A stretch of 64,000 nt of DNA from Thraustochytrium sp. TN22 (Eukaryota; Sar; Bigyra; Thraustochytrida; Thraustochytriidae). Where the stretch lies: NCBI GenBank assembly GCA_013306675.1, contig JABLUY010000096.1, positions 1-64,000 of the forward strand, given 5' to 3'. Shown piece after piece: positions 1-64,000 of this stretch. The notes beneath the pieces were generated by a model. That model did not search any database, was not told the DNA's origin, and was given only the letters and a program-made list of their open reading frames with translations. A program made the translations under genes and the position numbers. Position 1 is the first letter of the stretch; every line of letters starts with the position of its first letter.

Positions 1-336
1 CTGTCCCAGAGTCGCTGGGTGGGCATATGCATTACCCGCGAGTACATTCAGAAGATCACGGCCCCGCCGGTCGCGCCCAACTGGTGCTCTATGGAGTGTG
101 CCTGGGCCCGCGCCCATCGGACGCAAAAGGTCATCCCCATTCTCATGCATGAGGACTTTACGGACCCTGAGTCGGGCGCATGGGGTCAGGGCTTCTCCGC
201 CATCTTCCTTCGCTACCTTTTCAACGTGCGCTGCTTTCAAACCCCGGATGGTGGCGATCCATGGCTCGACAAGGCCGCCGAGTCTATTCAGATGCGCATC
301 CTTGAGCGCATCAGTGACGAGGCCAACGCGGCCTGA
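1..336 (+). CDS. TIR-like domain protein, 3' end only
   Basis: The open frame enters from the left edge and ends at a TGA at 334-336, so only about 111 C-terminal residues are visible. A hydrophobic strand (VGICITREYI) is followed by a Trp-Cys-x-x-Glu motif (NWCSME), then an IPILMHEDF strand. This is the pattern of the second half of a TIR-type domain, in which the helix Glu after Trp-Cys is the catalytic residue of NAD-cleaving TIRs. Family membership is inferred from this pattern alone. The N-terminal half, and any partner domains, lie outside the window. The same WCxxE signature occurs in the methyltransferase fusion at 52700-56260, so the two may be paralogous sensor domains. No start codon can be assigned. 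Confidence 0.5.
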   Translation: MSQSRWVGICITREYIQKITAPPVAPNWCSMECAWARAHRTQKVIPILMHEDFTDPESGAWGQGFSAIFLRYLFNVRCFQTPDGGDPWLDKAAESIQMRILERISDEANAA

Positions 337-698
337 TGATTTGATCACTTAAAAGAGCCCTCGCATGCATGCATGTATGCGTGTCAGATAGATTTAGTGG
401 TCACCTGTTGTCAGTTTCTGTTCCGATTCCCGCATGTTGACTTGGGACGCCAAGGGGCCACGCACTGGAGACCTTCCCTTTCTTGAGCCGAGGCCCGCTC
501 ATCGTCATCGGCGGCGGCGGCGTCATCGGCGGCGGCGGCGGCGGCGGCGGTGACAATGGCGGTCAAGGTGCAGGGCCAGCGGCCTCTGCACTGGTAGACG
601 CACCGCCGGCATAACTCGGTCGGACGTGCCAGTGACTGCACTGCCAGTGCACATCGCCAAGAACGATCAACCAACAGAACGCGCGCAGGTATTTCCGT
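337..698. other. Spacer with a GGC microsatellite
   Basis: No supported gene. The first 90 bases are less GC-rich and probably hold the 3' untranslated region of the upstream gene. An interrupted (GGC)n tract lies at about 509-551. The short open frames here are low-complexity by-products of the repeat. Confidence 0.5.
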
Positions 699-2160
699 TC
701 GCTCCGGCTTGCTCAGATCTAGAACGCTGCCTGGGCGGCGCCGAGCGGCGCCGGGCGGCGCCGGCGTGCCCGCAGCTCTGCTCGCGGCGCTCGGCGCTCG
801 CTAACTCCGACTCGGAGTCCCGGTGGTTCGTCCCGTGCCCCCCAGCCGCGAGTGCGCGCCCACCTTAAGCGCGCGTACACAAAACCGGCTGGCCACGGCT
901 GACCGGGCCGGGCAAGACCGCCGGCGGACCGGCGCCGACGGCGCGGCTCACTGCAGGCTCGCGGCGCTACTAGTGTCTGCACTGCGGCCCGCGCGCGCCT
1001 GGCGTCCGGGACGCGCGGCGCAGGCATCGCGCGCGCGGCTCGGCTCGGCTCGGCTCGGCTCGGCTCGGCTCGGCTCGGCTCGGCTCGGCTCGGCGCGGCT
1101 CGGCTGGCCTGGCGAGCGAGCTCGCTTCTGTCCGGGGACTAGCTAAGTTAGTGGGCCTGCAGCAGTACTCGGACCAGCTCGAGACCGCCGACCAGTCGCC
1201 CGCGGCGCGCGCACGCAGCCACGCGAGCGAGGCAACTTGAGGCAAGCGAAGGCACCGGCGTGGTACGGGCGCGCGCAGGCGGCCCGCGCAGGCGGCGGAC
1301 GGCCCGAGGCCGGCTGCAGTGCAGGCCTGCACGCGAGGCTCCGGCGAGTCGAAAGGCACGAGGTCCACTTGTGCGGGGTGAGGGTCACTGAGGGGACGGT
1401 GCACGCGACATATCGTGCGCGGCGCGCGCGCCACGCTTGCGCAGAACGGGAGGAGGTCGCGCGGCTCGCGCCGCAGCGCGAGCGGGCCTGCCAAGACGCA
1501 GTGGGAGAGAGGAACGGAGGCAAGGCAAGGCGAGGGAGAGAAGGCGCACAAGTGGACCTCGAGCCTTCCGACTCGCCGGAGCCTCGCGTGCAGGCCTGCA
1601 CTGCAGCCGGCCACGGGCCGTCCGCCGCCTGCGCGGGCCGCCTGCGCGCGGCCGTACTACGCCGGTGCCTTCGCTTGCCTCAAGTCACGGTTGCCTCGCT
1701 CGCGTGGCTGCGTACGCGCGCCGCGGGCGACTGGTCGGCGGTCTCGACCGAGTCCTGCTGGCTGTCCGAGTCACGGTAGCAGCTTCTAACTTATTAGCTA
1801 GTCCCCGGCCAGAAGCGAGCGCGCGCGCCAGGCCAGCCGAGCCGCGCCGAGCCAAGCCGAGCCGCGCGCGCGAGGCCTGCGCCGCGCGTCCGGGACGCCA
1901 GGCGCGCGCGGGCCGCAGTGTCTGCAGAGCGCCGCGAGCCTGCAGTGAGCCGCGCCGTCGGCGCCGCCGGTCTTTCCCGGCTTGGTCAGCCGCGGCCAGC
2001 CGGTTTTGTCCGGCGGCGCGTGTGGGCGCGCACTCGCGGCCGGTGGGCACGGGACGAACTACCTCGCGCTGCGGGCACGCCGGCGCCGCCCGGCGCCGCC
2101 CGGCGCCGCCCGGCGCCGCCCAGCCAGTCAGGCTGAGTCAGCCTGAGCGAACGGTGCACG
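699..2160. repeat. Large imperfect inverted repeat (fold-back)
   Basis: The block at about 699-1375 reappears in reverse complement at about 1545-2160, with a loop of roughly 170 bp (1376-1544). Matching landmarks include GGGGACTAGCTAA near 1134 against TTATTAGCTAGTCCCC near 1794, and CCACTTGTGCG near 1367 against CGCACAAGTGG near 1546. Long stretches match with scattered substitutions and small indels. The left arm carries an expanded (CGGCT)n array at about 1036-1105 that is much shorter in the right arm. The loop contains a ~110 bp unit that recurs twice downstream. No coding capacity is supported. It could be a fold-back transposable element, a palindromic duplication or an assembly-sensitive hairpin. 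Confidence 0.85.
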
Positions 2161-2175
2161 CGACATAACGTGCGC

Positions 2176-2765
2176 GCGCCACTTGCGCAGAAGGGGAGGA
2201 GGTCGCACGGCTCGCGCCGCGGGAGAGAGGGAAGACCCACGCGGCTCGCGGAAATCAAGCGCCCGCATCGCATCGCATCGCATCGCATCGCATCGCATCG
2301 CATCGCATCGCATCGCATCGCATTTCACATCCATCGCATTTCACATCGGGCGGGTCTCAGGCGCAGCGTGCCCCCGAGGGCCAGCGCGGCGCACAGTTGG
2401 CGGCCTTTACCCCGCCGCCGGGCGTACCTGGACGGCCCATCATCTTCATTGCCCCTTCGCCGCGCGCCACGCTTGCGCAGAACGGGAGGAGGTCGCACGG
2501 CTCGCGCCGCAGCGCGAGCGGGCCTGCCAACTCGCAGTGGGAGAGAGGGAAGACCCACGCGGCTCGCGGAAATCAAGCGCCCGCATCGCATCGCATCGCA
2601 TCGCATCGCATCGCATCGCATCGCATCGCATCGCATCGCATTTCACATCATCGCATTTCACATCGGGCGGGTCTCAGGCGCAGCGTGCCCCCGAGGGCCA
2701 GCGCGGCGCACAGTTGGTGGCCTTTACCCCGTAACTGGACGGCCCATCATCTTCATTGCCCCTTC
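2176..2765. repeat. Tandem duplication, ~300 bp unit, with GCATC arrays
   Basis: Two adjacent copies of a ~300 bp unit run from about 2176 to 2461 and from about 2462 to 2765. Each has a CTTGCGCAGAA...GGGAGGAGGTCGCACGG start, a pure (GCATC)n pentamer array (about 2265-2322 and 2583-2640), a CATTTCACATCGGGCGGG segment and a CGGCCCATCATCTTCATTGC end. The front of the unit also occurs in the loop of the inverted repeat at about 1400-1517. The second copy ends some 20 bp before the start codon of the HECT ligase gene, so it forms that gene's immediate 5' flank. The unit stays open in the ligase frame, which makes the gene look longer than it probably is. Confidence 0.9.
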
Positions 2766-2784
2766 GCCCGAGCCGCCAGCGCCC

Positions 2785-5700
2785 ATGCGGCGCGGGAGCT
2801 CCGCCGCGCGAGGGCTGATGCAGCGGCAGCGTGCCGCAACTCCGCCGAGGCGAGAGGCCTCGCCGCCGCGTTTGGCGGACCCGAGCAGCTTCGAGCAGGT
2901 GGAGCAGGGCTGGGATGCACAGCTCGCCTTGGAGACCGGCATGAATGAGGCTCTGGTCTGCACGGCACTTAAGATGGGGCTGGCGGCCCGCTCCGGGTCG
3001 TCGGCCAAGTCCCGCTTGTCGAACGCCGCGAACAGGTTCCGCAGGTCGTTGACCAGTTCGCGCAGCGCGCTGCCGGAGCTCCCGGCGGAGAGCGTCGCGG
3101 AAGGCGTTCTTGCGCGGGGCGAGACCACGCTCGACTTGCGCAACTTCGACGGCAAGGCCGTCCGGGCGGCGCACGGCTGGCCGTGGCGATGCGTCTTCGT
3201 CTCGGAGGACGGCCAGGGCGTCTACGTGACAGAGACACGCCGGCAGCGGCGTGTCCTCTCCCTGGATCTGAGCACGATTCTGAGGGCGTCCGACATCGTG
3301 GTGGATGCACAGTGCGGCATGGATCACGTCGTGGTGTTGACCAGGAAAGGGCGCGTGTACCGGTACGGGCCCGTGGCGTCGGATGGCGCTGGCGTGGAGA
3401 TCAAGAACCCGCGTTCCGAGGCGATCGTGCAGGTGGCCTGTACGCTTGAGAGCACGATTCTTCTGAGCTACACAGGCCGCGTGTACACGCACGGCAACGG
3501 GACGCAGGGCGAGCTTGGGCTTGGAGACCGACAGAAGAGCGTGCAGGGCTCAGAAGCGGCTCAGGTGAGCGGCTGTCTCAAGCACGCGGCGGTGCGCCGG
3601 CTGGCCACGGGCATGTACCGCGTGCTGGCGCTCACGGTGACCGGCCGCGTGGTAAGCTGGGGCAGTCTGGAGCGTCAGGGCCGGCTTCAAGCCGAGGTGA
3701 GCGAGCCTTCGCTGCTTGTGGACCACGCAGGCGCCGGTGCGGCCCGCATTCGTGACATTGCGTGCGGCACGGGCTTTGTGGCGCTTGCGAGCTGGGACGG
3801 CGAGCTCTCGGTGGTGCTGGAGGAAGGGAGCGAGAATGGGGCTGTCGCGTACAGCGCCGACGTGCCCGCGCACGGGCCGGTGGTTAGCATGGCGGCCTGC
3901 TGCTCGAGGGTGGCGGCGCTGTATGAATCTGGCGACGTGGCCATCTTCGACGTGGACGCCGTGCAGCGTGAAGCCAGAGCTCGCGCCGAGTCGGACGACG
4001 GCGAGGGGAACGTGGCCCAGCCGCTGAGGATGATGGTTGTCGACGCGATCGATGGACAGGACTACTTTCGCGTCGAGATCCTGGGCGGCGTGGTGCTGGC
4101 GATCGGGCGTCCGTCCGCCGGCGAGGCAGTCCGCGCGAGCCAGCTCGAGTCGGGCGTGGCTGGTCCGGTGGTGGCGCAGCTCAGCCTCTCGGCCTCGGAG
4201 GCGCTGCGGCTTGCGCGAGACCCCTCGCAAGAGAGTTTGAGGGAGCTGGTCAAGGTGCTGCGTGACCCGTACGCCCTGTCGGCGAGCTTCGTGCTTGCGC
4301 GCGACGCGCAGGAATTCTGGGTCTCGGACGTGCAGCCAACACGCGTGGATCTCTCCGGGGCGCAGAACGCGCTGGAGGTGCTGCGCGACCGCCTCGCGCA
4401 AAATACGCAAGATCGAGAGATGGTCGCAAGGGCGCTCCGGGGCGTCCTGCGCAGCCTCAAGGACCACTCGGACTCGGTGCGCGGGGCCGACCAGGTGCGT
4501 CTCTACCTCCTTTTTCTGTGCTCACCATTGACGGAGCTCTGCGGGCCGGAGTCGGGCGCTCTGGCGCAGCTTGTGCTCGCCATCAGCAAGATGAAGGGCG
4601 ACGAGTCGATTCTGCTGCCTAAGTGGATCTTCGACGAGGTGGACGCGCCGACGCTGGCGACGTACGTGGTCGGACCGGTTGCGCAGCTGGTAAACAGGGA
4701 AACCGTGGCAGATCCGAGGGTGGGCCAGAGCACGCCGGTCCTGCTCGCGGCGCTCAAGTTCTTGCGCGTGATCTTCGCCGTAAATCAGAAGCATGGCGAG
4801 CTGCAAGCGCTGGGGCGGCCTGGATACGCAATGGTGAGCCGCGACCTCTTCGCCTCGGACACCCTGCTGCGTTTTGAACGCAGGTACGTGGCCGACATCA
4901 TCAATCGCTGGCTGCAGAGCCCGAGGTCGCCCTCGCTGCTCAACTACCCGTTTGTGCTGTCGGTGGAGACCAAGTCGGAGTTGATGAGGATGGAGGGTGC
5001 GTCATTGAAGGTGCAGGGATACATGCAGGCGCAGCGGCGGGGCGACCAGCCCAGGCTCGTGCTGAAGGTGCGACGGAACCACCTCCTCATGGACACGCTG
5101 CGCGAGTTGAGCAAGATGGACCCGATCGAGATGAAGCAACCGCTCGTGGTGATGTTTGACGGCGAAGAGGGCGTTGACGCGGGCGGCGTGCGCAAGGAAT
5201 TTTTCGTGCTCCTCGCCGCTTCGCTCTTTAGCCCGGGCTCGGGCGCCTTTGACCTGATCGATGTAGGCGGCGCGAGCAAACTGTGGTTCAGCCAGTCGCG
5301 GCGGTCGGCCTCGAGCTCGCCCGTCACGGAGGCCATGACCTCGGACTTTGTCATCTCCGCGTCGGCCGCTGTGGCCGATTCTTCCGAGCTCTACGTCTTG
5401 GTGGGCCAGCTCATCGCTCTGGCCATTTACAACACCACGATCTTGGACGTGCAGTTCCCGCTGGCCTTTTACCGCATGCTTCTGGACCAGATGCCGGCAG
5501 AGCCAACGCTGGCGCACCTGCATGAGCTCGACCCAGACTTGGCGCGCGGCCTGCAGCAGATGCTGGACTACGACGAGGACGACTTCGAGGATGTCTTTGA
5601 AGATGTCACCTTTGATGGCCTCGAGCCGCCAGGCACGAGCTCAGGCGCGGTGCGTCAGGTCACGCGCGAGAACCGGGAGGAGTACGTGGCGGCCAAGATC

Positions 5701-6177
5701 AACTTCAAGCTCAGGACGGAGCACTTCGAGGAGGCTGACAAGCTTATGGAGGGCTTTCGCACGGTGATCGACCCAGATTTTCGCACCTTTTTCCTCTTCC
5801 GCCCGGACGAGCTGGAGCTTACGCTCATCGGCTCCGACAGCATCGATATTGAAGAGCTTCGCACCAGCACAGAGTACATGGGCGGCTTCACACCGAGCAC
5901 GCCCGTCGTCAAGTGGTTTTGGGAGATTCTTCACGAGTGGGAGCCCGAGACACAGCGCGACCTGCTGCGCTTTGCGACGGGCGCACCGCGAGCGCCCGTG
6001 GGTGGTGTCAGCTCCCTTCGCTTCGTCATTCAGCGCGCCGGACCCGATTCCGAACAGCTGCCCACCTCGCACACCTGCTTCAATGTCCTCCTCCTGCCCG
6101 AGTACACCTCAAAGGGCAAGCTGCGCGAAAAGCTACGCGTGGCCCTTGCCAACGCCATGGGGTTTGGGCTCAAGTGA
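2785..6177 (+). CDS. RCC1-repeat HECT E3 ubiquitin ligase (small-HERC type)
   Basis: The 1130-residue protein has RCC1-like propeller repeats at about residues 110-370, seen as recurring blocks such as GRVYTHGNGTQGELGLGD and GRVVSWG. A helical middle follows, then a C-terminal HECT domain from about residue 750. HECT landmarks are the PLVVMFDGEEGVDAGGVRKE block and LPTSHTCFN near the end, where Cys1098 is the expected ubiquitin-accepting cysteine. The size and order (RCC1 then HECT) match animal HERC3/HERC4 of about 1050 residues. Such enzymes take ubiquitin from an E2 and pass it to substrates; the substrate here is unknown. The frame is open much farther upstream, but that part is translation of the flanking repeats, so I place the start at the ATG at 2785 (MRRGSS). 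The gene is convergent with the cysteine synthase gene. No intron is needed. Confidence 0.88.
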   Translation: MRRGSSAARGLMQRQRAATPPRREASPPRLADPSSFEQVEQGWDAQLALETGMNEALVCTALKMGLAARSGSSAKSRLSNAANRFRRSLTSSRSALPELPAESVAEGVLARGETTLDLRNFDGKAVRAAHGWPWRCVFVSEDGQGVYVTETRRQRRVLSLDLSTILRASDIVVDAQCGMDHVVVLTRKGRVYRYGPVASDGAGVEIKNPRSEAIVQVACTLESTILLSYTGRVYTHGNGTQGELGLGDRQKSVQGSEAAQVSGCLKHAAVRRLATGMYRVLALTVTGRVVSWGSLERQGRLQAEVSEPSLLVDHAGAGAARIRDIACGTGFVALASWDGELSVVLEEGSENGAVAYSADVPAHGPVVSMAACCSRVAALYESGDVAIFDVDAVQREARARAESDDGEGNVAQPLRMMVVDAIDGQDYFRVEILGGVVLAIGRPSAGEAVRASQLESGVAGPVVAQLSLSASEALRLARDPSQESLRELVKVLRDPYALSASFVLARDAQEFWVSDVQPTRVDLSGAQNALEVLRDRLAQNTQDREMVARALRGVLRSLKDHSDSVRGADQVRLYLLFLCSPLTELCGPESGALAQLVLAISKMKGDESILLPKWIFDEVDAPTLATYVVGPVAQLVNRETVADPRVGQSTPVLLAALKFLRVIFAVNQKHGELQALGRPGYAMVSRDLFASDTLLRFERRYVADIINRWLQSPRSPSLLNYPFVLSVETKSELMRMEGASLKVQGYMQAQRRGDQPRLVLKVRRNHLLMDTLRELSKMDPIEMKQPLVVMFDGEEGVDAGGVRKEFFVLLAASLFSPGSGAFDLIDVGGASKLWFSQSRRSASSSPVTEAMTSDFVISASAAVADSSELYVLVGQLIALAIYNTTILDVQFPLAFYRMLLDQMPAEPTLAHLHELDPDLARGLQQMLDYDEDDFEDVFEDVTFDGLEPPGTSSGAVRQVTRENREEYVAAKINFKLRTEHFEEADKLMEGFRTVIDPDFRTFFLFRPDELELTLIGSDSIDIEELRTSTEYMGGFTPSTPVVKWFWEILHEWEPETQRDLLRFATGAPRAPVGGVSSLRFVIQRAGPDSEQLPTSHTCFNVLLLPEYTSKGKLREKLRVALANAMGFGLK

Positions 6178-6643
6178 TTGATTAATTTTCAATCCAATTC
6201 AACGATGATGAGAAATTGTGTTTGCTTCTGAGGATGCTGACTCCCTGGCTGACAGCGCACTCGTGAAATAGGCTAGCTAGCGTGGTCTTGTGTGTGAAGC
6301 CGCGCAGCGTGGCTACATGTCAAGCAGTCAAGCAGCACGGCGTGGTCTGCTGCTGCGGAGCATTTCGAGCTGTTGCAAGCAATTCTGGTGCTAAAAATCT
6401 TTCGTCATCCTTTGCTCCGAAGCGATCTGAGCTGGTGGGTGCGCTCAATACGAGCTGATGCGGATCTCGAAGCAATACGAACTGATGCAATTCGAATCAT
6501 GGTGCTGAAAAGCCTTCGTGATTGCAGCTCGTGCTGGGAGTGCCTGCACCTAAGCTAGCTGCGCTCGCATGAGTTTTCACATACCTTGCCGCTCATTCCA
6601 CAATAGCATGCGGCTTGCCTTTGGCCAGAATCAAAGCATGGTC
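6178..6643. other. Convergent spacer
   Basis: Shared 3' region between the HECT ligase and cysteine synthase genes. It is clearly less GC-rich than the flanking coding DNA. A loose direct repeat is visible around 6430-6520 (GAGCTGATGC and GAACTGATGC, each followed by TTCG- or ATCT-type sequence). No gene is supported. Confidence 0.5.
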
Positions 6644-7786
6644 TTACTTGGAAAGCTGAAAACCAGAGGTGGACTTGGAGATGTTGAGCTCGTCGTCATT
6701 CATGTCGGCGTTGATGCTCTCAAAGAGCGGGGTGGAGAGGTAGCGCTCGGCATGGTCAGCGACGATGGCGACAATGTTGGAGCCGGGCTTGGCGGTCTTG
6801 GCGACCTCGAGGGCGACGGCCATGGAGGCACCGCCAGAGATGCCGCAGAAGATGCCCTCGTTCTTGGCGAGGAGCTGGGCGGTCTCGATGGCCTTCTTGG
6901 GGTCGACCGGGAGCACCTTGTCGAAGGCACCCGTCTTCTGGCCGCTCTCGAGCAGGGTGGAGATGAAGTCCGGGGTCCAGCCCTGAATCGGGTGCGGGTT
7001 GAAGGCCGGGTGCGTCTTGGCGGAGCTGCCGTCGGCCTGGCGCTCCTGCGGCTCGCCGCTGGCGAGAAGCGCGGCCGAGGCCGGCTCGCAGCAAATGACC
7101 TGGGTCTTGGGGCTAGCGGCCTTGATGGTGCGGCCGGCGCCGTAGATGGTGCCGCCGGTACCGTAGCCCAGCACGAAGTAGTCGAGGTCGCGGTCCGCAA
7201 AGGCGGTGAGAATCTCCGGGCCCGTGGTGCTGGCGTGGAAGTCAGCGTTGTCCTCGTTCTCAAACTGGCGCGTCTGGAACCAGCCGTGCTCCTTCGCGAG
7301 CTCCTGCGCCTTCTTGACCATGCCGGTGCCCTTCTCAGCGGCCGGCGTCAGCACCACCTTGGCGCCCAGCATGCGCATCGTCTTGCGGCGCTCCACGCTG
7401 AAGGTCTCCACCATGGTGATGACGCACTTGAGCCCGCGCACGGCGCAGACCATCGCGAGCGAGATACCGGTGTTGCCGCTCGTCGCCTCCACGATGGTGT
7501 CGCCCGGCTTGAGGTCGCCGCGGCGCATCGCCTTGTCGATGACCGCGAACGCCAGGCGGTCCTTGACGGAGGCCAGCGGGTTAAAGTACTCGAGCTTGCC
7601 GTACACGTTCACGCCCTCCGGCGCCAGCTTGTTAATCTTCACGATGGGCGTGTTGCCGATCGTCTCCAGCACGTTGTTGTACAGGTGCGTGCTCAGCGCG
7701 GCCGACGCGTGCAGCCGCCGCGCGCTCGCCGCCGCCGCCACGCGCGCCGCCACGGGCGCGCGCGTGCGCACCGCCGCCAGCGACAT
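6644..7786 (-). CDS. Cysteine synthase (O-acetylserine (thiol)lyase), probably mitochondrial
   Basis: This 380-residue protein makes L-cysteine from O-acetylserine and sulfide with pyridoxal phosphate. The fold-type II signatures are complete: ETIGNTPIVK near residue 41, NPLASVKDR with the Schiff-base Lys75, and TSGNTG at 102-107 for the cofactor phosphate. GYGTGGTIYG and GISGGASMA complete the site. The METFSVERR and GTGMVKKA blocks are typical of the bacterial CysK-like branch. The first ~30 residues are rich in Arg and Ala and lack acidic residues (RTRAPVAARVAAAASARR), which suggests a mitochondrial presequence. The start is the first ATG of the frame, followed at once by that presequence. 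Cystathionine beta-synthase is less likely because no CBS domains follow. Confidence 0.93.
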   Translation of the reverse strand: MSLAAVRTRAPVAARVAAAASARRLHASAALSTHLYNNVLETIGNTPIVKINKLAPEGVNVYGKLEYFNPLASVKDRLAFAVIDKAMRRGDLKPGDTIVEATSGNTGISLAMVCAVRGLKCVITMVETFSVERRKTMRMLGAKVVLTPAAEKGTGMVKKAQELAKEHGWFQTRQFENEDNADFHASTTGPEILTAFADRDLDYFVLGYGTGGTIYGAGRTIKAASPKTQVICCEPASAALLASGEPQERQADGSSAKTHPAFNPHPIQGWTPDFISTLLESGQKTGAFDKVLPVDPKKAIETAQLLAKNEGIFCGISGGASMAVALEVAKTAKPGSNIVAIVADHAERYLSTPLFESINADMNDDELNISKSTSGFQLSK

Positions 7787-9435
7787 CTCGCTCGCTCGCT
7801 CGCTCGCTTCTGCTCGCTGCCTCTCTCGCCGCGCGCGCGTGCGCGTGTCCGCCCGTCCGAGCCTGTCGATCGGCCTTTGGATGGATTTGATTTCAACTCG
7901 CCTTTCCCTCCCGGCGGCCCGGCCCGGATCCAGTGCCGGCGGTTAGTTCGCCTATCTGCGCTGCACCGCCCCTTTCTGCACACTGCCTCGCCGCCGCTTG
8001 CCGCACTGTACCCGCGCGGATAGTCTACTTGCGCCGCGCGCCGCGCCCGCGCCGCCCGCCGCAGACTCGCGCCCTGCCCCCTCCGGCGCGCCTCTCGTCC
8101 GTCCCAGCCCCGCTTGCAGGCCGCCGCCACGCGGGGACGCCTTGGCCACCCGCCGAGTCTGCGTGCCAGTGACGTTGGCCGTCTCGGTGACGGCAGCGAC
8201 GTCGACGCCGCAGCGCCGAGAGCCGGAGGTGCAGTGTGTAAACGGGGGAACGCCAGCACGAGGCGGGGACCCCTTGGCCCTTGGCCGTCCCTTGGTGACC
8301 CTTGCCAGTGGCAGTGGCGCTGGCAGCCCCGGCCCGAACCTTCTGGCTGACAAGTTGCCAGGACCAGAACTTTGAGAGAAGGCCGGGTGCCGCGCGGGGA
8401 CGCCCCTGGCTGGCTCGTGGCAGTGGCGCCAGCCAGCGCCAGCGGAGAACGCAGACCACTCGGAGTGACGCGAGGGACAGCGACAGCTGAGCGACTGGGG
8501 AGTGTCAGCCGGCTGACGACCTGCTGCCGACTGGCGAGTGACGCACCCGTACATGCCTCGCGAAATTGAATCGCAATGAGGGCCACTGTTGGGCGCCGCT
8601 TGTGCTAAGCCTGGCGGATCGCTTTCACAGTCAGGCAGGCAGGCTGTCAAAGCGATGCGTGTGAAAGCAAAGCGTCGGACATGGACATCGGCTATGTGGG
8701 CTACGCCTGTAGTTCGCGTGGCAGGCCGCTCAGCTGTGGGCTTGGGCTGGTCATATCGGCCAGGTAGCTGGGCCTGACTACTGCAGAGGGTCACGGCGGT
8801 CGTTCAAGTTCACACCACTGCACCACGGACGTGGAGGAGGCACAGGCTTGGGCAGCCGGGCAGATCGGCGACGAAGTCAAGCCCATGTTTGAAAGAAACG
8901 AAAGCTGCAAAAGGTAGAAAATCGAATGAAGACTGCTTGAGAGCATTGTTGATCGGAGAAGCTTGCTCGTCTCGTCTCGTCTCTTGTCTTCTTCTCCCTT
9001 TCTCATGAGCAGCCAGGCCGACCGGCGACGAAGCCAAAATCAAAAAAAGAAACGAAGCCGCAAAAGGTAGAAAATCGAATGAAGACTGCTCGAGAGCATC
9101 GCGGTCGTCTTCGTATGGCTGTTAGGAGAACTACTTGTCTCGTCTTTCGTCTTCTTCTCTCTTCTCATGTGCAGGGGGTTTCTCCCAAAGAGCACGCGAG
9201 GCGAGAGGCAATGCTGGCCTCTCGACGTACGTAGGCTCCCGTAGTTAATGCGTCATGCACGTGCATACAGTGTCACAGGTACCGACAGCGACGCGTATCG
9301 AATCGAATCGAATCGAATCGCATCGCGCGGCATGCGTTCAAAGCGAGGCGGGATCGGCGCGGGTGGATTTGTTCGCGACGCAAGCCCGCAGGGCCGGTCA
9401 GAGGGGAGGGTGATGGCGAAGGTGCTGGGCGATAC
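7787..9435. other. Promoter and spacer upstream of cysteine synthase
   Basis: No convincing gene. The part next to the cysteine synthase start holds a (CTCG)n run at about 7789-7806. Around 8628-8674 a short inverted repeat is seen (GCTTTCACA and TGTGAAAGC). An (ATCGA)n array lies at about 9297-9323, just before the end of the reductase gene. A ~160 bp tandem duplication is listed separately. Both neighbouring genes read leftward, so this region probably combines the promoter of one and the 3' end of the other. Confidence 0.45.
8852..9176. repeat. Tandem duplication, ~160 bp unit
   Basis: Two copies of about 160 bp, near 8852-9014 and 9015-9176, share GCAAAAGGTAGAAAATCGAA, then TGAAGACTGCT(T/C)GAGAGCAT, a CTCGTCT-rich pyrimidine tract and TTCTCATG(A/T)GCAG. 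The copies differ by substitutions and small indels. Both end in a pyrimidine tract followed by CAG, which resembles a splice acceptor, but no coding sequence follows. Confidence 0.8.
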
Positions 9436-10533
9436 TTAGCGGTTGATCTCGGGGCCAATGTCGCTCTCCTTGCCGCCGAGCGCGCGGCTCTTGCGGAAGG
9501 CAGCCCAGCAGGCGTCCGAGACGACGGTGCGTAGTGCGCCGCGCTCGAGGTGGAAGAGCGCCTCGGAGGTGGTGCCGCCGGGCGAGGTGATGTCGTTGCG
9601 CAGGATGGTGACAGGGTTCTTGGAGAGCGACGAGTAGTGGGCCGTGCCGATCATGGTCTGCTCGACGAGGCGCGTGGCGAGATCGCGGGGCAGGCCCATG
9701 TGCACGCCAGAGTCGACCATGGCCTCCTGGAGGATGAGGAAGAAGGCAGGGCCGCTGCCGCTGATGGCGGTGGAGCTGTCGAGGATGTCCTCATCGTCCA
9801 CGCGCTCCTGCTCGCCGCAGGCCTCGAAGAGCTGGCTAATCTTATCCTCGGTGGCCTGGTTGACGCTCGTGTCGCAGGTCCACACGGTCATGCCCTCGCC
9901 GATGGTAGAGGGCGTGTTGGGCATGCTGCGGCAGACGCGGTCCATCTCGAGGCCCTTGCGCATGCGATCCATGGTGAGGCCGGCGATGATGGAGATGGCG
10001 GTGAACTTGCGGTCGTCGACGTTGGGCACGGCGTCCTTGATCTGGGAGAAGATGGTGCTCACGGTGCGCGGCTTGACGGCCAGCACGACGAGGTCCTGCT
10101 CCTTGAGCGCGTCAGCGGCGGCGGCCACATTGGCGAAGGTGTTGATGGAGTATTCCTTCTCGAGGATGTCGCGGCGGTTCTTGGCCGGGTCAATGGCCGA
10201 CACCTCGAAGCGCTGCGGCACGCCTTCGGGCGGGTTCACCAGGCCCGAGATCATGGCCTCGGCCATCTTGCCGCCGCCGATGAAGAGCGCCTTGACCTTG
10301 TCGCTGCCGGCCGTCACGTTGGCATCGCTGGACGACCTCCTCAGCGACTTGCGCGCCTCGAGCCGTGAGATCTGCCTCTTCATGCCGGTCAGCGTCGTAG
10401 CGGCCATGGTGCGTGCCGCCGTGCTGGCGCCCACCACGGGCGCCTGCCCGGCCATGCCCGTCGCGGGCGTCATGCCCGCGCGCAGGCCCAGCCGCGCCGC
10501 CGGCGTCGATCGCCGCGCAAGCGTCGCCAGCAT
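9436..10533 (-). CDS. PYCR: Pyrroline-5-carboxylate reductase
   Basis: This enzyme performs the last step of proline synthesis, reducing 1-pyrroline-5-carboxylate with NAD(P)H. The protein has 365 residues from the ATG at 10533. The Rossmann motif ALFIGGGKMAEAMISGL comes first; it is followed by VVLAVKP, RSMPNTP, the AISGSGPAF block and the DITSPGGTTSEAL signature near the C-terminus. The family is usually about 270-320 residues. The extra ~75 N-terminal residues are rich in Arg, Ala and Ser (MLATLARRSTPAARLGL) and fit a mitochondrial presequence. The frame is open 35 codons farther upstream, but that stretch is low-complexity Ser/Gln/Arg and I prefer the internal start. The next gene rightward is 2.7 kb away, so this gene likely has its own promoter. 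Confidence 0.93.
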   Translation of the reverse strand: MLATLARRSTPAARLGLRAGMTPATGMAGQAPVVGASTAARTMAATTLTGMKRQISRLEARKSLRRSSSDANVTAGSDKVKALFIGGGKMAEAMISGLVNPPEGVPQRFEVSAIDPAKNRRDILEKEYSINTFANVAAAADALKEQDLVVLAVKPRTVSTIFSQIKDAVPNVDDRKFTAISIIAGLTMDRMRKGLEMDRVCRSMPNTPSTIGEGMTVWTCDTSVNQATEDKISQLFEACGEQERVDDEDILDSSTAISGSGPAFFLILQEAMVDSGVHMGLPRDLATRLVEQTMIGTAHYSSLSKNPVTILRNDITSPGGTTSEALFHLERGALRTVVSDACWAAFRKSRALGGKESDIGPEINR

Positions 10534-13027
10534 CTTGCCTGCCTGTTCTCTGCTGCTCCTGCTGCTCCTGCTGCTCTGCTCTTGATCAGAGTTTCGGGTT
10601 TGCTCGCGCCCGCCCGCCGCGCTGCCCTGCATCAGCATCCTCCATCCTCTCTCTCAGCCTCCTGTCTTCCTGTCTGTTCCCGCGGTGCCGCTGCGGGGCT
10701 GGTGCCCGCAGCCGCGTGTTCCTGCGCCGCCCTCCCCTCCCGCCCCACTGCCGCGCCGCAGGGGCGCTCAGCGCCAGAGCCGCGCGGTCGCGGAACACCC
10801 CGGGAAGGCGCGCTGCGGGGCCGCCTTGCTCTCGAGCCGGTCCAGGCGGGCCACGCCTGCCCCTGGGCGCCCGTGCGCCCCAGATCGGCTCGCCCCGCCA
10901 ACACCTGCCTGCCAGGACAGGACTTGCCGAGCTGCTGGCCTCAGCGCCGCGGGCCCCGCCCGCCCGGCCAGGCCTGGCCGCCCGGCCGGCGGGCGCCGCG
11001 CCGCGCCGCGCCGCGCCGCGCCGCGCCGCGCCGCGCCATCCTCGCCTCAGGCTCGCCTTGGCCTCGCCACGCAGGTGGCGCGACGACAGCGCAACCCGAC
11101 TTGCCTCGCCTCCTAGACTAGCCAGCCTGCAGTGCGCGGCGGCGAATCTGCACTTGCGGGGCGGTCGCGCCAGTGCGGTTGGACCGCCGTCCAGGCCGTT
11201 GCCGCAGTTCCCAGGAACTGCCGGAGAGTCACAGGCCACGCGGCGGCGCTCAGGCGCCGAGGCCCAGCGGCGCTCAGGCTGGCAGCGCCTGCCTGCCTGT
11301 GCGGCGGCGTGGCGGCCTGGGCGCCGCGCCGTGCCACGCCGACTGCGCCTGACTCTGCGCAGCTCGCTCGAGCGGACGTACCTGTGACCGCCGGCGAGGC
11401 GCGAGGCTGCGACGAAAGCACACGGCGCAGCTTTGCGCTGCTGCTGTGCTCCAGTGCTCGGATCTGGGACTCGGCGCAAGGCTGCTGGCGCAGCGGCAGA
11501 AGAGCGGCCAGGATCAAACTTGCAGAGCACGCCATGCAGTGCTGCGATGCTTGGTGCTTGATACGAGGCCAAGGACTCCAGCTTGCTCACTGGGAACACG
11601 AAGCCAGCGACAATGGACGACGCCCGAGATCGATTCGAGATGAAGGATCAAGCAAAACAAACCAGGCGGCGCCTAGCGTTCATCACAGCCCGGCAGCGGA
11701 GCAGTCCTCGCGCCGCCGCGTGCGTCTCGCAGGCGCTCAGGCTTCGAAGCTGCGATCCCGGCCTGATGCTCACCTGCGACGACTTGGAGACCGGCAGCCT
11801 CACCGGCAGCCACGCCGCGCGGCGCGATCAAGATCGCTCGCCCTCGCACGCAACGCGCGCGCAAGCCTTCGTCGCTCATCAGACAGGCTCGCCATCTTGA
11901 AGCGCCTGCCTCCGTCGTCATCGCCACAAGTTCAAGTTCGCTGCGAGACCATGCTGCGCATGTGCTTGACTCATCACATCTCATACATGAACCTAGCATA
12001 GCAATCAGAGGGCTGTTCAGATCCACGGATCCTGCCGCCGCAAACTTGAGCCGCGCCTCCGCGCCGCAGACCGCCGCGCCGCAAACCGCCAGGTCGGCGC
12101 GCAGGCCGGCCGGCCGGCCGGCCAGCCAGCCGCGCAGGCCAGCCTGGCGTCGTGCGGCGGTTTGCGGCGTCGCGAAGGCGGCGCGCGGCCTCGAATCGAT
12201 CGCCCTCTCTCCCCCACCCGCGCCCTGCGGTCCACAGCCGCGCCGGTGGCGGGGACCGCCCGCGCGCGTCCCGCGGCGCTGCGGTGGACCGACTCGGTAC
12301 CGTTGATGAGGACCGCGCCGCGGATGGCGCGTGATGCGCTGCGAGCAGGCGGCGGATGCGCGGCCGCGCGCAGAGGGAGGAGGGAGGGAGCGCGCCACAG
12401 CGGCGCCGCGCTCGCTGAGGGCGCGCAGAGTCCAAGGCCAAGCGCCGCGACGCGCCAGCGAGCGCGAGCGCGCGCGAGCGGGCGGGCGAGGGAGGGAGGG
12501 TCGAGCACGCGCGAGCGCGGCCTCGGCCGCCCGGCGGCGGCGGATTTCGCTGGCTGCAGTTGGCTGCAGGCAGGGCAGGGCTGCCGGGGCGGCGCCGCGC
12601 AGTGCCGCGCTGGCTGGCACCCCCGCCTGGCCAGGCAGGCTGACCGGCGCGGTGGTGTCCCACGAAGACACAGCGGCGCTGCCATCTTGGCCGGTCAAGG
12701 AAGGCGGGCGGGCAGGCGGGTGGCGCTGCGCGGCAGCGCGGCGCGAAGGCGGCGCGAAGGCGGCGCGCGCGCGGATTGGATGGATGGCTGCGGCGGGCTG
12801 CAGTGCGCTGCGCGCGCGCGCGGATCGAGCAGGCTGCGGCGCTTGCCGTGGTGTGGCGGCGCTGTGGCAGCGGCGACCGACGGGGACGGTCCACTGGTCT
12901 AGCTAGGGCGGCGCGCTCTGCCCCCTTCGTTCGTCGGCGCCGCCACGAGCGAGACCATTGTGGTGGACGAAGTTGAACTCCAGGTGGCCAGGCCTGCCCA
13001 GGCCAGGCCTGCCCACTGCCCAGGCCT

Positions 13028-13060
<33 letters not shown>

Positions 13061-13198
13061 CGAGCAGGAGCTCGGGCTTCCCAGACCGCGCGCGGTGCAG
13101 CAGCGCGTGGCCTGCCAGTGGGCCGACCATGCCAGCATGGTCTCACCGCCACCCGAATGATTGATACCATCATCGTCAGCCTCGGCCCTGACAGTGAG
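10534..13198. other. Long GC-rich spacer with simple repeats
   Basis: About 2.7 kb with no gene I can support. It contains a (GCCGC)n array at about 10994-11037, a perfect short palindrome GCAGTTCC-CA-GGAACTGC near 11210, runs of CCGG at 12108-12124, and a (GGCGCGAGC)n array at about 13029-13066. Several long open frames exist on both strands, but they are Ala/Arg/Pro low-complexity translations of very GC-rich DNA without recognisable domains. The right end abuts the 3' end of the SCYL2 gene and the left end is the 5' region of the reductase gene. Confidence 0.5.
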
Positions 13199-15550
13199 TC
13201 AGGAGAGGAGGCCGAAGGGATCATCGTCGTCGTCCGGCTTGCGCGCAGCGTCGTCGTCCGGCCACGGCTTGCGCGAAGGCTGAACAATGCCGAGCATGGC
13301 AAAGGGATCTTGCAAGGGCTGGCTGCCGCCACCGCTACTCGGCAGGCCCGGCATGGAAGGCGGGCCCAGCGTCGGCGGCACGAGCGAGGAGGAGGAGGAC
13401 GAGGAGGCCGCGGTGAGCGGCGGCCTCGAGGTCGCTGCGATGGGCGCCAAGCTGGGCGCATGCGGCACGCTTGGCTCGCTCGCAAACGGCCTCGAGGTCG
13501 CTGCGATGGGCGCCAAGCTGGGCGCATGCGGCACGCTAGGCTCGCTCGCAAAGAAGGAGCTCGTCGGCGGGGCTGGCGCAGCGTCCACGTGAGGGAGGTC
13601 GGCGCCCGGCGCGGGTGCAGCGCCGCCACCAGCGGCCTGAAGGTCGGCCACGCGCTGGCGCGTGAGCTCGTCGAGCGTGGCGCGGAGCGCGCGCGCCACG
13701 TGCTGAAATTGCGCCAGGCCGAGCTGCGGCTCGCAGCTGAGCGCCGACAACATGGGCACGAGGTTGCGGCCGAGCTGCGCCGTGGACGCGAGCGGCACGC
13801 AGGCCTCGAGCGCGGCGACCGCGGCCACAACGACAGCCGCGGCGCGGTCCGCCTTGACGCAGGTCTGCACGAGCGGGAACGCGTTGGCCGCGAGCATCTC
13901 GCGCGAGAGCGCGCCGTGCGTCAGGAGCGCGGCGAGCGCCAAGAGCGCGTGCTCGCGCACCGAAGTCTCCTGCGCCGCGTCCGCGGCGGAGGCCTGCAGG
14001 CGCGCGAGCGCCGAGGCGACGACAGCCTCGACGCTGCGCACGGGGAAGTGCACGCGCAGCGCCGCGAGCGTCGGCTCGAGCTCCTTGATGGCCGCCAAGG
14101 CCACCGAGGGCTCGCGCGCCTCGAGCGAGTAGGCCAGGGCGCCCAGCACGTGGCTCTCCGCAAAGGCCGCGTCGCCGGCGCGCACGAGCGCCGACAGGTG
14201 CCGCGCCACCTGCAGGCGCGTCTGCGCCGTGAGCGTCTTGGCGCCCGGCCGCAGCATGGCCCCCAGGTCCGCCGCCAGCAGCGACGCGAAGTCCTCCTGC
14301 GAGAGCGCGCGCGCCACCGTCAGCATGAGCGGCAGGCAAAAGGGCGCCAGGTCCGGCGCGCGCGACAGCTGGCGCACCACCGGCAGCACAAGGTCCCGCT
14401 GGAGCCGCGCCGGCAGCTCGCTCACCGGGATCTGCAGCGCCGTCAGCTCCTGCGTCTGCAGCCGCAGGTCCGCCTGCTCCAGCAAGCTCTCCACGCGCAC
14501 CACCGTGCGCATCGGCCCGTCTTGACTAAAGTACGAGCTCGAGATAAATTCGCGCGCCGAGGGCCGCGACGCCGCCTCGGCCGACAACGCGCGCGCCACC
14601 GCGGCCTGCAGCTGCGCGGGCAGCGCTGCCAGGTGCCGCTGCAACGCGCCGTCCCGCTCGCACGCCTGCAGCGCCGCCAGGTGCCAGTCGTTGAGCGTGC
14701 GCCGCTCGCGCGCGCCCGACCCGCCCTCCGCCACGAGCGCGCTGTTGGAGAACATCTCAAGCGCCAGCGCGCCCAACGCCCACACGTCGGCCTTCTCGTC
14801 GTACGCGTGCGGCGCCGCCGTCAGCTCCGGCGCCACGTGATACAGCGACGGTGGCGGCGGAAACCGCGGCACTGTCTCCATCGGTAGCAGCCCCTGGAGC
14901 CGCGCACACACGCACCGCTGCTGTGCGGCACGCCGCTGCACGAAGGCAAAGCCGGCAAGCTTCCACTGGCCCGCCGGCGTGATGAACACCGTCTGCGGGC
15001 TCACATTGCCGTGCACCATCCCGTTGCCGTGGAGAAAGTCCAGCGCGCGCCCGAGGTGCAGCAGCCCGCATGCGACCTCGAACTCGGACGTCGCGTACGC
15101 GCGCCGCTCCTCCGAGATATCGCCGTCTTGCAGGCCGACGAACTCCTTGCGCGCGTTGCCCAGCGACAGGAAAACTGGCTCCGTCACCACGGCCAGTGTC
15201 GTGCGCGTCTCTGCCAGCACCTCCTTGATCTCCAGCACGTGCGGGTGTCGCACGCCCGCCAGCGCCTTGATGCCCTCGCGCAGCGCCTGCAGCGTGGCCT
15301 CCACAGCGCCGCCCTCGCCGGCGCCCGCGCGCCGCGCCAGCGCGCGCTTGTCGCACACCAGCACCGAGCACGCCGCTTCGCCGCGCGTGTCGTACGCCTC
15401 GTGCACGCTGAGCGCGTACTCCACGTCGCCCGACGCGCACGGCGCTGCCAAGGCCACGTAGCGCTTCGCCCACCACTGCGTCTTGCGCCCCTCGAAGTTC
15501 GCTGGCGTCGCCGCGCCGCCCGTGGCTGACGCCAGCAGTCGCCCTAGCAT
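13199..15550 (-). CDS. SCYL2: SCY1-like pseudokinase, SCYL2 type
   Basis: The 783-residue protein has an N-terminal protein-kinase fold (about 25-340), followed by a HEAT-like helical region (about 350-610) and a low-complexity tail. The kinase is predicted to be inactive: the HRD site reads HGN at 180-182, and the DFG site reads GFA at 200-202. The pattern 'pseudokinase then HEAT repeats' is that of SCY1-like proteins, which in animals act in clathrin-coated vesicle traffic. The tail contains two DPF motifs (DPFAML, DPFGLL at the extreme C-terminus), which in other systems bind the AP-2 appendage, supporting SCYL2 rather than SCYL1. A 66-bp coding unit is duplicated in tandem at about 13421-13552 (FASEPSVPHAPS... 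twice). The protein probably works at the trans-Golgi and endosomes. It is divergent from the tubby-like gene. Confidence 0.85.
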   Translation of the reverse strand: MLGRLLASATGGAATPANFEGRKTQWWAKRYVALAAPCASGDVEYALSVHEAYDTRGEAACSVLVCDKRALARRAGAGEGGAVEATLQALREGIKALAGVRHPHVLEIKEVLAETRTTLAVVTEPVFLSLGNARKEFVGLQDGDISEERRAYATSEFEVACGLLHLGRALDFLHGNGMVHGNVSPQTVFITPAGQWKLAGFAFVQRRAAQQRCVCARLQGLLPMETVPRFPPPPSLYHVAPELTAAPHAYDEKADVWALGALALEMFSNSALVAEGGSGARERRTLNDWHLAALQACERDGALQRHLAALPAQLQAAVARALSAEAASRPSAREFISSSYFSQDGPMRTVVRVESLLEQADLRLQTQELTALQIPVSELPARLQRDLVLPVVRQLSRAPDLAPFCLPLMLTVARALSQEDFASLLAADLGAMLRPGAKTLTAQTRLQVARHLSALVRAGDAAFAESHVLGALAYSLEAREPSVALAAIKELEPTLAALRVHFPVRSVEAVVASALARLQASAADAAQETSVREHALLALAALLTHGALSREMLAANAFPLVQTCVKADRAAAVVVAAVAALEACVPLASTAQLGRNLVPMLSALSCEPQLGLAQFQHVARALRATLDELTRQRVADLQAAGGGAAPAPGADLPHVDAAPAPPTSSFFASEPSVPHAPSLAPIAATSRPFASEPSVPHAPSLAPIAATSRPPLTAASSSSSSSLVPPTLGPPSMPGLPSSGGGSQPLQDPFAMLGIVQPSRKPWPDDDAARKPDDDDDPFGLLS

Positions 15551-16325
15551 CCTGCCGCGGCCGCCGCCCTCCTGCGCGCCGCGCGCCGCCGCGCGCGCCG
15601 ACGCTCCTGGCCTGGCTAGCTAGCCTGAGCTAGCCTAGCTAGCGAAGTCAGCGATTGCGAGCCCACCGAAGATGAGCATGATCTGCGAGGGCGGCGGCGC
15701 AAGCGGCCTATTAGCCCGTTCGTCCGGTTAACTCACAATGTGGACGACACGGAGGTCAGCTCAGGCTGGCCTGGCTTTCGTCGCGTTGAGAGAGCCTGGG
15801 GCCGCGGCGACATCGCCTCGCCTTGCTTCGCATTTCTGACACGGGCGCTGCTGCCGGGTATGCGCAGCTTGCTGCACCATACGAGCCTCGATCGAGCTAC
15901 GAGCTTCACGCAGCGAGCTGCGCGCTTGCTTGAAGGAGCCTGCTCTGCACGGCGCGCTTGTGTGCGAGAGGAGCTGCGTGCACCGCACCGCACCGCACCG
16001 CACAGCACAGCACCGCACAGCACCGCACCGCACCTCCGTGCGTAATTTACTACCACATGGCAAGGCGTATCCGGCAACGGCTTGGTCGTAGTGGCACGTG
16101 GCGCGTGTCCAGGCTTCTAGCTAGCTACAGCGAGCGACCCTGCTGTCCACGAACTATCACGAGGCCGACAGTGGCGGACGCGCGCCGCAAGAGCCGCGCG
16201 CCTCGACGGACCAGCGCAACGAAGCAACGCAGCGTCACGGCGGCGGCGGCGGCGGCGGCGTCGGCAGCGGTAGTGGCAGCGACGCGAAGAGCCAGACGCC
16301 GCAACCAAAGCACCAGCTTCTCACC
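15551..16325. promoter_or_regulatory. Divergent spacer, SCYL2 / tubby-like
   Basis: About 775 bp between two genes that point away from each other, so both promoters must lie here. The only structures seen are a (GCACC)n/(GCACA)n array at about 15980-16034 and a (CGG)n run at about 16238-16260 just before the tubby-like start. No clear TATA element was recognised. Confidence 0.4.
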
Positions 16326-17660
16326 ATGGCCTCGCTGCTCTCGCCACCAGATCTTGACGAGGTAGAGTGCATCGACCTGGGCACGGAGGGTGAAAGTGTG
16401 CGCGAAAGCGCGTGCCATCAGCAGCCAAAAGCCCGAGCAGGGCGCGCGCATGAAGCCTTCGTGCAAGGCTCGTCCGCAGACGTGGAGATCTTGGAGATCA
16501 GCGCGCCGCACGACGAAGACGTCGAGGACGAGGACGACCGCAGCATGGAAATCCCGGAAACGCCCGCCGACGCAGGCAGCTCCTTTGATGACATGCAGAG
16601 TATCTACGGGCTGCCAAGCCTCCGGGCTGCGGCCGAGGCGGCTTACGCCGCCCCGCAGGATGACGGCTTTGCAAACCTCACCAAGTGTGTTGTGGTTCGT
16701 GAGCGAAGCCTGGTGCAGCGCCTCTCCGGGCGAGAGCTCTTCTACCTCTTTCTGGAGACGGAGGCAGACGCAGACCGCGATGAGTCCAACAACAGTGGTC
16801 GCAGCGCCAGCAGCCATAGCGCCGCCAGCTCCCCGAGCGACGCACCGCCGGGCGTCAAATACGAGCTTTTGCTCATTGCCAAGCGCGGTCGTCGAAAGGA
16901 CCGCATCCAAATTTACGATGTGTGCAAGGAGTTTTGCGCCAAGACGGACGCCCTCGTTGACGTTGCCAAGGATAACGTCGGCTACGTGGAGTCCGCCGCG
17001 GCCGGCACGTTTTTCGTCTACGATTGCTTTGATGAGGCGCTCGCTGTTCACTTCGATCGCACCCCGCTCGCCAAGCGCATTGGCGAGGGCTTCGTGCCAC
17101 GCAGCATCATCGTCGGCCTCTACCGTGGTGCGGACCGCTCGCCGCGCCCCGGCGCCTCCCCGCTCGCGCACCCAAACCAGGAGGAGGAGGACGAGGAGGA
17201 CGAGGACGAGGACCGGCTAGGGAGCAGCGACGACAGTAGTGGCTCGCCTACGCATAAGGTGTCCTTTATGGACGTGGACAAGGAAGGTGCCTGCGCGGCG
17301 CGGCGCCTGCAGGCTTCGCGCAAGGTCGCCAAGCGCCTCGCGCACCACATGCGCAAGCACGCCAGCGGCCTGGCGTCCATGGATGGCGAACCAGCGGCCG
17401 CCTCCAACCTCGACCTGCTCGTGAATCGGTCGCCCTTTTTCCATCAAGGCCAGTACCGTCTCAACTTCCACGGCCGGGTGAAGCGCGCGTCCACCAAGAA
17501 CGTTCAGCTCATCCGCAAGACGGACGCCGCCTGCCATCTGTCCGGTACCTCCCAGATGCTGATGCAGTTCGGCAAGGTATCCACGAACCGCTTCACGCTC
17601 GACTTTCAGCAGCCGCTCACCAGCATCACCGCCTTTGGCATCGCGCTCACCTTGCTGTGA
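16326..17660 (+). CDS. TULP: Tubby-like protein
   Basis: The 444-residue protein ends in a tubby barrel. The diagnostic C-terminal blocks are LNFHGRVKRASTKNVQL, LMQFGKVSTNRFTLDF and PLTSITAFGIAL at the very end, as in tubby proteins where the last helix fills the barrel. Earlier, NVGYVESAAAGTFFVYD matches the 'GKLRSNxxGTxFxxYD' strand. Between these blocks is a species-specific acidic insertion (EEEDEEDEDED near residue 285). The first ~115 residues are acidic and disordered. Family members bind phosphatidylinositol 4,5-bisphosphate at the plasma membrane and, in flagellated cells, carry membrane proteins into cilia; this role is inferred here. The start CACCATGG is in strong context. The gene is convergent with the R2 gene. 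Confidence 0.85.
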   Translation: MASLLSPPDLDEVECIDLGTEGESVRESACHQQPKARAGRAHEAFVQGSSADVEILEISAPHDEDVEDEDDRSMEIPETPADAGSSFDDMQSIYGLPSLRAAAEAAYAAPQDDGFANLTKCVVVRERSLVQRLSGRELFYLFLETEADADRDESNNSGRSASSHSAASSPSDAPPGVKYELLLIAKRGRRKDRIQIYDVCKEFCAKTDALVDVAKDNVGYVESAAAGTFFVYDCFDEALAVHFDRTPLAKRIGEGFVPRSIIVGLYRGADRSPRPGASPLAHPNQEEEDEEDEDEDRLGSSDDSSGSPTHKVSFMDVDKEGACAARRLQASRKVAKRLAHHMRKHASGLASMDGEPAAASNLDLLVNRSPFFHQGQYRLNFHGRVKRASTKNVQLIRKTDAACHLSGTSQMLMQFGKVSTNRFTLDFQQPLTSITAFGIALTLL

Positions 17661-18132
17661 CGACGAGTCACGGTGCTCAATGGATTGATGGATGGATTGA
17701 CTGTGTGCTAGCTACTAGCTCTTGGCGATAAGTTTGTCTCTGTACTTTACTTTACGTGTCGAACGCAAACAAGGGTGGCGAGGCTCGCAAGTTCTTGCGG
17801 TGCTGGCTGGCGAGGAACAAGTGGCTGCGCGAGAGATCAATGGCATGCACAATTGAGATGAATCCTTGTGGTGCAGGTCTCGTCTCCTCTGCGCCTCTCT
17901 TCCCTTCTCTCTCTCTCTCTCTACCACCTCTCTTCACAGAAAGAAAGGTAAGCGAGAGCGAGAGCAAGGGGGGAGGGGGAGAGGGAGATACCTGCAGGCA
18001 GTACTCTACGGGTCCCGAAAGCGGGCAGTGTGGGCGGGGTGGGATGTGTTGGTGGTTGTTCGAGAGGGGCGAGCGAGGTCCGGTACGAGCCGAGAGGCCC
18101 GCCGCCCCTCCTCCTCTCCTCCTTCTTCCATT
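17661..18132. other. Convergent spacer, tubby-like / R2
   Basis: Shared 3' region of about 470 bp. A (CT)n run lies at about 17906-17926, followed by purine-rich AGAAAGAAAGG and GGGGGAGGGGGAGAGGG. Nothing coding is supported. Confidence 0.45.
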
Positions 18133-19314
18133 TTAGAAGTCCTCGTTGAGCGAGAACTTCTGCTCGTCCTTGTGGACACCAACGCCGGAGATGGAGTACT
18201 CGCCGACGCGCTTCTCGAAGAAGTTGGTCTTGCCCTGCATGGAGATGAGGTCCATCCAGTCGAAGGGGTTCTGCACGCCGTAGATGGCACTGAAGCCAAG
18301 GGCCTTGACGAGGCGGTCAGCGACGAACTTGATGTACTGCTGCATGAGGCTGGAGTTCATGCCGATGAGCTCGACAGGCAGCGCGGAGGAGACGAACTCG
18401 CACTCGATGTCGACGGCCGAGGTGATGATCTCGTGCACGCGCTCCTGCGAGGGCGGGCTGCGCAGCTTGTTGAAGAGCAGGCAGGCGAACTCCGTGTGCA
18501 TGCCCTCGTCGCGGCTGATGAGCTCGTTGGAGAAGGTCAGGCCAGGCATGAGGCCGCGCTTCTTGACCCAGAAGATGGCGCAGAAGGAGCCGGAGAAGAA
18601 GATGCCCTCGACGGCGGCGAAGCCCACGAGACGCTCCGCGAAGGTGCAGCAGTTCTGGTCCATGTAGCGCATGGCCCACTGCGCCTTCTGGCGCACGCAC
18701 GGGAGCGTGTCGAGCGCGTGGAAGAGGCTGTTCTTCTCGTGGCGGTCGCGGATGTACGTGTCGATGAGCAGCGAGTACACCTCGGCGTGGATGTTCTCGA
18801 TGGCCATCTGGAAGCCGTAGAAGCAGCGCGCCTCCGGCAGCTTGATCTCGCTGCAGAAGTTCTCCACGCAGTTCTCCAGCACGATGCCGTCCGACGACGC
18901 GAAGAACGCCAGCACGTGCTTGACGAAGTGCTGCTCGCCCTCCGTCATGTTGTCAAAGTCCTTCTGGTCCTGGCCCAGGTCAACCTCCTCGGCCGTCCAG
19001 AACGAGGCCTCGGCCTTCTTGTACGCGTCCCAGATGTCCTGGTGTTGGATCGGGAACAGCACGAAGCGGTCCGGGTTGTCCTCCAGCAGCGGCTCCGGCG
19101 GCAGCTCGCCCGCCAGCTCGCGCTTCTTGAGCTCGCTCACCGGCATGCCGCCCTTGCGGAGCGGCGCCGGCGCGGCCTCCTTCTCCTCGCTCGGCCGCGC
19201 CATCGTCGGGCTGCCCAGCGCCGGGTTCGGGCTCGCCGCCTCCTCCAGCGACACCGCCTGCAGCCGCTCCGCCACGGCCGCCGCCTGCTCCTGCTGCTGC
19301 TGCTGCGTCGCCAT
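18133..19314 (-). CDS. RRM2: Ribonucleotide reductase small subunit (R2)
   Basis: R2 carries the di-iron/tyrosyl radical that drives reduction of ribonucleotides to deoxyribonucleotides by the R1 subunit. The 393-residue protein is complete. Expected metal ligands are Asp142, Glu173, His176, Glu236, Glu270 and His273, and the radical tyrosine is Tyr166 in ARCFYGFQ, all in class Ia eukaryotic context. The C-terminal heptapeptide FSLNEDF matches the R1-docking tail (FTLDADF in mammals). The first ~75 residues are variable and start with a short Gln tract ([10 protein letters not shown]). The canonical p53R2/R2 KEN-box cannot be assigned. S-phase regulation is expected for the family but not visible here. 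It is divergent from the coiled-coil gene. Confidence 0.97.
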
Positions 19315-20277
19315 CCTGCTCCTGCTCGCGAACCTCCCGCGCTGCCGCTGCCGCTGCCACTACCGCTGCCGCTGCCGCTCGCTCGCTCGCTCGCGCCGCC
19401 CGCACGCCGCCTGCACGCCGCTCTCGCGCTGCTGTCTCGCGAGCAAGGTTGCCGGTCTGCCGCCGCCCGCGCCGCCGCGCCGCGCCCTCTCGCGCTCGCG
19501 CGCCTCGGCTTGATCGGCCGCCCGCTCCGCGCGCAGCCTAACCACCGCCGCCTAACCACCACGTGCGCCTCCGCTCGCATTCAAATTCGCCCTGGGTCCC
19601 GTACGCCCGCGCCCCGCGCCCCGCGCGCTCCCGCACCCGCCGCCGCGCGGTGCGGCCCTCACCTGCCCCGTTCCCGCGCGAACGCGCCCTCGCCACTGGC
19701 AGGCCAGCCGCCAGCCTAACGGGCGCGGTTAGACTGCGGCCAGGAAGCGGCCGACCGGCGCCGACCCCCCGCCGCGCCGGCACCGACCCTCCCGCAGTGC
19801 GCGCGGCGCGCCTCGGCCGCGCCTCGGCCGCCGCTCGGCCGCCGCTCTGCCGCCGCGCGGCGCGCCCTCCGTCCTGCCTCGCTCCGCGCAGCAGGCCGGG
19901 GCAGCCTGAGCCGAGGCGCGCCGAGCGCCGCGCCGTTGGGCCGCCTCGGCCGGATAGGCCGCTTCGCGCGGCGGCGGCCAGCGCCGCCTCGACCGAGCGC
20001 GCGCGCGGCGGCGCGCGCGCGGCGGCGCGCGGGCGCGGCGCGCGCGCGGGCGGCGCGCGCGCGGCGGCGGCGGCGCGCGGCCCAGGCCGCCGGCTCCTGC
20101 GGCTGCGGCGCGGCGCCGCGAGCCGGCCCGGCCGGCGCGCCCGCGCCGCCGCAGCACGGCGGCACGACGGCGCCCTGGCCGCCCGGCAGGCGGTTATCGC
20201 TCGCGCGGGCGCGCGGGGCGCGCGGGGCGCGCGGAGGGGCGCGAGGGCGCGCGGGCGGGCGGAGCCGAGAGGGCGAG
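19315..20277. promoter_or_regulatory. Divergent GC-rich spacer, R2 / coiled-coil gene
   Basis: About 960 bp between two outward-pointing genes. It is extremely GC-rich, with a GCTCGCTCG run near 19377-19394 and dense GCGCGCGGCGGC blocks from 19980 to 20090. All overlapping open frames are Arg/Ala/Pro low-complexity. No defined promoter element was recognised. Confidence 0.4.
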
Positions 20278-21478
20278 ATGCGCGCGCGCAGCAAGGACCT
20301 GCTGGAGGAGATCATGGGCAAGGCGCCCGGGGCGGCGTCGAGGTCGAGGTCGAGGTCGACGTCGCCGCCACCGCCGCCGCCGCCGCCGTCACTGCAGCAG
20401 CAGCAGCGGGAGGAGGCGCAGGCGCAGGCGCAGGCGCAGGCGCGGGCCGGCGGCGCGCGCAGAAAGAAGAGGACGACTTCGGCGTCGTCCACGTCGTCCA
20501 CGTCGCGCAGGACGCTGCAGGAAATGGAGGACAGCATACGCCGCCTGCTGCGCGACAACTCCTCGCACCGCGACGCGGTCTCCGGCGCCCTGCGCGAGGA
20601 GCAGCGCGCGCCGTGGCCGCAGGCGCCGGGCGGCGTGGCGCCCGCCTGGCTCGACGGTCTAGGGGGCGGCGTACCTGCGGCAACGGCCCGCGATACGCAG
20701 CCGCAGCCACCGTCGCCGCCCTCCGCAGAGCGCAGCAGCGGCGGCGAGCGCCGAGCGCGCATCGCCGACCTGCGCGACCAGGACAAGGCGAAGCTCGCCA
20801 AGCTCATCCAGCAGCTCGTTCAGGTCACCAAGGACCGTGACAGCCTGGCGGAGCGTCTCACCAGGACCGAGGCCAACCTCGGCGCCAGGGTCGCCGCGCT
20901 GGAGACCGACAAGGTCTCCGCCAAGGAGCGCCTCGAGGATGTCAAGCGCAAGTTCGCGCAGAGCCTGTCCATGATCAAGGTATACCAGGACAAGCTCTCC
21001 GAGATGGAAACCGAGCTACGCCACCGCGAGGAGCTCGATCGGCGCCGCTCCAGCGAGGATGACGAGCTGCGCCACCTACGCGACGAGGTCGTGCGCCTGC
21101 GCGCGCTCGTCATGGATCAGGCACATGCTCAGGCGGAGCGCCGCGTCCGGCAAGACGAGGGCCGTGACCTGCGCTCCAGCGCGGCCATCCTCGACCACTC
21201 AGCAGCCTCCGCGCCCAAGGAGGCCGCGCAAGCTCACGCGCAGACTCAAGCATCCTTTCTCGATGCCGCAGACCTCGAGTGGAAGTCCGGCTCGCCCCGC
21301 TCCCAAACCACTGCGCACGAGACCCAAGGCGACACAATCGGTCATGTTGCAGAGCAGGCCGCCGACGTGAACCCTCCCATTGCTGCTGTCGATGAGGCTG
21401 CGGCGCGCGACGCCGAGCACGCCCGACTGCTGGAGGCGCTCACACGGTCCTCCAAGCCCGGCGCGAGCGAACTCGATC

Positions 21479-21511
<33 letters not shown>

Positions 21512-21732
21512 CTGACAGCGTGCTCGAGAGCTTTCTCGACCAGCAGCGCCGTCAGCGCGATCATCGTCGCGCCGGCGCCACCTACCCGCCCACGGCGCCC
21601 CTCGACGACGCCTCCAGCCTCTTTGAGAGCGGCGAGGACGGCATTCTCAACCGTGACGACTTTGAGAGCAGTCAGTTCGAGAACTCGCTCTTCGACATCG
21701 TGGACGAGCTGGAGGGCCGGCTCACACGTTAA
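20278..21732 (+). CDS. Coiled-coil protein of unknown function
   Basis: I do not recognise the family. From the ATG at 20278 (MRARSKDLLEEIMGK) the protein has 484 residues. A Pro tract and a Gln/Ala-Gln tract (about 30-55) lead into a basic Ser-rich stretch. A long heptad-rich coiled coil runs from about 165 to 285 (LRDQDKAKLAKLIQQL through LRHLRDEVVRLRAL). The C-terminal third is acidic with a Gly-Asp run encoded by (GACGGC)n near 21480-21510, and ends in repeated Ser/Phe-rich blocks (SSLFESGEDG, SSQFENSLFD). The open frame extends 114 codons upstream, but only as Arg/Ala-rich GC-driven sequence, so I use the ATG after GGCGAG. The TAA stop overlaps a TTAA tetranucleotide. Confidence 0.7.
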
Positions 21733-21901
21733 TGTTGAATGTGGACACCCGCGATGCGAGAATTGACCAAAAGAGCACGCCAAGTGCCTGATTGAAAGAA
21801 GACATGTTTTCATAGCCCAATCACACCTCTATGCTTACTCGTATCCGCCTACCACGCGGGGGTCCCTCGGTGACGCCCGGCACAGGGGGCACTAAAGCGT
21901 A

Positions 21902-24126
21902 TTAAGAGGGTACTTTACTCCCGATTTGCTCCAAAAAAGTGGCCTAGAGTCTGGCGAAGTTAGTTCCGCATTCGATCAAAAACGCAGCGATGGGGCCGAG
22001 CTTGAAGAGGCCCACTCGAAGCGACCCAAGGCTCCTGCCCCCTATTCATTTTGGCCGAAGGCGTGGTGGTTAGGATGAGATGAGCTCGGCAGTTCGCCCA
22101 GAGCGGCTTTGGGGGGAGCTCGCGCGCGACTTCGTCGCGGAGCGCGCTGGAGCCGCAGGCGCTGCGGCGCGCGGCTGCAGGCGGCCCTGGCGGGTGCCTT
22201 GTGCCTGCTCTCAGCTCGCACGCCCCTGCCGCAGCGCTTGGACGTGGAGTCGGGCCCGCACTGCGACATCATGGCATCGGCGAGGCCTAACCACCGCGTG
22301 GAGGACGACAGCGACAGCGACAGCGACAGCGAGTTCGTGCCCCTGGACAAGCGGGACACAGGGGACGAAGACGAAGAAGGAGAGGAGCTTGGCGACGAGG
22401 ATGCTCGTGCTGAGGCCGCTGCGCAGCAAGACTTCGAAGACATACTTGCGTTGGTCGACGAACCGACGCGTGGTGCGAGTGCATGTTCGAGGTCGGCCTC
22501 ATTCAGCACAAGACCGTTCCGGGGCTCGCAGTCTCGCCGGATGGAGTCGCTCGCGTCCGGCTTCCAGGCGCGGAGTGCGACGCATCGTCAGTACTATGCA
22601 GCGTCGAGATCAAGACGCGCGTCGCGCCTGGAGGCGCGGTAGACGCACGTATCGTGAGCACCCAGATGAACACGTGGGGGACGAGACTTGGTGGAAGGCC
22701 ATACCTGCCGAGCACCGCGCGCAAGTCTTGCACCAAGCTGTGGTCCTCCAAATCGATCACGTGCTCTACGTTGCTGCCAGCACGAGTTCGTGTTTGTACG
22801 CCTGCCTCGTTGAAGTGCCTCCGGACGCCCGGCTCGCCATGGAGCGCGCTCTGAAACCGTGGGCGGACAAGCTCACGACATGGGCGCACCAGAGCATCGA
22901 CAGCGGGTGCGCCGCCCAAGCCACCTGCCATCTTCGGCGAGGAGGAGGGGGCGGTGCTGAGCTCGCACTTCCGGCTGTGGCGCGCCATGCGCAAGCTTGT
23001 CGCTCTGAAGGGGCCCATGCGGCCCGTGCATGTCATCAAGTGCTTACCGCAGGAGCTATACAACGTCGCAAAGGGCGGCGTCGACGGAAGCACACAGTAC
23101 GTGGAGCAGATCACCAACACGCAGTGCATGAATCTGAGCTGCGACCAGAACATCGCGTTGCGCACGTACAAGCAGCTCGTTGTCAACGCCATCGTGGTCT
23201 ACCGCTACTTACAGGCTGCGAGGAAGAGCAACCTCGAAGACAGCGACGGGCTAAAGGCCCTCCGCGACAAGGTGAACCGCTCTGAAGCGCTCAGCACTGT
23301 CTCGTTCCGCCTCACTGTCGACATGGTCCGTCACGTCTACAGGAGCAGGCAGCTCGATACGGCGCAGGTGGAGTTCAACATGCAGCCAAGCATGCCCAAG
23401 CCCACTGGGCTCACCAGGGAAGCGGCGAGGGACCTCGTGACCGCCGGTAAGCGCAAGCGAACCCCCGAGTTGCAGAAGTTCTTCAACCACGGCCAAGCCC
23501 GCGACATCCGCCTCGATGCCGCACTGCAACATGACTCAGAGGCAGCGGGAAAGGCATCCTTCAACGCCAACAACAAGAGGATTCCCGCCAAGCGGCTCTG
23601 CGTCATCTGCGGCAAGCAAACGCACCGTCGTTGCACCATCTGCGGTGTGCCTCTGCACGTGTTCATGAGAAAGAATGAACGCACAACCTGCTTTTCCAAG
23701 TGGCACACGCGCGTGCGCGTCGAGCCTCACGAAGGCTTCAAGAAGCGCAAGACAAACGTCAACGGAACACCTTCGCCCATTTGCCTCGATCATGTCGATT
23801 CGAGCAGCGCCAGTGCCTCGTCCGGTACCCCTACAGCGCAGAGCAGGAACGACCACGTAGCCCAAGCCAGCTACACCGACACCCCATCAAGCCATAGTTC
23901 AAGATCCTCTCGCAGCAGCCTCAGCACGAGTCCATCGTGCCCTTGATGCAGCCCAAGTTGGCCTCAGCATCCGCACAGGCCAGTCGGAAGTGACCAACAC
24001 TTTACGCTTCCATACAAACCCAGTAGTTGAAAGTTCCAAAAATGATTAGAATCATGATAGCAACAGGTCAGTCGAGCGCAAGCAGGAGAGCCGATTTACT
24101 AGGGATAATATGGCTATCCTGATTAA
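21902..24126 (+). mobile_element. Decayed piggyBac-type DNA transposon with a YqaJ-like nuclease segment
   Basis: A block clearly lower in GC than its flanks lies between two TTAA sites (21902-21905 and 24123-24126), the piggyBac target. Next to each TTAA is a short palindrome (GAGGGTACTTTACTCCC on the left; TCAGGATAGCCATATTATCCC on the right, reverse strand), possible degenerate terminal repeats. Coding similarity is spread over different frames: an acidic Asp/Ser stretch (22290-22330), a PD-(D/E)xK-like exonuclease signature LAVSPDGV then VEIKTR (22528-22615), then YNVAKGGVD (its Asp at 23083, equivalent to the third catalytic Asp of piggyBac), and a Cys/His zinc-ribbon (CVICGKQTHRRCTICG, about 23598-23710). 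The frame changes at least twice and a stop interrupts it at 22852-22854, so it cannot make one protein as it stands. The two upstream transposase Asp regions are not recognisable. Confidence 0.6.
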
Positions 24127-24157
24127 ACTCCGTCTAGGGCGATGGGATTGGGATATG

Positions 24158-26359
24158 TTAGCGTCGCAGCTTCTGTGCACTGCGAATGAGCAGCGAAACG
24201 CCCACCATGCCAAGCGTGCACAGACTGGCTTCCAGCGCGAGCTCTTTCGTCGAGGCGCCCTCGCTTGAGTGGAGCAGATCCGACCCTGACCGCCCGCGTG
24301 CAGGCGCCGACTGTGGCGCGCGCGGTGGACGCGGCGACTGCGTCACACGACGCCCCTGCGCCGCGCTCGCTGCCACCTCGGCCGGCCTCGGCGCACGCGC
24401 CGGCGTTTCGAAGCCTGCTGCGGCCGCCTTGGCCGCCGAGCCCTCCGCACCCATCATCGTAGCAGCTATCACGACTGCCTTCTTGGCAGGCGTCTCGAAA
24501 GAGAGAGCCGGGGCTCCCGGAGCGTCGCGCGCCACTGGGCTGGGCTCCCGGCTCGACTCCTCCAAAAGCACATCTTGCGAAGCGCAAGGCGATACAGCGT
24601 CCAGAGTCGACCTGGCCTGGTTCTGCTGCACTGGAGTTTGGCTGGCGGAGGAGCTTGTGCGGCGCGGCGAGATTGCAGCTGGCGAAGTCAAACCAGGAGC
24701 ATTACCACACGAGCCTGGCGATGTGGTGGAAGCCTTTGCACGCGGGGAGATCGCGGCTGGTAAATCCTCACCAAGAGCAGTCTGACGCAGGGGCTCTTCT
24801 GCGTGAGCATCGACAGAAGCCGAGCTCGACTCCTCTGGCTGGAAACCCGAGCTCCGCTCCTCTGGCTGGACACCCGAGCTCGGCTCGTCTGGCTGAAAGG
24901 CCAAAGTCGGCTCATCTGACTGAGAATCTGCACGCTGTTCGTCAACTTGATCCTGCGTTTCCTCGTGTTGCTGTTGCTGCTGGTGAGATACCTCGCCCAG
25001 ATCGTCCATGGGCGGCTGAGATGCCATCTCCTCGTCAACATTTCTATACTCCTCGTCATCTTTCCCTCGCTCCTCGTCGTCTTCCTCCTGCTCCTCGTCA
25101 CATGTTCCCTGCCCCTCATCGTCCTTTCCTCTCTCTTCGTCGTCCTCCTCGTGGTGAGCATCCCTTTTCTGACCATCGCACGTGCTCTCGTCGTTGTCAC
25201 TCGACAGAAAGACACGCTTGAGACACTCCTCATCTTTCTCCTTTTTCGTGATCACGAGGGGCTCTGCTTCGGCTGGCGGATGCAGGCCTGATGCAGCCGG
25301 ACTAAAGCAGGAAACTGGGGCTCGCTGCGGCTCGCTGGAGGTTCGTGGTTTGTCCTCAATCTCGTATTCGTCCGTGGACTTGACCTCTTCGTCGTCGCTG
25401 CTGGTGGCGTCGTCGATAGACCCAAGGTCTGGCTTTTGAGAGAAAAGGACATTGGAGGCGGAGCCGCACGTGGCGCCACCTCCGTCGTCACAGTCCTCCT
25501 CCTTCGCCACAGCCGAGACAGCGCAATGCTCAAGGAGCGGACTAATTTGCAGGCTATCGCGTGCTGAGCTCTTGCTCGACGTCAAGACGAGCGCCAGCAA
25601 GCGTAGCGCAGAGATGACGCCGGCCGCGACGGCGAGGAGGACAGCCAAAAGAATGCGGTCCAGAAGAACCTCGGACGCTGCAGCCATGCCCATGAGCGTG
25701 CCGGTGTCCACTGCGGCCCGCTCATGCAATGACACGGCCTCTTTGACAGCCGAGTGGGCGGCCGGAAGCGCGCCGCTGTGCCCGTACGCGAGTGCGAGCA
25801 TTCGTCCGAGTGCGGCCTCCGTCACGGTCTCGACCAGGTTGACCAACATTCGCGAGGGCGAGAACAAGAGTGAGCTGAGGCCATCTGAGGCCAAGGCGTC
25901 CAGCGTTGCCACAATGTAGAGCGCCGCACGGAGCCCGAGCGCGAGCCAGACATGGACGCCGATGCTCGCAACGGCCACGGGCCGCCCTCTTGCGAGTACC
26001 TCGTGCACGGCCAGCGCGAGGCCCGCGAGGCCGCACGCGAGGCAGACGGCAGCGCACGCAGAGGCCGCCGCATATACGCGGCGCCGCTCTGCTCGCGCCC
26101 GCGCCGCGTCCACGGCCGCCTTGGCGCCAAAGGGGGGTGCAAGTACATGGACGAGCACGACCAAGCCCAGCCAGCCCGCGGCGGCGCCCGTGCCCAGATG
26201 CTCGCGCGCATCCGCGTCCATGGCTGCGGAGAGCCACGGCCTCGCCTCGCGCCCCCTCCCCGCGCGCGTTTCGTGACTGCGCCGTGGTTGCGTCCCCGTC
26301 GCCAGCGCCGGGTTGGACGCTGCCCTGCGCAGAGTTGCAGCGGTTGCATTCCATTCCAT
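24158..26359 (-). CDS. Acidic multi-pass membrane protein, unknown function
   Basis: I do not recognise the family. The 733-residue protein has about four hydrophobic segments in its first third (about 62-82, 95-118, 124-150 and 225-260) and one at the extreme C-terminus (LGMVGVSLLIRS), followed by a basic tail. The ~430-residue stretch between them is hydrophilic, very acidic and repetitive: DDEERGKDDE occurs twice, then several ~11-residue repeats (QPDEPSSG, QPEERSSG, QPEESSSA). A basic PRPPRAP stretch precedes the last helix. An internal Met at residue 47 (MDADAREHLG, 26221) is an equally good start. The layout suggests an organelle-membrane protein with a large disordered cytosolic loop. 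Its 3' end is 31 bp from the TTAA of the piggyBac-like element. Confidence 0.65.
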   Translation of the reverse strand: MEWNATAATLRRAASNPALATGTQPRRSHETRAGRGREARPWLSAAMDADAREHLGTGAAAGWLGLVVLVHVLAPPFGAKAAVDAARARAERRRVYAAASACAAVCLACGLAGLALAVHEVLARGRPVAVASIGVHVWLALGLRAALYIVATLDALASDGLSSLLFSPSRMLVNLVETVTEAALGRMLALAYGHSGALPAAHSAVKEAVSLHERAAVDTGTLMGMAAASEVLLDRILLAVLLAVAAGVISALRLLALVLTSSKSSARDSLQISPLLEHCAVSAVAKEEDCDDGGGATCGSASNVLFSQKPDLGSIDDATSSDDEEVKSTDEYEIEDKPRTSSEPQRAPVSCFSPAASGLHPPAEAEPLVITKKEKDEECLKRVFLSSDNDESTCDGQKRDAHHEEDDEERGKDDEGQGTCDEEQEEDDEERGKDDEEYRNVDEEMASQPPMDDLGEVSHQQQQQHEETQDQVDEQRADSQSDEPTLAFQPDEPSSGVQPEERSSGFQPEESSSASVDAHAEEPLRQTALGEDLPAAISPRAKASTTSPGSCGNAPGLTSPAAISPRRTSSSASQTPVQQNQARSTLDAVSPCASQDVLLEESSREPSPVARDAPGAPALSFETPAKKAVVIAATMMGAEGSAAKAAAAGFETPARAPRPAEVAASAAQGRRVTQSPRPPRAPQSAPARGRSGSDLLHSSEGASTKELALEASLCTLGMVGVSLLIRSAQKLRR

Positions 26360-27269
26360 CTATCTCAGTGGGGTCCCCGACGCCGCAGAAGCGAAGCGTC
26401 TTCGCGACTTCGCGTACGCAGCGTCGTCTTCGTCCAGGGTCGTGTGCTGACGCGCTTCAGTGCTGCAGACGTACTGCACGAACGGTGCACCCACTGCCTG
26501 CGAGGGCAGCGCGCGAAGACTGGATGATCGTGGCGGCGATGACGGAAGTGGAGCAGTTTACTTGACTTGGATTGCGAGGACGAACCTTGACCTGCGAAGA
26601 CGCGCGAGGCCGGATCGGAGACATGACTTAGAGTTTTTTAAAATAACTGAGTTGTTTATCTGTGACGTGGCCTAGAAATCGAGACTTTGGGCCCTGGCGT
26701 TGCAATCCGCGGAGGCTACCGCGCAGACGTTTTCCTTCCTTTCGGCTATTCCTCGGAGGAAGCCGGCGATCGGCGGGTTGGTCGCACCAATGCGCGTGGC
26801 CAATAAGATGAGGAGCAGGCAGTGTTCGTGGTAAAGCACCCCGCTGGCAACGGCATCCACAAAATCGAGCGCAAGGACCACGCGTAAGAGTGCGTCGTCG
26901 TGAAAGCTACATTTCTTTCGAAGAACCATCGCTGATGACTCGAGTCGCAGCAGCGGTCGACGCAACGTCTGGCGTCGCCTTGCCTTTTGCCATAACCGTG
27001 AATGTCAGTGCTGATCCCTTGGTATACGTCTCGTCTTCAGTGGACCTGACCCGGCCGGTACGGCACAGTGGCGTGACAGGCGGACCGCAACCTCGCGTTG
27101 CCAACGAAGGCTTCACCGCGACTGAGGCACTTGCGCACTGCAGCAAGCGCCTGCCAACGAGACTTGGAACAAGGCTACGTAGAGGGCTGTCTTTTCTAAT
27201 TCTCTTCACGTCATTGCGGCCGCTCCTCTTCGCTCGCCTAGCCTGGTTTCTGGTTCATTTTGAGGTGTT
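26360..27269. other. Spacer upstream of the membrane-protein gene
   Basis: Both flanking genes read leftward, so this holds the promoter of one and the 3' end of the other. It is less GC-rich than most of the window. A 97-codon minus-strand open frame at 26672-26965 has protein-like hydrophobic composition, but no recognised domain. A direct repeat CATTTTGAGGT is seen at 27256 and 27271. Confidence 0.4.
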
Positions 27270-29810
27270 TCATTTTGAGGTTGTCACTAATCGGTTGTTT
27301 GTTGCGGGTCTTGCGTCTGCGGAGGTGGCAAAGAAGGCATCGGCAAGGCCAGAATCAATGTCGGCGCCGTTGGCCTGCAAGAGGGTCAGCGCCGCGCGCA
27401 GGGCATCCAATGAACCTGCGAGCAGGCCGCGCTGGCTTGAAAGGTACCGGAGCAGATGTTCCAGGTGACGGCGCGACCCTTGCGGGGCTACGAGTGCCAG
27501 GCGGCAGAGGGTCCTTGCGCACAGGTCACGTACAGGCGCCCCCGGGTCAAGTAAGGCGCCCTGCACAAGCCGGTGCGCCAGCTCACGCACGGAGCCCGAG
27601 ACACCATGGCCCGCTGGACCAGGCGCCGGCTCGATGCCTGGGTCGCAGTTGTCCAGGTTCCGGTCGCCGCTCGACCCTGGATCGTCTTCATCGCCGTTGA
27701 CATCGACATCGCCCTCTCCGTCTCCGTCTTGGTCCAGGTCATCTTGGAGCGCCGCGAAGATGACGAGGTACTCGTCGAGGAATTGGATGAGCACGGCGCG
27801 GGACGAGGCCAGCGCCGGCGTGTCCAAGAGGGCGAGGAGGTCCCGGAGGACGGAGCGCGTGACGGCGGCGTCGGCGCGGCGCAGGCACGAGCGCCAGACG
27901 TCAAAGAGCGCCTCCACGCCCATGGCCTCTGCGTTGGCGTGGAAGCGCGAGGAGGCCAGGTCCAAGAGCAGCCAAGCCAGGCCGGGATCGAAGCGCACGC
28001 GCGCCTCGAGCGTCTGCAAAACCTCGCCAACCTCGTCGCGTGTGAAGCGACTGGTCAGTGCCTTGATCTGGCGACCCGCGCTCCCACCTTGCTGGCGAGC
28101 GACGCGGTCGTTGGCGATCCAAATCATTGCCTTGATGCTTTCCAGCTGCAGCGCCGTGCTCGGCGTCGTGCGGCACACGGCGGTCAGGTGCGGCCAGAGC
28201 GCTGCGAGGTTTGTATACTCATCACCCAGGTCGTCAGCGGGAAGAGTGCCAGCGGCTGCGTGGCGCACGCGGCTTTCGGCGAGAGCCCGAATGGCGCGGC
28301 ACGCGCAGAAGCGCGCCGCTTGCGTGGGCCGCTCGTGCAAGACACTCACCAGCTCGCGCACGACGCGCTCGAGGACGCTCGGCCCAGCGCGCCGCTCGCC
28401 CTCGCCGATATCACCGCGATTCACGAGGCGCCAGGGGCACCGCGAAAGCGCAGCAATGGCCGCGAGCCGCACGCGGCGCGAGCCAGGGTCCTGCACAAGC
28501 TGTGCAAGCGACGCAAAGAAGACTTGCGCAGCACTGTCCTCGAGTACATCGGAGCACACGAGGGTGCAGCAAAGATCTGACCATCGAGTCCGCGCCGTGG
28601 CGCCCGTGAGCACCAACGGAGATATATTTGCCGACCGGGAGCCGTCGCGGCTCAGGTGCGGCAAGAGCCGGGCGGCGACCAGCGCGGGCTCGCTGCGCGC
28701 GAGGCGCGCCAAAAAGCCGCAAGCGGCGGATGCGGAGGCCGTGGCAACTGGATTGGTCTCGCTCGCCTTGTCGCAAGCAGTAAGCACGGACACGGCGGAC
28801 CTAAGGTCGGCCTCCTCCGGGATGCTCAGCTCACTTTTGACTAGGAGTACCTCGAATGCGGCGCTCACGGGCAGTGTGGCCCCGAGACCATGACCTTCAG
28901 AGGCGATGCCAGCACCAGCACCAGTGCCGGCACTGAGCGGGCCGTTCTCCGGGCCGTCGGAGTTGGCCGAGGCTGCGGACCGCGTGGAGCTGCGGCGTCG
29001 CTTGCTCATGAGGAAGGAGCGGCGCCGCGCCAGTTCACCACTGCCGAGGGCGCCAGGAGGCACAGTCTCGCCCTCGAGAGAAGGCAAGGTCTGCAGCGTC
29101 GTGTTCGCCGGCCCCGTCTCTCCTGGTGCCGCTGCTGACGCCGCCGCCGACCCCGGGGGCAAGGGTGGCGGCGGGAGCTGGTCGCCAAGGCTGTGAGCAC
29201 CAGGCGTGGACGTCGTTGCAGATGCGGAGGTGCCCACACCGAGGCCGAGGAGCTTGGCGAGCTTCTTGGAGGAGTGCGTGGCGGGCGTGGCGACGTACCG
29301 CGTATCGAGCGCGCGCTCGAGCGCCGCGCGCACAGGTGGGCCATGCAGGTCGGTGCGCGGCGGGGCGCCAGCGGCGCGCAAGCGGCACGCCGCGACCGTG
29401 TCCTCCGCCCTGACGAGGTCAGCCAGCAGGCGGAGAGCCGCCGCGAGGCGCCACTCGGGCTCCTGGCGCAGCTCGTGCTGCTCAAGAGCGCTGCGCACGT
29501 CGCTCATGGCCTTGGTCGCGAGCGTGAGATCCACGGCCTCTGGTGGAGTCTGCGCTAGCGCCTGCAGACTGAGCGCAGCGAGCAGGTACGCCGTCTTGGC
29601 CAGGGCGCGGTCCGTGTGCGAGTCGCCCAGGGCCGGCAGCACGCTCTTGAGCAGCGCGCCCGCCAGTGTCGCCGGCGGCGCCGCGCCCTGGTGCGCGTGC
29701 ACGAGTGCCGTCAGCTCGCGGAGCCGCCGCACCAGCGCCCGTGCCGACGCCGCGCGCCCGTCGAACCGCAGGCATCGCTCCTCCGCCTCCGCCGCGCCGC
29801 GCAGCACCAT
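27270..29810 (-). CDS. HEAT/ARM-type helical repeat protein, unknown function
   Basis: The protein has 846 residues from the ATG at 29810 (MVLRGAAEAEE). Apart from a Pro/Ser/Thr-rich, basic low-complexity insert (about 190-290), it is almost all amphipathic alpha-helix with Leu/Ala periodicity of ARM or HEAT repeats. Examples are SRRVRLAAIAALSRCPW, ARFCACRAIRALAES and VRDLCARTLCRLAL. A short acidic Asp/Gly loop (DLDQDGDGEGDVDVNGDED) interrupts the C-terminal repeats. No catalytic motif is seen. Such solenoids are usually adaptors in traffic or signalling; I cannot assign an orthologue. The frame is open 53 codons farther upstream, but that part is a basic low-complexity stretch without a good start context. 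It is divergent from the Golgi SNARE gene. Confidence 0.7.
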   Translation of the reverse strand: MVLRGAAEAEERCLRFDGRAASARALVRRLRELTALVHAHQGAAPPATLAGALLKSVLPALGDSHTDRALAKTAYLLAALSLQALAQTPPEAVDLTLATKAMSDVRSALEQHELRQEPEWRLAAALRLLADLVRAEDTVAACRLRAAGAPPRTDLHGPPVRAALERALDTRYVATPATHSSKKLAKLLGLGVGTSASATTSTPGAHSLGDQLPPPPLPPGSAAASAAAPGETGPANTTLQTLPSLEGETVPPGALGSGELARRRSFLMSKRRRSSTRSAASANSDGPENGPLSAGTGAGAGIASEGHGLGATLPVSAAFEVLLVKSELSIPEEADLRSAVSVLTACDKASETNPVATASASAACGFLARLARSEPALVAARLLPHLSRDGSRSANISPLVLTGATARTRWSDLCCTLVCSDVLEDSAAQVFFASLAQLVQDPGSRRVRLAAIAALSRCPWRLVNRGDIGEGERRAGPSVLERVVRELVSVLHERPTQAARFCACRAIRALAESRVRHAAAGTLPADDLGDEYTNLAALWPHLTAVCRTTPSTALQLESIKAMIWIANDRVARQQGGSAGRQIKALTSRFTRDEVGEVLQTLEARVRFDPGLAWLLLDLASSRFHANAEAMGVEALFDVWRSCLRRADAAVTRSVLRDLLALLDTPALASSRAVLIQFLDEYLVIFAALQDDLDQDGDGEGDVDVNGDEDDPGSSGDRNLDNCDPGIEPAPGPAGHGVSGSVRELAHRLVQGALLDPGAPVRDLCARTLCRLALVAPQGSRRHLEHLLRYLSSQRGLLAGSLDALRAALTLLQANGADIDSGLADAFFATSADARPATNNRLVTTSK

Positions 29811-30447
29811 CGCTGCCGCGCTGCGCCGCCGGCGACGCAGCCGGGCGAGCGAGCGTGGACCTGCGGGTCTGCCGGCGCAGCCGCGACGACCGTGGCGAAG
29901 ACTCGAACCAACCAGGACCAGAAACCCGAACAACGACGACGGCGGGACGGCGGGAGGACCGAGGACCAACCTAACTTACTAAGATCAGTGATCACCTCGC
30001 GAGCGTCGCGACCCTCACTCGGCGTCGGCGCCTGTCTCTTCGACGATGATGTGGCACTCACAGTCGAGCACGGCGCTGCCAGCTCCAAGCCAACCTGGTT
30101 TTCCATAACTCTGATGATCTTGGCGACGCCTGGTTTGCGGGACAGCTGCTGCAGGCCCGCCCGCCTGCTCCGCGCTCGCGCGGCGACCTCGGGTCATTTT
30201 CCGCGCGAGATGCCGGCAAACGCGGCCGCGAGCACGGCCTTGAAGAAGATGATGACGGCCTCCGAGTCGACGAAGGTGGTCGCGCTCTCCAAGTCGCTGC
30301 GCTGGCCGAGACAGAACCCGAACTTCGGCCACGTGGTGGCGCGGGCGCGGCGGCACGGCGGCGACGCGCGTTAGCGCAGCAGCGCAGCAGCGCGACGCAG
30401 CAGCGAGCGGGCGCGGCGCGAAGCGCGGCGTGGCGCGGCGGCGCGAG
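29811..30447. promoter_or_regulatory. Divergent spacer, HEAT protein / GS28
   Basis: About 640 bp between two outward-pointing genes. A GCAGCAGCGCAGCAGCGCGACGCAGCAGCG run lies just before the GS28 start (about 30374-30404). No gene is supported. Confidence 0.4.
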
Positions 30448-31209
30448 ATGTTGCGCGGCGGCGCCCCGGGCGGCGGCATGGGCGGCGCGGCCGGCGGCGG
30501 CGCGCTGGGCGGCGGCGAGCTGCGCGCGCGCGCGGCGGCGACGACGCTGAGCGGCCTCAACATGGAGGCGACGCGCATGAACTTTGAGCTGGAGGCGCTC
30601 GTGCACCCAGAGGTGCGCAACGAGGCGGCCAGGGGCCCGCCGAAGCGCGACGAGGACGGCCTCGGCGAGATCGAGCGCAAGCTGCAGGAGTTCGGCAGGG
30701 TGCTGGACCAGATGGACAGCCTGCTGAAGACCGAGCGCGCGCAGGAGCAGCGACAAATCATGGCACGCCGGCTGGCCGGCTACCGCCGCCGCCAAGACGA
30801 GTTTCGAACCGCGCTCGAGGCCAAGCGCCTGCGCATGCAACGCATGGCGCCGCTGCAGCAGCAGCGCGACCAGCTCTTCGGCGACCGCGCCGGGCCCGAC
30901 GCCGAGGGCCTGCTCAACGCCATTGGCGACTACCACGCTGAGCGCGACTCCCTCGCAAACTCCAACTCCATGGCTGACCGCGCCATCGACGTCGCGCAGT
31001 CCGTGCTCGGCGCGCTCGGCCAGCAGCGCACCACCCTCATGGGCTCCCACGCCAAGCTCCAGGGCATCGCGCAGACTCTCGGCCTCTCCGACTCGCTCCT
31101 CCGCGTCATCGACCGCCGTGAGAAGGGCGATGCCATGCTAGTCTACGGCGGCATGCTCGCCACCCTCGTCATCCTCTACCTTGTCTACCGCCTCACCGCC
31201 TCCTCATGA
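30448..31209 (+). CDS. GOSR1: Golgi SNARE of the GS28/Gos1 family (Qb-SNARE)
   Basis: The 253-residue protein has the GS28 layout: an N-terminal helical region, a SNARE helix and a single C-terminal membrane anchor. The SNARE core begins near ERDSLANSNSMADRAIDVAQ and continues through LGALGQQRTTLMGSHAKL and LGLSDSLLRVIDRREKGD. The spacing and the 'LxVIxRR' end closely resemble mammalian GS28. The anchor is the last ~20 residues (VYGGMLATLVILYLVYRL) with only a few residues after it, as for tail-anchored proteins. It should act in ER-Golgi and intra-Golgi vesicle fusion. The first ~30 residues are an unusual Gly/Ala-rich extension. The ATG at 30448 is the first in frame; upstream codons are GC-driven. 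NUP107 follows on the same strand, 433 bp away. Confidence 0.92.
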   Translation: MLRGGAPGGGMGGAAGGGALGGGELRARAAATTLSGLNMEATRMNFELEALVHPEVRNEAARGPPKRDEDGLGEIERKLQEFGRVLDQMDSLLKTERAQEQRQIMARRLAGYRRRQDEFRTALEAKRLRMQRMAPLQQQRDQLFGDRAGPDAEGLLNAIGDYHAERDSLANSNSMADRAIDVAQSVLGALGQQRTTLMGSHAKLQGIAQTLGLSDSLLRVIDRREKGDAMLVYGGMLATLVILYLVYRLTASS

Positions 31210-31378
31210 CGCTCCCTTCGTGGCGACGAGGCAAGAAAAGCCAAGGGGCGAGACAGAAGCGCCTGCACAGCGGTACGAGGTACGACTAGCAACACGTAAC
31301 CTAAGAGGAGCCTGAGGAGACGATTTTTTTTTGGATTTGCGTCGCCGTCAGGAGGAAGAAGAAGAAGAAGAAGAAGAA

Positions 31379-31422
<44 letters not shown>

Positions 31423-31642
31423 CGAAGAAGATGACGAAGAAGAAGAAGAAGAAAATGGGCGCGCCTCGCGAATGAACGCGCGCTGACAGTGGCGTCTCTC
31501 TTGTCTTGACGAGGTTGATGAGGAGAGAGAGAAGAAAGGGAGAGCGAGGCGCCGCTTGCCGCAGCGGCCGCAACCACCACCGCTCGCGAGCGAGCAGCCG
31601 GCAGAGCGCGATCAGCGGGGCCGCGCGCGCGGGGGCGGCGCG
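31210..31642. other. Spacer with GAA/GAT microsatellite
   Basis: Between two genes on the same strand. A purine-rich compound microsatellite, (GAA)n-(GAT)n-(GAA)n, occupies about 31351-31453, shortly after a T-rich run (31324-31332) that may belong to the 3' end of the GS28 transcript. The remaining ~190 bp before 31643 should hold the NUP107 promoter. Confidence 0.5.
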
Positions 31643-34600
31643 ATGGAGTCGGACGCGGAGGCGCTGGCGGCGGGCGACGAGGCCTTCGAGCGCGTGCAGG
31701 CGCTGCTGCGGTCGATCGCGGCGGATACGAAGGTAGTGGACGAGGCGCCCCGGGAGGTCGCGGCCGCGCGGTTGACCTGGCCGTCGAGCGGCGGCGGCGG
31801 CGGCGGCGGCGGCGGCAGAGATGGCGCTGCGGCCACGCTGGTGCCCGGCCAGCAGTATGACCCGCTCGGCGCGCATCGCGTCACGGCGCGCTACGAGCCG
31901 CACGAAAGCGCCATGCCGTATGCGTCGCTCCAGGACGACTATGACCTGGAGCCGCACGAGGACGCAGGCCTGGCCAGGGCGCAGCGCGCACAGGCGCAGA
32001 ACGAGGCCGCAGACGCCGCGAATGAGGCCCAGGTAGACCTCTCGCAGACGCTGCAGGTGGGGGCGATCGGCAGCGACGATGCGCTCACGAGCGAGCAGCT
32101 CGTCGCCGTGGATCTTGCGGTGCAGCGTAAGGAGGACGAGCACGTGGCGCTCGCTGCCTTTGCGCGCGCAGCCGCAGACACGGCCGCCGCGGATCGCGCA
32201 GCGGAGGCGGACGAGGACGCGCACCTGGTTGCCCAGGGCGACCAGACTCCAGACGCCGATTTTTTCGGGCGGCGCGACTCCGCGTTGGTCTTCCACAGCT
32301 TCTGGCTCGGGCTGTCGCAGCAGCACGGGAGCGAGGCGGCGGCGCATGCGCGCTCCATGCGCAGTACCTTTGACGGCCAGCGCAGCCTGGACCGCGACCG
32401 CCGCATGCGCGAAGCGCAGGAACGTGACACCTGGCTGCTCCTCTACATGCTGACCAGCGGCAAGACCTTCGCAGCCGAAGAGCCCATGGCCATGGCAGAG
32501 ATTGTGCCGGCGCAAACCAAGTTCGAGGAAGTTTTTGCCGAGAGCGTCCACCTGCAGCGCCTGGACATTGTGTGCCGCTGGCTTCAGGCCGTGTGGACAG
32601 TGGATCGCCGCTTCCCGCGCCTCGCTCCGCCCGCTGCCGCACGCACCGGCAGGTACCTGCCCAAGTCTTTGGCGAAACTCGACCGTGCCGACCCCGATGC
32701 GGTCCTGCGCGAGGTGCGCCTGGACAAGGATGACGCGGACGACCAGACGGAGCTGCTCGACCAGCTTTGGAACCTGATCCGTGGCGGCGCCTTCTACACC
32801 AGCAGCGCCGTGGTAGGCAGGCTCATGGACAAGTTCTGCTTTCCAGCCAAGGAGGTCCTGCTCGAGCGCCTCGCGGAGCAGACCTGCCTCGAGCACGGCG
32901 AGCCGTGGCGCGTTGCCTCGCTCAGTGGCGGCGCCCTGCCCGCCTCGTCGAGCAAGGGCCCGCACATGGACCCGCGCCTGGTTGGCAACCCGTATCGCGC
33001 CGTGTGGAAACAAACCTGCGTCAAGCTCGCGGCCAAAATGCGTCAAGTTGCCAGCGCCACTTCCGGCCCTCGGCACGAGGCCGCCAAGCTGGAGGCTGCC
33101 ATCTACGCCATCCTCGGCGGTGACATGGAAGCCGCTCTCCAGTCCCCGCTTTGCCAGGAGTGGCGTGCCAAGGGCTGGGCTGCCTTTCGCTGCATGGTGC
33201 AGGCCCACGCCGACCGCATCAGCATCGAATACCGCCGGGCGCTGCAGGAGACCTTTGGTCACATCCGCGGGCCCTCGGAACCGACCGCCGAGCGCGAGGT
33301 TGCGAACCGCGCGGCGGCGCCCGCCGATCTCACCGAGACCGAAGTCTTCGACCAGATCGCCGACCAGGTCCCGGAGGAGGAGTACTTCTTCTTTCGCGTG
33401 CAACGCGCGCTCGTCGAGGGCCGCTTCAACCGCCTGCTGCTCGGCTCCGACGCGGAGCTTGGCCTGGACCAGGGCCAGGCCGGCAGCGCCCGTGACCCTC
33501 TCCACGACGGCCTCTGCGCCTTCTTGTGCGGCTCGCGTTGGCCCAATGCCGCTGAGGACCTCGTTCGCGCCGTGGCTGGCAGCCCGCGCCTCGTCAAACG
33601 GGCCTACGCCGTCGCCCGCGGCGCCGGCAGCGCCGACGACGACGACGACGATGACGACGAACGCGACAACGACGGCGAGAACGAGGATGACGACCAGCTT
33701 GCCGCGGCCGAGGACGAGGCCGCCGAGCAGGGCCAGCAGGAGGGCGGCCGCGCAGTGCAAATCGAGGCGGCGCCCTGCTGGAGCCGCGAGAACCGCACCA
33801 ACGCCGCGCAGATGCTGCGCTTCGCAACCTATGCGGCGCTTTACATGACCTACTCCAGCTCGAAGCTCAACGTGGTCGAAGAGGACATGGAGCTGTCGCC
33901 TGTGGTCGCACAGAGCCTCGCTCTCAACTACATCCGCTTCCTTATCGGGGACCCCGAAAACACCGTGCCGCGCTTGGCCTCGATCCCAGTCTTTTTCGCG
34001 TGCTTTGGCGACAATCCGGTGCCGCTCGTGACGGCCGTGCAGGCTGCGGTCATGGAGGCCGCTGCGCCGCTGCCGGCGCCGGCTCGCGTCCATCTTCTCC
34101 AGGCCTGGAAGGCCGCTGTTCAGCCGCGCTACGCGCTGCTCTGCGCGGCGCGCCAGGCGCTGCGCAACGCCCGCATGCGCTGGCTCACTGCCTCTAGTGC
34201 GCCGGACTTCATTTTCCGCGCCGCGCAGCACAACGCGCGCGACGCCAGTGAGGATGACGGTCTCGAGCCGGGCGCTGCCCGCGACGCCCGCTTGCGGGTG
34301 CGTCAGAACTGGCGCTGGCTCGCCATGGACCCTCGCTCGCAGGACGAGGCCCTGGTGCAGGCCAATGCCTTTTTGCGCGACCTCATCTTCGCCTGGGCCT
34401 CTCGCGATAAGGGCCGCGCCGACCACATGGTAGTAGCTTGGAAGTTCCTCGGCGCGGAGGTCGAGCCGCTCCTCGCCGACCACCCGGACGTCGGGCGCAA
34501 CGACGTCCTGCCGGCCACCTCCGAGCCGCCTCTCATCATGAGCCCCATCTCTCGCGACGACGCCTTCACCGAGTTTGACCACCTTCGCAAATTCCTCATT

Positions 34601-35161
34601 CTCTACGTGCGCATCTGGGAATGGGACCACACCATCCCCGGATTGCAGGCCGAAGCCTCGGCGCCCGGCCCTTCGAAGGAGGACGTCTTTGAGATTCTTC
34701 GCAACGCCACCGAGATCGCCGACGGCGTCGAGGCGCTGCTTGCCATCCGCGGTGGCTGGCTGCGCCCCGAGACGGCGCCCCTCGATCGCCCGAGCTGGCC
34801 CGACCATGGGGAGCGCGTTCTGGCGGTAGAGAGCGACCCGGAGATTCGGGACGAGATGCGCGTGCGCGCGCAGCTCTACGGCTCCGAGCAGGACGACCCC
34901 GGACTGCTCCGCAGCGCCGTGCTTCCCTGGCTCATCAACAAGTACATGGACGTCTGCAGCCATGTCGCAGAGTACGAGAACCTCCTCGGACCGGAGAACC
35001 TGCAGGACTTTTACCAGCGCCAGGTTGCACTGGCCAAACTCGTTGCCAAGGACGCCCTGCGTCTACACCAGTGCTTCGCTCCGGAGGAGTTGGCACACCT
35101 GCTCGAACGCGTGCGCCGCGCTGCTCGCGAGCTCGTGCGCCTGGCCTCGCGCCGGAACTAA
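31643..35161 (+). CDS. NUP107: Nucleoporin NUP107 (Nup84 family)
   Basis: NUP107/Nup84 is a scaffold of the Y-complex of the nuclear pore. The 1172-residue protein shows the family's alpha-solenoid. The most typical part is NPYRAVWKQTCVKLAAKM, then LEAAIYAILGGDMEAALQSPLCQEWRAKGWAAFRCMV (about residues 450-530), the 'Wk..c..la... yE.aiyg.L.Gd...vl..c..W.d..Wa' pattern. The first ~200 residues are variable, with a Gly run (about 53-60). An acidic loop rich in Asp and Glu lies at about 665-690 between solenoid halves. Human NUP107 has 925 residues, so the difference is mainly these insertions. The start is the ATG at 31643 (MESDAEAL); the frame is open upstream but only with low-complexity sequence. 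It is convergent with the DNAAF1 gene, 92 bp away. Confidence 0.88.
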   Translation: MESDAEALAAGDEAFERVQALLRSIAADTKVVDEAPREVAAARLTWPSSGGGGGGGGGRDGAAATLVPGQQYDPLGAHRVTARYEPHESAMPYASLQDDYDLEPHEDAGLARAQRAQAQNEAADAANEAQVDLSQTLQVGAIGSDDALTSEQLVAVDLAVQRKEDEHVALAAFARAAADTAAADRAAEADEDAHLVAQGDQTPDADFFGRRDSALVFHSFWLGLSQQHGSEAAAHARSMRSTFDGQRSLDRDRRMREAQERDTWLLLYMLTSGKTFAAEEPMAMAEIVPAQTKFEEVFAESVHLQRLDIVCRWLQAVWTVDRRFPRLAPPAAARTGRYLPKSLAKLDRADPDAVLREVRLDKDDADDQTELLDQLWNLIRGGAFYTSSAVVGRLMDKFCFPAKEVLLERLAEQTCLEHGEPWRVASLSGGALPASSSKGPHMDPRLVGNPYRAVWKQTCVKLAAKMRQVASATSGPRHEAAKLEAAIYAILGGDMEAALQSPLCQEWRAKGWAAFRCMVQAHADRISIEYRRALQETFGHIRGPSEPTAEREVANRAAAPADLTETEVFDQIADQVPEEEYFFFRVQRALVEGRFNRLLLGSDAELGLDQGQAGSARDPLHDGLCAFLCGSRWPNAAEDLVRAVAGSPRLVKRAYAVARGAGSADDDDDDDDERDNDGENEDDDQLAAAEDEAAEQGQQEGGRAVQIEAAPCWSRENRTNAAQMLRFATYAALYMTYSSSKLNVVEEDMELSPVVAQSLALNYIRFLIGDPENTVPRLASIPVFFACFGDNPVPLVTAVQAAVMEAAAPLPAPARVHLLQAWKAAVQPRYALLCAARQALRNARMRWLTASSAPDFIFRAAQHNARDASEDDGLEPGAARDARLRVRQNWRWLAMDPRSQDEALVQANAFLRDLIFAWASRDKGRADHMVVAWKFLGAEVEPLLADHPDVGRNDVLPATSEPPLIMSPISRDDAFTEFDHLRKFLILYVRIWEWDHTIPGLQAEASAPGPSKEDVFEILRNATEIADGVEALLAIRGGWLRPETAPLDRPSWPDHGERVLAVESDPEIRDEMRVRAQLYGSEQDDPGLLRSAVLPWLINKYMDVCSHVAEYENLLGPENLQDFYQRQVALAKLVAKDALRLHQCFAPEELAHLLERVRRAARELVRLASRRN

Positions 35162-35253
35162 AGGGATCGAGGCGGGGCGCAACGCATGGGGACTCGTTGC
35201 TGCCACTCCGTCCCGCACCACCACAAATGATGCATCTTATCTCTTTCGAATTC

Positions 35254-37575
<2,322 letters not shown>

Positions 37576-38004
37576 CGTCCCGCCCGCCGCCGCTCCGCTC
37601 CGCTCCGCGACTGCGCCGGCCCGCCGCGCGCTGCCCGTCCCGCGCCAGTCCCAGTCCCAGTCCCAGTCCCAGCCTGGCCGCCGCCGCCGCAGTCTCCGCC
37701 TCTGCGTCGGTTGGCGGCCGTTAGCCTGGGCGCCCGGCCGCGTTTGCCCCGCCGCGCCGGCCTCCCGCGGACGGCGTGGGCAAAATGTCAACGGATCGCG
37801 CGCGCGCGGCGCGCCAGGCGGCCGGGTTCGGGCTGACGCAAAGCGCCTCGCTCGGCGGCGACGGGCAGCCGCGCGCGCGCAGGCGGCCGCCTGCGCGGTC
37901 GGCGGGTCGCCTGCTGGCCTGCCGGCCTGCTGGCCTGCTGGCCTGCTGGCCTGCTGGGCTGATCGGCGGGTCGCCGGGCTGCAGGTCGCGCGGCGCTGGG
38001 GAGG
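37576..38004. promoter_or_regulatory. Divergent spacer, DNAAF1 / UBA kinase
   Basis: About 430 bp between head-to-head genes. It contains a (CAGTCC)n array at about 37645-37672 and a (CCTGCTGG)n array at about 37916-37960. The latter lies about 45 bp before the kinase start. Confidence 0.45.
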
Positions 38005-40470
38005 ATGCACGGCCGCAGGTCGCCGACGCCCGCGCGGCACGGCGGCGCCAAGGGCATGCACGCGTACTACCGCGGCAACCCGTACCAGTATGCAGCGGCC
38101 AAGTCGCGAGCGGGTGCAGCTGCCAGTGGAGTGCTTGGCACGTCCAACCCTCTGGCGGGCGCCGCGCTGGGAGCGAAGAAGGCGAGGGCCGCTGCGAGCG
38201 CCTCGGCGGTCGAAAGGACCGATGGCAGGGCCGTGAGGACCGGGAACAAGCATTACGTGGTACGACCTTCGAGCGCGCAGCATGCAAAGCGGGCGCTGGG
38301 CGCCATGGATCCTCGCTTTCACACGGGCAGTGATCGCGTTGGGGGCACGGCGACCGTGCGACCCGCGTCGGCGCAGCCGAACTCCACGGCACCCTCGTCG
38401 TCCTCGTCGCGCGCGTCTTCCTCCACGCAGTGGGAGGTCTCGTCCTCGTCTGGAGCTTCTCGGGACCCGTTCCGGCTCGTGGACCAGTATTACGCTTCGA
38501 AGCGGAACGAGAGCGACGTGCAGGCACGCAACAGGCAGCTCATGGAGAAGAACCAACAGCTGCGGCGCGAGCTGGACCGCCTGCGCAAGCAACGCGAGAG
38601 CAGGTCTGCCGCGGACGCAAAGCCCGGCGACTCGAGTCCCGCCGTCGGCCTGAGCGGACATGCCGTGGTGCTGAACAGCGCCACAAGTCCTTCCAGTCGT
38701 GCGTCATCCGCCCCTGAGACGGCTGCAACGCTTGCTCGAAGCGTCTCTGCCTCTTCCCTGGCGTCTGGCACTGCAACAACAACCACAATTACGGTGCCAA
38801 GCGGGTACTCGCAGCGCGGCGCTCAAAGCAACAGCAGCAGCAGCAGCAGCAGCAACAACAACAACAACAACAGCAACCAGAGCGTGGTGAGCGAGAGGGA
38901 AGTCGACCACCAGCGCTCGGCCCGGCCCGACGCGGCCAGGTCCGCCGCGGGCTCCGGCGTGCACGCAGTGCGCGCACAGACCGGCGAGCAGGGCTCCGCC
39001 GCGGGAGGACCGCGCCGGAGCACCGCGCCACTGACGTCCATCTCGTTCACCTCGAGCGTGGACGAGGTCGACCCGGAATCGAAGCGAGACGACGAGAACG
39101 GCACGGGGCGCGCCAGCAACTCCTCAGCTGCCCCGAGCTGGAGCACCAAGGGTACGCGACCGCAGAGCGCCTCGGCGCAGCGCGGCGTCGTGGCCCGAGC
39201 GCCCACCGCTCAAGCGGCGCGCCCACAGTCCGCGCACTACCTGAAGCACGCACAGGTTGGAGGCGACATGACAAATGCGCAACGCACCGCGTCCGCGACC
39301 GCCGGACCGGCGAGCGCGAGCGGGAGTCTGGGCTCCAGCACGAGCGCCAGCACGAATGCGCAGGCCATGGCGGGCAATGCGACGGCGCAGTCCGCCTCAA
39401 CGCGAACGTCCGACAAGCAGTCGGACCAGATCCGTGAGCGTGACCGAATACGCGCGATTGTGTCGAACGCGAACTTCTCCAAGGGCGAGCCGCACCTGTA
39501 CGTGTTCGGAAAGCTCCTGGGCCAGGGAAGTTTTGGCGTGGTGCGCGTTGCACACCACAAGATCACCGGCCACAAGGTGGGCATCAAGGTGTACGAGAAG
39601 GCCAAGTTCAAGGACGCCAACCAGCTCAAACGCTGCCGCGTGGAGCTCAAGCTGCTCGAGGTGCTCAACCATCCCAACATTGTGCGCCTGTACGAGGGCT
39701 TCGAGACCGCCAAGCGCATCTACCTCGTGATGGAGTCGTGCGCCGGCGGCAATTTGTGCACCTACGTCAAGAGCAAGAAGCGCCTGCCGGAGAAGGAGGC
39801 CATGGGCATCGTGACGCAGATTGCTGCAGGCGTGCAGTACTTGCACGCGAGCAGCATCGTGCATCGCGACATCAAGCTAGAGAATGTGCTCTTTGACGGC
39901 AAGATCATCAAGCTCTGCGACATGGGCTTTTCAACGCGCGCCACACCGGACAAGAAGCTGCGCGTCTTCTGTGGCACGCCCTCGTACATGTCACCCGAGA
40001 TTGTGCGCCGCAAGGAGTATGCTGGCTTCCCTGTGGACATTTGGTCGCTTGGCGTCCTCTTTTATGCATGCCTGGTGGGCCGCTTCCCCTTCACTGCCAA
40101 GACCTATCCGGACTTGTACAAGAAGATTGCCAAGGGCACGTACACGCCGCTGCCCGATACCGTGAGCCCCTTCACGACCGAGCTCATCATGCGCATGCTC
40201 TCGGTGAACCCGGCGCTGCGGCCGTCTGCCAAGAGCGTTCACCGCAGTCTCCAGGCCGAGATGGCGCCGCCGCCGCAAGTGCCAAGCGTGAACCAGTTGG
40301 CGCATCTCATCTCCGAGCACCCGTCGCGCGACATCCAGCAGGCGCTCATCAAGCAGCTCGTGGACTTTGGCTTTCAGCAAGCGCAGCTCGAGGATGCCAT
40401 TCTCCGCAAGCAGCGCAATCACCTCTCTGCCACATATTACCTCCTGGCTTCCAAGACTGATCGCAAAAAG

Positions 40471-40506
<36 letters not shown>
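38005..40506 (+). CDS. Ser/Thr protein kinase with C-terminal UBA domain (CAMK-like)
   Basis: The 833-residue protein has a ~490-residue disordered N-terminus rich in Ser, Ala, Thr and Gln (with Ser-Asn runs near 280-290), then a full kinase domain (about 494-752). Visible motifs are the glycine loop LLGQGSFGVV, Lys528 in VGIKVYEK, catalytic HRDIKLEN with Asp622, Asp639 in a DMG instead of DFG motif, and GTPSYMSPEIV. All catalytic residues are present, so it should be active. A UBA-like segment follows (about 772-815: IQQALIKQLVDFGF through NHLSATYYLL), as in MARK and other AMPK-related kinases. The protein ends in KKK and ten Gln. Substrates are unknown. The nearest families are AMPK-related kinases; an exact orthologue cannot be named. 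Confidence 0.88.
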
Positions 40507-40651
40507 CAGTAGCAGCTTTGAATGTGTCCGACTCCTCACCCGAGAGGAGGCAGGGCGGACCAAGTGCGGGCAAAGTGATTTATGTGTTCCTCATCCATGT
40601 TTGTGTTTGTGTGCGGTGCATTCTGTTCTCGTTCTCTTTATGCCTTCATTC

Positions 40652-41146
40652 TCAATCCCCGCGCTCGTCCTGGAAGACGCTCACCTTGTCAATGCGCCAC
40701 AGGTCACCCTGAGTCGCCGTCAGACCAAATGTGATCTGGCGCTGTCGCGCAGCCGTCAAGTCCATGACAGTCGCCGGCTCGGCGTCCTTCTCCTCGAGCT
40801 CGAAGGTCTTGCAGCCGGACGCCTTGCCCGGCAGGCCGCCCGCAGCGGCGCGTAGCGCGCTGGTTGCAATCCTCTTGTCGACGAAGGAGTTCCGAGGCCG
40901 AGCACCAAAGTTCTCCGCATGCGTGGTCACGCCCTTGAAGGCAACACCTGCCTCGATGGGCGCGCGGCCCTCGCCGAAGCGCCGTGGCTCGTACACCGCC
41001 TGCCCGAAGCCGCCCGCGCGGCCGCCGCCGCGCGCCAGGATGCCCACCTGCGGCTTGGCCGCCGCGCTCCGCTCCGGCACCACGTACGAATCGCCCGCCG
41101 TCGTATTGTACGAGGTCTTGGCCGCCTTCTTCGCGCCGCGCAGCAT
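40652..41146 (-). CDS. Small conserved-looking protein, unknown function
   Basis: I do not recognise this 164-residue protein. From the ATG at 41146 (MLRGAKKAAKTSYNTTAGDSYVV) it is basic and Gly-rich in its first half, with aromatic-spaced segments (GFGQAVYEPRRFGEG, AVYEP). It ends in an ordered-looking acidic segment (CKTFELEEKDAEPATVMDL, ITFGLTATQGDLWRIDKVSVF). No membrane segment or signal peptide is seen. The frame is open about 300 codons upstream, but that part overlaps the 5' end of VPS33 and is low complexity. The normal amino-acid balance of the 164-residue part, compared with its Arg/Ala-rich upstream extension, supports it as coding. It is divergent from VPS33. Confidence 0.55.
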   Translation of the reverse strand: MLRGAKKAAKTSYNTTAGDSYVVPERSAAAKPQVGILARGGGRAGGFGQAVYEPRRFGEGRAPIEAGVAFKGVTTHAENFGARPRNSFVDKRIATSALRAAAGGLPGKASGCKTFELEEKDAEPATVMDLTAARQRQITFGLTATQGDLWRIDKVSVFQDERGD

Positions 41147-41582
41147 CTTGCCCCGCACGAGCTCGTCGCTGCGCCCCTCCCTCCTGACCTCGCTCCGCCT
41201 GACGCTCGCTGTGCAGCGAGCTGGCTTTCGTTCGGCTTCTACCCGGCACCGGCGCGGGCAGGCACCCGAGGACCAGCCGCGTCTTCGACTTGCTTGCTCT
41301 GTTCGCTCCGAGTCCTCCTCCGCGTCAGGCTCTCTTCGAGACCGCCGCGGCTGCACTGCACCTTGAACTTGGACCCTGACCGGTGACTCGCCCAGTGACC
41401 GCCGCGGCCGGACCGTAACGGCCGCGAACGGCTCGGCTGTCCCGGAATCCGGGACCGCCGCGGCGGCGCGTGGCGCGGCCTTTGGATACCGAGCCCGCAT
41501 TTCCGGACTCCGAGCGCCGCGGGCCGCGCGCGCAGAGCGCCCCGGCGGCGGCGGCGGCGGCGGCGGCCTCGGGCGCGCAGCC
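41147..41582. promoter_or_regulatory. Divergent spacer, 164-aa gene / VPS33
   Basis: About 436 bp between outward-pointing genes. It contains repeated CCGCGGC blocks and a (GGC)n run at about 41545-41567, just before the VPS33 start. No gene is supported here. Confidence 0.4.
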
Positions 41583-43985
41583 ATGGCGAGCGCCGCGGCC
41601 GTGCTGTCCTCGCTGGCGGAGGGCCACGACGTGCCGCTGCAGCAGCCGCCGGAGCTGGGCGAGGCGGAGGTCGACCTGCAGTCCGTGCTGGACACGGCGC
41701 GAGACGGCCTGCTGGCCGCCGTGGACGCCTGCGCGGTACGTGAGCGAGAAGTCGCGCGGTGTGGCGCGGCGCGGCGCGGCGCGGCGTGACGAGATGAGAC
41801 GAGATGAGTCGAGATGAGACGAGACGAGACGAGACGAGACGAGACTGACTTTGGACGCTGCCTGTCATGGATGGGGGACCGCACGCACGACGCGCAGGGG
41901 CGCAAGTGCCTGGTGCTGGACCCGAGTGTGGCCGGCCCGCTCAAGCTGGTTCTGGTCGAGGGCTCCGACACCTTGCGCGAGCACGGCGTCGTGGACGTGA
42001 AGGAGCTGAACTGGTCCGACCTGGATGTGAACTGCGACGCGGTCATCTACGTGGTGCGGCCGGAGGCACGCGTCGCGCAGCAGATCGCCTCGCAAGTCTC
42101 GCAGAGCGGCCGCCGGTACCGGTTCCAGGTGCACTTCGTGCCGAAGCGCTCGTTCCTGTGCGACCAGATTCTGCGCGAGCACGGCGTCTATGAATTGCTG
42201 CGCAACGAGATCTTCGAGTACCCGCTCGGTTTCATCCCCTTCGATACGGATGTGCTCTCGCTCGGGCTGCAGTCTTCTTTTGCGCAGGTGAACCTGCAAA
42301 AGGATGACTCCTCACTCATGTACGCGGCGCGCGCTCTTCTGCAGTTACAGGACGCCTTGGGCCCTGTACGCAACATCCAGGTCAAGGGCGACCAGAGCAA
42401 GAAGGTGCTCGACATGATTTTGCGCATGCGGCTTGAGGCTGAAGAGGAGCTCGCCACGCGCACGCTCGATCGCGAGACAGGTCGCTTCGCGGCCGGCGGC
42501 GGCGGAGGGGTGGGGGGTGCTGACGAGGACGGGGACGACCTCGACGACGAGGACGACCTCGATGACCTTGACGCGGACGGCGCGCAAGGCGCTGGCTCCA
42601 ACGGGAATGGGCCAGGGCGGGCCGGTGGTCGCGTCGATATGGACGGGCTTTTCGCCAAGGCGCAGCGACTGGGTCTCGGCGCTGGCACGCGGGACCTTGA
42701 GGAGGTGCTGGAGAGCGACCTGGTCTTCGCGACGAAGCGTGTGGCGGCGCAGGGCGCAAGCGGCGCGCTGGGCGAGATCGATACGCTGCTGCTGATTGAC
42801 CGCAATCTGGACCTCGTCACACCCATGTGCACGGCGCTCACGTACGAGTCGGTCATCGACAACCTCATGGGCATTCGGAACGGCCACGTCGTGCTCGACG
42901 CGGATCTGGTAGAGCCAGAGACGGCGGCGGCGACGGCGGCGACCGGCGGCGCGGGCAGCGGCAGCCGTGGTGCCGGACGTCGGCCGGCGAAGCTGTCCAT
43001 GTCGCTCAACTCGGCGGACCACATTTACCGCGAAACGCGCGACATGAACGTGGATGTCGTGCTGGGATACTTGAACAAGAAGGCCCGCGAAATCAAGGAC
43101 CACTGGCAGGACGCCAAGGCTGGCAAGGTGGAAGAGCTGCACAAGTACGTGCATACGAGCCTGCACCACCACGTGCAGGAAAGCCAGCTGCTTCCGCGGC
43201 ATATCAACATTGTAAATCGCATCCGTGATACGGTGTACGACCTGCCGTTCCGCAAGATGTGGATGGTGGAACGCGAGATGCTCGAGGGCGGCAATCAGAC
43301 CAAGTATATCGAGGAGTGTATCGCACGCCAGGAGCCTTGGACCAAGGTGCTGCGGCTCGCCTGTCTGCAATCGCTCGTGCTGAACGGGCTGTCGCAGTCC
43401 TCGCTGGACGCGCTGCGCCGTAGCATTGTGCACACCTACGGCTTCGAGCTCATCTTCACACTGGAGAACTTGGAAAAGCTAGGTCTCCTCAGAAAGCGCG
43501 GCGCTACTAGCGCGTGGAGCTCTCTCGTGTCCACGTTCCGACTCATCCCACCCGCTGTGAATGTCGCCGATCCAGATGATGTGGCCTATGTCACTTCTGG
43601 GTACGCACCGCTCAGTGTGCGCCTGGTGGAGTTGGCGATCAAGCAGGGCTGGGAGAAGGCCAAGGACATTCTCAAGCGCCTGCCGGGCCGGACAATCTAC
43701 AAGGTGAAGCAGCCCGGCGTGCGTCTGCCGCCCGAGCCGCAGGTCGCCAGCGTCGTCGAGGGGGGCGGTGACCCTGGTGCGGCTACGAACAAGGCCCGGA
43801 AGAAGAAGGTCATGCTGGTCTTTTTCACGGGCGGGGTCACCTTCGCTGAGATCGCCGCGCTTCGTTTCGTCTCGCGCCAGGACGACTGTCCGTACCATTT
43901 GCTCATCGCGTCAACCTCCTTTATCAACGGCAAGACCTTTCTGCAGTCGCTCGTGCACGAGGTGGAGAATAACCTGCAACGCTGA
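41583..43985 (+). CDS. VPS33: VPS33, Sec1/Munc18 protein of HOPS/CORVET (two exons)
   Basis: VPS33 binds SNAREs as the SM subunit of the HOPS and CORVET tethers in endosome and lysosome fusion. Exon 1 is 41583-41735 (51 codons) and exon 2 is 41898-43985 (695 codons), giving 746 residues. Family landmarks after the junction are GRKCLVLDPSVAGPLKLV, then IDTLLLIDRNLDLVTPMCTALTYESVIDN, YAPLSVRLVE, and VMLVFFTGGVTFAEIAALRFVS near the end. These are VPS33 blocks rather than VPS45 or SLY1. A Gly/Asp-rich acidic insert (about 245-300) and a Thr/Ala/Gly insert (about 395-415) make it longer than the ~600 residues of animal VPS33. The exon 1 sequence ends exactly where the family's N-terminal helix leads into the first strand, which supports the intron call. 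Confidence 0.93.
41736..41897 (+). other. Spliceosomal intron of VPS33
   Basis: The 162-bp intron has donor GTACGTGAG at 41736 and acceptor GCGCAG ending at 41897; it lies between codons (phase 0). A CTGAC branch-point-like sequence is at about 41845-41849. Its centre is a GAGAC/GAGAT pentamer array (about 41788-41846). It is the only clear intron in the window. Confidence 0.85.
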
Positions 43986-44243
43986 TTTGTGGAGGGTCAC
44001 GGTGGGTGCCGTGGATGGCGGGCGGAGGCTTTCTGAAGCCCCGGTCATTGGATGGCCGTGCGCGTGGGCTGACTCTTCGCGGGGTCCTGGCTACCGTGGT
44101 ATCGCTCGAAGTGGTTTTCGTTTGTAGTGGGGTACTCGCCTGCCTCTCTTTCAAGTTGTCCTCTCGATCGACAACATCCTTCGGATTAACTATGCCTTTG
44201 CATCGGGGACGTCCATCCGTCTGCCACGTTGAATCGTATCGCA

Positions 44244-45602
44244 TCAAATGGCCGGGTTTCGGTGCATATAGGGGAGGTTGTAGGTTTCATCCTTCTTGGT
44301 GAGGCGCGTGCGACCGTCCTCGTGGATCGGGACGATGCGGGGCGACGGCACGCGGAGGTCGTCGTACTCCACGGCGGCCTCCTCGATCCGCTTGAGCGAG
44401 GAGACGCTGGCATCGCCGCCGAGGCGCTCGGCAATTTTAGCGATGGACCGCGCGGAGTGAATCTGCTTGAGCGACCGGACCGAGGACGAAGAGAGGATTG
44501 AGCGCGCAGACGCGGCGCTCATCACTTCATCCGCGTTGTGGTCGTCGGCGCGCGTGCTGCCGTTCCACTCGGCGGCCTTTTCCTCGGCAGCCTGCCGCCG
44601 GGCGAGCCACTCGGCGCGGATGTCGGCGACGGCCCTTCGGCCAGGGCCGCGACCCTCGGTGTCAAAGTAGTCGCGCAGCTCCGTGGTGGTGACGCTGAGC
44701 CGGTCGAAGACGTCGTCGGCGTACGCGTCGCGCACCTTGGTCTCTCCATCGTCCTCCGCCTCGTTCTCCTCGCCGTGCGCCTGCTGCTGGCGCTTCAGCG
44801 AGTCCACTCGTGACTTGGCGGTCTTGAGCGCGGCGCGCACCTCCAGGTCATCCATAAAGCTGTCGAAGTCAAGCTCCTTGGCGAAGTTCAGAAGGTCCTC
44901 CGCCTCGAAGTCCTCTAGCTCCTCGACCGCCTCCTTGGTGAGGGCCCACTTGGGCCGGGCCTTGAGCGAGGTCCGCTTCAGCTTCCCGCTCGAGGACGGC
45001 GCGAGCTTGCTCTCACCGTGGCTTCGAGCCTCCTCCGCCGCCGAGGCTGTATCCTCCTCCGCCCCCACCTTGGACTCGCGGTCGCCCTGCTTGGACTCGT
45101 GCTCTTCCCCCTCCGGGGCGCCCGCCTCATCTTCGCGGTACACGTCCAAGTCGACGTCCTCCTCCTCCTGATTACTCGCCTGGGCGCCTTCGTCGAGCAC
45201 GCCGCGCGAATTGAAGTCGGCGCCTCGGCGCGCGCGGACCACCTCCTCACGGCGCTTGCGCCACTTTTCGCGTGCCGCAGCGCGGCGTCGCTCCTTATCC
45301 TCCGCCTCGCGCACGATCTCATCCTGAATCGAGGCCTTCTGCTTTTGCAGGTCGGCCAAGAAGCGGCGGTGCTTGGACAGCGCCGAGTCCTTTTTGCTGC
45401 GCTCCACTACCACGTTGGGCGGGTGGCGGATTGGGTTGAGCCCGATTGGCTCGGAGATGCCGCAGCTCACCCGGAACGGCGGCTGCGCCGAGGCGCTCGC
45501 TGCGAAGGCCTTCTTTGCCGCGCTCGACACGCCGCCAAAGGGCCTGTTGCACAGCATTACGCCCTTGAAGTTGCCAATCGACATGCCGCCGCCGTCCGCC
45601 AT
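44244..45602 (-). CDS. Charged coiled-coil protein, unknown function
   Basis: The 452-residue protein begins with an ordered, little-charged segment (SIGNFKGVMLCNRPFGG, then PFRVSCGISEPIGLNP) and continues with a long basic helix (HRRFLADLQKQKASIQDEIVREAEDKERRRAAAREKWRKRR, about 78-122). The middle is acidic and disordered. Two further helical stretches follow (ALTKEAVEELEDFEAEDLLNFAKELDFDSFMDDLEVRAAL and RAVADIRAEWLARRQAAEEK), then a Ser-rich tail. No enzyme motif, signal peptide or membrane helix is present. The compact N-terminal segment looks conserved. I cannot name the family; a structural role, perhaps at microtubules, would fit but is not shown. It is convergent with VPS33 and divergent from the JmjC gene. 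Confidence 0.75.
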   Translation of the reverse strand: MADGGGMSIGNFKGVMLCNRPFGGVSSAAKKAFAASASAQPPFRVSCGISEPIGLNPIRHPPNVVVERSKKDSALSKHRRFLADLQKQKASIQDEIVREAEDKERRRAAAREKWRKRREEVVRARRGADFNSRGVLDEGAQASNQEEEDVDLDVYREDEAGAPEGEEHESKQGDRESKVGAEEDTASAAEEARSHGESKLAPSSSGKLKRTSLKARPKWALTKEAVEELEDFEAEDLLNFAKELDFDSFMDDLEVRAALKTAKSRVDSLKRQQQAHGEENEAEDDGETKVRDAYADDVFDRLSVTTTELRDYFDTEGRGPGRRAVADIRAEWLARRQAAEEKAAEWNGSTRADDHNADEVMSAASARSILSSSSVRSLKQIHSARSIAKIAERLGGDASVSSLKRIEEAAVEYDDLRVPSPRIVPIHEDGRTRLTKKDETYNLPYMHRNPAI

Positions 45603-45787
45603 TCTCCTTACGCGCCTGGCGCTCGCGATCTCCTAGCTGCCTGCCGCCGCGCCGCGCCGCGCCGTACCGCGCTGCGCTGCGCTGCGCTGCGCCGTGCCGC
45701 GCCGCGCCGCCGGCGATCGAGCTGCTGCCGCTCCTGCTGCGAGCACAGCTTCCCTCTCTCTCCCCCCTCTCTTCTCTTGCTCTCTCC

Positions 45788-45826
<39 letters not shown>

Positions 45827-46544
45827 GCTTGCACGCGCCGCGCCGCCGCGTCTCTGATCCTGCGCGGACACCATGGAGGGTGCATAACGGATAGCCGAGA
45901 TGTGTGTGCCGCTTCACTGGTATGAATGAGATCCAAGTCCGAGTCGTCATCGAGCTAGCCAAGCCAGCCTTGGCAGTCAGTCTTGTTGTAACTTAGGCTG
46001 GGCTGCGGTGGGCTCAGTCTCAAGCTCCTGCCTCACTCACACTCAACGCTTGAAGGCGCTTTCAGTGCCAGACTGTGTGACCTGACCGTCCACGTGCGCC
46101 GGGCCGAGCAGCTCAAGATTGCTTGGGGACTTGTCGAAGAGCGCGAGAGCGTGTCTTTCTGACTTGGATGTTTGATATTCTGGCATGCCATTCGTCCTGC
46201 CTGTGCCTGCCTAGAGGCCTACAGTCAGCTGACTACGACGAAGCCCTGCCTATTCCAGTCCCATCGCATCAAATTATCTTGCTGGACTTGGTCCAACTCG
46301 CTTCAACTCGCTTCGCCCTGCCTCAGGCTCGCACCGAAACGCCCACAGCGCACCATGAGGCATGGCGGTGCCGCCCCCTTGCAGGAGGGCGCCCTCGGCG
46401 GCGCGCTTGGCGGCCGCCGCGGCCGCCGCCGCGCAGAGTTAGGCCCTTTTTATGCTCAAGATAAGGCGGGCGGATTTTCGCGAGCTCGGGCAGGCCGGGC
46501 CTGACGACTGGCAGACGCTCGTGGCCCCCGGCGCGCGCGGCGGT

Positions 46545-46579
<35 letters not shown>

Positions 46580-46657
46580 CGGCGGCGAGCGGCGGCGAGC
46601 CAGGCGGCTCGGGTGGAGCGGTCGCCCGCGGCGGCGGCGGCGGCGGGAGCATCGAGG
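45603..46657. promoter_or_regulatory. Divergent spacer, coiled-coil gene / JmjC oxygenase
   Basis: About 1.05 kb between outward-pointing genes. Near the left gene are (GCCGC)n and (GCTGC)n runs (45645-45700) and a (CT)n-rich tract (about 45752-45828). The central part (45950-46340) is lower in GC, and a (CGG)n/(CGGCGAG)n region runs from about 46540 to 46600. No gene is supported. Confidence 0.45.
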
Positions 46658-47989
46658 ATGAAGAAGGCGCGCGGCGCGCATGCGGGGGACGTGTCGCAGG
46701 GGACGCGGCAACCCGGACGCAGCCGGAGCGAGGGCACGGACAGCATGAGCTGGCTGCTCGGGCCGCTCGTGTCGCCGGAGCACTTCATCGACACGGTGTG
46801 GCAGAAGGAGCCCCTGCACGTGTCGCGCATCGACCTGGCCGCGCTGGAGGACGAGGTGGAGCAGGCGCGTGAGGACGCTCGCGCGCGCGTGGCGCGGCGG
46901 CGCGGCGAGCGGTCAACGCCGCGCAAGCGCCGCGCCAACGACTCGCTGGACAGAGCCGAGGTGGAGGCCGAGCTGTTGGAGACGAGCTCGTACCTGAGCG
47001 ACCCGCCGGACGACCTGGCGTCCAAGCTCTTCAGCGTGGACAACCTGCTAGAGCTGGTGCGCCAGCACGACTTCGTGTACGGCAGAGATCTGAACGTGGT
47101 AGGATGCACGGACGGCAAACACAAGAAGGTGCTACACAAGGACGGCGCGCCCGTGACGGAGCGCAGCATTCGCGAGCACCTCAAGACCGGCACGGTGCAG
47201 TTCTTTCAGCCGCAGCGCTTCGTGAACGCGCTTTGGAAGCACATGGCGAGCCTGGAGGCTGAGTTCGACGCGCTCTGGGGCGCCAATGTCTACATCACGC
47301 CGCCAGGCACGCAGGGCCTGGCGCCTCATTATGACGACGTGGACGTTTTCGTCCTTCAGTGCGCCGGCGAGAAGCGCTGGTTTGTGCACGACGCCGCGCA
47401 GGACTACCAGGTCCTTGCTATGGAGTACTCCGAGGACCTCCAGACACTAGGCAAGAAGCGCATCGAAGTCGTGCTGCGGCCCGGCGACCTCTTGTACCTG
47501 CCGCGAGGCACGACGCACTACGCCAAGGCGGAGGGTGGCGACCACTCGGTGCACATCACGCTATCCACCCACCAGAACAACTCCTACTACAACTTCCTGG
47601 AGTCTGCCTTTTCTAAGCTTCTGGACGCGGCCGCTTCGAACTCGGTCAAGTTCCGCCGCGGTCTCCCGGTGGGATACCTGCGCAACAACGGCACGCTCGC
47701 CACCTCCGCCGGCACCTTTGTGGACCAGAAGATGTCGCACGCCACGGCGGACCTGCTGCACACCATCGCCGAGGGCATCGTCGGCTCGGACGTCGACCGC
47801 GACGGGTCCGTGGCGCAGGCGTTTCACGAGGCCGTCGACGACTTCGCCGCCGACTACATGGTCGGTCGCCTGCCGCCCTACGCGCAGAACAACACGCAGC
47901 GCCGCAAGGCGCCCCTGAATCCGGACGACCAGGTACGCCTCGTCGACCCTCGCTACCTTCTCGTTCGTGTCGTGGACGAGGACGAGGAT

Positions 47990-48025
<36 letters not shown>

Positions 48026-48622
48026 GACGAGGACGAGGATAATGAAGCCGCCGAGGATGAGGAGGGCGAGGAAAGCGGCGAGACAAATGGCCATGGCGGG
48101 GCGGCTGCTGAAGAGGATGAAGAGGACGAAGAGGAGAATGGCGACGAGAAGGATGACGAGGAGGAACACGAGGGCGGCGAGGACGACGAGGAGAAGGCCG
48201 GCGCCAAGAGCAAGACCGAAGTCGACGCGGCGAAGAACGGAGATACTAGCGGCGATGAGGCCAAGAGGAGTGAGGGCGAAACTAAGTCGTCAAGCGGGGC
48301 CAACGGCGCGGCGACCGAACGAAAGGACGAGGCCAAGGCCGAGGAGCAGATGCTTCGCATTTATTTCTCGCACGCGAACCAACGTGAGGCGCACATGGGC
48401 CCGCCGGTTCCGCTGCGGTCCGAACAGTATCTGGACGTGGCTCGGGACTCGGGCATTCAGCATCTGCTGGGCAAGCTTCTGCGTTCGTACCCGGCTAGCC
48501 TTGCCGTTTCGGAGCTGCTGGACGATGGCGTGGCCGCACAGGATCTGGCGCAGTTGCTGTATGAGCGCGGCGCGCTGGTCGTGCGCTCGCCATCCTCTTC
48601 GTCGAGCTCTAGCAGCAGCTAA
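46658..48622 (+). CDS. JmjC ribosomal oxygenase (NO66/MINA53 family)
   Basis: Family members are Fe(II)/2-oxoglutarate oxygenases that hydroxylate His residues of ribosomal proteins, mostly in the nucleolus. The 654-residue protein shows WLLGPLVSPEHFIDTVWQKEPLHV, the usual start of the fold, and GANVYITPPGTQGLAPHYDDVDVFVLQ. The iron ligands are His224, Asp226 and the distal His299 (HSVHITL). KRWFVH and LRPGDLLYLPRGTTHYA are further family blocks. Downstream dimerisation and winged-helix parts are present (SSSVAF-like SVAQAFHEAVDDFAADYM; the final FSH...LLGKLLRSYPASLAVSELLDDG). Between them is an extremely acidic disordered insertion of ~150 residues (about 440-575), which is unusual. A short Ser tail ends the protein. 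Start choice: first ATG of the frame, 46658. Confidence 0.9.
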
Positions 48623-49089
48623 CTGTGAGAGCAGGTGTGCAGCAGGAGGACATCGAGGGCGGGAGGCCTTTGCCGTTTTGTCATCATTCTCTCGCGCTCG
48701 CTCGCTCGCTCGCTCTATCTTGTTCCGTCCCCGCCCCGCACGCGGTGTAAATGATGGTGATCATGCTTTTTGTTCTCCCTTCTTTCTTCTACTTCGAAAT
48801 TGGGTGGGTTGCGGAGGCTCCGTCGGTCGCAAAGCCTCTCGCGGTCAGTTGCGTAGATTTGCAACGTCCTGACAGTGAGGAGTCAGGCAGTGTCTCTCTC
48901 CAGCTTATGTGTCTACTGTGAATGTCTGCTTGTGTGCCGGTCTGTTTGGAGGAGGAGGAGGCGGCGGCGGAGGCGGAGGCAGAGGAGGAGAGTGTCAGCA
49001 GCGGTCTGACACGCTTGTGTCTCTTGTATGTGAATGCTTGTTGCTTGCCCCTGCTCTTTGTACGGTGAAGTCCAAAAAGCGCAGGCTCG
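48623..49089. other. Convergent spacer
   Basis: Shared 3' region between the JmjC oxygenase and bZIP genes. It contains a (CTCG)n run near 48691-48713, a T/C-rich stretch (48768-48792), and a (GGAGGC)-like run at about 48948-48990. No gene is supported. Confidence 0.45.
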
Positions 49090-50490
49090 CTATGATGGCT
49101 GAAGAGCCACCGGCTCGCGAGACGAGCCCGGAGAGGCGGAGGCGGACGCTGGCGCCGAGGAGGGAGGCGGGAGCGACGCGGTGAGGCGTGCGCCAAAGAC
49201 AGCCTGCAGACGCGCCCCGATCTGCAGGAGCAGCTGCGTGAAGCCCTGGCCCATAACGCGGCCGTCGCCAATGACGTCCTCGAAGGTGATGTCGAGCCAG
49301 CGGTAGTCCTGCGGGTAGGAGATGACGACGATGAGACGCGAGCGCTGCGCACGGTCGTCGTACCACGCGACGGCCCCCTGCGCAATAACCGAGGTGATGT
49401 GCTGGACCTTGAGGTCGGCGTCGTCGTCCGCGCCAGCGGTCTCCTGGCCGGTCTGCGAGGTGCTCGCTGCGGTGGCGGACTTGTAGGAGCGCATGGTTTC
49501 AAAGTTCGAGCGCGTGGACGTCATCGCGACCGCAATGGCTTTACACTTGCCAACGAAGGGGTCGCCGCCCGCGGCGCCGTGCGCGTGCTGCTGGCTGTCG
49601 GCCGCGGACGGCGCGGGCGAGGCGAGCGGCGCGGGCGAGGCGGCGTCCGTAGGACCGGGGCCACCGGAGTCCGCAGCGCTCGCGGCCTCCTCGGACGACG
49701 GCGGGCGCAGCGTGGAGCGCGGCATCCACTCCTCCTGACGCTTGATGATGAAGACGGTGTCCTCGTCCTTGGCCTTGAGCGCAGTGGGTTTGTGGTGTGG
49801 CGGCTTCCAGGACTTGCGGCTGTGCATTACGACGGTGTCCTCGTCCGGCATGTCGACGGTCTCGAGCTCAACGTCCTTGAAGCCGATGAGACGGTCCTGC
49901 TCCTGCGAGCTCTGGTAGAGCTTCCAGTAGTAGTCGGCGACCTCGGTGGCGTCCACACCGGGAAATGACATGTCGAGGCGCAGGTTGATGCGGCGCAGGT
50001 TACCCGTGGAGCCGGCGCGGCTGCCAAAGAAGTTCTCTGTGATGCTGTGGTGCAGCTGAAAGTCCTGCAGCGGGAAGGGCTGGTCCTCGGGCAGCACGAG
50101 CGGCTTCCAGCTCTTGAGCGACTCCGCCACGAGCGCCTGAACGTAGGACTGCGCTGCCTCCGCGCCTTCGCGGCACAACATTCGCTGGCCTGCGAGCGAG
50201 GGCGGGCCGGACGCCAGCTGCATAAACGCCTCAATAAAGTTTTGATGCACCTGCAGCTGCAGCCGCAGCGCCGAGTTCTCCCGGATCATGTCCACCGCCT
50301 CCGTGGACAGGTTGTTCTCCACCTGCATCTCCAGCTGCTTGATCTTGGCGCGGAAGCTCTCGCGCTCATCCTTGAGCTCCTGGTTCGCCTTGCGCAGCTC
50401 CTCCAGCTCCAGCTTGCGCTTGCGCCTGCTCGCGCGGCTCTGCTCCGCCGTGCGCTCCCGCTTGCGCTGCAGCGCCGCCGAGGCCTCCAT
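49090..50490 (-). CDS. bZIP protein with START-like C-terminal region
   Basis: The 466-residue protein (ATG at 50490) begins with a basic region and zipper (KRERTAEQSRASRRKRK, then Leu-spaced heptads to about residue 80). In the basic region the residue usually Asn is Thr, while the Ser-Arg end is kept. Non-Asn basic regions are known in oomycete bZIP proteins. After a linker, a globular region (about 85-240 and 340-440) contains VADYYWKLYQSSQEQDRLIGFKDVELETV and VVVISYPQDYRWLDITFEDV, with the look of a START-like lipid-binding fold interrupted by a Pro/Ser/Ala loop. That fold call is tentative. It would then be a transcription factor with a possible ligand-sensing domain. The upstream frame is Gly/Ala/Arg low complexity and not used. 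Confidence 0.65.
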   Translation of the reverse strand: MEASAALQRKRERTAEQSRASRRKRKLELEELRKANQELKDERESFRAKIKQLEMQVENNLSTEAVDMIRENSALRLQLQVHQNFIEAFMQLASGPPSLAGQRMLCREGAEAAQSYVQALVAESLKSWKPLVLPEDQPFPLQDFQLHHSITENFFGSRAGSTGNLRRINLRLDMSFPGVDATEVADYYWKLYQSSQEQDRLIGFKDVELETVDMPDEDTVVMHSRKSWKPPHHKPTALKAKDEDTVFIIKRQEEWMPRSTLRPPSSEEAASAADSGGPGPTDAASPAPLASPAPSAADSQQHAHGAAGGDPFVGKCKAIAVAMTSTRSNFETMRSYKSATAASTSQTGQETAGADDDADLKVQHITSVIAQGAVAWYDDRAQRSRLIVVISYPQDYRWLDITFEDVIGDGRVMGQGFTQLLLQIGARLQAVFGARLTASLPPPSSAPASASASPGSSREPVALQPS

Positions 50491-50593
50491 CGCCGCTGCT
50501 GCCCGCGCCGCGCCGCGCCGCCGCCGCCGCCGAGCCCGCACCCGCGCCGCGCCGCGCCGCGCCGCGCCCGCCGCGCCGCGCCCGCGCTCGCGT

Positions 50594-50639
<46 letters not shown>

Positions 50640-52699
50640 GCGAGCGATGCGCGCTTGCGACATCCTGAGCGGCCGGCGGCCGCGAGCGAGTGCTGGGCGC
50701 GGCAGATGTCGAGCCGAGCGAGCGTCGCCCGTCGCAGCTCCGGGTCAGCTCGCTCGGTCTGTGTCGCGCGCCGTGGGCTGCAAGCGCAACTGGCACCACG
50801 ACCTCAGGCTCGCCTCCGAGTCCGGGTCCGTGATGCGAGTCGCGGTCGAGGAGTTGGGTAGGTAGGTCCTTGGCCTGATGCTGCTCGGCATTGCTCAACT
50901 TGAAGAGAACCTCGCCTTTCACAGTCAGTATGATGTGGTGCTGGTGCTGGTGGTACACGTAGCATCACCAGTACGGTACGAGCGAGACGAGCAAGAGAGG
51001 AGCAAGAGAGGAGTGCAGTGGCACCTGTGCTACCCAGTGGACTCGGATGGCCGCCTCTAGGCTAACGTTAGAGGCAAGGAAATGAGAGGGGAACCGAGGG
51101 GATCGATCCGAATCATACGTGCCTGCATTCGCTGCCATTTGGCCCCGGCGATGCACACCGTGACCGTGCAGAGGCCGGCGGGATCGAGCTCCAAGATGAC
51201 AAGGGGCGGATTGAAGAACGGCCAGAGCTTTAGTAGAACTTCAAACAGCAGCGTCATGAAGACTGCCAGAGCACTGCAGGCATGGTTGAATCGAGCATGA
51301 TGGTAGTTTGCTGGCAGCGGGCGGGCAGATGGCAGATTGGAGAGCGGCTGGCCGCCAATCTCACGGAGGCTGCCGAGGCGGACTCGGGGAATTGCAATGC
51401 AAATTGCAAGCACTCTCTGCAGGCATGGTTGAATCGAGCTTGATGGTAGTTTGCTGATAGCGGGCGGGCAGATGGCAGATTGGAGAGCGGCCAAATTAGG
51501 ACTCGGGCAACTGCAATGCAATTTGCAAGCACTCTCGCAGGCGTGGCGGAATCTCATTGACAGCGGGCAGATCAGAGAGCGGCCAGAGTTTGAAATCAGG
51601 CTGCGCGCTGCGTTGAACGCGGAATCTTGTTTGACTCGCAATCGATCGGAGAACGGCCAGACCTTGGCTAGGAGAACCGCAAGTTCAAGACTGCCCCGAG
51701 TCGCAAGCCCCTGAGTCGCAGGCCTGACTCGGATGGACCCGGGCCGAGCTTCAATGGGGCCAATGAAAGAGCGCCGAGCATTTTACCCATCGCAAGCTCG
51801 CGCAAGCCCTCGAAACCCGAAATGCAGCGCAAGACAACTACCCGTACCCTACCAGGCTCGCGAAAGCTTGAACGCTGAAGCCGGCCCGTGCCGCCAGCCA
51901 GGCCGTGCGCCCACCGCAGCTCAAGCCGCCCGCGCGACCCGGCGCGACCTGGCCACAGTGTCCCCGGTGGAGAACGGGGTCGCCCGGCCTGTGCAGCCCT
52001 GTGCAAGCAATTCAGGGGCCTTCAGGCGCCTACCAACGCACCCGCTCTCCTGGACGGGCTGGCGATCTTCGCACTCGGACTCGGTGCTTGCCGGGCCACG
52101 TCGCGGGCTGCGCCGCGTGCAGCAGCAGCGCCCCGGCCGGCAGCGCCCGAGAGCGCCCGAGAGGAGTCGGAATCGGAGGGAGGTGACTCGACAGTCAGAT
52201 TTGGAGCCCTCGCCCTAGGCAGTATGCGCGCGCCTCTCACTCACCATCACTGCCTGCCAGTGGCAGTGCCTGCTGACTGACCGTGACTCGGACCGCAACT
52301 TTAAAACTGGACAGCCAGACTCCGAGACTGCCCGGTCTGACTTGGAGACGGCCGAGGCTGACTTTGCTGCAGTGGAGTATCAGGCCGCTGAGAGCGGCAA
52401 GCGGCGGCAAAACCCAATCCAGCGCGGCGAGAGCGCGCGACTTTGCGTAGCTGCGCGCGTGCGGGACCCGGAGCGCGGCGCGCGGGGCAGGGCGCGGGCG
52501 GCGCGGGCGGCGCGGGCGGCGCGGCGCGGGCGGCGCGGCGAGCGAGCGCGCGCGGCGCGGCGAGCGAGCGGGCGGGCACGCGCGAGCGAGCGAGCGAGCG
52601 AGCGAGCCAGCTGCCAGCTGGGCGCGTTGGTCCTGCCTGCACACAACCCTGCACACGCTGGGCGTGGTTGTGCACGAGGACGGCAAGGCGCGCGGCGAG
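50491..52699. promoter_or_regulatory. Divergent spacer with degenerate repeats
   Basis: About 2.2 kb between outward-pointing genes. The bZIP 5' flank has a (GCC)n run at about 50594-50640. A lower-GC middle part (50860-51870) carries a degenerate direct repeat, listed separately. Close to the methyltransferase gene there are (GGCGCGGGC)n runs (52490-52530) and (GCGA)n (about 52575-52605). No gene is supported. Confidence 0.45.
51268..51600. repeat. Degenerate direct repeat, ~137 bp spacing
   Basis: GCAGGCATGGTTGAATCGAG followed by C(A/T)TGATGGTAGTTTGCTG and a GGGCGGGCAGATGGCAGATT run, ending GGAGAGCGGC, occurs at about 51276-51351 and again at about 51419-51491. A third, partial copy (GCAGGCGTGGCGGAATCTCA ... 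GCAGATCAGAGAGCGGCC) is at about 51537-51588. The short end motif GGAGA(G/A)CGGCC(A)GA recurs on both sides, near 51216 and 51650. It has no coding capacity. Confidence 0.75.
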
Positions 52700-55600
52700 A
52701 TGGCGCGGAGGTGGTCGAAGGTTTCGTCGGTGCGGACGACGGAGTCGCCGACGCAGGAGGATGCGGCGGGGGATGTGGCTGTGCGGCGGCGCTCGTACGC
52801 ACGGCACAAGGACCTGGGCCCGGTGAGCGAGGAGCACCAGGAATGGGATGATGAGACTGGCCAGCGCGAGTACGTGGATGACAAAACGAGGGAGGACGAG
52901 GCGCAAGTGCAGGATGACGTGCCGCAGGTGAACCGCGGCGTTTCGCTGGGGTTTCTCCTGCGGTTCGCGGAGTTCGTCAAGCGCCAGGCGCCGGAAGATT
53001 TCGGCAAGTTCCATGTGCGCGACGTGGTGCACGGGTTTGACATGAAGCCCCGTGTGGAAGATGGCGTGTGCAAGTACGATAGTGACCCGGCACCGTACTC
53101 GGTGCGCGGGTTGACTCGCAAGGCGGCCATGAATCTCGCGGACTTTTTGAATGAAGGCAAAAGGCCTTGCCCGGAGGGGAGCGAAGAGCTGCGCCAGAAG
53201 CTGAAGCAGATCGAGCCTGCGGAAATTCGCGAGCTCAAGAAGCCCCATGGGCGCAACGAGGGGGCGCAGGGTGCGGGCGCAAACGCAGCTTCGCAGGATG
53301 CGACCGGCGAGGACAGCGCCGAGCCATCGGTGACGAACGGCGAGGACCTGTCGGGCGCAGCGGCGCCCTTCACCGAGGTGGATTGGTTCGGCCGCGCCGA
53401 CTTTTTCGTGAGTCATGCGTGGGAGCTCAAGTTTGGCGACCTGGTAGAGGCGCTCAAGAACCCCCGAACGACGAACTCGAAGACGTTCGCAGAGCACTGC
53501 CAGAACTACTTTTGGCTGGACATTTTCGCGGTGAATCAGCACTACTTGGACGATGAGGCGGACGACAGGCGCGTGGCGCAAGAGCGCAAGGATGACCTGG
53601 ACAACTTTACCAAAGTGATCGAGCTAGCTCAGCGCGGCGCTGTCCTTGTGCTCTCACCGGAGTTTAAGCCGCTCATCCTGGAGCGTTCGTGGTGCTGGTT
53701 CGAGATCTCCACGGCCCTGTCGACCTCCGGGGGCAACAAGACAATCAACCTGGCCTTGACGCCCAAGCAGATTCGGTCCCTGCGCAACGTGGCGCTCTCC
53801 TTCACCAAGAAGCCGGAAGACCTGTCGATCCCGCAGCGTAACGACCGGACTGCGCTGACAACCATGCTCAAGGACATCGATGTAAGCAAGAGCGAGTGCC
53901 TTCTAGACACGGACCGCAAGTTCATCATGGATCACATCGACAATGGCCTGGGCCGCGATCGTGTCACGCAGAGCGTCAAGCTGGCTGTCGCAGGTCTGAT
54001 CATGACCACGGCCGACTCGCTGCTGGAAAGGCTGGACGCCGGCGGCACGAGCGACCTCTACGAGGCCATGCTTGAGCACTTCGAGGAGGACAAACGCGAG
54101 AAGGCCAAGGCGCTCAACAAGCTGGTCCGCACCTACATGGTCATGGGCCGCACGGACCGCGCCTCAGAGGTGTGTGAGTCTGCCATCAAAATCCAGGAAG
54201 ACCTTCTCGACGCAGGGACGGACCGGGTCGAGCTTCGCGAGATCGAGCTGGAGCTCGCCATCAACTTAACCACCCAGGGCCGCATCCACGGTGACTCACG
54301 CGAACTGGGTGCCATCGAGCCTGCCCTCGATTGCCTCCGCAGAGCTTGCGATATTCGCAGGCGAGCTGGCGATGAAGGGCTGCACGAAGCGCTGTACAAC
54401 CTGGGCCGCGCCATCGTCCAGCACCACGAGCTCTTCGCGGGGAAGACCAAGCGCGACGCCCTCATGGACTTGGCGGAGGCCAGGAAGGCGCTCGAGGAGT
54501 CGAAGGAATTGCAAGAGGAGCAGGACCCGGGAATGGCTTCTCTCGGCGCCTGCTACGTCTTTCTCGGCAAGGTCATTGACCTTATCGAGGATCACGAGGA
54601 CATGCGCTCGCCGAGCGTCGTTCGCCTCGTCGGAGAGGAGGAGGAGGAAGCCTTGGCTCTCGTCGACGGCCATGGTGAGGACGACGGATCCCAGGAGAGC
54701 TTTGACGAGGCTATGGAGTTCTTTCAGAAGGGCGAGCAGCAGCAGCGCAAAGCGTACGGTAACAAGGACCCGCGCGTGTACATGACGCAGCTGGATTCTG
54801 CCAGACACCTTGCACGGCGACTCTCGTATAACCCAGCGGGGGCGTGGAAGCTGTTCACGAGCGCACACGGCGAGCTCATGCGCCATGTGCAGTCGCTGGG
54901 CGGAAACCCGGTCAAGCTTCTCGAGTGCCAGGCTGACATGGTCAACCTGGTGCAGTTTGAGCGTAGACGGCGACAGAGGATGCACGGCCATGGCTCTTCG
55001 CATTCCTTGATCGACCTGGACACGCTCTTTCCGGGGCTGGACGTACTCAAGGAGAACCACATCAAATTTACGAACTGGGTCGATCTGTACCGTCCCCACC
55101 TCTCGGACGTCCCGGAGGTGCTCAACCTCGCGAGGACGGTGCGCGAGTTCGTGATTCAGGAGGCCGGGTCCAAGCAGGAGTTCGCCATCAAGTGCATCGA
55201 GACCGGCCTTCGCGATGACCCCGAAGTGGAAGGGCAGCACGACATCATGGCAGACCTGGACGACCTGCGCGTCAAGCTCAACGAAAGTAGCCGCGCCTCC
55301 CGTCGTATCGCGGCGCCTGGGCTCATGTGCTTGCCGATGGAGAAGATGATGTGGCACCTTCCCGCTGGCGTGGCGGACGTGATCATCTCGGACGCGCCCT
55401 ACAACCGCGCCATCGATCTGGACTGGGACGAGGTTGGCCACAACGACTTCGTCGCCAGTATCAAGCGATGGGCGCGTCTCATGGTGCGCTGTTTGTCACC
55501 GGACGGTATCGGCTTTGCTTTCACAGACGCCAACTATGCGTCCTACTGGATGCACGAGCTGCGCACTGCGCGCGGTGCCGCGCCGCTGCACGAGACGGCG

Positions 55601-56260
55601 CCTGACCCGGCGCCCGCCGTGATCGTGGAGTCCGCCTTTTGGTACAAGCCGGACGCGGCCTGGCGGGGGGACTGGATCAAGGAGTACGAGAAGGGCAAGA
55701 CCAAGTTCGGCGAGAGCTTCCACGCGCCTCAGATTGTGCGGGACAGCGTCGAGGTGGTCATCATCTTTCGCCGCTCGGACTCGGCGGCTCTGGACTTCGC
55801 CCAGCTCGTCACGGAGGCGCTCAACGCGCCCGACTCTGCCAACGTGTGGAACATCCCCAAGTGCAGCGGCGAGGAGCGCCTCAAGGGTGATGGCAAGTGG
55901 CACCCGGCGCAGAAGCCGCTCCGGCTCATGCGGCCCCTGGTCAAGGCCGCCGCGGAGATCGCGCGGAGGCGCCACCTCGCGCGCGGAGGCGCTGCGGACG
56001 GCTCTGCCGACATCCAACGTGATGCGCTCGTCCTCGAGCCCTTTCTCGGCACTGGCAGCGGCATCGTCGCGGCCGCCGAAGCCGGTGTCCCTTCTCTGGG
56101 CTGTGACATGGACGCTAACTGGATCGAGGTGACGAAGGATCGCATCGAGAAGCTTGCCTCTGGCGCGTCCAACACCTTTTCTCTGCCGAGGTCTGTCCTC
56201 GAGCGCGTCGCTTCCTTCACAATGCGCTTGAGCAGGACTGCCGGAGATCTCTCAAAGTGA
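52700..56260 (+). CDS. TIR-like / TPR / DNA amino-methyltransferase fusion
   Basis: One uninterrupted frame of 1186 residues from the ATG at 52700. (1) About 228-360 is a TIR-like domain: RADFFVSHAWELKFGDLVEAL, YFWLDIFAVNQH, VLVLSPEF and RSWCWFE, with Glu335 at the position of the catalytic Glu of NAD-cleaving TIRs. (2) About 450-700 is helical and TPR-like (AKALNKLVRTYMVMGRTDRA, ALYNLGRAIVQHHEL). (3) About 870-1155 is a DNA methyltransferase: DAPY at 898-901 (DPPY-type motif IV), then HPAQKPLRL at 1068 and the SAM-binding LEPFLGTGSGIVAAAEAGVPSLGCDMD with Phe1115. Motif IV before motif I is the beta-class order of bacterial N6-adenine/N4-cytosine enzymes. About 65-140 is an unassigned extra block. 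Transfer of the methyltransferase from bacteria is inferred. Codon use looks like its neighbours, so it is not recent. Confidence 0.85.
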   Translation: MARRWSKVSSVRTTESPTQEDAAGDVAVRRRSYARHKDLGPVSEEHQEWDDETGQREYVDDKTREDEAQVQDDVPQVNRGVSLGFLLRFAEFVKRQAPEDFGKFHVRDVVHGFDMKPRVEDGVCKYDSDPAPYSVRGLTRKAAMNLADFLNEGKRPCPEGSEELRQKLKQIEPAEIRELKKPHGRNEGAQGAGANAASQDATGEDSAEPSVTNGEDLSGAAAPFTEVDWFGRADFFVSHAWELKFGDLVEALKNPRTTNSKTFAEHCQNYFWLDIFAVNQHYLDDEADDRRVAQERKDDLDNFTKVIELAQRGAVLVLSPEFKPLILERSWCWFEISTALSTSGGNKTINLALTPKQIRSLRNVALSFTKKPEDLSIPQRNDRTALTTMLKDIDVSKSECLLDTDRKFIMDHIDNGLGRDRVTQSVKLAVAGLIMTTADSLLERLDAGGTSDLYEAMLEHFEEDKREKAKALNKLVRTYMVMGRTDRASEVCESAIKIQEDLLDAGTDRVELREIELELAINLTTQGRIHGDSRELGAIEPALDCLRRACDIRRRAGDEGLHEALYNLGRAIVQHHELFAGKTKRDALMDLAEARKALEESKELQEEQDPGMASLGACYVFLGKVIDLIEDHEDMRSPSVVRLVGEEEEEALALVDGHGEDDGSQESFDEAMEFFQKGEQQQRKAYGNKDPRVYMTQLDSARHLARRLSYNPAGAWKLFTSAHGELMRHVQSLGGNPVKLLECQADMVNLVQFERRRRQRMHGHGSSHSLIDLDTLFPGLDVLKENHIKFTNWVDLYRPHLSDVPEVLNLARTVREFVIQEAGSKQEFAIKCIETGLRDDPEVEGQHDIMADLDDLRVKLNESSRASRRIAAPGLMCLPMEKMMWHLPAGVADVIISDAPYNRAIDLDWDEVGHNDFVASIKRWARLMVRCLSPDGIGFAFTDANYASYWMHELRTARGAAPLHETAPDPAPAVIVESAFWYKPDAAWRGDWIKEYEKGKTKFGESFHAPQIVRDSVEVVIIFRRSDSAALDFAQLVTEALNAPDSANVWNIPKCSGEERLKGDGKWHPAQKPLRLMRPLVKAAAEIARRRHLARGGAADGSADIQRDALVLEPFLGTGSGIVAAAEAGVPSLGCDMDANWIEVTKDRIEKLASGASNTFSLPRSVLERVASFTMRLSRTAGDLSK

Positions 56261-56696
56261 CAGACCGCACTGCGCAGCGGTGCCCGCGCGTCTTGCGCTA
56301 TCATCAAATGTTTGTTTCTGTTTTTGATGCTGAGCAGAGTGCTCAACTCTTTTTTTTTTGTCATCGTTGGCCTGGACTCAGCAGCAGCAGCAGCAGCGGT
56401 AGCCCATTCTCTTCTTCTTCTTCTTCTTCTTCTTCTTCTTCTTCTTCTTCTTCTTCTTCTTCTTCTTCTTCTTCTTCTTCTTCTTCTTCTTCTTCTTCTT
56501 CTTCTTCTTCTTCTTCTTCTTCTTCTTCTTCTTCTTCTTCTTCTTCTTCTTCTTCTTCTTCTTCTTGCAGCAACGGCACGCGCGCAAACGCGCATACCAC
56601 ACCACCCTCTTACCACTCTAAAATTTGCGTTTTGAACATGCAGCGAAGAGACAGTGTACCCGGCAGCATCATCCATCTGCTGGAGCACGTTGCATC
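56261..56696. other. Convergent spacer
   Basis: Shared 3' region between the methyltransferase fusion and TM9SF genes. It is dominated by the (TTC)n array listed separately. A T-run at 56350-56359 and GCAGCAGCAGCAGC at 56382-56396 precede the array. Confidence 0.6.
56408..56566. repeat. (TTC)n microsatellite, ~53 copies
   Basis: About 159 bp of uninterrupted CTT/TTC (GAA on the other strand). It is a pure polypyrimidine:polypurine tract lying between two convergent genes. The Lys-, Glu-, Leu- and Ser-only frames through it are artefacts. Confidence 0.97.
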
Positions 56697-58517
56697 TCAG
56701 TCGAGCTTGAGCTGACGGTAAATGTATTTGGTGAAGGTGAGCGAGGCGAAAAAGCCGACGGTGCTGAGCATGAGCGCCACGCCATACGAGAAGACCAGCA
56801 TGTAGCCGAAGAAGAAGGTGGTCTGCAGCGTGCCGGTCATGCGGCTGCGCGAAGAGTAGTAGTAAAAGGAGTAGAGGTAGATGAAGAAGCCAGTGGACCC
56901 ACCGTAAAGCAGCGAGCGCCACCACCAGCGGTGGTCCTCAGCGGCGAGCTGGAAGTAGACCAGCGTGACGGTGATGGCTGCCGTCACGGTCAGCAGGAGC
57001 AGAAAGGCGAGGAATAGGATGCCATAGAGCGAGTAGATCTTGTGACCCCATATGCTCGTGAAGATGTAGTGCACCTCAATGAAGATGGCACTGAACGGTA
57101 GGAAGCCGCCAACGAGCACCTGTGCCCAAACTTTGTACCACGGGAGTGCAGGAATCTGGCGCGGAACTTTGCTTGTGCGGCAGGGCGGCTCAAAGGCCGA
57201 CGCGTTACGCTTGCCGACAATGGCGCCCAGCACCGTCAGCGGGAAGGTTGTGAGGATGTGCACGGCGAAGACTGAGACGATGGTCCAGAAAGGCAGCGCC
57301 GCCGTGGAGTCGTACGAGATGGCGACCGAATTACACACGCAAAACATGAGAAAGAGCGGGCCGGGAAAGAGCACCGAGGTGAGCACGGCGTTCCACACCC
57401 AGTTGAAGCCGCCCATCTGCTTGTACACCGTAGCCGACACGTATCCGGCCGTGCCAGCGGTGAGCGGGTACAAGACGGCAATCACCATGGGAATGTTGCC
57501 GCGCTTGCCGGGCGAGAACGCGAAGAGCGCCAGCACGAGCACCAGGACAGTGATGCAGAGCAGGTGCGTTCCCGAGCCCAAGATGGCAGCAAAGAGCGTC
57601 TTGTTGACCGGGAAGCGGAAAACGTCCGCGTGCAGCAGCTTCCAGCCCGACTCGTCCTCGGCGCCGAATTCCTCGGCGTCCTCGGCCAGCAGGTAACGCA
57701 TGTCGTTGTGCAGCACGCGCACCATAATCATGGCCAGAAAAGCCGTGAGCAAGATCACAAGCACGAAGCTGTTGATGATGCTCAGCCAGTGGATCTCCAC
57801 GGTGGCCGGCAAAAAGTCGGCCTTTTGGTAGCGCTCCACGCGGTCCTCGTAGCGCACGGCGGACTCCTTCCACACCACGGCGTAGGTGAAGTCCACCATG
57901 ACCTCGTCGTGTATCTCGGTAATGTCGAGGCGCGTCGTGGGCGAAGTGGCCACATGCGCCGCGACGATGCGGTTGCCGTTGTACTCAATATGGAAGATGA
58001 GGTGCGTGTACAGATAGCGCTTGGACGTGATCTCGTCCAGCGAAGACTCGTCCAAGGCGTTAAGCGACGGGAAGGATGGCGTCGAGTCCAGCAGGTTGGG
58101 CGTGTGGATGAGTCCCACGTACGCCCACACCGGCAGGTTGTCGATGAGCATCTCAAAGTAGTAGTCCTCGTCCACCGCCTTTTGGAAGCGCTCCACGTCC
58201 TCCACCGTCAGCACCTTCTTGCACAGCCGCATGAAGTGCACCGGCACCTTGAAGCTAATCTCATAGTCCGTCACCACCTTGCGGTCTCCCGCCAGGATCT
58301 CCCCCAGATTATGCGACTGCTTCTCCATCTTATCCGGCGCGCAGTACGGCAGCGAGAAGTACTCATACGTCTCCGTCGGGTTATAGTACGGCCCAATCTT
58401 GTTCGCCACCACGCGCACCGGGTCGCCGTCCTTGTACGTGCCGCCCTCGCCCGCCGCCGGCCGCGCGCCCGCCGCCACCAGCGCCGCCACCAGCGCGGCC
58501 GCCGCCGCCGCGCGCAT
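56697..58517 (-). CDS. TM9SF: TM9SF/EMP70 nonaspanin
   Basis: The 606-residue protein has the nonaspanin architecture. An Ala-rich signal peptide (MRAAAAAALVAALVAAGARPAAG) is followed by a lumenal domain beginning VRVVANKIGPYYNPTETYEYFSLPYC (to about 265), then nine hydrophobic segments. Family motifs are GWKLLHADVFRFP in the loop after the first segment, EPPCRTSKVPRQIP, and FIEVHYIFTSIWGHKIYSLYG. The C-terminus YRQLKLD contains the KxD signal that keeps nonaspanins in the Golgi through COPI. Human TM9SF1 has the same length (606) and a similar lumenal start, so a TM9SF1-like assignment is likely. These proteins act in endosome/Golgi sorting of membrane proteins. The ATG at 58517 is chosen because the signal peptide follows directly. 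It is divergent from CTNNBL1. Confidence 0.94.
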   Translation of the reverse strand: MRAAAAAALVAALVAAGARPAAGEGGTYKDGDPVRVVANKIGPYYNPTETYEYFSLPYCAPDKMEKQSHNLGEILAGDRKVVTDYEISFKVPVHFMRLCKKVLTVEDVERFQKAVDEDYYFEMLIDNLPVWAYVGLIHTPNLLDSTPSFPSLNALDESSLDEITSKRYLYTHLIFHIEYNGNRIVAAHVATSPTTRLDITEIHDEVMVDFTYAVVWKESAVRYEDRVERYQKADFLPATVEIHWLSIINSFVLVILLTAFLAMIMVRVLHNDMRYLLAEDAEEFGAEDESGWKLLHADVFRFPVNKTLFAAILGSGTHLLCITVLVLVLALFAFSPGKRGNIPMVIAVLYPLTAGTAGYVSATVYKQMGGFNWVWNAVLTSVLFPGPLFLMFCVCNSVAISYDSTAALPFWTIVSVFAVHILTTFPLTVLGAIVGKRNASAFEPPCRTSKVPRQIPALPWYKVWAQVLVGGFLPFSAIFIEVHYIFTSIWGHKIYSLYGILFLAFLLLLTVTAAITVTLVYFQLAAEDHRWWWRSLLYGGSTGFFIYLYSFYYYSSRSRMTGTLQTTFFFGYMLVFSYGVALMLSTVGFFASLTFTKYIYRQLKLD

Positions 58518-59407
58518 CGCGCCCGCCGCGCCCCGCGCCGCCGCGCCCTGCGCCCGCGCCCGCCCGCGCCCGCCCGCGCCCGCCGCCGCCGCCGCGCGCC
58601 GCGTTGCCAGCCTGGGTGCGCCTGCCTGCCTGAGACGGCCGCGCGTCGGTTCTCCTTCTTTCTCGCCAGATACTTCAACGCCAACTTGAAGGCAAGTCCA
58701 ACGTTTTCTGGCCTCCGAAGTCCAACAGCCGCCGGCCGACTCGGACTCCCCACTGGCCGGGTCTGGCCTCGCGCTGCGCTGCGCCGCCGCCGCCGCCGGC
58801 CAGCTGGAGCCGACCGCGGCGCCCGGGACCACTGCAGCCAGACGCGGCCGGAGGTGGCGATGAGGGAGGGCAGCAGGACGAGGACAGGCAGGACCGCAGA
58901 CTAAAAAACCGCAGACTGCTTCGTGCACCTGGTGCGACTCGGCATCGATGCGAGCCGCGCTGGAGCACGCCGGAGTGGCCGGCGGAGACGGTGGAGACGC
59001 TCGCGGGCTTGTCGCAATGCCGATTGCCAATGCGATCTGAGGCAACGCGCATGCAGGGCAGTGCAGTGCAACGCGATGCGATGCGATGCGATGTGATGTG
59101 AGTGCGCATGCGTGAGCGTGCGTGAGCGCGCGTGAGCGCGGGTCATTCTGTGGCGGACGGGAAGGACCATGAGAACCGGCTCGCGTCCGGTGTGCCAGGG
59201 CTCCCTGCACAAGCTTGGCAGCGATGACGAGGTCCGGAGCCCTGGCAAGGAGGACCCGGTGCGCAAGCATGAAGGCTCGCTGTCAGGCTCTGGTTTGGTT
59301 AGTGCTTCTCGGTATGGGTACCGGGTACCACCATACATAACTTACCGCTGCACCACTGCACAGGGCTCAAGGCCGTAGCCACACAGCGACGACAAAGCAG
59401 AAACGGG
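58518..59407. promoter_or_regulatory. Divergent spacer, TM9SF / CTNNBL1
   Basis: About 890 bp between outward-pointing genes. Near TM9SF are CGCCCGCGCC repeats (58548-58600). A (GCGAT)n array lies at about 59070-59100 and GTGAGCGCGCGTGAGCGCG repeats at 59113-59142. A short palindrome GGTACCGGGTACC is at about 59317-59330, 80 bp before the CTNNBL1 start. Confidence 0.4.
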
Positions 59408-59535
59408 ATGGGCGACGCGGAGGCGGTCTTCGTGGCGGCGGAGCGCTTCGATGGCGAGCGGCAGGGCTTCGTGTTCAAGCTCGGCGCGCAGGGCCTCGGG
59501 TACTATGAGGACCTGACGGAGCGCGGGCATGGCAG

Positions 59536-59566
<31 letters not shown>

Positions 59567-61216
59567 CGCAAGCGACCGCGGGAAGCCGCGGCGGGGGACC
59601 GCGCGGCGCAGGAGGGCGCGCAGGAGCTCGTGGAGCTGTCAGCGGCCGGCGTGGCCAAAGCATGCACGCAACTGGCCAATGCGCACCTGGCCAACGTGGA
59701 GCTGCGCGCCAAACACGGCGGGCAAGCAGCCAAGGACCGCGCGGCGGCCGCCGCCCTGGAGCAGGCGGACGCGCAGCTAAGCGCGTTGGTGGAAGGTCTA
59801 AAGGCCGTCGCTAGCGAGCCGAAGCTATACGAGACAATGGCCTCGGCAGGCGCCGGCGCAAGACTCGTGGAGCTGCTAGCGCACGAGAACGTCGCTGTAG
59901 TGGGCGAGGTGCTCGCGCTGCTCAAGGAGCTGCTCGAGGCCGACACCATGTTGGAGGCGGCCAAGCTGACACGCACGCTACTGGACGCGCTGCTGGACGC
60001 GGGCTTGCTCGTCAGCCTGGTGCTCGCGCTCGAACGCTTCGACGGCGCCTCGGAGGCCGGCGCCAACGGTATCTACAACGTGATGGAGCTTGTTGACGAC
60101 CTCATCGAGCTGCGCGCGCAGCTCGCAGACCGCCTTGTTACTGAGACGCCGCTCGTTGACTACCTGCTCGACGCCGTTCAGGCCATCAGCGACGACGATC
60201 ACCGGCTCTCGTGCACCGAGGTGCTCAACATTCTCCTCACCACATCGCCCGCGGCACAGAATGGCCTAGCTGACCTGCCGCGGCGAGCGCCGCCCGGTGA
60301 CCAAGGCGAGGACAACCTGGGGCGGCTCCTGCAGGCCGTGGACTGCCTCAGCGCTCACGAACCGGCGTCGGCGCAAGAGCAGGAGTACATCGCAAACGTG
60401 TACAGCGCGCTGCGCGGCGCCCTGCTGCCGATGGCGGCGCGGCGTGCCTTCGCGGCGCTCAACGGCTTCCAGCGCATGGTGGCCATCATCCGCCGCCGCC
60501 GCTTTGCCTACACCTTCGCGCTACACGTCGTCCGCGACGCGCTAGAGGACAGCCCCGACAGCTGCGAGCACCTCGTGCAGGCGGACGGCATCAAGGCCGT
60601 CTTCCCGCTCTTCATGGGCCGCGGGCTCGCCCTCAAGGCCGGCAAAAAGGCGCGCAAGCCGCCGCGCAAGCGCGCCGACCTGGAGGCCGAGGTCACGCGG
60701 AATGCCGTCTCCGTCCTCTTCTCGCTCGTAAGCGGCCTCCCGCGCGGCTCTGTCTCGTACCGGCGCGTGCTGCGCAAGTTCGCCGAGGACGACCGCGAGA
60801 AACTTGACCGTCTTGTCGAGCTCTACGTGGAGTACCGGAAGCGCCTCGCGCAGACCGACGCTCGCCTCGACCAGGCCCAGGTCGACGACGCGGAGCGCTT
60901 CGAGGCGCGCCTGGACGCCGGCCTCGAGTCCGTGCGCGCCGTCGCGGGTCTTCTCGCGCACCTTTGCACAGCGCCCGACCCGACGCTTCGCGTTCACGTC
61001 GAGGCACGCCTACACGAAAACAGGCTGGACCTGGACGGCGTCGCGCGAGAGCTCGCCGCCTTTGCCGAGGACCTCGCCCCGGGCGCCACCGAGCAAGCGG
61101 CCCAAGACGCGGAGGACGGCAAGATGCAAGCCGAGGCCGGAGCAGACAGCGGCCGCCTATTGCACGCGCAGCTACTCGGGCTGTGCGAGGCGCTCGGCGG
61201 CAGGCCGTCAACCTGA
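59408..61216 (+). CDS. CTNNBL1: Beta-catenin-like protein 1
   Basis: CTNNBL1 is an armadillo-type protein of the Prp19/CDC5L spliceosome complex. The 602-residue protein (human: 563) matches the family through LYETMASAGAGARLVELLAHENVAVVGEVLALLKELLEAD, then LVLALERFD...ANGIYNVMELVDDLIEL and the conserved RLSCTEVLNILLTTSP. VYSALRGALLPMAARRAFAALNGFQRMVAIIRRR and FPLFMGRG are further blocks. The first ~35 residues form a GYVFK-type block (RQGFVFKLGAQGLGYYED) not usual at the start of animal CTNNBL1, followed by a Ser-Asn run and a nuclear-localisation-like RKRPRE. It is probably nuclear. The start ATG at 59408 is the first in frame after the promoter region. It is convergent with the TBC-like gene, 146 bp away. 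Confidence 0.92.
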
Positions 61217-61362
61217 GAGGAGACGATGTCGCACCCTGAGAGAAGACGATGTCGCACTGATTTCAGAGGCGCATACCCAAGCAATGACTCAACCCCTGCT
61301 AGATTACTTCGTTTTCGCTCAGCTTTGCATTCGCTTGAATTTGCTTGCTTGCGTTGCCTCGC

Positions 61363-63491
61363 TCATCCGAGGAAGAGGTCGCGCGAGAGACGGCGCACGA
61401 GTGCCAACAAGGTGTCTGCGTCGTCGCGGTGGAGCGAAAAGAGCGTCACCGGGTCATCGCGCGGGTCGTGAAAGCGCAGGACGACGCGACGAAAAGGTTC
61501 GCTGGCATCCGCCTTGCGCACCAGGATGTGCGATGCCTCAGACAGGTGGCGCGCGTCTAGGAGGCGTACAGCGAGCGGCTCGAGTCGCGCAAGCAACGCG
61601 GGCGAGCTGGTGTGCGCAAGCTCCAGCAGTGGGGCGAGCGGGGCGCCGGGAGGCAAGCCCAAAAAGAAGAGGCGGTAGTGCGCGACGAGCAAAAAGGAGG
61701 GCGGCCCGTCCAGGTCCAGGTCGCCGCCGAGCTGCACGGCGTGCAGCGCCCAGGAAGCCGGGTCAAGCGGACGCAGCAGGCTGAGCGAGAGGAGCGCTCC
61801 GCGTGGCAGACCGCTGAGCAGGTGCGTAGCGTGCGCCGCATTGTCCGGCAGCGTGTTGGAGTAGTCGACTGGCACGGGTGCGTCCGGGGCGCAGAGGACA
61901 CGCAGAGCGGCGACCTGGGTCTCGGCTTGCGGGTCGAGGAGGGCAGCGTCGACCGCGCAGGCGGCCGCGTCGGCAATGAGGATGTGCTCCTTGAGCACCT
62001 GCAGCTGGTCCCGACGGTGTGCATCCCGAATGGCCTTCTCATGGCCCAGCGTCTCGGCCGAGAGGCCACCGACGCCGAGCGTGAGCTTGAGCTTGTCCGT
62101 CCAGGCCGACGTGGGCGCGGAGGCGCGTGCGAACCAGGAGCCCAGTCGGGAGGTGGGCACTGGCGACGGCAGCGGCCGGGGCAAATGCTCTGATCCAGCG
62201 CCCTCTCCTGGCGGCGCCGCCGCCTGCGTGGCCGGCCGGGCGCCGCCGGAGGTTGGGCTGTGCGGGAGCTCCTCAGCAAAGGCCTCGTGGATGACGTCCA
62301 GCGGCGTGGACGCGCGCAAGACGCGGGCCTGGTCGCATAAGTGCATGGCATCTGCGGCCGGGATGCGCGCCACGGCGGCCCTGAGCACCGCGAGAAAGCG
62401 CTGCGGCGTGGTGGTCGGGCCCTCCTCGTCGTCGACGCGCGGCGCGAGGATGGCGTCGCGGCAGCTAATGAGCAGCGCCAGCATCGCATAGACAGCCAGC
62501 GGTCCGCGCGGGTCGCAGCCGTCCCAGACGCCGGTGAGGGGCGAATCGGTTGCAGGGCCGTCGTCGCCGTTGGCCTCCGGGCAGGAGTCCTCAATGAGCA
62601 GGTCCCAGATCGTCAGCAGCGAGGTGACGGCGACCTCACCTGCAAAGGCGCAGCGCCACCAGCGCCAAGGAATGACGGCCTGCGTGGGCCCAATACTTCG
62701 CACGTGCGCCGCGAGCTCCACGTCGTGCATTTGCATTGTGAGCTCCAGGAGCTTGGCGCGCTTGCGCAAAATGGCTGGCACGAGCGCCGAGTCGTCCGGG
62801 AACTGCAGCAGCAGCACGCGCTTGCGGCGCAGCTCCTGCACAAGCGGCGCGACGGAGAAAGGCGAGAGCTTGAGCGCGGGCGACGCGAGCACCAGGACCA
62901 CGTCTGCGATGCCGGGGTCGCAGAGGGAGATGTCCAGGTCGAAGGCGCGCACCACAACGCGCGTCTGCATCTGGACCTCCACGTGGAGGTCCTCCGCGCC
63001 ACGCAGAAGGCCGTCCAGGTCCTCGTCCTGCGCCTCGAGCCGCCGCTGCTCCTCGGCTAGAGCCTCGTGCCGCAGGACAGCCGCGTCCGTCATGGCCGAA
63101 AGCACGCTCTGCTCGTCCTCGGGCGTCGTCGGCGGCGGTGCCTGGCCTCGGCGCGAAGCGGCGCGCACATCCTCTCCTGCGTGCAGCAGACGGCACCAAA
63201 CATCCGCGCGCAGGCGCGCCGGCACGCGGCCCGCGCGCTTGCACAACGAGAGCACCTCGCGTGCGCTGCTGGAGCTGTCCTCCTGGGCCAGCGCCGCCTG
63301 CAGCCGCGCCACCGCATCAGACTCGTCCTCAGGATCCACCTCGAAGCGCGCTTCCGCCTCACGCACCAGCGCCTTGGCTTGCACGTGGTGCTTGCCGGTC
63401 GGGCTACGGCCGTCCTCGTCCATGAGCCAGTCCAGGAAGTCGTCCGCCGTGCGTGACGCCTTGGCCGTCAGGACCGACGGCGACAACTGCG

Positions 63492-63525
<34 letters not shown>

Positions 63526-63897
63526 GGCCGCCGCCCCCGTCGAAGGCTTCTGCGCGGCCTTGCCGTGGTCCGCCTCGCCACCAGCGCTGGGCTGAGGGCT
63601 CAGCGTGAGTTGCTCGTCGTCCTCATCCTCGTCCTCGTCCGCATCCTCGTCGACCGCGGCAGTCGCGTCGCGCCCGGCTCGCGTGCCTTCGCCGCTGGTG
63701 CTGCCTGCAACGTCTTCGTCCTCGTCCTCGTGCAGAAAGGCCAGCACCGGGTCGTCGTCCGCAACGATGCCGGCCAGCGCGCCGGCCTCGAAGGCATCGC
63801 GCGGCAGGCCCACCTCCTCCAGCAGCTGCAAGAAGTCGTCGTCCTCCTCCTCCTGCGTGCCGCTCGCGCCCTCTGCGCGCCCGCCGGCCCCGGGCAT
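61363..63897 (-). CDS. TBC (Rab-GAP)-like domain protein, possibly TBC1D23-type
   Basis: The 844-residue protein has a long acidic N-terminus (EDEDEDDEQ, then a (QE)n run near 125-140). A TBC-like core starts at about 220 (LCKRAGRVPARLRADVWCRLL) and continues through DLDISLCDPGIADVVLVLASPALKLSPF, LELTMQMHDVELAAHV and IPWRWWRCAFAGEVAVTSLLTIWDLLI, the typical 'LHD..L..HL...W...F......R.WD' end of TBC domains. The IxxDxxR arginine finger is not seen, so GAP activity is doubtful, as in TBC1D23. The C-terminal ~200 residues form a beta-rich region ending in RLSRDLFLG. No rhodanese signature was recognised. The role would be in endosome-to-Golgi traffic if the TBC1D23 assignment holds. The family is fairly likely, the orthologue tentative. 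Confidence 0.6.
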
Positions 63898-64000
63898 TGG
63901 ACGAAGCGCGGAGCGTGCGGAGCTTGGAGCGTGGACCAGGTTTGCGAGCGAGAAGGAGGTCAGCGAGGCGGCGGCCTCGTCACAGCCAGTGTCAGAGCCA

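Follow-up and report, generated by a model that had tools for sequence, protein, structure and literature searches.

Few eukaryotes are known to keep a bacterial-type amino-methyltransferase, and PMC12344493 names bdelloids, Marchantia and early fungi. The bdelloid rotifer enzyme N4CMT is of the permuted PF01555 type, has become fixed in the nuclear genome and is joined to a domain of eukaryotic type; it carries SPPY and a C-terminal chromodomain, writes 4mC, and is said to have no eukaryotic homologues (PMC8885841, in the part available). The thraustochytrid protein described here shares the permuted enzyme, the nuclear setting and the fusion, but carries DAPY and an N-terminal TIR-like/TPR unit, and no chromodomain was found in its Pfam scan. 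The bacterial beta-class enzymes CcrM, DpnA, MboIIA and RsrI share with it the motif order IV-X-I and the motifs D-x-P-Y, HPxQKP and FxGxG, whereas the thraustochytrid domain is 22-26% identical to the six aligned, has an insert between X and I, lacks a CcrM-type C-terminal domain and shows many departures from conserved columns. A TIR-methyltransferase fusion was not found in literature searches confined to open-licence papers, in agreement with the sequence-only reading, which knew of no described system with this combination; TIR does not occur as a domain in the available text of PMC9998398.

The window, a 64,000-nucleotide stretch of contig JABLUY010000096.1 of Thraustochytrium sp. TN22, holds the gene at 52700..56260 on the forward strand, where all features given below also lie. 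It is a single open frame of 1186 aa from the ATG, with an N-domain, a TIR-like domain, a TPR-like middle, a linker and a methyltransferase domain. The frame extends from 52664 to 56260 with the first ATG at 52700 and no internal stop, and the TIR-like, TPR-like and methyltransferase motifs previously read in one frame were all recovered at their places. Judged by base composition only, the probability that 1186 consecutive codons stay open by chance is about 3e-16. GC by codon position was 0.64/0.41/0.81 in the N/TIR part, 0.69/0.36/0.81 in the middle and 0.63/0.50/0.83 in the methyltransferase part, and codon preferences correlated at 0.81-0.91 among the three parts and parts of two neighbouring frames. 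A single coding signature thus runs through the whole gene, with host-like codon usage. That a long frame in GC-rich DNA spans two genes, or that the gene is an annotation artefact, is extremely improbable: several antisense frames of 378-426 aa do lie over the locus, but the other five frames hold 8, 16, 28, 31 and 51 stops over 52700-56260 against none in the coding frame, and codon-position GC and codon preferences are similar on both sides of the linker.

Pfam matches were obtained in 8 of the 11 neighbouring frames scanned, including HECT, protein kinase, Sec1, JmjC, EMP70, CTNNBL and TBC, with no restriction enzyme among them. The fusion gene is a host gene in a eukaryotic chromosome, with eukaryotic genes on both sides. 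A PfaA-type synthase frame (2539.7 bits), a GC content of 62-74% and long unbroken frames fit a thraustochytrid source.

The C-terminal part is a genuine permuted (beta-order) amino-methyltransferase of the DNA type. The N6/N4 domain (55376..56137) matched PF01555 (N6_N4_Mtase) with 66.9 bits against a cut-off of 26.7 (E 3.2e-18) and phrog_67 with E 7.5e-25, and no second PF01555 match turned up in the assembly of 37.9 Mb. Motif IV, DAPY (residues 898-901, 55391..55402), keeps its Asp, Pro and Tyr unchanged across all 23 aligned sequences; HPAQKP, an HPTQKP-type motif of the motif X region (residue 1068, 55901..55918), has H, P and K likewise invariant in 23/23; and motif I, FLGTGSG (residue 1115, 56042..56062), the putative SAM site, has G1117 and G1119 conserved. 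The order IV, X, I and the above-cut-off match bear out the beta-ordered enzyme first read from the motifs, and the proposed choice between N6-adenine and N4-cytosine can be narrowed, as Asp-x-Pro-Tyr fits adenine-N6 rather than cytosine-N4 by the motif IV rule in the available part of PMC8885841. The Asp of DAPY therefore points to adenine-N6 as the probable target. Viral homologues carry DLPY, DFPY and DVPY at this motif.

DNA enzymes ranked first among solved structures. Searched alone in the PDB, the fusion protein matched 8urk (2.2e-06), CcrM (7.7e-06) and MboIIA (3.7e-04), and a profile built from the domain and 22 viral homologues matched CcrM at 5.6e-63 and also DpnA, MboIIA, RsrI and PvuII. 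A substrate of RNA or protein instead of DNA, to which a weak TIGR01177 match (E 0.0034) and, lower in the same profile list, a UPF0020-family enzyme (7.8e-13) and tRNA guanine-10 methyltransferases (8e-07) would lend support, is very improbable given the permuted motif order with HPAQKP, the DNA enzymes as best matches and a span of only about 60 profile columns for the RNA-type matches.

A bacterial origin is only generic: neither the scans and tblastn nor the tree revealed a close donor among prokaryotes or viruses. The single-protein scans require short matching peptides and exclude close relatives only; on this basis, the prokaryote collection (84,980 species) yielded 13 pattern stretches but no relative, and viral contigs gave three pattern stretches, one weak locus (L039) and no close donor. 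L039 was absent from the HMM search of the loci. By tblastn, matches were obtained in 9 of 50,697 phage records and 62 of 72,556 plasmid records, with 20.7-32.2% identity among the matches listed (the 9 phage and the best 20 of the 62 plasmid). A scan with alignment A2 gave at least 600 stretches, and 80 of at least 173 relatives were retained, with 20-35% identity among the matches listed. In a tree of 29 rows, the branch of the methyltransferase reached 3.92 changes per site and joined another long branch with support 71/46, for which reason no placement is claimed.

The N-terminal half contains a domain here termed GVS (52937..53383), which is common to paralogues, aligns over a short stretch with the three siblings C77a, C305a and C305b and with the L135, C15 and C170 members, and has no Pfam match. 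The following TIR-like domain (53384..53980) carries FVSHAW, FWLDIF, VLVLSP and WCWFE, with SHAW at 53411 (residues 238-241 from the ATG) and WCWFE at 53690; the latter contains Glu335 (codon 53702..53704), the putative TIR catalytic Glu. This family has 76 matches in its own genome (E <= 1). Alignment A1 comprised the domain of the fusion protein and 29 others of those matches, the ones given as loci; alignment A6, of the methyltransferase, 22 of 80 viral loci with one-piece, near-full-domain matches, some such loci being left out; and alignment A7 20 of the 128 TIR_2 matches of the same genome, mostly top-scoring. Column counts in all three lean towards the better matches. In A1, W, D, F, Q, W, C and E, the last being Glu335, are invariant in 30 of 30 members.

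The proposed TIR-like nature of this domain stood as a remote kinship, and failed as a match to a curated profile: no Pfam TIR model was found at E 10 with the whole protein or at E 1 with the TIR-like domain, and one of 30 relatives matched ThsB_TIR (E 0.15). Compared with TIR_2 (A7), profile A4 scored 30.0 (E 2e-4) and A1 25.2 (E 3e-3), scores reached by none of 150 column shuffles in either case (best 20.5 and 21.7), and the control, A6 against A7, scored 13.2. The hhalign probabilities for this kinship were 44% (A4) and 11% (A1), with 36% and 21% in other comparisons, and since they are low the domain is regarded as a remote TIR relative. The TIR_2 domains (PF13676) of the same genome, 114 of whose 128 matches lie above the cut-off, share three blocks in register with it, namely FLSHAW/FVSHAW, WLDE/WLDIF and CRxEF/WCWFE, but the TIR-like domain carries additional residues separating blocks 2 and 3 and a WxDxF...Q signature. 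Glu335 was paired by hhalign with the Glu of CRxEF, which HMMER in turn aligned to the Glu in tir-1 (DWVHKE) and in Cat1 (DWCWDEL). These comparisons support the N-terminal part as probable, if remote, kin of TIR domains, with Glu335 in register with the TIR Glu.

The WxDxFCxNQ block resembles the fungal HET domain. The fusion protein did not match PF06985 (HET), and the two HET matches of the genome, one above the cut-off, lie elsewhere. HET was rejected as the family name, PF06985 being touched by only 1 of 30 members (E 0.32); HET is related to TIR, and HET homologues are reported in stramenopiles (Dyrka 2014, PMC4986451, in the text available). The sole PDB match of the TIR-like profile was an unrelated Borrelia surface protein (E 0.4). 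No relative of the family was found in two scans of viruses or in the scan of phages, and prokaryote genomes gave two loci. L136 was judged from its frames to be an antisense chance match. L135, labelled Verrucomicrobiaceae, was treated as eukaryotic contamination because it has an RZ zinc finger and a phosphoglucomutase that is split into pieces and matches a C-terminal model of vertebrate/fungal type. The L135 protein shares the N-domain, a SHAW domain with WCLFE and the TPRs, but its 836 aa frame has no methyltransferase.

The helical repeats of the middle (54050..54820) are TPR-like by a weak profile match and by homology to siblings, which reaches about residue 707. For the fusion protein taken alone the earlier TPR assignment is weakened, as its best TPR match, TPR_12, stays below the cut-off (E 1.3e-4, 22.5 against 30.1 bits). 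None of three close siblings scanned had any Pfam match, and all three wider relatives scanned had TPRs above the cut-off, behind the TIR-like domain. BLASTP aligned C77a with residues 229-634 (E 1.7e-29) and C77b with residues 512-707. Sibling homology ends in the linker (54821..55375), which contains the fusion junction, and no match beyond residue 707 was found in the siblings compared. Four siblings retain the TIR-like/TPR unit with a different C-terminal part, so that the C-terminal tail looks exchangeable. In this expanded family of TIR-like/TPR proteins, one member has thus gained a methyltransferase tail.

The ancestor in this thraustochytrid family would have had the GVS domain, the TIR-like domain and the TPR-like repeats, as homology supports, and in this member the C-terminal part has been replaced or extended by the beta-order amino-methyltransferase of the DNA type. 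The TPR-like part may bind a ligand or partner, whereupon the TIR-like domain may assemble, or make a nucleotide signal through Glu335; the change of state could switch or position the methyltransferase, which would put N6-methyladenine on DNA of the cell itself or of an invader, for example a large DNA virus. We infer the last three steps from the domain order and the known families. A signal-controlled writer of 6mA is the reading tentatively preferred, at a little under an even chance. The fuller version, a TIR-type receptor with the methyltransferase as its working end, in which stimulus recognition by the TPRs leads to N6-methyladenine on chosen DNA as a direct epigenetic or self/non-self mark, is unlikely. 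In favour of a constitutive DNA methyltransferase that its TIR-like/TPR part only docks or localises, with no signal, TIR domains are often plain interaction modules and TPRs bind partners; this reading is quite improbable, as the invariance of Glu335 in 30/30 aligned members points beyond docking, without proving catalysis.

At the 80% level, 12 of 35 conserved columns are changed in the methyltransferase, against 8 of 35 in the next worst and a median of 3 (23 rows), and at the 90% level 6 of 26, the most of the 23. The changes include D>E and T>G at conserved columns neighbouring the motif I Gly residues. With this enzyme the most deviant of the 23 compared, a pseudo-enzyme is possible. The main rival reading, a somewhat unlikely one, is a methyltransferase that has ceased to write and serves as a reader or bait binding DNA or SAM, aimed at foreign DNA or else at a viral protein attacking such enzymes, with the TIR-like domain as the output. 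It is favoured by this deviance, motif I included, by the order output-repeat-sensor, as in TIR receptors with an N-terminal TIR and a C-terminal sensing part, by the expanded family with differing C-termini, and by the many TIR_2 matches of the genome, and the integrated-decoy idea is published for plant receptors (PMC4246468, in the text available). Against it stand the retained Asp, Pro and Tyr of motif IV, the HPxxK residues and the Gly pair of motif I, and Asp/Glu exchanges account for two of the changes in motifs I/II. In so divergent an enzyme, activity is plausible.

The presence of a TIR-like/TPR unit and a putative DNA methyltransferase in one protein hints at immune-like receptor control of DNA marking. 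In view of the large TIR complement of this genome, with 114 TIR_2 matches above the cut-off and 76 TIR-like matches, the fusion protein is worth study either way. If the enzyme is dead, it would be a candidate integrated bait outside plants. If it works, a single polypeptide would connect immune-type sensing with DNA marking, and the thraustochytrid would offer a simple system to test 6mA as a regulated mark in protists.

A stop-free frame on the + strand (52664-56260), with its first ATG at 52700, comprised 1186 codons. The probability of such an open frame by chance was ~3e-16 from base composition, and the other five frames of the stretch carried 8, 16, 28, 31, and 51 stops; the source DNA had high GC and long unbroken frames. 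Every motif named in the sequence-only reading (SHAW, WCWFE, DAPY, HPAQKP, and FLGTGSG) was located where it had been placed, and the single frame claimed for all three parts was borne out by zero stops and a uniform codon signature. The N-terminal/TIR, middle, and methyltransferase parts resembled one another, and segments of two adjacent frames, in codon-position GC and codon preferences. Pfam matches were obtained for 8 of 11 neighbouring frames scanned (HECT, protein kinase, Sec1, JmjC, LRR, EMP70, CTNNBL, and TBC). The window was drawn from a 122,226-base contig of an assembly totalling 37.9 Mb, which also contained a PfaA-type synthase frame (2539.7 bits). Given the eukaryotic neighbours, the shared codon signature, and its place in this contig, the gene belongs to a eukaryotic host genome. 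The synthase, together with the high GC and the long frames, would suit a thraustochytrid. A long TTC/CTT microsatellite lay directly behind it (about 56410-56566), and the adjoining 622 aa frame (49090-50958), which Pfam did not match at E 0.001, seemed on inspection to contain a basic/leucine-zipper-like segment.

The C-terminal part matched PF01555 (E 3.2e-18; 66.9 bits, cut-off 26.7), PHROG 67 (E 7.5e-25), and PADLOC type II methyltransferases (best 1.9e-16). Its proposed beta order was confirmed, with DAPY (motif IV) followed by HPAQKP and FLGTGSG (motif I). Against PDB, the window protein alone matched DNA methyltransferases, namely, 8urk (2.2e-06), CcrM (7.7e-06), MboIIA (3.7e-04), and RsrI (0.002). 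A profile of the domain with 22 viral homologues, in which the window sequence had a small share of the weight, gave CcrM (5.6e-63), DpnA, MboIIA, RsrI, a cytosine-N4 enzyme, and PvuII, and further down the list there were matches of ~60 columns to a UPF0020-family enzyme (7.8e-13) and to tRNA enzymes (8e-07). With PF01555 above its cut-off and DNA enzymes first in PDB, the assignment to N6/N4 methyltransferases held. The second letter of motif IV varied in homologues (DLPY, DFPY, and DVPY), so the Ala of DAPY does not in itself indicate a defective enzyme. A putative adenine-N6 specificity is suggested by the Asp, because SPPY marks most bacterial cytosine-N4 enzymes (PMC8885841). The window gene was the sole PF01555 match found in the assembly; other methyltransferases were MT-A70 (two matches) and C5 DNA_methylase (two stretches in one frame).

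Of the 35 columns that at least 80% of the other rows conserve, the window protein deviated in 12, compared to 8 of 35 in the next worst of 23 sequences and a median of 3, a contrast exaggerated because the 22 other rows were picked for good fit to the search profile. At the 90% level it deviated in 6 of 26 columns (next worst, 4). The changes, including P899A, T1070A, D1113E, T1121G, and E1136D (ATG numbering), would count against an active enzyme. Together with the domain order output-repeat-sensor, they suit a reading that we consider rather unlikely, in which the methyltransferase would bind DNA or SAM and serve as reader or bait, with the TIR-like domain as the output. The D, P, and Y of motif IV, the H, P, and K of HPAQKP, and both Gly of motif I, however, were retained, which speaks against such a sensor and favours a signal-controlled writer of 6mA, tentatively put at just short of an even chance. 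No close donor was present among the matches listed in viral contigs, the prokaryote collection, phages, and plasmids, and the tree gave the window methyltransferase no placement.

The TIR-like region had 76 matches in its own genome at E ≤ 1, some of them pieces of one frame, and 44 at E ≤ 0.001 including the query's own locus. Across an alignment of 30 of these sequences, the W, D, F, and Q of FWLDIF..NQ and the W, C, and E of WCWFE were invariant; FVSHAW retained its F, V, S, and A in at least 90%. TIR_2 had 128 matches in the same genome at E ≤ 10, of which 114 exceeded the curated cut-off, a remarkably rich TIR set for a single protist. Many of these, 20 of which were taken for comparison, carried FLSHAWG and CRxEF. 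The profile-profile score against these 20 domains was 25.2 for the alignment of 30 and 30.0 for a second alignment of the TIR-like family; 0 of 150 column shuffles reached either score (best, 21.7 and 20.5), and controls gave 11.9 and 9.7 for the reversed profiles and 13.2 for the methyltransferase alignment. The hhalign probability was low (11-21% and 36-44%, respectively). The blocks aligned in order, with the WCWFE Glu on the CRxEF Glu, and the latter in turn matched the Glu that is catalytic in both tir-1 (DWVHKE) and the CRISPR-associated TIR Cat1 (DWCWDEL). From the shuffle-tested match, the block order, and the Glu in register, we conclude that this part is a remote TIR relative with a putative catalytic Glu in place; the TIR-like domain proposed around Glu335 thus stands as distant kinship, although no Pfam TIR model matched the window protein. 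HET domains, which are described as related to TIR and as having stramenopile homologues (PMC4986451), were considered and rejected as an identity, since 1 of 30 members touched the HET model PF06985 (E 0.32) and the genome's two HET matches lay elsewhere. Another contig (C160:1247-4627) bears a tandem array of TIR units: four TIR_2 matches at intervals of exactly 1043 bases, with a single TGA inside each frame.

The proposed middle is tentatively TPR-like, by sibling homology and a weak TPR_12 match; the latter (22.5 bits) fell under its Pfam cut-off. Residues 229-634 aligned with close paralogues on contigs C77 (E 1.7e-29), C305 (2e-28 and 1e-24), and C370 (9e-22), and in two more C77 frames the homology was confined to the TPR-like part, reaching residue 707 in one. 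Pfam matched nothing, TPR included, in three close siblings scanned; clear TPR arrays followed the TIR-like domain in all three of the more distant family members that were scanned. A contig of a Verrucomicrobiaceae MAG (L135) had the N-domain, SHAW, and TPR order of the window gene with kinesin-light-chain-like TPRs and without the methyltransferase. It is probably eukaryotic contamination, as it carried (1294-6256) a phosphoglucomutase in pieces, with a C-terminal model of vertebrate/fungal type, and an RZ zinc finger. Shared by siblings, wider members, and this contig, the TIR-like/TPR unit likely predates the window gene. The TIR-like/TPR frames at three family loci (L008, L013, and L021) contained near-identical tandem TPR units, e.g., ALAQFNEVLEQ.., which may be likened to fast-changing recognition repeats.

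Four TIR-bearing siblings had another C-terminal part. Marked by stretches like RRVLILD and RVLLLDDD and common to the siblings at L033, L036, and L037, it had no Pfam match in the three scanned and looks by eye like a receiver-type domain. In the window gene, homology to the siblings was gone by residue 707, and the methyltransferase began near 893. An exchange of C-terminal modules inside a receptor-like family would have produced the window gene and would be the simplest account of the fusion. TIR-like/TPR proteins and amino-methyltransferases are each already known; no fusion of the two appeared among the papers listed from an open-licence full-text library, a limited test. Known from the sequence of a single genome, which is the main doubt, the TIR-like/TPR-methyltransferase fusion would be a variant of real interest.
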